Assembly (NCBI RefSeq): GCF_020740795.1
Contig: NC_067294.1
Coordinates: 18,419,001 to 18,483,000, forward strand
Length of the DNA stretch: 64,000 nt
Direction: 5' to 3'
Source: Apus apus
Lineage: Eukaryota > Chordata > Aves > Apodiformes > Apodidae
This document shows positions 1 to 64,000 of the stretch, in pieces. Each line of letters starts with the position of its first letter. Position 1 is the stretch's first letter. The notes under the pieces were generated by a model that worked only from the letters and a program-made list of their open reading frames with translations, was not told the origin of the DNA and ran no database searches. Position numbers and translations under genes: made by a program.

Positions 1-25
1 TTCATCACCTGCTGCTCAGACTCAC

Positions 26-3000
26 CTCCTCACGGAGCTCCTTCATCCTCTCCTCAAAGTCATAGTCCTTCTGCTTCTCCTCCATCTTCTTCTTGTTCAC
101 CTCAAAGCGTTTCTTCACCTGGTCCAGCGTGGAGCGCTCCACCCGCATGGACATGCCCAGGTTTCTCTGGTCTAGAGAACAGGAGCAGAACCAGCTGTGA
201 GCAGCAGAACCCTTCGCCTTCAGACATCCACACACAGCCCCTGTCCTGGTCCTAATTTAAGGACCTCAGCATGGCAGCCTCTTCCTGCCTGCCACCCCTG
301 TGTCCAGCTCTGGAGCCCCCAGCATAAGAAGGATGTGGAGCTCCAGGAGTGAGTCCAGAGGAGGCCCCGGAGATGATGGGAGGGCTGGAGCAGCTCTGCT
401 CTGGAGACAGGCTGGGAGAGTTGGGGTGTTCAGCCTGGAGAAGAGAAGGCTCCAGGGAGACCTTAGAGCACCTTCCAGTGCCTGAAGGGGCTCCAGGAAA
501 GCTGGGGAGGGGCTTGGGACAAGGGCAGGGAGGGATGGGATGAGGGGAATGGTTTCAAGCTGGAAGAAAGGAGATTTAGGTTGGACATCAGGAAGAAATT
601 CTTTGCTGTGAGGGGGGTGAGACCCTGGCCCAGGCTGCCCAGGGAAGCTGTGGCTGCCCCATCCCTGGGCAGGGTTGGTTGGGGTTGAAGGGCAGGTTGG
701 ATGAGGCTTGGAGCAACCTGGGCTGGTGGAAGGTGTCCCTGCCCTTGGCAGGGGGGTGGAAGTAGATGCTCTTAATGGTCCCTTCCACCCCAAACCAGTC
801 TGGGATTCCATGATCTCTGACTGTCTGGTGCAACGCAGCCTTGGGGCTCCCAACACGGGGACCCCAACCCTGTCCCACAGCACGTGCTGACAGACCCTCT
901 GCCTCCTCAGCAGCCACCAGGCTGCCAGAGCTCGCTGGGAGGTGACAGTTTGTGTTTTCCCCTCTCCCTCCCAGATCCAAGCTGACCAATGAAGACTTCA
1001 GGAAGCTGCTCATGACCCCGCGGGCTGCGCCAACGTCGGCGCCACCGTCCAAATCTCGCCACCATGAGTGAGTAGGACTGTGGGAGTCCAGGGCAGTGGT
1101 GGAGTCCCCAAACCTGGGGAGGTTTCAAAGCCATGTAGGGACATGGGTTAGTGCTGTCCTGGGCAGTGCTGGGGAATGGTTGGACTGGATGGTGTTAAAG
1201 GTCTTTTCCAACCCAAATGATTCCATGTCTATGATTCAGTTTCCTCACCCCCTTCACCTAAAAGCACAAGGCTGTGACACATTTAGTTTTCTTTCCCTTC
1301 TTTGCCCTCAGGGCCTCTTCTGAACCCCTTGTTGCTCAAAGGTTCAGCAGCCAAGCATGCAGGTCTGGATCACATCCATCCCTTCTGAAAAGGGACCATT
1401 TGTTGACATCCACTGGGAGCCAAAACCACCTTCAGGAGTGGAACAATGTGCCAAGAGCGTGTCAGTGCGTCCTGCTGCTCCTGTGCCTTTCCCTCTTTCC
1501 CCACACTCTAAGCACACCAAGCAGCAACACCCAAAGTCAATGGAATGAGGGTCAGTTGAAGGAGGGTGCACTCCTCTTCCTCTAGTTAAAACACAGTAAG
1601 AAACAGGCAGATAAACTGGTAATTCTTATCTCAGGCTGGGTTAACTGTATGATTAGAGCAATGGAGAGAAGAACCAGAGGTGGGCACAGGACAGGAACAC
1701 CACCAAACAGCTGGTCCCAGCTCTGGGGTTGTCCTGCCCCACTCCTGTCTCTGCTCATCCTCAGCAAACCCAAGCCTCCATCCTTGGACACTCTGATCCC
1801 CACTCTGGAGCTCAGGGACCAGCTAGTTTGGAGCTTCATGCTCAGCTTTTACAGAGAAGCTTCTGATCAAAACAACGGGCTAAAGTCCCATGCCTTTTAC
1901 TTACTCAAGAATTCCTTTAAAGTTTTGGTTCTGTAAAAAAGCCAATTCCATCTTTTCAAAGGAGACATCAGGGTTTGCTCACCCTCACAGCACAGAGTGT
2001 GGGGAAAGTATTTCCCAGTGCCCAGGGTAAATCAGTCACTACTTCTTCAGGGCTTATTCCACAGGAATAGTCCAGCAGCCTGGAGGAGGTGCCAGGAGAC
2101 AAAGCAGCAGCTTATGAGCTTCATCCTGATCTCCAGAGCTCACCCTGGCCCACTATAAGTGCTCAGACACTGGTGATGTGTGGAGGAACAGCCCTGAGTG
2201 CTGCAGCAGCCTCCAACCCTCCAGCAGAGCAATGGTCCTTACGTTTTTTGCCATTGATGTGATCCAGGAAGTTGATGGAATCTTTCACCACGCAGTCGCA
2301 GACGTTGCAGTAATACCTGGCAGGAGAGAGAGAGGAAACATCAACACCAAAGCATGAGACCAACCTCACCTCACAGGACAACTCGTTGAGATCATCTGAA
2401 ACATGGGAATTGCCTGGCACTTGGGATACAGCTCCTTTCTCCAGGGGGAAAATACAAAAAATAAGAGGCTGCTTCCAGTGGAGAGCCCCAGTGAGAACAG
2501 TGCACAGCCTGGACTGACAGAGGTGATCTGTGGTACATCAGCCACAGCATTGTCCCCTCCCAGTCACAGCCACCATGGTGGGAGGGCAGGCTGGGCTGGA
2601 GACAGGGCTGGCCACAGCCTGGGTCCCCAGCCCCTGAGGGATCTCTCTGCTGCCAGGCAGGTCCTCCCCTCCCCATTGGAGGCAGCAGCAGCCCTGCCCA
2701 TCCTGGGCAGAAACCCAGGCCAGGATCACACTTCCAGCCCCGGATGGGATCAGGGCTCTGTATCCCCCTGTCACTGCTGGTTAGGCAGCCAGGGGTGCTC
2801 TTCCCAACTCTGTGCATCCTCCTCAAGTTCTCCAGGGCTTAGGATGAGCTGGGAATCCTTTCAGCCTTTGCCCAAACATGATCCACAGGAACAGTGGCCT
2901 AACACCACTGCTAAGGACTGGCTTCAGAGCAAGGGGAAATGGCCTCAAGTTGTATCTCAGGAGGTTTAGATTTGATATTAGAAGAAACTTCTTCACTGAA

Positions 3001-6000
3001 AAGCTCATTAAACATTGCCCAGGCTGCTGAGGGAGGGGGTTAAATCACCATCCCTAAAGGTGTTTAGAAGCTGAGTAGATGTGGTGCTGAGGGACATGGC
3101 TCAGCACTGAACTTGGTAGAGTTAACTGTCAGTAGAATTGGGCTGTGGTTGGACTTGAGGATCTTAAAGGTCTTTTCCAACCCCAACAACCCTGTGTGGT
3201 TCTGTTTCTGGATGCTTCTCCCATTCCCAGTGCACAGAACCTCAAATCAGGAACCCAAATTATCAGCAGAGAGGGGCTTGCTGCAAGCTGGCCTGGGGAG
3301 CAACACGAGCCAGGCAGGCAGCAGAGACCTGCCTTGTTTTTTCAGGAGAGCAGAGCAGCCCTGGCACAGAGTGACAGTGCCCCAGGGGGCTCAGCACCCA
3401 CTGCCCCTCCAGCACAGGACCCAGTTCAGGTGTCACACACACAGCACCACAGCAGCGAGCTCAGAGGGGGGTGAGAGGGAGACCCCCCCAAGGCACTGCA
3501 GGGGCTCACTGCTGTACCACAGCCCCAGGAACCCCCAGACATCAGGACCTACCCTCCCATCTCGGACTGGGGAGTGGTTTTGGTGATGACAATGGTTTTG
3601 CCCAGCTTGGATTCCAGGTCCACTTTGTAGTCGCGGTGCCGCAGCAGTTCCCTCTTGACGGGCTGGGCTGGTTTGCCTGAAGCACAAGCAGAAAAACAAA
3701 GTGTTTGTCAGAGAAGGTCCAGCTCGAGGTGTTGGGCTTCATGTTGCCCTTGATGAAGAGGGGCCTGCTGGGAGCTTGGGAACTGCCTGATTCATGCAGA
3801 AATGGCAATTGTTTATTTTTTTTAACCAGTAAAGATTTAATTTCCTCCTCACTGTCTCCTGCTTCCTCTTAGCACCAGGTGGGCCTGTGAGGTATCTCCA
3901 GCTCTGGTGTGGGTCACACTTCAAGATCTCCTTGTTTCCAGGGGCTGACTGCTCCTCTCCCACCCCAAAGAACAGGCAGAGCAAGGCACAGGTTCTCAGT
4001 AATTACTTTTTGCCAAAAAAAAACCCAAACAACTCATTCAGTGGCAAGCACAGGGAAAAGGATGGGACCAAGCCAGCCTTCCAGTGCTGCTTCCCTGTGG
4101 GATTTCACTCCCTGGAGGCCAGCAGAGCCTGCCTGCAGCCTGCACACCACGCACCATCTTTCTTCTCTCTCTCTTCCGTGAGCCTCTTCTCTGCCAGCTT
4201 CTCATACTCATCCTTGTCCCACTTCCGGCGGAAGTCCAGGTTCTTGGTCTGAGAGGGAAACAAAGTGTTTGATAGTATGAAAACATTCATGGTACAAGTG
4301 GAGCAGCTCAGAGGGGAGCCAGGGGAAAGAGGTGGAATCACTTGGCCAGCAAGGCCACAGCAGTAAAATTGGGGCACCACATTATATCCCCCTGTCCTCT
4401 GTTTTTTTAATTGAAGGATTAAGGAAGCAGCTTGAGGGAATAACCCTCAGCAGGTCTGAGGCCACCTCTTCTAGAAGGATCTCGAAGCACTGAGAAAAGT
4501 AATGACTTTATCTTCACAGCACCTGATGGGCTCACCCAGGCTTTGGCTGCAAGGACAGACACAAAGGGCAGATACAGGGACTTCTGACAAGGGAGATCCC
4601 ACCTGGACCACTGTGGCCAGTTCTGGAACCCCCAACACAAGAAGGACATGGAGCTCCAGGAGTGAGTCCAGAGGAGGCCACAGAGACGATGGGAGAGCTG
4701 GAGCAGCTCTGCTCTGGAGCCAGGCTGGGGGAGTTGGGGTGTTCAGCCTGGAGAAGAGAAGGCTCCAGGGAGACCTTAGAGCAGCTTCCAGTGCCTGAAG
4801 GGGCTGCAGGAAAGCTGGGGAGGGGCTTGGGACAGGGAGGGATGAGACAAGGGGGAAGGGTTTTCAGCTGGAAGAGGGAAGATTTAGGTTGGACATTAGG
4901 AGGAAATTCTTCACTATGAGAATGGTGAGACCCTGGCCCAGGTTGCCCAGGGAAGCTGTGGCTGCCCCATCCCTGGCAGTGTTGAAGGGCAGGTTGGATG
5001 GGGCTTGGAGCAACCTGGGCTGGTGGGAGGTGTCCCTGCCCATGCAGGGGTTGGATCTGGATGATCATTAAGGTCTCTTCCAACCCAAACCATTCCAAGA
5101 AAAGCTCTGAAGGCCCCTCTGGCACAGAGGGACATGCCAGGGAAGCACAGGCATGAAACTCAGGATGAGCTGTCCTGCTCCCACAGCCAGGCTGGGAAGG
5201 GAGGGAACCTCCCTGAGTCACCCCCTGAGGCCCTGCTCTGCAAGGACAGGATAAGCTGCAGGAGGAGAAGCTGGATTCAGGTGAAGCTGGTGCTGAAGAA
5301 CACAAAGGCTGTTGTTTTCTGTTTCTCTCTCCTCACTAGGGCTGAGAGTGGGAGGGACTGGACAAGATTCCCTCTTCCATCCACAGCCACCCTCACCAGC
5401 CCAGCAGCACCCAGGGCCCTGCACCCCGCGTGGCTCAGACACCTCAGACACTTTTATCTTCTCCAGAAGACAAGTCTGGTTTGCTCAGAAAGCTGCATTT
5501 CACCTCCCAAGAGCCTCTCAGTTTCATATTAAAAGAAGAGAACAAAAGGACAGATGCATTTTAAAACACCTCCAGGAAAGCAGGACTCCCCCATCCCCCA
5601 CTGCCTTCTCCACTCACCCAAATCAAGAATCCAATCACAATCCAAGGGAAATAAATCCCATTTGAAGCTAGAGCAGCAGCAGAGTCATTTAATGTTTTCT
5701 CCCCTGGCAATCCTTCAAATGGAACCAACAACTACTGATAGGAATGAAAATGCCTTAGGGAGGTGTAGAAAAATTCTCATTTATTCCCAGAGCTTCTTAA
5801 GCACTTTAAGCATGTCATAACAGGGCTTATTAACCAGCCTGAGCCACAGAAAAGAAAATACCACCCAGTGTAAATGAACGTTTGGGGGTGTTTTCCAGCC
5901 TCTCCTGCACCCCAGCACATCATCACACACCACGGCTGGTGGGAGCCCGGGGGGAGGTGATTTACTTGCTGCTTCACTCTCCTTTTGTAATAAAAAGGAA

Positions 6001-7251
6001 GGAGTTTTTTGCAGCTCTTTTACCCATCTCCCTCATCCAGGCACAGGGAAAGAAATGAAACCCAAATGCATGACAAGATCCTGGCTAGAGATCATCCAAC
6101 AGAACCCTTCTTAACCAACCTGGTGGAGACTAAGGTGCCTGCAAGCCCCAAAATCTTCTTCCAAGACCTGCTCTGGATGACAGAGAGTATTTCCCAAGCA
6201 AGTAACAGCAATTAAATACCAGCAGTGCCCCACAGCCTCCTGCTCCCTCTGGAGGTGGACACTGAATGACCTGCCCAGTACCAGCATCAAAGCCTGTAAA
6301 ATGGAATCCAGTTTGGCCGGATCCAACAGGAATGCAGCCCCCAGGCCCCCCTCCCGGGCAGCCCGGCTGCACCCTGACCTGTCCCAGCTCTGCTCCCTTC
6401 TCAGCAAGTGGCTTCCAGTTCAGGAAGCTGGGCCAAGGAGACAGAGGAGAGCAGCCCCCGCGGCGCTGCCCGGGTGTCTCTGGAGGGGTTTCAGCTGGTC
6501 TGGGTCTCCAGACACATCACACCAACCTCACTTAAGTGGTCTCAGCAGCCCAACACCAAATCCCGCAGGATCCACACAGACCTCACCGCCACGAGACACA
6601 AACTGAACAAGGTTAATAAAATAATCAAGTCACACGGGAGCAATCAGAGGCTCCGGGGTCAGTCACGGACAGGCCGGTCTCTCTGCGCGGGGCCGGCGGC
6701 CACACGCAGCAAACGGACAGGACAGTGAAAGGGGTGGGAAGCAGCAACCCCTTCCCGGAGGAGCCGAGAAGCACCAGGGCAGGACAAGAGGCGAAGGGAG
6801 CGGAGCTGCCAGCAGCCCGCACCGCCCGGCCCCAGGGGCGGTTCCCGCGGGGGCTGAGGCGGGGGCAGATCCCCCGGGGCTGCAGCGGATCTCCCGCCCC
6901 CCCCGGCTGCAGCACAGGACGGGACCGTCCCCGCCGCCGCCCTGAAGACCCCGCAGCCTTCCAGGGCCCCCAGATCTGCCCCCACCCGCGGGCAGAGGGT
7001 GTGACCGGCCGGGATCGGGGCTCCCCGCGCCCCCCAGGCCCCGCCGCGCCCCCCCCGGGCCCTCACCCCGCAGGCCCCGCAGGCCCCGAGCGGGCCCGGC
7101 CCGGCCCCCGCCCCTCCGAGCGGCCCCAGCCCCGGCCGGGGGGCGGCCCGGCAGGAGGGCAGGGGGGCAGGGGGACAGCCCGGCAGGAGGGCAGGGGGAC
7201 AGCCCGGCAGCCCGGCCCGCTCCCCGCTCCTACCCCGCTGCCCGACGCCAT
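26..7251 (-). CDS. ZMAT2: ZMAT2 (Snu23), spliceosomal zinc-finger protein, 3' end outside window
   Basis: ZMAT2 is the vertebrate counterpart of yeast Snu23, a nuclear U4/U6.U5 tri-snRNP and spliceosome B-complex protein. Coding exons in transcript order are 7234-7251, 4155-4248, 3553-3676, 2243-2316 and 26-171. All join in frame and give the first 152 of about 199 residues. The start reads MASGSG, followed by [20 protein letters not shown]. The matrin-type C2H2 finger lies across exons 4 and 5 ([19 protein letters not shown], then the second histidine pair at HINGKKH). The helical segment [15 protein letters not shown] follows. The last exon, which encodes the Lys/Glu-rich tail, lies beyond position 1. 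The start codon is 151 bp from that of HARS2 on the other strand. Identity with the mammalian protein, as remembered, is nearly complete. Introns hold several CR1 pieces and a copied IK exon. Confidence 0.96.
290..822 (+). repeat. CR1 LINE 3' fragment (ZMAT2 intron 4)
   Basis: This is a 5'-truncated CR1 3' region. It carries the usual avian CR1 strings, such as TTCAGCCTGGAGAAGAGAAGG, AGACCCTGGCCCAGG and the tail GGTCCCTTCCACCCCAAACC. Its right part belongs to the block shared with the IK locus. Confidence 0.85.
630..1090 (+). repeat. Inverted duplicate of the IK exon 3 region inside a ZMAT2 intron
   Basis: Read on the plus strand, this block matches the reverse complement of about 47265-47730. 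It includes IK exon 3 (copy at 975-1067, 93 bp) with its acceptor and GTGAGT donor, about 180 bp of intron 2 and the adjoining CR1 end. I counted about five mismatches, all in the CR1 part, and none from roughly 790 to 1090. Homology stops abruptly near 1091, where another CR1 begins. Relative to ZMAT2 transcription the copied exon is antisense. A lone exon with no partners nearby is not expected to act as a gene. Confidence 0.9.
1091..1243 (+). repeat. CR1 LINE 3' end
   Basis: This is a short CR1 tail (GCAGTGGTGGAGTCCCCA onward, then GGTTGGACTGGATGGTGTTA, ending near CTATGATTCA). Its left edge coincides with the breakpoint of the IK-derived duplication. Confidence 0.75.
2920..3215 (+). repeat. 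CR1 LINE 3' fragment (ZMAT2 intron 3)
   Basis: This older CR1 relic contains GGCCTCAAGTTGTATCTCAG, TTAGAAGAAACTTCTTCAC and the tail TTAAAGGTCTTTTCCAACCC. It belongs to the same subfamily as the copy at 9628-9905 in HARS2. Confidence 0.8.
4600..5100 (+). repeat. CR1 LINE 3' fragment (ZMAT2 intron 1)
   Basis: This CR1 piece runs from the GACCACTGTGGCCAGTTCTGG region through AGACCCTGGCCCAGGTTGCC to the tail GGTCTCTTCCAACCCAAACC. It is close in subfamily to the copies at 290-822 and 52330-52860. Confidence 0.82.
5101..7139. other. Rest of ZMAT2 intron 1, rising into a GC-rich promoter region
   Basis: I see no further coding exon in this stretch. From about 6640 rightward it becomes very GC- and CpG-rich and merges with the shared ZMAT2-HARS2 promoter island. 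The short open frames here lack splice context and recognisable motifs. Confidence 0.5.
7140..7212. repeat. Short GC-rich tandem repeat in ZMAT2 intron 1
   Basis: A unit of about 24 bp containing CAGCCCGGCAGGAGGGCAGG is repeated about two and a half times, just inside the first intron of ZMAT2. Confidence 0.75.
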
Positions 7252-7403
7252 CTTGAGGGAGCAGGCGGCGAGGGAGCGGCGACTGTCGCCCGGGCCGTAA
7301 AGCGAGGCAGTCCGCCCGCGCACCACCGAGCGCCGCCGCCCGCGCCTAGAGCGCCGCCGCCCGGGCCTAGAGCGCCGCGCGGTCACGTGCCCGCGGTGCG
7401 GCC
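7252..7403. promoter_or_regulatory. Divergent ZMAT2-HARS2 promoter
   Basis: Only 152 bp separate the two start codons, and both genes read outward. The interval is CpG-rich with no TATA box. It carries a direct repeat of CCTAGAGCGCCGCC and a CACGTG E-box at 7384-7389, 15 bp before the HARS2 start codon. The 5' UTRs must lie within it. Its role as a bidirectional promoter is inferred from geometry. Confidence 0.75.
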
Positions 7404-10400
7404 ATGCTGGGGCCGCGCGGCGCCGCCGGGGCCTGGCGGGGCCTGCGGGGCCTGCTCTGCCCGCGGGCCCGGGCGGCGGGCGGGGCCGGCGGCTGGCGGG
7501 GCCCGCCGCTCAAGACGCCGAAGGTAACGGCGGGGAGCGGGACCCAGGGGTGACCGGGCGTCGTTTTCGTCCCGTCCCCCCCCCCCCCCCCCCCGCGCGC
7601 CGCTGATCCCCGCTTTCCGCCCCGGGCCAGGGCACGCGCGATCATCCCCCCGCCCACGTGGTGCTCCGCGACCGGCTCCTCGCCGCCGTGGTGGCCGTCT
7701 TCAAGCGGCACGGGGCGGCCGCCATCGACACCCCCGCGCTGGAGCTGCAGGTGAAGCGGCCGGACCCCCCTTCCCTCCCACCGGGGCCGTGGGACCCCCC
7801 CCCACCCCCCCGCTCCCCGGGGGGCTTTGGGTGCTGTGGGACCCCCCTCTGCGGGCTGGGGGCGTTGTGGGGTCCCCCCCCACTCCTGCGGGACTGAGGA
7901 GCGCCCCGTTTCCCCTGGGGGGGATCCTTCTTGGGGCCCCATTTTGTGGGGGGATGGGGACATGGACCCCCCTTCTGCCCTGGTTGGGAGGGGACTCAAG
8001 GGAGGAGTTTGTCACCCCCAGCCTGTGGGGCTGAGGAGGCTGGGCTGACCCCCCCCGGGGGTCCCTGCCCCCCAGAGCTGCCCGGGGTCCCTCACCAGCC
8101 TCTGGCCCCTCCCCAGGAGACGCTGATGGGGAAGTACGGGGAGGAGGTGAAGCTCATCTACCAGCTGCAGGACCAGGGCGGGGAGCTGCTGGCCCTGCGC
8201 TACGACCTGACTGTATCCTGCCTGTGGGGACATCTCGGGGACACCCTGCAGTCCTGGCCACCCCCACCTCTGAGGTCACCCTGCCCTGCCCCACCCGCAG
8301 GTCCTGTCGTGCTGGTGGGACCCACCGGACACCCTGGCTGGTCTGGTTGTCATTGGGGTGACCCCACAGACCACCCCATGGCCAGGACAGCAGCAGAACA
8401 CTGTGGGTGCCCCAGTATGCCCCGCTGTACTGGTTTTGCCTCCTCCCAGTTACAGTCCCCACCTCAGTCCTGCCCATCCCACCTCCGTGGTGCCTCAGGA
8501 GTTGTTCAGAGAGCAGCAGTGTTTGCCACAGGGGTCCATCCTTGGCCTTCTCCCCCTGCAGAACACTCCCCCATAGCATCTCCAGGTCTGTGCTGCGTGT
8601 TAGATCCTCTCTGGTGGCACCATAAGAGGGTGAGGTGACTGAGTGAAAGTCTGTGTGCCTGAGGTGTCGACCTCCTGTGGTTCAGAAGAACGAGATGGAG
8701 CTGACCTGGTGCTAGAGGAGCTCAGCGTGGGTTGTACTCCCTGCAGATCAGGGAGGAGCAGCAGCGGTGAAGGGGGATGAGGAGCTTTGAGGTCCAGCTT
8801 TCCACAGCTCAGGGGTCTCCCCGTTCCCGTCCTTAACCCCACCCTCCCAGGTGCCCTTCGCTCGCTATCTGGCCATGAACAAGATCACCAACATGAAGCG
8901 CTACCACGTCGCCAAGGTCTACAGGAGGGACAACCCGGCCACCAGCAGGGGCCGCTACCGGGAGTTCTACCAGTGTGTGCGTGCGGGGGCTGCGGGGGCA
9001 GCTGGAGCTGGAGCCCCTCAGCCACGCCAACAGCTTCTGCCACTTCTTCACCCCCAGGACTTTGACATCGCTGGGCAGTTCGACCCCATGATTCCCGACG
9101 CCGAGTGCCTGAAGATCGTGCACGAGATCCTGAGCGACCTGCAGCTGGGGGACTTCCTCATTAAGGTGTGACTGGGGCTGGGGGGGTCTTCATATCTCGG
9201 TGCCTGCCCTTCCCAGGGGTTGAGGGAAGGCAGGAGGACACGCCAACGGTCTCGAGGGAGCAGTGGCAGCGGGGGGGTCTCCCCTGAGCTCCCTGTGCCT
9301 CTGCCCAGGTCAACGACCGACGGATCCTGAAGGGTGTGTTTGCTGCTTGTGGCATCCCAGAGAGCAAGTTCATCACCACCTGCTCCACGGTGGACAAGCT
9401 GGACAAGGCAAGGGTGGTGCTCATGGGGAGGTGGCTTCCAGGCTGGGGGGTGCCATGGCTGTTCCCACCATAATGAAGGTCTCAGCAGTGAAGCTGCTGG
9501 TGTTTGTAAAGGATTCAGGGAGCTCTTGGTCTGGGTAAGAGTAAAGCCAGGAGTTTCCAGTGGCATCTGATAGAAATTCCTGTGAGAAAGGAAGGTTGGA
9601 GTGTGGTGGGGATTGGTCTCTTCTCTAGTAGCAAGCAATGGAAGAAGTGGCCTCAAGTTGCATCTCAGGAGGTTTAGATTGGATATTAGAAGAAACTTCT
9701 TCACAGAAAGGCTCTTAAACACTGCACAGGCTGCCCAGGGAGGGGGTTGAATCACCATCCCTGGAGGAGTTCAGAAGCTGAGTAGATCTGGTGCTGACAG
9801 ACATGGTTCAGCACTGGACTTGGCAGAGTTGGGTTAATGGTTGGTAGAGTTGGGTTATGGTTGGACTTCATGTTCTTAAAGGTCTTTTCCAACCAGGACA
9901 ATTCCCAGATGGTTAGGGGTGGCAGGTTGGTGCCTGCCTGCACATCTAGTGGACACGTGGGCTGGTAGAGACACTGGGTGAGGAGAGTGTCCTGAGCAGT
10001 GTTCAGAGGTTCTCGTGTCCCCTCGCAGATGCCGTGGGAAGAGGTGAGGAGCGAGATGGTGGGAGAGAAGGGGCTGTCTCCTGAGGCTGCAGATCGCATC
10101 GGGGAGTACGTGCAGCTGCAGGGTGAGCAGGGGGTGCAGCCCTGGGCCTGCTCCTGCCAGCCCAGCACGGCCAGCCCGGGGGTGCCCGGCCCTGGCAGCC
10201 CTGAGGCAGCGGCTCCTTCCCACAGGCGGCCTGGGCCTGGTGGAGCGGCTGCTGCAGGACCCCAAGCTGTCCCAGAACAAGCTGGCCAAGGAGGGGCTGG
10301 GGGACATGAAGCTGCTGTTCGAGTACCTGGCGCTGTTTGGCATCACGGGGAAGGTGAGCAGGGCCGGGGGCCGGGGCGGGCGCTGCCCCCCTGGCCGGGC

Positions 10401-12269
10401 AGCCCGGGCCCCCTGCGAGCGCCCGGGGGGTGACGGGGCTTCCCTGCTGCCCCCCAGATCTCCTTCGACCTGAGCCTGGCGCGGGGCCTGGACTATTACA
10501 CGGGGGTGATCTTTGAGGCTGTGCTGCTGCAGCAGGAGAACCAGCACGTGGAGGAGCCCGTCAGCATGGGGAGCGTGGCCGGGGGCGGCCGCTACGACGG
10601 GCTGGTGGGGATGTTTGATCCCAAGGGACGGAAGGTGCCCTGCGTGGGGGTCAGCATCGGGATCGAGCGGATCTTCTCCATCCTGGAGCAGAGAGTGAAG
10701 GTGGGTGCTGCAGGCAGGGCTTGGTGTGGGGAAGGAAGGGCTGTAGGATGTCATCTCTTTGCTGCAGAGCTCCACGGTGTTGGAGGGGAAGGGGTTTTGC
10801 AAGCGAGGTGGGTCCTCTCCTGCCTGAATCCCAGGGTTCACAGAAGACATCCCCTGTCTCTTTCAGCCTGTAGGATCTGTCAGGGGCAGCCAAGTGCAGC
10901 ATTCCCTAGCAGATGCCAAGGAGGTGTCCAAGATGAGCCCTGAGCTCTAGTCCTGGCTCTGCAATTTGTGCCCCAGTCACTTGTCTGAAGATTCCTGTCC
11001 TGGGGACTGTGAAATGATGGATTTGTTAACAGCTCAGGCACCCGCTCTGCCACGAGCACCCCAGGGAAGCCTGTCAGGAAGTCCATTGCTCTGAGTCTGA
11101 ACCAAATGCATATCAAGTGAGGCTGCTGCAACATGTTTTTACTTGAAGAATCAAAGGAGACAGGGGAAAGCTGTCCTGATCCCCCCTGGGAGGGAGGAAG
11201 GCAGGCCATGGTCCTCCAGGAACAGCAGCAGATGATGCAGCAGCGTGTCAGAGCACAGATCCTCTGGGGGGCTCATTAAACTCCCCCAGGCTCTGGTCTG
11301 GGCACCCTTTTTGCTGCTGAAAGGCTGACTTCCCTCAGTCACCTTCACGGAATGGTGGTGGCTGGCTGGTTTTGGGGAGATTAGAAGGTGAGGAGAGATG
11401 AGCTGCAGTTGTGGGTCCCCTCAGGGCAGGTCACTCCCACAAGTGTGTCCAACCCCACAGGCTTCTGGGGAGAAAGTTCGGACGACTGAGACAGAGGTGC
11501 TGGTGGCTACACCTCAGAAACACTTGCTGGCTGCAAGACTGAAGCTCATCTCTGAGCTGTGGGATGCAGGGATCAAGGTAAAGATGTGGGCTTGGTACAG
11601 GGGAGGGAGGGAATATCTGAAGGGAGCTGTAGCACAGCACGGCCAACCCCAGAAGCTGCCTGTCTCTTCAAGACCTGAGCCTGTTGGAGATCCCTCAGGC
11701 AGAGAAGAAGAGCCAAGAGCACTAAAGGCAGCTGCTTGGTGCAGGAGTCATGAGGCAGAGCTTTCTGTGGAGTTTTGGCTCTGGCTGTTTTGCTCCAGGA
11801 TCTTTGCATTAATGATTGTCTGTCTCCCCTCCCTCCCAGGCAGAGATGCTGTACAAGAAGGACCCGAAGCTGCTGAAGCAGCTGCAATATTGTGAGGACA
11901 CGGGGATCCCCCTCGCTGCCATTGTTGGGGAGCAGGAGCTGATGGACGGGGTGGTCAAGCTGCGAGACGTCGCAACGAGAGAGGAGGTGAGAATGCCTTT
12001 TTCCAGCAGGTTTCCAAAGCACTTCCGAAATCTAGGGATTCCTGAAAGGCCCTGGGTTTTCCCTCAGAGATGGTGTTCCTCTGGGGAGCAGGGATCTGCT
12101 GGGTACCTGCTCCAGAAAGCCAACACAGACTGCGTCGGTGTCCACAGCAAGTCCATGAGGGACCAGATTGAGCCCCTCTCTGCTGCCACCTCCTCCTCTC
12201 ACTTGCTTTTAGGTTGACATCCCGAGGGAAAAGCTGATTGATGAGATCAGAAGGCGTCTGGAGCCCTAG
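7404..12269 (+). CDS. HARS2: Mitochondrial histidyl-tRNA synthetase
   Basis: This class IIa synthetase attaches histidine to mitochondrial tRNA-His. Twelve coding exons (7404-7523, 7631-7750, 8117-8212, 8851-8976, 9058-9165, 9309-9407, 10029-10122, 10226-10353, 10458-10700, 11461-11577, 11840-11986, 12213-12269) join in frame to 484 residues; human HARS2 has 506. Exon 1 encodes an Arg-rich leader without acidic residues, consistent with mitochondrial import, joined directly to the conserved KTPKGTRD. The WHEP-type helices of the cytosolic enzyme are absent. Motif 2 is [19 protein letters not shown] across exons 4 and 5. The histidine motif RGLDYYTG is at residues 306-313, GGGRYDGL and motif 3 [10 protein letters not shown] follow, and the anticodon-binding domain ends the protein. 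Intron 3 is U12-type and intron 6 has a GC donor. Exons 7-9 with their introns are nearly identical to HARS1. Confidence 0.95.
8213..8850 (+). other. U12-type (minor spliceosome) GT-AG intron of HARS2
   Basis: The donor reads GTATCCTG at 8213-8220. A branch-site match TCCTTAAC lies at 8830-8837, about 14 bases before the terminal AG, with no long polypyrimidine tract. This fits the U12 consensus at both ends. The intron splits RYDLT from VPFARYL, as in HARS1. Confidence 0.85.
9628..9905 (+). repeat. CR1 LINE 3' fragment (HARS2 intron 6)
   Basis: The strings GGCCTCAAGTTGCATCTCAG, ATATTAGAAGAAACTTCTTC and the tail TTAAAGGTCTTTTCCAACC mark an old CR1 3' end. Confidence 0.8.
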
Positions 12270-12837
12270 GACATCTCTGGCTAGAGCTGCTGTGCCACAG
12301 GAACCCTCCAGCCAGGAGCCATTTGCTTCCCATGGAAGTCTGGTCACCATCCACTGGCTGGGCCGAGGCAGTGTCAGCACCAGGCATCTGCTTGGGATGG
12401 AGCAAGGGGAATTAAAAGCTGGGGACAGTGCAGTCACTGAGCTAACCACCAGGAGTTCATCCACCTGGTGAGCTGCTCTGAGGGATGGTCAGTAACTGCA
12501 GAGCCATGTCCAGGCTGGAGGTGGCACGGGCACAGATGGACATGGGGCAGCTCAAGCAGGACCAGGCTGAGCTCCAGCATCGGGGTGGGGAACTGAGGTG
12601 TGCTGAGCACCCACAGGCTCAGAATATAGGGAGAGGGTGGCAGGGGGAGGCCACCCCTGCCCCTCCAAGGGCTGCAAGGGGCAGCCTCAGCCTGCAGCTG
12701 GGCTCTGCCACCGTGGGTGGGGCTGGATGAGCCTGGGCTCTGCCACCAGCCTGGGGGGTATGTGGGGGCCCCCTCAGGGAGGCACACAGGCAGGCTCCCT
12801 CTGGGGCAAGCCTGGAGGAGCTCCATTTTTATGTATT
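12270..12837 (+). other. HARS2 3' UTR and downstream spacer with ATTAAA signal at 12411
   Basis: The 3' UTR probably ends shortly after the ATTAAA at 12411-12416, about 140 bases past the stop codon. From there to 12837 I see no gene or clear repeat. Confidence 0.6.
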
Positions 12838-13600
12838 TGTGGTGGGTTGACATTGGCTGGACAGCAGGTGCCCAGCAAAGCCACTGGACAGGAGAGAGAA
12901 AATGTAACAGAAGACTCATGGGTTGAGATCTGATCACTTGGCAATTGCTGTCACAGGCAGAAGAGGCTCAACCTGGGGAAATCAGTTTAATTTCTTGCCA
13001 ATGAAATCAGAGAAGGGTAATGAGAAATAAAACCACATCTTAAAACACCTTCCTCCACCCCTCCCTTCTTCCCAGGCTCAACTTCACTCCCAAATTCTCT
13101 ACCCCTTGCTCCCCGTGGGGGGTCGCAGTCAGTTCATCCCGCGTTCCTGTCCCTCCTTCCTCCGGGAGGAGCACTCTCACTGTCCCTGCAGCCTGGGTTC
13201 CTCCCTGGAGGGGCACTCCAACACCTCCACGGGGAGTCCTTCCCACGGGCTGCAGTTCTTCAGGAGCAGGTCCCTTCCATGGGCTGCAGGTCCCCAGGAA
13301 CAGGCTGCTCCAGCGTGGGTCCCCCATGAGGTCCTGCTGCCTGCTCCAGGGTGGAATTCCCACCAGGTCCCAGCCTCCCTCAGGCACCCCCCCGCTGTGC
13401 TGCGGGTGCGGGTGGGGATCTCTGCACCTGGAGACCCTCCTCACTGCCCCTGCTGGCTGCAGAGCTGTTTCTCACGTTGTTTCTCTTCCTGCCCATTCCC
13501 ACTGAAACGAAAATTGGGAGCTTCCAAACCCCCCTGCTTTCTAACACTCCTCACCGACGTGGGAGGCTGGTGGGGCTGGGTGAGGATTCCCAGATCAAGA
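12838..13600 (+). mobile_element. Solo LTR fossil, ERVL-like, passerine type
   Basis: The left end begins TGTGGTGGGTTGACATTGG, which I recognise from abundant passerine ERVL-type LTRs. The interior also matches in outline (CAATTGCTGTCACAGGCAGA, TGGGTTCCTCCCTGGAGGGG, GGTGGAATTCCCACCAGGTC). There is no internal retroviral coding region next to it, so it is a solo LTR, decayed and of moderate age. The right end is not sharply defined. Confidence 0.7.
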
Positions 13601-14090
13601 CCCAATAACAACAAACAAGCTGTTGTTGAGCAGGGGTTCTTTATGGCAGCACTGGGGATTCTCCACCATGAGTGCTTCGAGGAGTCAAGTGAAACACCCC
13701 GACTAATACACACCAAAACCAGGCATATTCAGTTCCATGTCAGTGAGTCCCCAGAATTCTTCTACATAGTCATTTTATTTCCTGCAATTGGCTGTCTTTG
13801 TGATGATGTGTGCTCGAGGGTCTCCTGTGGGGGTCTTTGTTGACTCCAGTCCTTTGTTGCCTTTGTCCTGGTGTCCCCTCCTGGCCCTGTCCCCAGCCTC
13901 CCGCAGGTGGGTTGCCCAGGTGGGTTGCCCAGGTGGGTCAGAACCCACATAACTGGTCTGTAGGAGCCACAGGGTCTTAGGAGAGTTGTTATCCCAGCCT
14001 GCAGGATGCTTGGCATCACTGACCGACAGTTTCACAAAGCACCTTGTTTTAAAAGCAACCCCTAGCACAGCAAACCCATCACTTCAGTAA
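13601..14090. other. Spacer before HARS1, possibly more repeat-derived sequence
   Basis: The AT-richer start, around CAAGCTGTTGTTGAGCAGGG, could belong to the adjoining LTR fossil or to a second repeat. Near 13912-13936 there is a short direct repeat of GGTGGGTTGCCCA. I see no gene. Confidence 0.4.
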
Positions 14091-14325
14091 ACTCACCGGG
14101 CTGTACCTCCGCGGGGCTCGCTCCCGCTGCCCGGCCGCCGCTCCCCTCCTCCCGCCAACGCGCGGGGCCGCCCTGGCGCGGCTGCCATCGGCCCCGGGGC
14201 CTGAGGGAACCTTCTGGCAGCCCCTCCTGCCCCAGCCGGGCCGCGCGAACCCGACGCGTCGTGAAACAAGAACGAACCGCCCCAAAAAAAACACCGGAGA
14301 GGAGGCTCCGTCGGGGGAGCGCAGC

Positions 14326-14431
14326 GCGCATGCGCGGAGCCGGGGGGGGGGGGGCCGCGCACACACACAGCGCATGCGCGGAGCCGCGGGGGAGGGGGGG
14401 GAGGGGGTGTGTGGTCAGGTAGCGCATGCGC
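14326..14431 (+). promoter_or_regulatory. HARS1 promoter with three NRF-1 type palindromes
   Basis: GCGCATGCGC occurs at 14326-14335, 14370-14379 and 14422-14431, each followed by GGAGCCG, within 135 bp of the start codon. This palindrome is the core of the NRF-1 binding consensus, and NRF-1 commonly drives CpG-island promoters of housekeeping and respiration-linked genes. The flanking DNA is a CpG island. Binding is inferred. Confidence 0.75.
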
Positions 14432-14460
14432 GGAGCCGGGCGGGCCTGGCGGAGGCGGCG

Positions 14461-26657
<12,197 letters not shown>

Positions 26658-27440
26658 CCCCCTTCCAGACACATCCACGGGTTGTTGGATGTTGGCTGAC
26701 ACATTTCCTCCTGGAAATGCCTTTCCCAGCCCACGTGGCAGCCGTGTGGGGCCGGGGGGCCTTCCAAAGCTGTATTTATTCTTCTCGTGTGCCCTCCCTT
26801 TCCCGGCGGCAGCAGAGGCTGCACCAGCTCCTGCCCCGTGCCCTGGCCCCCGAGCGTGGGGCTGGGAAGATGTTTTGCCAAGTGGCTCTGGGGCCCTGTG
26901 CCCTCCCACCGGCCCTGGCTGCGGTGACACGAGGAGCCCCCGTGCTGGCACCAGCCCCCTGGGCCTTGGCTGCAGCTTCTCCTTCCCCTCGCTCTGAATA
27001 AACATCCCATCCCTCTCCTCTGGCTGCAGGGATGTGACCATATCCCGAGCGGAATGTAAAGGCCGTAATAAATCCGTCTGTCCCTCTCCGTGCCTCCTGT
27101 CCCCTCCTTCCCCTCCTGGGCCGAGCTTTGTTCGCCTGGAAATGTCCCCGGGGATGTTCCACCAGGAGCCCTTCTCCCTGCTTCTCTCTGCATCCCGCGG
27201 GGGTCTGGGCGGTCCCCGTTCCCAGCTCCCATCGCTGCTGCCCCACGCATCCCGCCCAGTTTCCTGCTCCAGACCAGGTTGGTCTGTGACCCTGGGGGGG
27301 GGAGTCTGTGGGGCCGGCCGGTCCCCCCTGCCCTGCCCTGCCCTGCCCCGCCGGGGCGGAGCGGCCGCGGCGCCAAGGGCGGAGCTGGAACCTTCCAGAG
27401 CCCGGCGTGGGCAGCGGGAGGAGCGGGAGGAGAAGCCGCG
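26658..27440 (+). other. HARS1 3' UTR and DND1 promoter region
   Basis: The HARS1 3' UTR ends after AATAAA at 26997-27002. From about 27290 the DNA becomes a CpG-rich island with GC boxes that leads into the DND1 start codon at 27441. HARS1 and DND1 lie head to tail with about 430 bp between poly(A) site and start. Confidence 0.65.
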
Positions 27441-30400
27441 ATGGAGGCGGAGGTGGGCGCCGTCGGGGCGCGAGGGGGCCCGGGGTGCGGGGGGCGAGGA
27501 GGACCCGGGGTGCGGGGCCCTTCCACCAGCGGGGAGCCCGGAGCGGGGGGTCTCGGGGAGCCCCCGGGGAGGTCGGGCGGGGACCGGAGCCCCGGGGCCA
27601 GTGGCGGAGCTCCCCATTCCAGCCCTGTTCTCATCCCACCCGTTTCCCCCCGGTGCCCCGGGGGGTGATGAGCCCCGTTGGCCCCTGCGGGTCCTGCCCC
27701 TCGGGAGCCCCGGGAGCTCCGAGCCCCGCACCCCCCGTGCTGCGGGACAAGGCGAGCAGCGGTGGTGGGGTCTCGGTGCGGTGGGGCTGGACTTGCTGCA
27801 GCCTCTCAGCAGAGGTTTCCCCTTTGCGGGTCCCGGACTTCATCTCGGGGTGTTTGGAAAGCGGGAGGTGGGAAGGTGCCCGCCCTCGGGGATGCACGAG
27901 GTGCAGCCGGGCCGCATTTTAGCCCGGGGCTGGAGGGCTTTAATCCCACCCGCTGTTCCGGTTTCTGAGGCCCTAATGGGACCAGGCAGTACTTGATGAG
28001 CTGATGATGTTGCCACGTGGGTGGTGTCTCCAGCCTCCCCCAGTGTCCACAGAAGCCTGAGGAGATGCTGGTAGAAGCAAGTTGGCTCTTCTGGTGGGAC
28101 CTGATGTGGTGGGACACCCTGGCTTTGTGCTGCACCCCCCTTGCAGCACCAGCCCACTGCTGCTGTGTCTTTGCTTCCAAAGCCCTTGCAGGGACCTGCA
28201 GGGGAGCTGGTGGTGACCTCCTGCTCTGCCAAAGTTGCTGCAGTTAGTATCGTGGGGCAGTCTGTGAGCAGGGTAGTGGGAGTGCTTTGGATGTGCAGTG
28301 TTGGAAGGCTCCTCAGGTTTCCTCAGGGCTCAGCCTTTGTTTCTGCACCTGCTGGCCTGTGCTGAGGCCTTGCAGGTGCTTCATGAGGCTGGTTATTCCT
28401 GAAGCTGGGAGGCTGGAAACTCTTTGGCCAGATGAGCACCAACGTCATCTCCCTCCTCAGACGTGGACCGACAGCATCAACCAGGCCAATAAGATGGCCC
28501 TCCTGGCCTGGGCAAAAGAAACTGGCATCCAGCTGGTGCAGATCAACGGGCAGAGGAGATACGGTGGCCCCCCCCCAGGTAGGTGAGGGGAGCATCTTGG
28601 CACCCTGGTCCCCTGGGAGCACGGCCTCTCAGGTGCCCGGGGCTGAGGTCTGCCATGACATCCTTGTTAGGAAGCTCAGGAAGAGTGGGATTGATGAATG
28701 GACAGTGGGATGGATGGAGTGTGACAGAGCTCAGAGGGTGGTGATCAATGGATCAGGGTCGAGTTGGAGGCCAGAAACCAGTGATGTACCCCAGGGATCA
28801 ATACTTGGTCTGGTCTTGTTCATTGTGTTCACCAATAGCCTGGATGAGGGGACAGAGTGTGACCTCAACAAGTTTGCTGATGATACCAGCCTGGGAGGGG
28901 TGGTGACACTCAGAGGCCTGTGCTGCCATTCAGTGTGATCTGGACGAGCTGGAGAGCTGGGCAGAGAAGACCTCATGAGGTTCAATAAGAGCAAGTGTAG
29001 GGTCCTGCACCTGGGAAGAAAGAACCCCAAGCACATCAATACACATTAGGGGTGGACCTGCTGGAAAGTAGTTCAGAGGAGCAGGATCTGGCAGTCCTGA
29101 TAGACAGCAAATGATCCATGAGCCAGAAATGTGCCCTTGCTGCCAAGAAGGTCAGTGGAATCCTGGGGTGCATAAAGAAGAGCGTGGCCAGTAGGTCCAG
29201 GGAGGTCATTCTCCCCCTCTGCTCTGCCCTGGTGAGGCCACAGCTGGAGAACTGGGACCAGTTCTGGGCTCCACAGTTCAAGAGAGACAGGGAACTGCTG
29301 GAGAGTCCAGAGGAGGGTGATGAGGATGCCTGGGGGCTTGGAACGTCTCTCTGATGAGGAAAGGCTGAGAGAGCTGGGGCTGTTCAGCCTGGAGAAGAGA
29401 AAGGTGAGGGGAGACCTTATCAATGTATGTAAGTATCTGAGGGTGGGTGCAGGGAGGATGGAGACAGGCTCTTCTCAGTAGTTTTCAGTGACAGGATGAG
29501 GGGCAGCGGGTACAAGCTGGAATATGGGAAGTTCCATTGAAATAGGAGGAAGAACTTACTTACAGTGGGGGTGACAGAGCCCTGGGACAGCCTGCCCAGG
29601 GAGCTGTGGAGTCTCCATCTCTGGAGATGCTCAGGACCTGCCCTGCTGCAGCCCGTGGGGTGTGCTGCGGGTGATCCCGGTGTCGCAGGGGGTTGGACGA
29701 GATGGTCTCCAGAGGTCCCTCCGGCAGTCCTGGGGCTCCAGGGTGGGTCTCACCGCGTCGCTCTCTGCCTGCAGACTGGGTGGGCGACCCCCCGCCGGCC
29801 GGCACGGAGGTGTTCATCGGGAAGCTGCCGCAGGACGTGTACGAGAACGTGCTGATCCCGCTCTTCCAGAGCGTGGGCAGGCTCTACGAGTTCCGCCTGA
29901 TGATGACCTTCAGCGGCCTCAACCGCGGCTTCGCCTACGCCAAGTACGGCGACCGGCGCGGCGCCCGCGAGGCCATCGCGGCCTTCCACAACTTCCCGCT
30001 GCGGGAGGGCTGCCCCATCGTGGTCTGCAGGAGCACCGAGAAGTGCGAGCTGAGCCTGGGCGGCCTGGACGCCTCGCTGGGCGCGCAGGAGCTGGAGGCC
30101 ACGCTGCGCAGGGTCACCCCGGGGGTCCTCAGCGTCACCCTGCGCGCCAGCCCCGGCCAGAAGCAGGGCCAGGTGGCTCTGCTGAAGTACAGCTCGCACC
30201 AGGCTGCGGCCATGGCCAAGAAGACCCTGATGGAAGGTGAGCAGGAGGCTGGGGGTGACGCTTGGGCTGGTCTTCCCGGTGTCTGTAAGGTCAGAACTTC
30301 CCCACCTCCCAGAGCAGCTGTGAAGTGGCCTCAGCCTGGAGGTGCCTTTTGCCCTCTCCCCGGGTCCCCTGGGGGGTGGGTGTCCTCCCTGGGGCTGATC

Positions 30401-31634
30401 CTGGGCAGGCTTCATCAGACCAGGTGGTGCTGGGGTTAAGGAGCTGCTGGAGGTCTTCAGGCACCTGCCTGCTCAGGAGGAGCATCACCACTGCCAGTCC
30501 CAGGCATCCAGAGCTTTTCCCAAGTTACTGAACTCTCCTGATGGAGATGCCCTCCCCCCCAGTGCCCTGTCCCATGATAGCACTGCCCTCCCATGGGACA
30601 CAGATTCCAGACATCCAGCTGGAACATCCAGAGTCCTGATTTTTACCCATTCCTGCCCCAGCTGAGAAGTGTTTCTGGTGTCTTTGTTCCTGTCCCTGAA
30701 GGCAGGTTGCTCCTCACGTCCCTGGGGCCTCCTGGCCCCCAAGCCCACTTTGGTAGCCAGAGGAGGTGGAGGAGCAGTGGGAGGGCTGGGAGGGAGATCC
30801 CATGTGGTTCCCATGCGGTGGGTCAGTGCCAGCCCACCCGTGGTGGTCGCAGCACCAGGTGCTGGGGGACAACTGGAGGTGGGATGGGATGACACTGGAG
30901 GGGCTGGTGAGTGGGCGTCTCCTGCCACTGCTGCTGGTCTGTCCTAGGGAACACGAGGCTCAGTGGGGCACAGCTGAAGGTGGACTGGCTGAGCCACGAC
31001 CTGAAGCAGAAGCTGCAGTCCTGCCAGGAGAAGCCATCGTCCAGCCGGGCGCAAGGGGGCAGGCACCTGGGGGTCCCCAAGCAGGCACCCCTGTCCCCTG
31101 TGCTGCACAACGCCGTGGACCACCTCAACACCCTGTGCAGGAGGCGGTGCCTGGGCACCCCCCTGTTCCTCACCAAGTGCATCCAGGCCACCCCCAACGG
31201 GTGGCTGCGTTTCTGGTGCCAGGTGGTGATCCCAGGGTGCCCCGTGCCCTTCAGTGGGTTTGCTTGGGTCCAGCAGGATGGGCCAGGCAGGAGTGGGCAC
31301 GAGGAGGCCAAGGTGGTGGTGGCACTGCAGGTTCTCCGGGTGCTGGGTGAGTGCTGCGGGGTGGGGCTGAGCCCCTGCCTCTCCAAGGTCTGGGAGCATC
31401 TCCTGGGAATGTGGAGCTGTGGTGCTTCTGGTTGGGGGGGGGGCGGAAACTCAGCCTGGCAGGCAGGGCTGAAACACCATGACCCCCCTGCCCAGTGATC
31501 CTGGTTGCTCTGAACTCGGGGTGGGATTCCTGGTTGGAAGCAGAGGACACGAGGGGAGGGGGTTTTGGGGTGCTGCTCCCCAGCACTGCAGAGCCTGACG
31601 CTTTCTTCCCCACGCAGGGGGCCAGCAGACGTAG
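27441..31634 (+). CDS. DND1: Dead end protein 1, germ-cell RNA-binding protein
   Basis: DND1 binds U-rich 3' UTR elements, protects germ-cell mRNAs from microRNA repression and is needed for germ-cell survival. Exons 27441-27452, 28461-28578, 29775-30236, 30948-31346 and 31618-31634 join to 335 residues; human has 353. RRM1 has RNP2 [13 protein letters not shown] (from residue 55) and RNP1 [10 protein letters not shown] degenerate RRM2 follows ([11 protein letters not shown] to [15 protein letters not shown]). The C-terminal double-stranded-RNA-binding fold covers [18 protein letters not shown] and [17 protein letters not shown]. The first exon (MEAE) was picked for its Kozak context, GTGGGC donor and phase, and is the least certain part. 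The last exon adds only GQQT before the stop. Poly(A) signal ATTAAA is at 32226-32231. Confidence 0.92.
28640..29640 (+). repeat. CR1 LINE fragment with decayed ORF2 end (DND1 intron 2)
   Basis: About 1 kb of CR1 in gene orientation. The translated reverse-transcriptase end is visible in pieces ([12 protein letters not shown], then [12 protein letters not shown] with the FADD box). The frame is broken downstream, so the copy is dead and older than the one at 32868. Confidence 0.9.
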
Positions 31635-32235
31635 GTGGCCATTCTGCCCGAACCACCAGTGGAACCTGAGCCACCAGCCTCGGGGCCACCAGCCACAGCA
31701 GCGGGGACCTGGGGACCTGGTCCTGTTCCAGCGTTGTCTTTGAGTTTGTTTGGGTTTGTTTTGAGAGCTGGTTCTGGAGGATGGGGCTGCTGACCTGGCC
31801 CGGGACAGCTGCCCTGTCCCCACCCAGCCTTTGGGGACAGTTCTGGCTTTTGGGGACATCGTTTTTTACCTGCCCAGTTTGGCTGCTTTTGGGTTGGTTT
31901 GTGTTGCTCTGCTGCGGTGGAGGCGCCCAGTGAAGGTCTTGGGAGAAAAAGCAGCTGCTTGGAGAGGTGGAGGGGACCTTGGGGGTACCTGAGCTCCCCG
32001 GGGACTGTGGCCTCAGCTGGCACACCTGGTTCCTGAGGAACAGCCTCCCGTGAGGACAGGGCCATGGATGGGGACTGTCTGGAGAATGGGGGATGTCCAA
32101 GGGCTGGTGGAGCTGCGTTTTTAAGGAGGGGAGTGTCCATGGGCCCTGGGAGGTGGCCGTGGGGTTGCAGTTGTTAGTGAGTGACTCCTCAGGCCCAGGA
32201 GACCCGGCCACACTCTTCACTTGGCATTAAAGTAG
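31635..32235 (+). other. DND1 3' UTR
   Basis: About 600 bases lie between the stop codon and the ATTAAA signal at 32226-32231. The composition is unremarkable. Apparent long minus-strand frames across it lack any family match. Confidence 0.7.
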
Positions 32236-32429
32236 CCTGAAAAAAAACACCAGCTGGGTCGTGTCATTTCTTGTCCTGCAGCCTCAGCTCCCTGCCTGAC
32301 TCCCCCCTCCACACCAGGCAGCAGCAGAAGGGGAAGGTGGGGTTTGGATCCATCCTGTAGGCTCCAGGCTGTAGCTCCACAGCCAGCGGGGCCCCTGGAA
32401 GCTGCAGCCCTTGGCACCTGGAGCTTTGT

Positions 32430-34380
32430 GGCCCCACGGTCCCACTGTGGTGCCTTTTGGGGGCCCCAGGCTCCTCTGAGCACCTCTTGATGAGCTCTCG
32501 GCGACCTCCAAGAGCTTTTGGGTGCATCTCTGGGCCATGGCAGCACTTTTCTGCCCTTCTCTTGGCCTCCAAGTGCCTTTCAGCTTTCCCAGTGGTCTAC
32601 GAGTGGTTTCTGCTGAGCACCATGGGTTTCCAAGTGTGTTTTGGGGCACACCAGGATGGCTCTTTGAGTACAGAGCTCTGCTAGTCCCTTCTGTTCAGAG
32701 GACCTTGCTCTTAGTCCCTGGGGGCCTCCAGAGGTGTCATTGTGCTCACCAGGGTCCACAGTGCATTTTGGGGCACCCGAGAGAACTCCCATGTGTCTGT
32801 CTGCACTGCCCAGGTGCCTCCAGGAGCCTTGTGGTGCAACCTCAGGGGACTCAGGCGTCTTCCCCATGCTCAATGGGGCAGAATCTAGTTGGAGGCCTGT
32901 GACTAGTGGAGTCCCTCAGGGGTCGGTACTGGGACCGGTGTTGTTCAATATCTTCATCAACGACCTGGATGAGGGAACAGAATGTACCCTCAGCAAGTTT
33001 GCTGATGACACCAAGCTGGGAGGAGTGGCTGACACACCAGAAGGCTGTGCTGCCATTCAGAGAGACTTAGACAGGCTGGAGACTTGGGCGGGGAAAAACC
33101 TGATGAAGTTTAACAAGAGCAAGTGTAGAGTTTTGCATTTGGGGAAGAAAAACGCCATGCACCAGTACAGGTTGGGGGCTGAGCTGCTGGAGAGCAGTGT
33201 AGGTGAAAGGGACCTGGGGGTCATGGTAGACAGGAGGATGACCATGAGTCAGCAGTGTGCCCTTGTGGCTAAGAAGGCCAGTGGCATCCTGGGGTGTATT
33301 AGAAAGGGTGTGGTTAGTAGGTCAAGAGAGGTTCTCCTCCCCCTCTATTCTGCATTGGTGAGGCCACATCTGGAATATTGTGTCCAGTTCTGGGCCCCTC
33401 AGTTCAAGAAGGACAGGGAAGTGCTTGAAAGAGTCCAGCGCAGAGCCACAAGGATGATTAAGGGAGTGGAACATCTCCCTTATGAGGAAAGGCTGAAGGA
33501 GCTGGGTCTCTTTAGTTTGGAGAAAAGGAGACTGAGGGGTGACCTCATCAATGTTTACAAATATGTAAAGGGTGAGTGTCAAGACGATGGAGTTAAGCTT
33601 TTTTCGGTGAAGACCAGTGATAGGACAAGGAGTAATGGATACAAGTTGGAGCATAGGAGGTTTAAGATGAATATCAGGAAAAATTTTTTTACTGTAAGAG
33701 TGACAGAGCACTGGAACAGGCTGCCCAGAGAGGTTGTGGAGTCTCCTTCGCTGGAGACATTCAAAACCCGCCTGGACGCCTTCCTGTGTGATGTGCTCTG
33801 GGTGACCCTGCTCTGGCAGGGGGGGTTGGACTAGATGATCTTTCGAGGTCCCTTCCAACCCCTAGGATTCTATGATTCTATGATTCTATGATTCAATACC
33901 AGCCAGTGCCTTTGGAAATGTCCCAAAGGCTTCCCAGAGGATGTGGGATCTGGAGGATATGGCCCATGGGGCTCCAAGTCCATTTGTTGTGCCTCAGGTG
34001 GCCCCACGTGCCTGTCTCTGCTTCCCGGAGGTCCACCAGTACCTTCTGATGTGGAGCTGGACCCTCCAGCTCCCTTTGGCAACACCCAAGTGACATCTTT
34101 GTTCCTTCTGGACATACTCAGGAGCAATACTCCAAGAGCCTTTTGGTGCCCCCTCAGGTGCCTTTTTGCCCTCCCTGTCCATCTGGACATCCCCAAGAGC
34201 TTCTGAGCAACTCCTGATGTCCTCACAGTGCCTCTCCTCATGCTGCAGGGGCTCCAACGTGCCTTTTCTTGTGACACCCTCCTCTGGGACCTCCGTGGGC
34301 CCTTCTGTGCTGCCCAAAGGTCTAGTAGTGCCTTTTGAGGCACCTCAAGGGCTGTGCTGGGCCTGTGGACACATCCCAGG
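32430..34380. repeat. Degenerate tandem-like repeat block, split by a CR1
   Basis: On both sides of the CR1 insertion (32868-33895) the DNA repeats loose motifs such as GTGCCTTTTGGGGC, GGCACCTC, CTCCAAGAGC and AGGTGCC at irregular spacing. It looks like an old, heavily mutated minisatellite. I could not fix a unit length by eye. Confidence 0.5.
32868..33895 (+). mobile_element. Young 5'-truncated CR1 LINE with long open ORF2 end
   Basis: This CR1 keeps one uninterrupted reading frame up to the stop at 33834, covering about 320 residues of the C-terminal half of ORF2. It includes the reverse-transcriptase motifs [19 protein letters not shown] and [12 protein letters not shown] (the active-site FADD). 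The C-terminal region has [17 protein letters not shown] and [18 protein letters not shown]. The 3' end has the CR1 hallmark of tandem 8-mers (ATTCTATG repeated about three times). The 5' part of ORF2 and ORF1 are missing, so the copy cannot move on its own. Confidence 0.95.
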
Positions 34381-34429
34381 GTCATGAGGGATGACAGGGG
34401 ACAAACCAGTTGCCAAGTGGATCTGGCAC

Positions 34430-34690
34430 AGAACTGCAGACTGGTTTAGGCTGGAAGAGACCTTTAAAAGACATCCAATTCCAACCTCCTCCCCACAGCC
34501 CAGGCTGCTCCAAGCCCCATCCAACCTGCCCTTCAACACTGCCAGGGATGGGGCAGCCACAGCTTCCCTGGACAACCTGGGCCAGGCTCTCACCACCCTC
34601 ACAGCAAATAATTTCTCCCCAAGATCTCATCTCAATCTCCTCTCTCTTCTTTGGTTGGGGGCTCCAGAACTGGACCCAGCACAGCAAAGG
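34430..34690 (-). repeat. CR1 LINE 3' fragment, antisense
   Basis: Reverse-oriented CR1: GGAAGAGACCTTTAAAAGAC, GCCCCATCCAACCTGCCCTT, GACAACCTGGGCCAGGCTCT. Confidence 0.82.
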
Positions 34691-35675
34691 GGTCACACCA
34701 GAGCAGAGGGGAGAGCACCATGTCTGGCCAGGGCCACTCCATGGGTGCAGTGTCACCCATCCCCCTGGCCACCAGCTACCCCACCCAGCAGGGACCAGCA
34801 CTCAGCCCCTGGCCAAGTCACCTGCAGCCCAAGGACGTCCCGTGGCCACCAACAACCATCAAAACACCAGGACACACACCCCAGAACCACCCCCTGCCCC
34901 CCCAGCTGACCCCAGTGCCTGGTATGGGGGTGTCCAGGACCTTGGGGTGAGCCAAACCAGCAGCACCAGGCACTAGGAACTGAAAGGCACTGGGTTTATT
35001 GACATCTACATTAATTAACAAAGACTAATTAGCATGGCTATCTCAGCAGCAGGGGCCAGGCCGGCCCTTTTTTGGGGGGGGGGGGGGGCCCTTTTGCCCA
35101 GGCCAGGCATCCCAGGACCCCCTGTCACCCCCCATCCCAAGACCCCCAAATACAGCAGCAAACTCCTGCCTCAGCCCCACCCCTGGGGCTGCATCCCCAC
35201 CAGGGACCTCCAGCCCATGTCCCCCCCCATCTCATCTGGGACACCCCCATCTCAGTGCCACCCCCTTCCCCACCTACCAGGGACCTCAGGCATGACCCCT
35301 CCCCATTAAACCCTTCTACCAGGGACCCTCAGCCACATCTCCCCATCCCCATCCCCCAGACCCTCACCCAGGGACCCTTGGCCACATCCCACCACCCTTG
35401 GCTCTCCCCCTCCCTTCCATTGACCCTCAGCTACATCTCCCCTCCCCCCAGACCCCCCCCCACCCCCCCACCAAGGACCCTCAGCCACATCCCCCTATCC
35501 CTGGACACCCCCCCCCCCATACCCAGACCACAACCCTCAGCCACATCCTCCCACCTCTAGACACCCCCCCCCCCCCCCCCCAATACCAGAACCCTCAGCC
35601 ACAACAGCCCCAGTTCCCCCCGGTGCAGAGGGGGGGGCAGCACCGCCAGCGGTGCCCCCGCCCGGTCCCAGCCCC
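34691..35675 (-). other. WDR55 3' UTR with poly(A) signal and C-rich low-complexity DNA
   Basis: Minus-strand AATAAA lies at 34995-35000, which gives a 3' UTR of about 680 bases. The UTR is rich in C runs on the plus strand, with a long homopolymer near 35566-35581, and has a G run near 35076-35089. Confidence 0.7.
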
Positions 35676-38346
35676 TCAGTCACTGTCGCTGTCGCTGTCA
35701 CCGTCGCTCCCTGCTGCCACCTCTGGCTCAGCCTCATCCCGCAGGTCGGCGAAGAAGTCCTCCCCGCTGCCTAGCGCCTTGCTGCTGAGGGCCCGCAGCG
35801 GCCCCCCCTTCTTCTTCTTCTTCCTGTAGTCATCCACCACCAGCCCCCGCAGGCTGGAGATGTCCCAGAACTTCACCTTCTGGTCGTGGGCACAGCTGGC
35901 CAGGAGCTGCCCGCCTGGGGCCACCGCCAGCTGCTCGATGGGCTCCCCCAGGTGCTGCCCCACGCAGCCCAGCACCCGGTTGGGCAGGATGTTCACGGCC
36001 CTGGGGAGATGGGGACACCCCACTGAGCACCTTGTGGGGAGGTGGTGTCCACGGTGGACCTGCCTGGTCTGCCACGAGACCACCTGTCTGCACCAGCACA
36101 GGCTTGGTGCCTTCCTTTCCTGCCCTTCTTCTGAACCCAGGCTGATCTCATCCCACCTCATCCCATCCTATTACACCCCATCCCATCCCAAGCCCTCCCC
36201 ACCCCACTCCACCTCCTCACCATCCCACCTTAGCCCACACCATCCCCATCCCAGTCCTCTCCAACCCATTATACCCCCTTCCCTAACCCCATCCCACCCC
36301 CGCCCCATTCCCATTCCATCCCAACCCCTTCTCCACACCATCCCACCCCCTCCTCATCCCACCCCATTCCCTCCCCCATTCCATCCCACCCCCTTCCTCA
36401 CTCCACCCCACTCTATCCCACCCTCTCCCCATTCCCATCCCATCCCACCCCCTCCTCATCCCATCCCACCCCCTCCTCATCTCACTCCACTCCCTCCCCA
36501 ACTCCATCCCACCCCCTCCTCACTCCATCCTACCCCCTCCCCAACTCCATCCCATCCCCTCCTCATCCCACCCCACTCCCTCCCCCATTCTATCCCACCC
36601 CCTTCCCCACTCCACCCCACTCTATCCCACCCCCTCCCCATTCCCATCCCATCTCACCCCCCTCCTCATCCCATCCCACCCCCTCCTCATATCAGCCCAC
36701 CCCCTCCCCAACTCCATCCCACCCCCTGCCTCACCCCACTCCCTCCCCATTACCCACTCCATCTCACCCCCTCCCCATTCCCATTCCATCCCACCCCCTC
36801 CTCATCCCACCCCCCCCACTCCCTCCCCATTCCCACCCCACCCCACCCCACCCCTGACCTGATGACTCCATCCAGGGACCCCACGCACACGATGCTGTCC
36901 GTGATGGGCACCATGCAGTCAACAGACTCTGCCCGCAGAGCGAAGCGGTCGCTGGCGGCCCCAAACCCATCCCAGTTGAAGAGGTAGATGGTGCCTTCGC
37001 TGGAGCCACACGCCACCTTCCTCCCCCTCTGGGCAGGACAGAGGACAGTCAGGCAGAGGCAGGAGCAGCCCAGGGCGTGGGGAGGGATGGGCAGGACCAG
37101 CGCCGACCTTCAGCAGCACCACAGACGTCAGGTCCCCGTTCTGCGGCTCCGAGAGCAGCTCAAAGCGTCGCCTCTTCACGTTGAAGACGCCCAAGGTGCC
37201 GTCGCCGCTGCCGGGGCCCAAAGGGGCAGGTCGTGAGGACGGGACGTGGCACAGGGCACTTCCTGAGCTCCAGGGGAAGATTCCAGGCAGGCACAGGGGG
37301 AGCCTGACCCCAGGGCCCCCGGTACCTGGCGGTCAGCAGGATCTTCCCGTTCCCGTCCACGGCCATGGCGCTGATGTACTCCTCCTGCTGACGGGCCTCC
37401 AGGACGGCTTCCCTCCTGCGCAGGTCCCACAGCTTCAGCGCCCCAGCATCGTCCCCCGTGGCAAAGAGGTGCGGGTTGATGGGCAGCACGCAGTTGAGGG
37501 CCGAGCTGTGGAGACCCCAGCCCCAGCACAGTCACGGCTCCCGCCACAGGCCAGTGGCTGCCAGACCTCCCAGCCGGGGGCTCGGTGGCCCAGTCAGGGA
37601 GGGAAGTGGCCACCTGGGCCCAGCCCACCCTACCTGTGGGCTTTGGGGAAGCGCGTCTCCAGCCGTCCCTCCTCCACCGTCAGAACGTGGACAGCCTTGT
37701 CCTTGGAGACGGTGAAGAGCTCTGGGGATCCCCCTCAGCACCCCCGGCCGGTGCACGTCCCCTCCCCTTACCCCCCCCCACGTCCCCGCACTCACTCTGC
37801 CCGTCCTGGGAGAAGGCGACGTCCCGGCACGACTTGAGGTGATGGCCCGAGGACCAAAGCTGCCGGTTCTCCCCCTCGGTGCAGGAGTACGAGTACCTGC
37901 CGGAGGCGGCTGGGCTGCCCGGGACCGCGGGGGAGCCCCGACGGCAGCGGCCGAGGGTGCCCGTCCCGGGACCCCCCTCGGTGCTTCCTGCCCCGGGACC
38001 CCCCCCTCGGTGCTTCCTGCCCCGGGACCCCCTCTCGGTGCTTGCTGCCCCGGGCCCCCCCTCCTCGGTGCTTCCTGCCCCCGGGACCCCCGCCCCGCCC
38101 CCGCTCACAGGTAAACGTCGCCGTCCACGTCCCCCGCCGCCAGCAGCGGCCGGGCCGGGTGCAGGGCGATGGCGTTGGCCGCCGCCTCGAAGCAGATGTC
38201 CTCCGGGGTGTCCCGCAGGCGCGGGGCCCTGCCCGGGCCCGGCTCGGCGCAGCCCTGGGGAGAGCGGGGCGGTGGGGCCGGGGTGCGGGGCCGGGCAGGG
38301 CGGGCCCCCCTCACGCGTCCCCGCTCACCTCCCCCGGCGCCGCCAT
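35676..38346 (-). CDS. WDR55: WDR55, nucleolar WD-repeat protein
   Basis: WDR55 is a nucleolar beta-propeller protein needed for rRNA processing and cell-cycle progression. Exons in transcript order are 38329-38346, 38109-38254, 37796-37896, 37634-37721, 37326-37505, 37108-37207, 36859-37028 and 35676-36000. All phases match and give 375 residues; human has 383. The N-terminus carries [22 protein letters not shown] and the propeller entry [20 protein letters not shown] blades follow (for example [35 protein letters not shown] and [15 protein letters not shown]). The tail has a basic stretch ([18 protein letters not shown]) and an acidic Asp/Ser end. Donors of exons 6 and 7 read GTCGGC and GTCAGG, weak at position +3. 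Intron 7 is filled by a satellite. The start codon lies 137 bp from a vault RNA gene on the other strand. Confidence 0.95.
36160..36855. repeat. CCCATCC-type low-complexity satellite in WDR55 intron 7
   Basis: Nearly 700 bp built from CCCATCC, CCACCCC, TCCTCAT and CCATTCC blocks, with higher-order repeats of roughly 60-120 bp such as CACCCCCTCCTCATCCCA. It fills most of the intron. On the transcribed strand it is G/A-rich (GGGATGGG). Confidence 0.9.
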
Positions 38347-38380
38347 GGCGGGTGGGCGCTGCGCGCAGGCGTGGGGCTCT

Positions 38381-38440
38381 TTTGTATAGCCCCGCCCTCT
38401 CGTTTACATACATCATCATCTCATTTGCATAGCCCCGCCC
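38381..38440. promoter_or_regulatory. Paired TTTG(T/C)ATAGCCCCGCCC elements between WDR55 and vault RNA
   Basis: A 17 bp element occurs at 38381-38397 and again at 38424-38440 with one difference. The second copy includes the perfect octamer ATTTGCAT (38423-38430), an Oct-1 type site, about 53 bp before the vault RNA. Each copy ends in a GC box. Both lie between the divergent WDR55 and vault RNA starts, so they may serve either or both. Function is inferred. Confidence 0.7.
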
Positions 38441-38482
38441 CGCGCAGCCCGCTCTCCAGCCGCGCTGCCGCGCTCTCGCCCC

Positions 38483-38577
38483 GGGCCGGCTCTAGCCCAG
38501 CGGTTCCTTCGGTCTGTCCATATTCACGTTCCTCTGCCCGTCAGGGGTTCGATCCCGCGGGCACTCCCGGCCCATTT
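38483..38577 (+). ncRNA. Vault RNA gene (RNA polymerase III, type 2 promoter)
   Basis: Vault RNAs are short Pol III transcripts, about 90-140 nt, bound in part to the major vault particle. The 5' sequence GGCCGGCTCTAGCCCAGCGG parallels human vtRNA1-1 (GGCTGGCTTTAGCTCAGCGG). Box A is TAGCCCAGCGG at 38493-38503 and box B GGTTCGATCCC at 38546-38556, followed by CGCGGGC as in human. The ends GGGCCGG (38483-38489) and CCGGCCC (38567-38573) form a perfect 7 bp closing stem. TTTT at 38575-38578 terminates transcription. Size is about 95 nt (human 98). The sequence between the boxes has diverged, which is normal for the family. An octamer and GC boxes lie upstream. A tRNA is unlikely because there is no cloverleaf. 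In mammals the main vault RNA cluster lies near ZMAT2 and the protocadherins, so this placement differs. Confidence 0.88.
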
Positions 38578-39308
38578 TGCCGGGAATCCCTCCCCGGCCC
38601 CCGCCCACCTCTCTCCGTTTTGCCTCGTTTTTCACTGCTCCGCAGCGGGAGCCCCGACGCGCGCACCAAGTTACCCCACGGGGAACACCGGAGCCACCTC
38701 CCCCCGCCTCCCCGGGGGCATCTCGGCCCCTTCCAAGGGCTGGAGCTGCCACGGCCGCCCAGAGCTCCTGCCCAGGGCCCCTCTAGCTCCTGCCCAGGGT
38801 CCTGGCCCAGCCAGACCCCCTCCCATGCCACGTGCAGCCCCCCCAGAGCCCCCCAGTGCCAGAGCTTATGCAGGGGACACGGTTGCATATCTACCCCTTC
38901 CCCCCCTCGAGGCACAGGGTGCTCAGCTGGGATTATTTCCCCCAAACAGGTTTATTCAGGGCTCAACAGGGGCTGCTGCCCCACCCCAAGAGGCTCCCCC
39001 CACAAGCACCCAGAGCCAGGGCTCACCCCGTGAACCCCATGTGGGCTAGTGGGGAGCAGGAGTCCTGGCACCCCTGCAGAGCCAGGCAGGGCCCCCACAA
39101 ACAGATCCTCAGGCAAATTTCCTGTCATTTTATTACCACTACAAGATTTACACACAACAGGCTATACAAGAAGCAGAGGGAGAGCCTCAGCACAGCCCAG
39201 GGCTCCAGGCTGGGGGCAGCAGAGGAGGCTGCAGGGAGCAGGAGGGCAGAGCAGCCAGCTCTGGGAGGGCAGCACCTGATGGAGCTGGAGGACAAGACAC
39301 TGGAGGCA
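38578..39308. other. Spacer and IK 3' UTR
   Basis: The IK transcript ends near 39110, after the minus-strand AATAAA at 39129-39134. From 38579 to about 39100 the DNA is intergenic, GC-rich at first. No further RNA gene was found. A second minus-strand AATAAA-like site lies near 38948. Confidence 0.6.
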
Positions 39309-42300
39309 TCAGTACTTGGGCCGTTTCACCTCAACCCTGGAAGAGACAGAGGGGCAGGAGGGAGGTGAGGATGGGGACCTGCAGCCCTGTCCCCCTCCCA
39401 CCCAGCTCAGAAGGGAGGTGGGAGAGGAATCCCACCAGCTTTGCCAAGCTGGGCAAGGAGCACTCTGAGGGGACCAAATGTCCTCTCTCCTTCCAGCCCT
39501 ACTGTCCAGAGCTGGCAGGGTGGTCTCTGCCCCCTGCAGCACCAGGGAGAGGTGGCAGGAGACAGCCAGGCCCCAGCACTGCCCCCAGAGCAGACAACTT
39601 TACTGACCCATCAGCCTCCAACTTCTTCCTCTTCTCGATGATCTGCAGAGAAAGCACAAACTCCTGTTACCCTCAGGGGAGCTGGCTGCCCATGACAGCA
39701 GCAGCAGGGTTGTAGGGTGCAAGGGGAGAGCAGGAGCCAGGCCAGAGGGAGCCAAGGGGAGCTAAAGCCATTCACAAGCTGCCCAAGGTCTGGAGAAGCT
39801 TGCCCTGCTCCACCATGACCACCAAGGACCGTTTGTTTTCACCCTCCCCCCTAGTCCATCCCCTTCTGCTGGGGGCTCATGGCCATCTCACCCTGCCAGG
39901 ACAATTCCCCAACTCTGAGGGTCAGAAAACAGAGCTGCTAAACATTCCTTGCCCCCTCCAAGCCCCCCTGGATGGCTCAGAGCTGCTGATGCAGAGTCTG
40001 GAGCAAAAAGCCCCTGCTGGGGACTGGTCTTGGGGCAGCAGCTCCAGCTGCCTCTGCAGTTTTGAAGGCCCAAATATTTGGCCAACCCTCTGCCAGGACA
40101 TACAGAGGTCAGGGTTGAAAAGGACCTGTGGAGACCATCTGGTCAAATCCCCCTGCCAGAGCAGGATCACCTACAGCAGATCCCACAGGAACATGTTCCA
40201 GGTGTGTTTGGAATGTCTCCAGAGAAGGAGACTCCACAACCTCCCTGGGCAGCCTGTCCCTGGGCTCTGTCACCCTCACAGGAAAGTTGTTTTTCCTTAT
40301 GTTCAGGTTGACCCTCCTGTGCTCCAGCTTGTGCCCACTGCCCCTTGTCCTGTCACTGGGCACTGCTGAAGAGACTGGCCCATCCTCCTGACACCCCCCT
40401 GTAGATAAAGTGTTGAGATCCCTCCTCAGGCTCCTCCTCTGTCATGGGCTGGGCCGAAGAGCCCAGAGCAGGTCAGGGAGGGAGGAGCAGGGGGGAGCAG
40501 CACAGCCAGGCCCAGCCCGCCCGGGCACACACCGCGCTGATCTTCTTCCACTGCCGGTCCAGCTCCGCCTTGTCGTTGGTCTCCTTGAAGCGACGGGTTT
40601 TGCGTCCCTCTGACATCTTGATCCCGTACTGGAAAGCAGCCCTGGGAAGGAGACAGAGCTCAGTGCTGCCAGGGGATCCACGGCTGCTCTGCCCCAGAGC
40701 CAGCTCGGGCCCCTGAGAGCAGTGGCAGGGGTCCTTGACAATGGCACTAAGAGCAAGGACAAGCCACCAGGCCCAGCACCCCCAGCTCTTCGTCCTCACC
40801 AGGGGTTCTCGATGTTAGCTCTCCCAGGAGCTGGTCTGGCCAGGCCTGTCACCCCCACCCAGAACACTTGCTCAGCCCCCCCAAGGCTGCACTCACTTGG
40901 GCAGAGCCTCCTTGTTGTTCATGTACTCGCTGTACTCCTCCTGGGTGTCGAAGTCCCAGCGGCCCAGAGGTCCCTTCTTGTTACCCTGCAGGGAAAGAAC
41001 GACTCAGAAGTGGTGAGAATGTTGAGCAGCTCCTCAGCAGATGCTTCTCACACAGCCCCAAGCACCCAGCCAAGATCTCTGTCTCCCACAGGCCCCAGTT
41101 CAATGGGCTTGAGCACCAAGTCTGGCCTGAGCTCTGAGATCCCTTCCCCAGGAAGCCCCTAACAGGGGTTTCTGTGGAAGAGGGAGCCAAGAAGGACTAG
41201 CACAATTCTCCAGCACCTCAAGTGCCAGAGTCACACAGTTGCTCCCTGGGATGATAGATCCTACCCAGACACCCAGAGCAGACCAGCAAAGCCCAAAGCA
41301 CACCCAACACCCAGCTCCAGGGCACCCAACCCCTCTGCACCAGCCTGCTCCTCTCCAGTGGGATCCTCTCAGCCTGCACTGATGCCCAGTTCACCAGCTG
41401 CTCCTACCAGCTGGTGATGGATCATACCTGATCCATTTTGCTGTAGTCCACCTCTTCATCACTGTCCACAGCCATGTCATCCATTCTGTAAAGGAAAGAA
41501 AAGCAAGGAAAGGATTTGGAGCAGGTCCATGGTCCATCTCTCACGGCCTCAGACCAAATGCCCTCCGTTCTTGGACCAGAAAGAAGCTTCTCCAACTGCA
41601 GGCCTTCCAGCTGAGATGGACCACAAGGGCATCCAAAATACTAAGATGACTCTGCAGGCTGAAAGCTGCTCCTCTGCTGCCCAGGAACTGCTCTGCGGCC
41701 AGAGCTCAAGGAGCACATCAACTGGACCCAACAGACCCCCAGCCACCTCGGCCTCCCCCTGGCACTAAGGGGCAGCAGACTCCAGGTAACCCCTTTTAGC
41801 AGAGACCAGGTAAGAAAAGCCCAGGCCTGCCAGAACCAAGGACTCGGGGAGCATCTCAACAGCAGGTTGCAAGCCTGGACAAAGCCAAGCATGGTCCTCC
41901 CAGCAAGCACTGGGCTGATGTCCCAGTCCCAGCAGCCCCTCAGCACAGCCCACTCCAACCCCCTGGCTGCCTCCTTACGTGGCAGGGTAGCACTCGGCGT
42001 AGCTGTTGGACATGCCAAAGAAGTCCCCCAGCTGCTTCTTGTCTTCTGGCTTCTTCAAAGTGACAGCAGTCAAGGAAAGCAACACCTCGTGGCTTTGCAG
42101 CTGAGGGCTGGGCACTGCCAGCCATGGAACCATCTCATGAGTGGTGGGGGTCTCTAGAGACCATCTAGTCCAACCCCCTGCCAGAGCAGGGTCACCTACA
42201 GTAGATCCCACAGGAAGATGTCCAGACAGGTTTGGGATGTCTCCAGAGAAGGAGACTCCACAACCTTCCTGGGCAGCCTGTCCCACAGCTCTGTCACCCT

Positions 42301-45300
42301 CATAGTAAAGAAGTTTGTCCTCATGTTCAGCTTGACCCTCCTGTGCTCCAGTTTGTGCCCACTGCCCCTTCTCCTGTCACTGGGCACCACTGAGAAGGGT
42401 CTGGTCCCATCTTCCTGCCACCCCCTGTAGATATTGACCAGCACTGATGAGATCCCCCCTCAGCCTCCTCTTCTCCAGCTGAGCAGCCCCAGCTCTCCCA
42501 GCCCTTCCTCACAGGCAGATGCTCCAGCCCCCTCATCTCTGTGGCTTGTGTTGGACTCTCTCCAGTAGCTCCTTGTCCTTTATGAACTGGGGAGCCTCTC
42601 CTGCCCCAACACAACTAACTGGAGGCTGCAGAGTTTTATTTGGTGAGCAAGCAGCAGGGCTTGGGCAGCATTTCTCCACCACAGGAGGAAGAACTGTCCC
42701 AGGTGAGGAAGGACATGGCCACGCTGGGGCAAGGCCTGCCTGCCAGGGAAGCCTGGCCCTGCCATCAGCCAGGATGGCACAGACATAAAGGATATGACTC
42801 TGCTCCTTCCCAGCCAGCAGCTCCAGCAAACTTCTCGTTGATGGACTTGATGAGCTCCTTGGCTGAGCCAGGACCTGGGGCAGAAAGAGCAGCAGGCTGA
42901 GTTTGAGGGCAAGAACAGTTCCCTCCTGCACAACGGTGAACAGGCAGCACAGGGTGCACACGAGGCAGAAGAGGAGCCAGGAGAACACTGAGGAGCAGCA
43001 AACCAGCTGAAGCACAGACAGGGGCAGGCTGATCCCAGAAGACCCTGAATCCCCCTCAGCTCACAGCCAACATGGGGTTGTTGGAGCTGCTCTGCTGCCA
43101 GGGAAGGATCTGCAGACACATTCAACCCAGAACACACCAGCCTGTAGGCACGAGACTCCAGGCCCAAACCCTCACAGCAATTCCCTCCATCACAGCAGTT
43201 TCTGGGGAGCAGGGAGCTCAGGCAGGCCCATGAGCCCAGCAGTTCTGCAGTCTGCAACCCCACTCCGAGGTCCCCCATAACTTGACTCACCTTTGTCGAT
43301 GTCTGTGGGCTGCAAAGAAGAGAGAGAGACACGGTGTCACCCGGAGGGCTGAGAGCAGGCAAGTGACAGTGCTGCACGACTTGCAGCTCCACTTCCAGAC
43401 TGCTTGTAGCAAGCCCAGAGCTGAGCCAGAGAAGCACCTGGCTTCTGCTAGTCCTGCCTTCCTTGCTGAAGGAGAGGACAAGAACCCAGCCACCCACCAG
43501 CCCCTGGAGAGACAGAGCTTCACCAGAGCTGAAGACTGGTACATGCGGGAGCACCACCAGAGACACCCAAAGCCACCAGGGTGACCGCACCAACCCCCCC
43601 AGCCGCAGATTCCAGGGGCAGGGATTAGGTGAGACAGTCCAGGCTCCAACGAGCAGATGCTCACCTCATCATCAGCCTTGGGCTTCTCAAAGTAGCTGTG
43701 CCTCTTCTTCTCCTCCTCCCGCTCCCGGTCGCGCTCCCTGTCTCTCTCCCGCTCCCTGTCCCGTTCTCGGTCGCGCTCCCGCTCCCTGTCCCGCTCCCGG
43801 TACCTCTCCCGCTCCTTCTCCCGTGGCATCTTGGCAGTGGAGGGAACATAATCCCCGATATCTTCAAAGATGCTAGAAGTGGAAAAGAGCCCACAGCTAC
43901 GGATGCTGCAGAAGAGGCCACAACCACCTCCCTCTGCACTGGAACCCAGCAAAGGAGCACTCAGCTGACAGCTGAGGACACCCACTGGCACCGGCCTCTG
44001 CATCTGCCACAGCTCTGGCCACATTTCTGCTGCCTCGACCTGCTTCTGGTAGACCAGGGCAGGAGACAGCCCTTGCCTGCCTCCAGCTTGAAGTAAAAAA
44101 CCCTGAGTCTGCCTCCATCCTTGTTCTGCAAACTGCAGGTGCAGACAGGCAGCTGGCTCCAGAAACACCAAGCCCAGCCCTCCCCAAGAGCCCTGACCCC
44201 ACAGCCCCTGGGCAGGGAGGCACTTACTTCATGTCAGCTTCAGGGGGCTTCTTCTCATCCAGCTTCCCTGCAAGGACATGAGCAGTGAGAGGTGCAGCAT
44301 CCACTCCACTACCTGCACTGTTTCTCTATCCCTAGTGTGGGAAACTGTTCTTTTCTTCCCCACATCAGTCTAAACAAAATGCCTTTTAAGCCAGCGAAGG
44401 CCTCTCCTGATTATCTCCAGCTAACGAACTAAAACAGACTTGCTTCTCAAGGACAACTGAACCCAAAACAACAGCTGTGGTCCGGGACAGCAAGGATGGG
44501 TGACAAGCCACCCTGTGCCCCTGGCAGTCGCAAAAGGATCCTGACAGCCGGGAGCCCCCCGGTACCGGCTTGTGACACCTAGTCTGGCTTCCATGCCCCA
44601 AGTGTCACTATTTCTTGTCCTCCTGACTTCCTCTTTGGTTCCCACATCATACCTAGCCCCCTCAGGAAACCATGATGTTCCTCCCTAACAGGGGACATTT
44701 CCCCAGGGAACTAGCCCTTAACCAGGAAGGGCAGAGCAGCACGAGCCACCCTCAGTTTCTCATTAGCCAGTCCCCTCTGGCCTCAGCACAGATCAGCCCA
44801 CCCTCAGCCTGCAGAACTCAGGGAGCTCTGGGAAATCACACCATCCTCTAAGTCCAGTGCCCCAGGGCAGAGGGCAACGCAGCAAACCAGCCCACACCTC
44901 CTGCTCTCAGGATGTGCTTCCAGCATCAAGCCCTTCTACTCGATTCACTTCATCTCCTACCTTTGTCTTTCTTCTTGAGCTTCTTGTTGCGGGTCCCTTG
45001 CCTGAGATAGGAGAGGATCTGCGTCAGCTTGCTGATGACAATGTCATTGGTGGTCAGCGTGGTCTGTGCCTGAAAGAGACACCCCCAAGGAACTGGATGA
45101 CTCCCTGCTCAGAGAACCCCCCGTTGGCAGGAGCAGGGCAGGCTGGCTGGTACCTCCATGGTGGGGCAGTCAGCCTTGCTGCGGATCAGCGTGGTGGGGA
45201 TGTCGGTGTCCGCGTACTCGTCGTCCAGATCCACCACGTAGGCCATCCTGCCCGGCAGGAACAGCTCGTTCCGCTCGTACGCCTTGTTCTTGAACAGGAT

Positions 45301-48300
45301 GCGGTAGATGTTGCGACCTGGGGGGGAAGGAGACCCCGGAGTGAAGCACATTTAGTTCATCAGGAACATCAGAATCGCCTCCCAAGAGCCACACTTCCTC
45401 CAGCCCTCAAACCCAGGACACCTGCACCTCAGGCTCCCCCCTCCCACGACTAAGGGTTCTCATTCCTCCACCCACCCTCCAGGATTCCTGCCACATTCAC
45501 GACACAGTGGGAACAGTCACACACACACAGCCTTACCCAGCCGGGTCTTAAATTCTATTTTATTCTCAGGATCTTCATCTTTCCTGAAGGGAAACAGAAA
45601 TAGAAACACTATGCTAAGTGTCTCCTCCTCTCCAGGAGGCAGCTGCACCCAGGAGTGCAAAATCCTCCACCACTCACTTAGTTTCCTTCTGGGGCTTCTC
45701 CATCATTTCCTCCTCTTCCTTCTCCTTGCTGGCAATCTCAGCCCGTACCTGGCCACAGAGGAGACTCGTGCATTACAGACCAATCCATCAAACCCAGCAG
45801 AGCCCACTTCCACCAGCACCCTAATCCTTCCTCAACCTTCCCCAGAAAGAGAAATCCACACTGACCAGAATGAAGCAGCTACTGCCCTCTGCCCACCACC
45901 GTCCCCCACCACCTGCAGGAGCAGAGCAGCAAACCAGTATCTGTGCTCACCTTCTGCAGCAGAGCAAAGTCCAGACCCTTCACCAAGTGAGTGTGCTCCA
46001 TGTCACCACCCAAGAACTTGGACTCCTGGATCAACTGTCTCCTCTTCTCTGCAGCAGATTTATCCCTGTGCAACAAAAACGGTGCCAGTTACGGGACAGC
46101 CCCCCCGGAGCAGAGGGGCAGGAGGTGGCCGTGGGCTCACGCACGCCTCTGCAGTTGGCCCCACAGCTCTGTAGTTGGCTGTTGTGCTGATCAGCTCTGT
46201 CTCCTCGTAGTCCTTGTTCACACCATCTCTCCTCTCCTTGGCTCGATCCCGGTACTTCTCGGCCAACTCCCTCTCGCGCTCGATCTCCTGCTGCCGCAGC
46301 TTTGCGTAGTAGCTGGGGTTGGGAAAACAGCTCAGTGTCAGAGGGACTTGTCCCCAAGGACACACATGTGCCTTGTTCTCCTCCCAGCCCCTTCCCCAGA
46401 ACATGTACTAAAGCACCATGGGACACATGATGCCTGGAGGACACCAGACACGATGGACCTGCCGGGCCAGGGATCTCCGAAGAGGAGCTCAGTCTTCCCT
46501 TCCAAAGGGAAAAGGGTGAGCACAGTCCTGCTGCCCAGATGTGCCCAGAAGACAGTCACTGATGTCCCACTACTGCCCTGCACTGCCAAGCCCCCACTGA
46601 GCCTCTCCTGCTTCTTCCAGAGGTGAAGCTTCACCCCCATCCAGCTGCCACCCTCCCACATGTGTTCCCTCCAGCAGTGACAGTCTGAGCTCTTCTCACG
46701 TTGCTTGGCCCCAAAGCCCCCAAATAATCCAGGCCACTCAGGGTCCTCTTTGGTAGCCCATGAGCTCAGAACCTTCCTCCATGTGAGGGACAGAATGTAG
46801 GAAGAAAAGTCCTGATCTAGGAAGACAAGTCTTGATGCTCTGCTTTCCCCATTTACCTTTTCTTTTTCCTTCTACGAGCTGCTGGATCTTCATCTTCGTT
46901 GTACTCCCGGGGCATCCTGGAAAAGGGGCAAGAAACCACACCTACAGTCTGCAGAGCCACACAGACATAGACAGCTGGAGAACAAGGCCCCTCAGACACA
47001 GCAGGACACTGAGATGCTCAAAGATGGGAGCAGCAGAGCCTCATTTCTCCCTAGGTCCACTCCATCAGTGGAAAGAGCGGGGAGAACACTGATTTTCACA
47101 GAACAAAACCTAAATCTGCCTCCTGCATGAAGTGTCTTAACAGCCTCACAGGACTTGCTAAGTTATTAAAACAACCATGACCCACCAGTTAGCACACAAG
47201 TGCCCAGGACAAAGCAGGGGCAAGGTCTGCTCCTCAGGCCCCAGCTCCACACCCATTAACAACTCCCACAGTCCTACTCACTCATGGTGGCGAGATTTGG
47301 ACGGTGGCGCCGACGTTGGCGCAGCCCGCGGGGTCATGAGCAGCTTCCTGAAGTCTTCATTGGTCAGCTTGGATCTGGGAGGGAGAGGGGAAAACACAAA
47401 CTGTCACCTCCCAGCGAGCTCTGGCAGCCTGGTGGCTGCTGAGGAGGCAGAGGGTCTGTCAGCACGTGCTGTGGGACAGGGTTGGGGTCCCCGTGTTGGG
47501 AGCCCCAAGGCTGCGTTGCACCAGACAGTCAGAGATCATGGAATCCCAGACTGGTTTGGGGTGGAAGGGACCTTCAAGAGCATCTACTTCCACCCCCCTG
47601 CCAAGGGCAGGGACACCTCCCACCAGACCAGGTTGCTCCAAGCCCCATCCAACCTGCCCTTCAACCCCAACCAACCCTGCCCAGGGATGGGGCAGCCACA
47701 GCTTCCCTGGGCAGCCTGGGCCAGGGTCTCACCACCCTCACAGGGAAGAATTCTTTCCTAATGTCTAATTTCTTCCCAAGATCTCATCTCCATCTCCCCT
47801 CTTCCAGCTTGAAACCATCCCCCCTTGTCCTCTCCCTCCCTGCCCTTGTCCCAAGCCCCTCCCCAGCTTTCCTGGAGCCCCTTCAGGCCCTGGAAGGTGC
47901 TCTCAGGTCTCCCTGGAGCCTTCTCTTCTCCAGGCTGAACACCCCAACTCTCCCAGCCTGGCTCCAGAGCTGCTCCAGCCCTTGGATCATCTCCGCGGCC
48001 TTGAACACTTCCAGGGATGGGGCCTCCACAGCCTCTCCGGGCAACCTGGGCCAGGGTCTCACCCCCCTCCTCACGCCCAACGCAACCCTCCCGGCCCCGC
48101 CGGAGGGAGGTTCCCGGGGCCCCGCGGTCCCGGCCCGCAGCCCGAACTCACTGGTGGAACGAGTGCGCGTCGTCCACGTCGTGGCCATCCGGGGCCAGCG
48201 GGTTGGAGAAGGGTTCATCTGCGGGCAGGGCAGGGCAGGTGCTCGCGGTTCGCCCCGCGTCCCCCCGGGCCCATCCCGGCCCCGCCGCGGGGCCTGCTGC

Positions 48301-48683
48301 CTCCAGCCAGCCCACTTCCCGACCCCAGGAACCCCGCGCCCTCCCGGGGTTGTTCCCCGGGGTGTCCGCACACCCCCCCCGGGACTGCCCCGCACCCCTC
48401 AGAGCCCCCCCCGCCCCCCCCCGGCGCCGCAGCCCGCGGGGTCACGCGACCTCCCGCAGCAAGAGCCGTTCCTCTCACCGGGCTGCGGGGTCCCCCCCCG
48501 CAACAGCCCGGTGCCCGCAGGTCCGGCTGGGCCTGAACCGCCCGCCCCCATCGGGCCGTTCCCCACTTTCCCGTTCCCCCCGCCCGAGGGTCGCCTGCCC
48601 CGTGTCCCCCCGTGTCCCCCCGTGCCCCCCATGTCCCCGCACCCCCGCCCCCCCCCGCCCCGCTCACTGTCGCGCTCCGGCAT
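39309..48683 (-). CDS. IK: IK (RED), spliceosome B-complex protein
   Basis: IK/RED is a nuclear protein of the spliceosomal B complex. Exons in transcript order: 48668-48683, 48152-48218, 47282-47374, 46857-46916, 46145-46312, 45951-46065, 45678-45748, 45537-45583, 45154-45317, 44961-45069, 44228-44267, 43665-43872, 43291-43309, 42796-42874, 41979-42059, 41428-41485, 40897-40985, 40533-40641, 39608-39642, 39309-39336. They give 551 residues; human has 557. The N-terminal RED region includes [19 protein letters not shown] and [20 protein letters not shown]. Exon 12 encodes the Arg-Glu/Arg-Asp dipeptide tract that names the protein. The conserved C-terminus runs [19 protein letters not shown] to VEVKRPKY. 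Exon 13 is only 19 nt. Intron 14 is AT-AC, U12-type. A copy of exon 3 sits in ZMAT2. Confidence 0.96.
40095..40445 (-). repeat. CR1 LINE 3' fragment, sense to IK (intron 18)
   Basis: On the minus strand the translated CR1 C-terminal string [20 protein letters not shown] is still readable. The tail strings are CCATCTGGTCAAATCCCCCT and GGCAGCCTGTCCCTGGGCTC on the plus strand. Confidence 0.85.
42060..42795 (-). other. U12-type AT-AC intron of IK
   Basis: On the minus strand the intron begins ATATCCTTT (42795 down to 42787), the classic U12 AT-AC donor. It ends AC at 42061-42060. A perfect branch-site consensus TTCCTTGAC lies at 42077-42069, its branch A ten bases from the intron end. The splice joins GAGTC to TTTGAAGAAG and restores AESLKKPED, as in the mammalian protein. 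No GT-AG alternative keeps the frame. Confidence 0.93.
42140..42600 (-). repeat. CR1 LINE 3' fragment within the IK AT-AC intron
   Basis: CR1 in the same orientation as IK. On the minus strand [20 protein letters not shown] is readable, and the plus strand shows the tail TCTAGTCCAACCCCCTGCCA. It makes up most of the minor intron. Confidence 0.88.
47535..48070 (-). repeat. CR1 LINE 3' fragment (IK intron 2)
   Basis: CR1 in IK orientation. Its 3' end, including a rare GGGCAGGGTTGGTTGGGG variant, is shared with the duplicate in ZMAT2. It adjoins exon 3 and is the likely left partner of the duplication. Confidence 0.85.
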
Positions 48684-48880
48684 CGCGCCCCGCTCGCAGC
48701 CCGCACCGCGGCTCCTCTGCCCAGCAACCCCCGCGCCGGGCCCGCCCGAGCCCCGCTCCCATTGGCCGGCGGGCGGCCGGCGGGCGCTGCCATTGGGCGG
48801 GCTCCGTGACTGACGGGCGCCGCGATTGGCTGGCGCCGTGGCCCCGCCCCCCTCTCCGTGTTGTTCCCGCAGCAGTGAAG
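48684..48880. promoter_or_regulatory. Divergent IK-NDUFA2 promoter with three inverted CCAAT boxes
   Basis: The two start codons are 197 bp apart and face outward. ATTGG (CCAAT on the other strand) occurs at 48761-48765, 48792-48796 and 48825-48829, spaced 31 and 33 bp, about three helical turns. That is the usual arrangement of NF-Y-driven TATA-less bidirectional promoters. GC boxes flank them. NF-Y binding is inferred. Confidence 0.82.
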
Positions 48881-50412
48881 ATGGCGGCGGCGGCGGTGGC
48901 GGCGCTGGGCGCGGGGCTGGGCCGCAACCTGCGGGAGCTGCGCGTCCACCTGTGCCAGCGCTCCCCGGGCAGCCGCGGCGTCAGGTGAGCCGGGGCGGGG
49001 GCGGGGGGGCCGCCCGCGGCTCCTTACGGTGCCCGGCCCCGCGGCCCCGGCCTGTCCGCCGCGCCCGCTCGCGGCCCCGGGACCCGCCGCTCCTCCCTTC
49101 CCCCCCGCAGAGACTTCATCGAGCAGCACTACGTGACCCTGAAGAAGGCGAACCCGGATTTCCCCATCCTGATCCGCGAGTGCTCCGGTGTGCAGCCCAA
49201 GCTGTGGGCTCGCTACGGTGAGTGCGGGGCTGCCCGGGAACCGGCGGAGGGAGGGACCCGGGCCCAGCGGTGCCAGCGCGTCCGGGGGAGGGCCCCGGGG
49301 CTGGGGAAGGGGCTGGAGAACCTGTGAGGAGCAGCTGGGGGAGCTGGGGGTGTCCAGCCTGGAGCAAAGGAGGCTGAGGGGAGACCTGCTGGCTCTGCAG
49401 CTCCTGAGAGGAGGTTGGAGCTGGGGGGGTCGGGCGCTGCTCCCCAGGAACAAGGGACAGGACAAGACGAAATTACAATTACTCAGTAGAGGTTTAGCTT
49501 GGATTCTCAGAACAATTCCTCCATGGAGGGGGTTGTCAGGGCCTGGCCCAGGCTGCCCAGGGTGGAGTCCCCATCCCTGGAGGGGTTTCCAAGCCCTGGA
49601 GATGGTGCTGAGGGACACGGGGCAGGGGTGGCCTGGGCAGGGCTGGGGAAGGGTTGGGCTGGATGATCTGAAAGGTCTTTTCCAAAACACTTCCATGACT
49701 CTATGACCTGGTAGGAGACAAAAGAGGACCTGTGGCTCAGAAGGCCAGCTTGGGGCTGTAGGTTCCTCTACACAAAAATGTTTGGTTTTGCTTTTTTTTT
49801 CCCCTCTGTGTTCTCGGTGAAACACCAAGGAGAGAAAAGCAGCTCCTCTGGTGAAGCCTTGGCTTTCCTCCTGAAGCCACCTGAGCTGCACAAAAAATAA
49901 TCTAGAAACTTTTTCGAAGAGATACAACAATTCTTTAACCATGTGTTTCTCAGTATGAGCCCACAGGCCAGCAGAGGCTGCTAGTACTTTGTATGTGCAG
50001 GGAAACACACCCGCAGGTGGGGCTGCTGCCTCTTCCCTTTACTGAACTTGGGGTGAGAAGGCCAAAAGCCACCAGGTGGCTTTGGGATGTGGTGGTGGCT
50101 TCTGCCCAGCTGCTGTGCAGCAGAAATGAACAGAAAGAGGCAAGGAAACGTGGGAAGGGTAACGTGGGCAGGAGGAGGCAGGCTGGGGAGCTCTGGGGGT
50201 GAAGGGGTGGTGGTGGGAGCCTGGGCTGGGACACCAGCAGCCCTTGGGAAGGGGCTTTGGGTTGTCCTAGCACCAGAGGGACCAAGGCCCCTGCCCCCTC
50301 ACCCTCTGTCCCTCCTGCAGAGTTTGGCAAGGAGAAGAGCGTGTCGCTGGACAACCTTTCAGTGGATGAAGTGGCCAAGGCCTTGGAGAGTGTTGTGAAA
50401 AGCAAGGTGTGA
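48881..50412 (+). CDS. NDUFA2: NDUFA2, accessory subunit of respiratory complex I
   Basis: This small matrix-side accessory subunit (B8) of NADH:ubiquinone oxidoreductase has a thioredoxin-like fold and sits on the N module. Exons 48881-48984, 49111-49217 and 50321-50412 join in frame to 100 residues; human has 99. The sequence shows the conserved [40 protein letters not shown] and [20 protein letters not shown]. The two cysteines of the fold are C in LCQRSPG and C in IRECSG. The start ATG is in AAGATGG context and is followed by an alanine-rich N-terminus. No canonical AATAAA follows the stop. The gene converges on TMCO6. Confidence 0.96.
49310..49705 (+). repeat. CR1 LINE 3' fragment (NDUFA2 intron 2)
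   Basis: CR1 strings: TGTCCAGCCTGGAGCAAAGG, GGCCTGGCCCAGGCTGCCCA, and the tail GAAAGGTCTTTTCCAAAACA followed by CATGACTCTATGACC. Confidence 0.85.
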
Positions 50413-50830
50413 AGACAGGCAGTAAATGTGCACGTGCTGCAGACACCACTGATGCTGTTTAATGTAAAAACGTGTATTTTTTAATTTATCAATCACATAA
50501 ACACAACATCATTACCCTGAGCTTGACGTGTTGGGTTTAAAGCCCAAAGGAGCTGCTGGAGGGAAGGGCTGACCCAGGGGGGCTTATCCCACCTCCCTGG
50601 CACCAGGAGCCCACCTGCCTGGGCTGCAGCTCAGCTCTGCCCCCACACTGAGCTCCAGGGGGCACAGGGCAGCCTGGGGGTACCCAGAAGGTGATTGCAA
50701 GGATGGGAACAGCCATGTCTTGCCAAGGACCAGTGTCCCTGTGCAGCCACTGGTGCTGGCAGCTGGTGTGTGACCCCTGCCCAGCCCTTGGGGAAGCAGG
50801 GCACAGGGTGAACAAACAGTTTGCTCCTCC
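50413..50830. other. Convergent 3' ends of NDUFA2 and TMCO6
   Basis: A short AT-rich stretch (50455-50510) follows the NDUFA2 stop. On the minus strand it holds ATTAAA at 50480-50485, probably the TMCO6 poly(A) signal. The two 3' UTRs are therefore likely to overlap or nearly touch. Confidence 0.6.
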
Positions 50831-53800
50831 TCAGAGTGCAGGGGGAGGGAAGGGAGGTGGTGTGTCCCAGGAGAAGGTTGACAGCGTGGCCATGCAGGGA
50901 CTGAAGGTGGAGGCTCCTTGGGGCTGCCCAACCATGTCCAGCAGCGCTTGTGCCCGTTCCTGCAGCTCTGGGGTGCTCTGGAGCTGCTCTAGGGCCTGGT
51001 GGCCACCTTGCCTGACAAAGTCAGGAACAGCCTGTGCAAGGGGAGAGGGGGAGAGCTGCCTGCCCAGAGCCACCACTCTGCAGGGCTGAAGGAACCCCCC
51101 AGAGCTCTGCTGGATACTGAAGTCCCAGGCTGGGTAAATCCAGCTGTGGGAGTGCACAGAGCATGAAGCACAACTGAAAATAATCCTCCCCCAACAAATG
51201 AAGGGTACAAACAACCTGCCCCCAAAAACCCAGTCAATGAAAAGGAAGCCCCTGGAGACACAAGAAGGGCTTCCACCCTCTGCATCACCACTGCCCCCTG
51301 TCCTGGGGAGTGGGGGGGCTGGTGTGGCAGTGACAGAATTCTTCACTATTAGTATTATTTAAATAATAACAATCCCCATCCCAGGCTTTATGATCCTGTG
51401 CAGGGCTCTGGGGCAGGGACCCCCAGCTCTCACCTCTGGCCAGTGCAGGAAGAGGAGGTGCAGCAGCTCAAGGCCCTGCCCCACAGCCCCGGGGTCGGGC
51501 AGTGCCAGGGTGGGCAGCAGGAGGGGCAGGGTCCCCCCCTGGTGCAGCTGCTGGCAATAGGCTGGTCCCTTTGCTGCTACATTGCACAGAACTGTCAGGA
51601 CCTGCAGGGAGAAAGGGACACTTTGTTAGTGGGCACATTCCTGACAGGCTCAGGAGGGTTCCAGAGAGCTCCCTGGACACCTCCCTGGAGGTCCTGCCAG
51701 GGGCTTCCCCCCAAAGCCACGTGCCCCCCAACTGGCTGGATGCTGAATGCTCTTCCAAAGCCTTCTCCAACCACCCCCAGGCCCTGTTCAACCCCGGCCA
51801 AGCAGACACAGCTGTACCATCCAGCCCTTGGCAGAGCCCCCCTGAGGACCACCCTAAAGCTTTAGGGTCTTCCAAAAGAAGGTGGCAGCAGCCCCCTCAG
51901 GCCCACTGCCACTGGCCCAAAGATAACATCTGCCTTGGGACCCCTCTTCTGCCAGGATGAGGCTGCCAAGGGTAAACACAAGGTGACTCCAGGGGAGGCA
52001 GGTGGTGGCCACCACAACACCAGCCCTTCCTCCAAGCTGTTGCTGCTGCCCCAAGCCAACCTCCAGCCTGAGCACTGTGCATGTGGGGTTCATGTTCTTG
52101 AACACCAGGCCTGGGGGTGAGGTGAGGTCTTACCAACACACAGGCCATCTGGGAGCAGGGCAGGAGCTGCAGCAGGGCCGGGAGCAAGTCCAGGGAGAGC
52201 AGAGCAGAGCAGAAGAAGGGGTCATCCGCTGGGGTGGGCAGAGAGGGAACATGTCAGTAACTTCAAGGTTTCTGAGGGAGATCTCCAGAGACTTCTACTC
52301 CACTCTGGTGAGACACACCCCCCCCGCAGTGCTGTGTCCAGCTCTGCAGCCTCCAACATGAAGCACATGGAGCTGCTGGAGTGAGTCCAGAGGAGGCCAT
52401 ATGGAGGACTGGAAGGGCTGGAGCAGCTCTGCTCTGGAGACAGGCTGGGAGAGTTGGGGTGTTCAGCCTGGAGAAGAGAAGGCTCCAGGGAGACCTGAGA
52501 GCACCTTCCAGTGCCTGAAGGGGCTCCAGGAAAGATGGGGAGGGACTTGGGACAAGGGCAGGGAGGGATGGGATGAGGGGGGATGGTTTCAAGCTGGAAG
52601 AGGGGAGATGGAGATGAGATCTTGGGAAGAAATTAGACATGAGAGGGAATTCTTTGCTGTGAGGGTGGTGAGACCCTGGCCCAGGTTGCCCAGGGAAGCT
52701 GTGGCTGCTCCATCCCTGGCAGTGTTGAAGGGCAGGTTGGATGGGGCTTGGAGCAGCCTGGGCTGGTGGGAGGTGTCCCTGCCCTTGGCAGGGGGGTGGA
52801 AGTAGATGCTCTTGAAGGTCCCTTCCACCCCAAACCAGTCTGGGATTCCATGACCTCTGTGGGCAGGATCCACGAGTCTGCCAGCAACAGAGGCAGGTCC
52901 CAGTAGCAGCAGCTCTGGGAGCTCTGCCATCCCCTGGGACGCTCACCCGTGAGGTTGTTGAGCAGCCAGAGGCTCTCCTGCACGATGAAGGGGTGCTGCT
53001 GCAGGAAGCCCTGCAGGATGAGGAAGAGGGCGATGAGCAGGCGCTGGTCCCGGGTCAGCCCCTCGCTGCCCGTCTCCTCCACCAGCAGGTTCCCCAGGCA
53101 CCGCAGCACCGGGCAGACGAGCTGTGGGGGGGGGAAACACAAAGCCCTTGATCCCCAGTGCATCCCCACGGCCCTGCCAAGCACTGCTGGCTCCCTGCCC
53201 ACCTCTTACCAGCTCCAGGCCCTCGGGAAGGTCTTGGGGCAGCTCAGAAGCCAGGTCAAGCAGGAGCGAGGCGAGGGCAGGCAGGGCCCCCAGGGACAGC
53301 AGTGCGACACTGGCCGTGTGGCTGCGGAGGGAAGGGACAGTGTGGCTGGGTGCTCTGGGCCCCCAGGGCAAACCAGCCCAAAAAAACAGGGCCTGGAAAT
53401 GGGGAGTGCTCCCCTGAACCACCATCAGGCTCAGTTCGTGTTGGAGCAGCAGCTCGTCTCTGAGCCAAGAAGTTGGAAAGCCCTTGGCAAACGGATCCAC
53501 TGGAATTATCTCTGGGGAAAGAGGAGCCCTGATCGTTCCTTGGGTACCTACACATTCCTGTCTCTCTGCTGGGGCTGCTGAAAGAGGTGGCACTGGAGCA
53601 GCCACGCCAAGGCAGGCAGAGACAAGGCCAGGTGACACTGGGCCAACCCCAGAAGCTGGGGGATCCAGGGAACTTGCCTTGGGGGACAGCTCCAGACATG
53701 GGGAGGCGACTGGGGGGGCTTCAGAGGACCAGGAACAGACTCCTCAGGTTTATCACTCTCCAAACAGCATGTGTGCTCAGACAGGAGAGTGGGAATGCCC

Positions 53801-56800
53801 AGGATGGTGGGGAAATCCTTTTCCTAAGGGAATGGGGCGAGGGGAGGCAATCCCGGTCCTCCTGCAGGACCTGAGCTTTTGTGCCTCTCTGGCTGCCCTC
53901 AGGGAACTCAAAATGAGGAGAAAAGAGCATTTACCTACAAATGATGTAGTGGAGACACCAGGCAAACTCCACAGCTGCTCCTGTCCCAGCCTTCAGGCCC
54001 GAGCAAACCAGTCGAAGCATGTGCTGGGGGAGAACAGAGTCCAGAACCAAGCTGGGGCAGAATGGCAGTTAGTGGAGACACAGGACAGAGGACAAGCAGG
54101 ACAGACAACTGAGAGGGGGACACTAGCCCTGGCCACCAAGCAGGGAGCTGCCCTCCCCAGCACTGGGGCCACATGCTCCAAAAACACACTCAGAAGAGAC
54201 TCTGGCACCATTAAAGCCCAGCACAAGCTCTCCCTGTCCCTGGGGACCCTGAGGACACTTTGGCTGGGGTCATATTTTTGGCACTGGGGTCTGTCAAGCT
54301 GATCTTTTCCTTGGCAGGAGGAATACAGCCTGAATTTCCCTGGGAGCCTGCCCTGGCCTTTACTGAAATACCAGAGCTGTCTGCTCGGATGAGGCTGAGG
54401 GAAAAGAGTCAGGCCTTGTGCTCTGATCTGCAACAAAACCCCCACAGCTCTGGTGGGATCCTGCTCTGAACCATTAATGTCACTAGGGTGGGAAAAGTGT
54501 CATTGCCCCAGGGCCCCACCTGACTGGGGGTTAAGAGGCTGGTACTCACGGAATGATCTCTGTGGGAGCTTCCTTGGCTTGGAGGAGCTGCGAGAGGGCG
54601 TAGCCCAGACCTTCCAGCACAGCCTCGTGTGGGGACTGCAATCAAACAGAACCCAGCTGATCCCATGTGGCAGACCCCAGGGGTGCTGGGGAGAGGCACC
54701 AAGCAGTGGAGTGGCAGTCCTGCCATGCCTGGGGCACAGCAGGGACCCGGAGTGACAGAGCAAGCTGTGACCACCCCAAAGCTGAGCTGTCCTCCCTGCC
54801 CAGGCTGCCCGAGGCTGCAGCTGCAGGGGCTGAGGGGCACAAACACAGCAGCAGGGCTGCTCTGGGCAAGCAAAGCTGCCATGACAGCCCTGCCCACTGA
54901 GCTGGCCTCCTCTGCCTGCTGCACAGCAGGGAGAAGCCTGCAGCTCCCTGTGTTATGGATGGTTTATCACACGTCAGAGATTCAGCTGGAGAAGGGCACA
55001 GGGTGCTGACCTGAGCCCTGAAGAAGGAGTGTGGGACAACCCATGAGAGCCTCACCCCGAGCAGGGCCAGCCCTCTGTGGAGGGGGCTGCCTGTGGCCAC
55101 AGCTGGAGGGAGGGCTGGTGACTCGAGTGTCAGCCAGTGTCCAGAGGGCATAGGAAAAGGTATCCTTTGGGGCAGGGCAGGGGAAGAGCCTGGCTGAGCC
55201 ATTTCACCCACCTGGATGCAGGATGCCAGAACTGGAACGATGCCCTGAGGCAGAAGCTGCTTCCTCACAGCTTCACTTTCCACCACCAGGTTTCCCAGTG
55301 TGTACAAACACAGCTCCTGAAAAATGCCAGAGAACAGGTCACCTCCACTGCACTCCCCAGCAGAACCTGAAGCCCTTGGGCAGCCAGGAGGCCCCTGGAA
55401 CCTGCTTCCCCAGAAGCTGTCTTCAGAAGGGTAAACACAGATGGAAACTGCTGGACTCCCCAGCCACCCCATTCCCAGCTGCATCAGCTTCAATTTATCC
55501 TTTTTCTGTCTCCAGCTGGGAACAGATCACTTTTACTATGGAGGTTTTTCAGGCTTGTACTTATTGCTGTGACACTGCCCTCTAATCCCACAGTGATCTC
55601 CTGGAGGCTGCCCCTGTGCTGCATCAAAATGTGACCACCACCTTGGGGTTGCTCCTTGTCTTGTCCCTTAGCTCTGACCCCACCTGCTCCTCGAAGGAGC
55701 TCTGGCAGCTGGGAAACAGGCTGGAGCCCTCAGCCTGCAGTCCCTGCTTCCCCAGACAGGGCCTGGAGCTGGAGAGGAGGAACCCGTTGCAAATGGGGCA
55801 TCCTGGGCTGTGGCAGGAGGACTTGGCTGGCCCGGATGAGGCTTGGGAGCATTTGAGAGCAGCCTGCAGCTACCTGGAAGGAGGTGCAAACACAATGGAA
55901 CTGAACTCCTCTTGGTGTTGGCATGGGGGCCTCCATATTTCCAAGATTTGGCCAGGCTGTCCTGGGCTAGCACCAGGGACAGTCCTGCTCCCACAGAAAG
56001 GTTGGACTAGAGACTTCCTGAGGGTCCCTTCCCACCAGCACTCCTACATGAGCCATGGTAGGCTAAGGCTGGCCAGAACAGGTCAACACCCAACCCCTCC
56101 CAAAGGATTATCAGGCTCCAGAGCCCTGGCAAACACAAGCACGGATCTTACTGTGAACTCAACGCTGTGTCCCGAGAGGTAGGTGAGCAGGTAGGAGGTC
56201 ACTGGCAGACACGCCTCAGCCACAGCAGGGTCACTGGAGTGGGACAGCTCGTGGAGGCCCCGGGCTGCCTCCATCTGCACGTCAGCCTGGCTGCTGGTGA
56301 AGAGCCCGACCAGCGTCCGGATGCTGCCCTCCAGCCTGGTGGGACCCAAAGGTGCCGTCACCTCCCGCCTCCCCCCCCCTCGGCCGCACAGCAGCTCCCC
56401 CACGCAAGGACTGGGACAAAGGGCCACTCTGCCCATGCCCCTGGTAAGAGCCCAGCGGTGCCAAACCTGGGACTGACCTGACAAACTTCTGCTGAGTCTC
56501 CCTGTTCTGCAGAGCCCAGCGGAGGCGGCGGAGCGAGCCTCTCCTGTCCTCTGAACCCCTCTGCACCCCCCTGAGCAGCTCAAGAATCTATCAGAAAATT
56601 AAAAGGTGGATTAATTTCAAGCAGTATCAGGTTTCACCCCATTCATCCGGGAGGCAAAGAAACCCAGGGCACAAAGACGGTCCCTGTGTCCGGTAGTGAC
56701 TCGGAGAACACCCCCAAACCCGTCTCCACCCAGGCTCCTCCATGTTCCTAGAGGCTGGGGAGGAGCCCAGGGGCCCTGGAAAACGCCACACGCCTCACCT

Positions 56801-57375
56801 CACCCTCCGGGAGAGGGCCTGGCACGGTCCGAGCTCCATCCCGTCCGCCCTCCTCCGCGTCCTCCCGCAGGAGCCTCTTGCTGACCAGCTGCTCCTGCCG
56901 CCGCGCCCTCCTGAGAGCTGCCGTCACATCCCGTCACCGCCCGCCCGGGCTGCCCATCCCGCCGGAGGGTTCTTGGAGCGGGGAGGATCGCCCCGTTGCT
57001 CCGGGAGGGACCCGGGGGGGCGGGCAGGGCCGGGGCGGCGGCACCGCAGGCAGCCGAGGGAGGGGGAGGCGCTGCGGCCTCCGGGCAGAACAAGCCCGGG
57101 GGTTTATGTGTCTATGAAAGGGCTGGGAGCGGCTTCCCCGAGCGGCCAGGGGCGCGGCGGGGCCGCTGCCCACGGGGGTCGAGCCGCTGCCCACGGGGGT
57201 CCCGCCGCTGCCCACGGGGGTCCCGCCGCTGCCCCGGGACCCGCCACCCCGCCCGGCCTCATCCCGCCCCGGCCCCGGCCCCGCACGGACCTGCCTCCCG
57301 CTCCCGCCGCCGCGCCCGCAGCTCCTCCGCCCCGCAGCCGCTGGGCCCGGCCCCGCGACGCCGCCGGCCCCACAT
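50831..57375 (-). CDS. TMCO6: TMCO6, armadillo-like repeat protein
   Basis: TMCO6 is a poorly characterised protein with importin-alpha-like armadillo repeats. Exons in transcript order: 57291-57375, 56799-56917, 56478-56587, 56152-56335, 55212-55316, 54550-54635, 53935-54051, 53210-53321, 52947-53121, 52134-52228, 51434-51601, 50831-51031. They give 518 residues; human has 493. The start is MWGRRRRGAG. An arginine-rich helical N-terminus follows (AEELRARRREREAALRRARR), resembling an importin-beta-binding segment. Helical repeats include RTLVGLFTSSQADVQMEAAR, ELCLYTLGNLVVESEAVRKQ and VCPVLRCLGNLLVEETGSEG. The C-terminus has a Pro-rich extension (DTPPPFPPPAL) not in the human protein as I recall it. 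The first donor is GTCCGT, and the end of exon 2 has tandem GTGAG choices; I chose the one that keeps phase. Confidence 0.93.
52330..52860 (+). repeat. CR1 LINE 3' fragment (TMCO6 intron 9, antisense to the gene)
   Basis: This CR1 is very close in sequence to those at 290-822 and 47535-48070, including the tail GGTCCCTTCCACCCCAAACC and GTCTGGGATTCCATGA. It shares the subfamily but lacks the GGTTGGTTGGGG variant of the duplicated pair. Confidence 0.87.
55990..56060 (+). repeat. Possible CR1 tail (TMCO6 intron 4)
   Basis: GGTTGGACTAGAGACTTCCTGAGGGTCCCTTCC resembles the CR1 3' end, but the flanks are not clearly CR1. Confidence 0.45.
57160..57245. repeat. 21-bp tandem repeat in TMCO6 intron 1
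   Basis: About four units of GCCGCTGCCCACGGGGGTCCC, the last one degraded, lie just downstream of the first exon's donor. Confidence 0.9.
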
Positions 57376-57399
57376 GGCGGCGGGAGGAGGCGGAGACCG

Positions 57400-57480
57400 C
57401 GCCGGGGCGGGAGGAGCCGGGACGGGGCGGGCAGAACCGGGGCGGGAGGAGCCGGGACGGGGGGGGCAGGACCGGGCCGG
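57400..57480. promoter_or_regulatory. TMCO6 promoter island with duplicated GC-box unit
   Basis: Directly upstream of the TMCO6 start, a unit of about 35 bp containing GGGGCGGGAGGAGCCGGGAC occurs twice. Each copy carries Sp1-type GGGCGG cores. The CpG island extends from about 56840 to 57720. Use as a promoter is inferred. Confidence 0.65.
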
Positions 57481-57884
57481 GCCGCACCGCCGAGGCTCCG
57501 GGCGCCGCTGCCGGGGCGCTGGGCAGCCCCGCGAAGGGAGGGCCGGGGCCCGCCGTGCCCCCCGGGGCCCGCCCGCAGCCGGCCCGGGGCCGGGGCAGCC
57601 CTGCCGGGGCCGGGTGAACCTGCCCGGTGCGGCCGCGGCTGCGGGGCGGGTGCGGGGGGACACGGGGGGGCAGCCGGGGCGGCTTTCGGAAGGGCGAGTC
57701 CCGCCCGACGTGCCTTGTGGCCCTTCCAGCCGGGGGCTGCATCAGCGGGGGGGACATTTACCTGCAGCGCCTCCGGCACAGCCCCCGCCGCGACCTTCTC
57801 TCTGGAAATACACGGATCTGGTGGGTGGATCAGGAATTAACCGGCTGGATGGGCAGGTCCGGGGGGCTCAGCGCCCAGGTGGGG

Positions 57885-58340
57885 GTGGGTGAGAAGTGCT
57901 GTCCCTCAGGGGTCTGTACCGGGTCAGTGCTGTTCCAGAAATCAACATCAAGCATGTGACAGCGGCACGGAGGGCACCCTCAGCAGCCTCGCAGATGCCA
58001 CCAGGCTGGCTGGTGCGGCCAATGTGTCAGGAGGAGGGGATGTCACTCCGGGGGACCTGGGCAAGCTGGGGAAGTGAGTCCGAGGGAACGTCGTGAGGTT
58101 CAACAAGGTCTAGTGCAAGGTCCTGCACCTGGGTCGGGGCCACCCTCACGATGAGTACAGGCTGGGGGGTGACGTGGTAGAGCAGCCCTGCAGAAACAGA
58201 CCTGGGGGGCTCTGCTGGATGGAAAGATGGACATGAGCCCTCCTGGGCTGCATCAAAAGAAGCATGGCCAGCAGACTGAGGAGGGTGATTCTGCTGAAGG
58301 AAAGGCAGCAAAGTGGTGCAGGGCTCCACCTGAGATGCCA
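57885..58340 (+). repeat. Old CR1 LINE ORF2 fragment
   Basis: Decayed CR1 reverse-transcriptase end: GTGCTGTCCCTCAGGGGTCT, then AGGTTCAACAAGGTCTAGTG and GGTCCTGCACCTGGGTCGGG, the usual CR1 order. Many substitutions mark it as old. Confidence 0.8.
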
Positions 58341-59549
58341 GGGGCAAGGCCATGAGCTGCAGTAGATATAATGTCCCACAAATGCCCAAAAGGAGACCTT
58401 CCCTCCACCCATCCCAGCAGCGGGGTGCCAGAGTGCAGCTCCTGGCCCAGCTGTTGTCACACGGATGGTCTCTCTCTAATGCTGCATTAACTACAAAAAA
58501 ATGGGATTTGCACCTTCTAGCCCTGCAGTTTCTTTGCCTTTCTGAAACACTTTTTGAAATCCAACACAGGCAAAGAAATCCCTGGGGAAGGAAAAAATCT
58601 CTGACAGATCTTTCCAAATGCTTGGTGGTCTCTGCTTGCTGGTGGAGAGCATGAACATCTTGGTGTGGGCACCAGCAGCAGCTGCCAGGGGAGCACAGGG
58701 CGAGGGATGTGACTTGGCCAAGCCCAGCAGCCAGGTTGCCAAAGAAGCCAAGTTGGGTGAAGAGGTGCCAAGAAGCGCTGGGATGTGCACATAGTGGATG
58801 GGAACTCGTTCCATCCCCATCCTAGGTGGGACACAGGTGTCTGGGGATGGTCTGGGCACCAGGTATGACAGTCCCCTCCTCTTCTGCACTGCACGGTGCT
58901 CAGCACCCACTGGGCTCTGAGGCACAGCAAGCCCAGAGCATCTCGAAGCAAAGGTGCGTTTGGGCTGGTCCTGAGAGTGTGTTTAGAGACACCCTGACCA
59001 CACTCTGCCCTCATCCTGCCTAGGAGAGTGAGCAGCACTCCCAGTTCAACCAAAACCCTCCCCAGCCTGCAGCCACGGGCAGCTGCAAAATCCTCCTGCT
59101 GCAGGGAAGTGAAGCAGAAGTGACTCGGGTGGTTGCTGCGTGGTTCCCTTGGCACAGCCCGTCCTGCTCAGGAGGTCGGGCGGTGGGAGCGAGGACAGCG
59201 CCCGGAGCCTGCCTCTGGGTGCCCCCAGCGCCTGCTCCTTACTGCGGGGCTGCAGATGCACCCGCAGCAGCTGGAAAACACCTGCAGGAGCTCAGGTCTC
59301 ACCTGGCTGGAGGCAGGAGAGCCCCGGGAGCAGGAAAGAGCCGAGAACTTGCAGAGCTTTTGGCACCCGAGGCCGGGATTTGGCAGCAGGTAGAGGAAGG
59401 AGCTGCAGGGCAAGGAAATATTTCAGGGTGAGCTGGCCGCTGAGTCACCGGGCAGCTCCAGCACTGCTTCGTGCTGCCCACTCCGTGAGGGGAACTCGGC
59501 AGGTGCTGGACGACAGCTTCCCCCCACCCCCGGCTGGTGCAGCCCCAGG
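58341..59549. promoter_or_regulatory. TMCO6-CD14 spacer with candidate myeloid sites
   Basis: I see no gene here. Near the CD14 start there is a PU.1/ETS-type AGAGGAAG at 59392-59399 and an AP-1 type TGAGTCA at 59441-59447. Such sites are common in myeloid promoters but also arise by chance. No TATA box is evident. A 212-residue minus-strand open frame at 58517-59155 lacks any recognisable family and splice context. Confidence 0.45.
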
Positions 59550-62097
59550 ATGGCACCCAGAAGGTAGGGAGAGCTCCGTGGGCGCGGGTGTTTGAGCCGA
59601 GGCCGGCAAAGGCTGTGCCTGCCGGGGGGCAGGGCAGGGGGTTGGACTGGAGACCCCAGAGACCCCGCGGCACCAGCCTGTCTGGGTGCTTGGACAGAGC
59701 TGAGTCAGCACATTCTTCTGAGCCTTTAATCTTCACCGTTTGCATTTTTGCAACCCCTTGACAGGGCTGTCCTGCCAGCTGGACAGCAGGGCTGGGCTCA
59801 GTGCTGAGAGGGCTCCATACAGACCCTCAGAAATTATTTCCTACTGTCCCCTTAGGGTGCTGGTAATGAATCAAGTTGCTGGGACAGAAAAAAGCAAAAA
59901 AATGAAGCCCGCTGTTGCAATTTCCTGCCCTGGATTACAAGGCACCATGCAGAGAAGTAAAGAGAGCTGAGGTTCTCCCATCCTGTGGTCAGGCAGATAC
60001 ATCTTCCTGTCTGTAACTCAGCATTTTTAGTTTCCCCTGATCCTTAGCATTTCCTCTTCTCTTCAGAACAGGATCCTGCAGTAGGGCAGCCCGGGCAGAA
60101 GAGCACAGAGCCTGGCCCTGCCTGGCCACCCTGCTCCTGGGGTGGGGTGAGACCAGAGCCACCAACTCCCTTGCGAGGAGCCTGTGGCTCAGGTGGAGCT
60201 CTCGGGTGTTTCATAGAATCATAGAATCACAGAATCATCCTGGTTGGAAGGGACCTTGAGGATCATCAAGTCCAACCACAACCTGAATCCCCCTACTATA
60301 ACCTGATTTACCCACTCAGTGCTTAAATCATGTCACTAAGCACCACATCTACATTTCTTTTAAACACTTCCAGGGATGGTGACTCCACCACCTCCCTGGG
60401 CAGCCTGTTCCACTGCCCAACCACTCCTTCAGTAAAGAAATTCTTTCTAATATCCAGCCTAAACCTCTCCTGGTGCAGCTTCAGGCCATTTCCTCTGGTC
60501 CTGGTCATTATTCACTGGTTGTTTGAGCTGTGCCTGAGTCACAGCTGCAGAGCCAGGGTGCTGGCAGGGGGTGCTGGGCCAGGGCAAAGGGCAGTTGGGC
60601 AGGGGGGATGGGGGCAGCGCTGTGTCCTGAGGGGTGGCCCCTGGGGCTGGACCTGTCCAAGCCAGCCCTCCAGTCACCGGGATCTGGACGGTTCCCGCAG
60701 CTGCCACCAGGGAGCTGCCTTTCAGCGCTGCTCTCCTCGTTTCTAGGTTGCTGGCCGGGAGTGTGGCTGTTCTCTTGCTGGGGCTGTTGGAAGTGGAAGG
60801 CAGGTGTTTCTTCAATCGCACCGAGGAGCACTGTGTGTGCTACAACCTGACCCAGGAAACTGTAGGCAGCATCATCCAGTGCCTCCCAGCCTCTGTCGTG
60901 GAATTCCGGGGGGGAGAGCTGGAGAGATACGTAGCCTTCCCCATCACTGGCCTGGATTCTTCCACCATTGAAACGCTGGGCTCCCTTGTCATCAGGAAAA
61001 TAGTTTTTGCTGATCTCCTCGTGCCTGAGATACTCCTCGCTCGAGTCCTGAGGTTCTTCTCCTACACCCAAGTGCAGGAGCTGGAGTTTGAGAACTGCAT
61101 TTTCAAGGGCAGAGGCAACTGGGATGACATGGCCGGCCAGGGCTTGCCCATATTGTCCCTGCACTTCCACAATGTGACAGCTGCCCCGCTGACGGGCCGC
61201 CAGCAGGACTTCTCCAGTCTGAGCAGCTGGCTGGAGACCCTGCAGGAGCTGGCTGTCACTGGGTGCCACCTCACCAGCCTGCCCTGTGCCATCGGGAGGG
61301 AGTTCAGAGCCCTGCGCTCCCTGGACATGGCACAAAACAGCCTTGGGGATGAGAGCCTGATGCCTGCCTTCTGCCAGGGGGCTTTCCCGCAGCTCCAGGT
61401 CCTGATTCTGCAGAGCAACAACCTGACATCCCACCACAGTGTGTGTGAAAGCGTGCAGCTGCTGCCTGAGCTCCAGCATCTAGATCTCAGCCAGAACAAG
61501 CTCGTGGCAGACCCGTCCTCCTCCTGCCAGTGGCCTGTGTCCCTCCGAATTTTCAACTTGTCCAACACTGGCTTGGATGAAGCCCTCACACCTCTGCCTC
61601 CCCGTCTAGAAGTGCTGGATATGAGCTGCAACCACCTTCGTGCCGTCGACATCTCCCTCAGCTCCCTGAAGAAGCTCTTCCTCAGCCAAAACCTGCTGCA
61701 GGCTGCCCCCTCCATCAGGAACTGCCCCGCGCTGGACACCCTGCACCTCAACAACAACTCGATTGCGGAGCTGCCGTGGGCTGAGCTGAAGCTCCTGGGG
61801 CACCTGCGGGACGTGGCTGCTGCTGGCAACCCCTGCAGCTGCTCCTGCTCCGGGGCCGGGGGGCTGCAGGCTCTGGCGGCCACGGGACGGCTTGGGCAGG
61901 GCTGGCCCGAGGGCTACAGGTGCCACTCGCCTCCGGGCTACCGGGGCTGGCTGGTGCGGGACGTGCCGGTGCTGCAGTGCAACAGCGCTGCGGTGATCGC
62001 CCCCGTCAGCATCGCCCTCGCCCTGCTCGCCCTGGCCGGGGCTGTTTGCCTGCTCAGGGCCAGACCCGGGCTCCTCCGGCGCTGCCGCGGGGGGTGA
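59550..62097 (+). CDS. CD14: CD14, LPS co-receptor with transmembrane anchor
   Basis: CD14 is a leucine-rich-repeat pattern-recognition receptor on monocytes that passes LPS to TLR4-MD2. I place exon 1 at 59550-59563 (ATG plus codons APR and two bases, donor GTAGGG). The main exon is 60747-62097; together they give 454 residues. The joined start, [17 protein letters not shown], is a good signal peptide, and mammalian CD14 likewise has an intron right after its start. The cysteine-rich N-cap [15 protein letters not shown] is followed by about ten LRRs (for example [30 protein letters not shown]) and several N-glycosylation sites. The C-terminus has a hydrophobic segment of about 22 residues (from residue 419, [17 protein letters not shown]), then [14 protein letters not shown], i.e. 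a membrane span with basic tail instead of a GPI signal. AATAAA is at 62652-62657. Confidence 0.93.
59698..59710. promoter_or_regulatory. MARE-like site in CD14 intron 1
   Basis: AGCTGAGTCAGCA matches the Maf recognition element TGCTGAGTCAGCA at 12 of 13 positions, 135 bp inside intron 1. MafB and related factors drive monocyte and macrophage genes. Function is inferred. Confidence 0.55.
60210..60518 (-). repeat. CR1 LINE 3' end (CD14 intron 1, antisense)
   Basis: It starts with the tandem CR1 terminal 8-mers (TCATAGAATCATAGAATCAC) and reads, on the minus strand, [20 protein letters not shown]. It sits between CD14 exon 1 and the main exon. Confidence 0.92.
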
Positions 62098-62899
62098 AGG
62101 GGAAGTGTGACCCGTCCCCGTGTGCCCCTTCCCACCCGCAATTCCCCCACGCGGGGCTGCGAGGCCGGGAGCTCCGCAAAGACTCACAGGACCACCAGGG
62201 GCTCCCTGGTGTCCCCACTCAGGACTCCCCCGTGGAGCAGCAGCGTCCCCAGCATTATCCCACAGCGGCTGCACCTTTGCCTGTCCAAGTTCTGGGGGAA
62301 ACCCCCTTGCCGTGCTCTGACCCGGGGCTGCACCCTCCCGGGCTGGGGTTTCTTCTGCCCAGCTCTCCCCAAGCCCCACCCTGCACCCGCTGCCCTGCCA
62401 CATCGTCTGCCCCGAGCAAGAGGAGGTCATCCCATCTGCACCCCTGCAGGTGCTCAGATGCCCCAAGCCTCACCGGGGTCTGGTTCTTCCCCCAAAAAAG
62501 CCCACCTCCCCCCCCAGCCTTGTAGCCCCCTACCCCCCATCCCCCATGGCCCCTCTGCTCCCCCTCCACGGCCCCTCAGCTGGGCCATGACCTGAGGGTG
62601 TCTGGTTTGTGAGGGTGGCTGCAGAACTGCCACTCAAAGGACAGGGAAAGGAATAAATGTGCTGATTTGGTTTGGTGGGTTTTTAGGTAGCCAGGGAAGG
62701 GCCCCAGGTGGCTCCCGTAAGAAGCTGAGAAGCTCCCCCTGCTCCAAACCCAGCCAAGGAGCCATTAGAGGGACAATAGATGCATCCCTGCCAATAACAT
62801 AGGAAAGAACAGCTATAACACCTGAGCAGAGAGGCACTTGAGGGAGAGGAGCTGAGCTGGAGAGGCAGAAGGTGCTGGTGGTTGGTGAGGAAGGAGGGG
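62098..62899 (+). other. CD14 3' UTR and downstream spacer
   Basis: The 3' UTR of about 570 bases ends after AATAAA at 62652-62657. The following 200 bp or so show no feature I can name. Confidence 0.65.
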
Positions 62900-63480
62900 A
62901 AGGAGGTGCCCGAGCAGAAGTTTCCCTGCAGCCCATGGTGAGATGGCAGCTGTGCCCCTGCACTCCTGGAGGAACGTGGTGGGACATTCCCTGGGGGCAC
63001 GAGGAGGGATTGAACTTGGCCAGTGGGCTTGGATTTTGTGGCCAGTGGGCTGGGATGGTGCAGCTGTGGAAGCCCCCGGGCAGGGGAGGTGCCTGTTCCC
63101 GAAGCCCCCGTGACTCTGCGGGCAGCGCTGGAGCAGCTCCTGGGCTGGTGGGAAGGGCTGATGGAGCAGAGGTTGGTGGAGGACTCTGCCATGGGAGGGA
63201 CCCCGTGGGGAAGCAGGGCAGGACTGTGAGGAATCCTTCTCCCTGAGGAGGAAGGAGCAGCAGGAACCACCAGCCTGTGAACTGACTCTAAACCCCATCC
63301 CCCTGTGCCTGGGGGGAAGGAGGGAGAGAAATGGGGAACAAAAGGGATTTGGGCCCAGGAAGAAGGGAAGGGTGGGGTGAGGTGTGTGAGCCCTGCTCTG
63401 GGGGTGTCTGTGTCCTGGGTGTGTTTGATTAGTGAGAAATTAAATTATACTTTTTCCCCAAGTTGAGTCTGTTTTGCCCG
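62900..63480 (-). mobile_element. Decayed LTR relic, ERVL-like, reverse orientation
   Basis: Read on the minus strand, this follows the order of strings in the LTR at 12838 (plus-strand cues CGCTGGAGCAGC, TGAACTGACT followed by a C-rich run, CCAGGAAGAAGGGAAGGGTG, GAAATTAAATT then TTCCCCAAGTTGAGTC). It is more diverged and shortened, with ends unclear. No internal viral region is attached. It is an old solo fossil. Confidence 0.55.
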
Positions 63481-64000
63481 GGACCTTAATGGGTGCAGAT
63501 CCCTCCCTGGTGAAACAGAGCCCAGGGTCCAGCCCTGGACCTGTGATGGGCTTCAGGGTCTGCTGGGAGTTTGGGGGCTCCTGCCTGTGTGTTGAGGGTG
63601 GGGGGTGGGATTGTGCCACCCGCCTGCACCCACCCTGAGCAGCTGGAGGGGAGGGATGGGGCACCCGTTGCCTCCCTGGGGCTGTTGAGGGTTAGATGGG
63701 TGCTCTGCTTGTGTCGACCCGCCTGGATCCGTGTGCACCAGGTGTCTGCATCCTGGGGAGCAGTGCTGGGCCTGGGAACGGGGAGCAGCAAGTGCCACCT
63801 AATGGATGAGGAAGGTGAAATCCCTGTGGCTCAGAATCCTGGGATTTGCTTTCCCTGAGCACACCCAGCTCTGCCCCTGGTGGAGCCCCAGGTGCTGTTT
63901 GCTCCACCTGCCGTGGTGGAGTGTGGCCTGGGGTCACGCTCACACCTGAGGGCTGTGCAGGCAGGGGCAGCCTGTGACCTCCTCTGCAGGGCAGTGGTGG
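63481..64000. other. Right-edge spacer, nothing recognised
   Basis: I see no exon, CR1 tail or RNA gene in the last 520 bp. Confidence 0.4.

Follow-up and report, generated by a model that had tools for sequence, protein, structure and literature searches.

Vault RNAs are transcribed by Pol III through internal boxes A and B, with the help of upstream elements (PMC7058938). In mammals, the vtRNA1 genes are located between ZMAT2 and the protocadherin cluster (PMC7058938; PMC10491885; PMC11185573), and a eutherian vtRNA2 locus is reported between TGFBI and SMAD5 (PMC7058938; PMC10491885; both sources print TGFB1). Vault RNA genes are already known in birds by number: a survey of 48 bird genomes recorded a median of zero, with two in chicken, one of them confirmed by RNA-seq, and the patchiness in birds of families such as vault RNA was blamed on missing data (PMC4378963). 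In the parts of the bird and chicken vault RNA literature consulted, there is no statement about a vault RNA slot between WDR55 and IK; Stadler 2009 (doi 10.1093/molbev/msp112) lies outside this coverage. Vault-pattern scans of genome_contigs and viral_contigs returned zero matches; these are prokaryote and virus collections, with no bearing on birds.

The locus described here lies in a 64-kb window (the whole stretch of DNA that was analysed, C14:18419001–18483000) on a 19.4-Mb contig of Apus apus, the genome of which comprises 1.10 Gb in 110 contigs; genome size, CR1 content and gene order are in keeping with a bird. The window holds a vault RNA gene that is real and ordinary in kind, in a slot other than that used in mammals. 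The gene resembles mammalian vtRNA1 and the Rfam family RF00006 in covariance score, length, boxes A and B, terminal stem and terminator, and it shares the gene block of vtRNA1. Unlike mammalian vtRNA1, it occupies the slot between IK and WDR55, beyond WDR55, DND1, HARS and ZMAT2; a single intact copy was found, head-to-head with WDR55; and the mammalian upstream elements are not seen by simple pattern. As in eutherian vtRNA2, the gene is situated away from the ZMAT2–protocadherin slot, but its neighbor genes are different.

Identity and Structure of the Vault RNA Gene

The vault RNA gene at window positions 38483–38577 (plus strand; 95 nt when counted to where the model match stops) aligns with the RF00006 Vault covariance model over its full 99 positions (1–99) at 61.5 bits, with E 1.9e-11 in a search space of 64 kb. 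The gathering score, which is the curated cut-off, is 34 bits. No other Rfam family exceeded its gathering score in the 64-kb window, and a permissive Rfam scan (E ≤ 5) yielded 13 rows in the window, the sole vault row being that at 38483–38577. Box A (TAGCCCAGCGG, 38493–38503) and box B (GGTTCGATCCC, 38546–38556) are of the internal type 2 Pol III kind. The 5′ arm of the terminal stem (GGGCCGG, 38483–38489) is the perfect complement of the 3′ arm (CCGGCCC, 38567–38573), and all seven pairs of this stem, which closes the 5′ and 3′ ends of the RNA, are formed; directly after the 3′ arm is TTTT (38575–38578), a likely Pol III terminator. Standard pairs are present in 18 of the 19 model pairs of RF00006, and the first 21 bases show two differences from the Rfam consensus. 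The single-strand fold has an energy of −40.4 kcal/mol (z −3.21), equalled or bettered in 1 of 200 shuffles.

The initial annotation had proposed a vault RNA of 95 nt with box A, box B, a perfect 7-bp stem and TTTT; its limits proved to be exact at 38483–38577 (plus strand), all four parts are located where it placed them, and the vault identity is borne out by a wide margin (61.5 versus 34 bits). The expectation that protein-based annotation would miss the gene also holds; Rfam-based annotation, however, finds it.

Because the RF00006 match is full length at 61.5 bits, the boxes, stem and terminator are intact, 18 of 19 pairs are standard and the fold is stable, and because the locus lies in the protocadherin block and a genome-wide DNA search found just the gene and two copies (see section “Copies of the Vault RNA Linked to CR1”), we regard 38483–38577 as very probably a functional vault RNA gene, and as the only intact one found in the genome.

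Genomic Neighborhood

The vault RNA gene is flanked on the left by WDR55 and on the right by IK, both on the minus strand and both identified by Pfam matches, in agreement with the neighbors that had been named for it. The coding pieces of WDR55 (35850–38346, minus strand) were recognized through Pfam PF24796, which 5 of the 10 ORFs given match; together these cover profile positions 34–67 and 95–296 of 296. A piece of the C-terminal region of IK (RED) is encoded at 40524–40649 (minus strand; PF07807, RED_C, E 3.9e-15, in 1 of the 10 ORFs given). Judged from the sequence, translation of WDR55 probably begins at a start codon at 38346–38344 on the minus strand, 137 nt from the vault RNA +1 position; the two genes are therefore head-to-head.

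Further to the left are DND1 (RRM and DSRM exons, 29810–31345, plus strand; PF00076 and PF14709), two copies of HARS, and ZMAT2 exons (3549–4254, minus strand; matches to solved ZMAT2 chains, E 1.4e-14 and 2.2e-18). Between DND1 and WDR55 there is a CR1 LINE (32668–33891) that carries a reverse transcriptase frame. The HARS copies, both recognized from exon matches to human HARS, are arranged in tandem on the plus strand (copy A, 7604–11995; copy B, 15157–25691); their identity reaches 99.4% over 722 bp, against 76–98.5% in the six other matching pieces, which suggests gene conversion between the tandem copies. The mammalian HARS1 and HARS2 genes are head-to-head.

A protocadherin (minus strand) is located outside the window, to the left of ZMAT2, with its start at approximately C14:18407256, and roughly 50 kb separate the vault RNA gene from the protocadherin exon that was identified, both being on the same contig. 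The ZMAT2–protocadherin interval is covered by the left end of the window together with the stretches L003 and L004. Three 10-kb stretches to the left of the window gave 13 rows in the Rfam scan at E ≤ 5, none of them vault; the slot that holds the mammalian genes, between ZMAT2 and the protocadherins, thus has no vault match at E ≤ 5 across the window and the adjoining 30 kb on the left. Because ZMAT2 is at the left end of the window, with the protocadherin beyond it and no vault match there, the proposal of a slot different from that of mammals holds for this genome. The possibility of another vault RNA nearby was rejected, neither scan giving one at E ≤ 5 in these stretches.

Upstream Region and Proposed Mechanism

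The region between the vault RNA +1 position and the WDR55 start codon contains, within 38381–38440, two exact copies of TTTGYATAGCCCCGCCC (at 38381 and 38424) and an octamer, ATTTGCAT (38423–38430), with a putative role. The TTTGYATAGCCCCGCCC copies are 43 nt apart, and two or more matches at up to three mismatches occur in 7 of 100 shuffles; the octamer is not unusual for the whole window, with at least one octamer in 60 of 100 shuffles. No CRE-, TRE- or TATA-like element was identified near the vault RNA +1 upstream by simple pattern, which diverged forms could escape; by this means a single TATA was located, at −98, and a single CRE half-site, at +56. This lack of close upstream elements of the mammalian type, by simple pattern, is a point against a functional vault RNA gene.

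WDR55 is a ribosome synthesis protein. The 137-nt upstream region is likely to be shared with the divergent WDR55 gene, and the two genes may be under shared control. Pol III would be recruited via the internal boxes A and B (TFIIIC and TFIIIB), would start at G38483 and would stop at the four T residues from 38575, giving an RNA of approximately 95–97 nt that is predicted to fold into a vault RNA stem with a variable center. This RNA would have the usual vault RNA roles in the vault particle and in p62/autophagy; the greater part of vault RNA is reported not to be in the particle, and an action of human vtRNA1-1 on p62 is described (PMC7058938).

Copies of the Vault RNA Linked to CR1

A genome-wide DNA search with a 115-nt query gave three places from three candidates, namely the gene and two copies, one on contig C36 and one on contig C3. 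A genome-wide Rfam search, in which 49 of 62,538 candidates were scored, gave at least two matches over the cut-off: the gene and the decayed C36 copy.

The C36 copy (C36:56201744) matches over 93 nt at 80%, has flanks unlike those of the gene, and has an Rfam score of 38.8 bits, above the cut-off of 34. It differs from the gene at 20 of 95 positions. Nine of these differences are at CpG positions of the gene, all C-to-T or G-to-A, with 8 of the 9 CpGs lost; changes thus affect 9 of 18 CpG positions and 11 of the remaining 77 (Fisher P 0.002), the pattern that a dead copy of the gene should show. The non-CpG differences (7 of 32 positions in the variable loop versus 4 of 45) show no significant excess in the loop (Fisher P 0.18), and for this reason selection on the vault RNA ends versus the loop, as judged from differences between gene and copy, was dropped from consideration. 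CR1 sequence starts 4 nt past the C36 copy, which is fused in sense orientation to a 5′-truncated CR1 LINE, copy and CR1 together spanning L006:4944–6636. A search with this CR1 stretch found at least 39 non-self places (40 of 2,979 candidates scored), five of these 39 reaching back to L006:5043; in all five, the ones that were fetched, the sequence continues 5′ as CR1, where the C36 copy has vault RNA. A functional second vault gene on C36 was rejected in favor of a decayed full-length copy beside CR1.

The C3 copy (C3:111816694; within L009:770–1541) is identical to vault RNA nucleotides 1–36 (36 nt) and is situated at the 5′-truncated end of an inverted CR1 (antisense), with one extra T between the two. 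This CR1 (L009:775–1499) shares 95% identity across 726 bp with the element between DND1 and WDR55 (window positions 33161–33886). The 7-bp sequence TCACTGA is present on both outer sides of the insertion (L009:770–776 and 1535–1541), and the final two bases of the vault piece overlap this repeat.

Two routes, template switching and twin priming, have been described for chimeras of LINE-1 with small RNAs (PMC13174262). The C36 copy looks like a template-switch chimera with CR1, since a sense fusion fits template switching, and the C3 copy looks like a twin priming product with CR1, since an antisense fusion fits twin priming; the C36 junction of vault RNA and CR1 may instead represent two separate insertions side by side. 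As in the mammalian small-RNA/LINE-1 chimeras, there are both sense (template switching) and antisense (twin priming) fusions, whereas here CR1 replaces LINE-1 and the partner is vault RNA; the words vault, vtRNA and CR1 are absent from the main text of the mammalian study (PMC13174262). Both the C36 and the C3 copies begin exactly at G38483. Because reverse transcription needs RNA, this common starting point suggests that the vault RNA was made in the germline and that its 5′ end is at 38483. The CR1-linked vault copies number two only, too few for a rate.

Vault Particle and Assembly Completeness

The failure to find MVP in the assembly is a further point against a functional vault gene. The MVP shoulder domain (PF11978) has no match in the genome, and 14 control genomes are also without a match; a search of the assembly with human MVP likewise gave no match, and the positive control, human HARS, gave 21 pieces in the same assembly. 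PPP4C is near MVP on human 16p11.2, and its orthologue would be expected at ≥95% identity. The search for PPP4C gave 27 matches, none above 77% identity, and thus no recognizable orthologue. Since PPP4C, a neighbor of MVP in human, is absent too, the likeliest explanation for the absence of both genes is that a block or a small chromosome is missing from the assembly, and on this ground a vault RNA without vaults was rejected. MVP is annotated in chicken (PMC13064311). Against a missing block, the main text of a paper on genes missing in birds contains no mention of MAPK3, TAOK2, ALDOA, KCTD13, Hsa16, 16p11 or MVP (PMC4290089).

Alternative Explanations

The sequence at 38483–38577 could be a dead retrocopy of a vault gene that resides elsewhere, for example in an assembly gap, given that copies of the vault RNA are present in the genome and that some blocks seem to be absent from the assembly. 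However, its boxes, stem and terminator are intact, it is whole where the two other copies are decayed or partial, and it is located in a block that often holds the vault RNA genes of jawed vertebrates (PMC10491885); we therefore consider a retrocopy very unlikely. Descent from a tRNA, either as a tRNA pseudogene or as a tRNA-derived repeat with type 2 Pol III boxes, would account for boxes A and B, which are of the tRNA kind, but is scarcely credible: ARAGORN identified no tRNA gene in the 64-kb window, the match to the vault model extends across all 99 of its positions, and no more than three places in the genome came up in the DNA search. RF00006, ARAGORN and the genome-wide DNA search together largely rule out this origin.

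The proximity of the likely WDR55 start codon (137 nt), in a CpG-rich region, raises the question of whether what is conserved here belongs chiefly to the WDR55 promoter, or to an antisense leader, and does not represent a separate gene. WDR55 and the RF00006 match occupy opposite strands, and the abrupt start of the CR1-linked copies at 38483 is what copies of an RNA would show, so a role confined to promoter or leader appears exceedingly improbable.

Implications

With a vault RNA gene as the preferred reading of 38483–38577, we tentatively put forward a broader scenario: the only vault gene of this bird lineage may possibly have moved within the protocadherin block to a site where it shares a divergent Pol II/Pol III promoter region with WDR55, and CR1 LINEs may on repeated occasions have taken up its RNA as a partner in template switching and twin priming. 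With an intact gene now defined by exact coordinates and by its slot, the corresponding place can be inspected in every bird. From genome sequence alone, the two copies joined to CR1 supply evidence for the 5′ end of the vault RNA, and they suggest that CR1, like mammalian LINE-1, forms chimeras with small RNAs.
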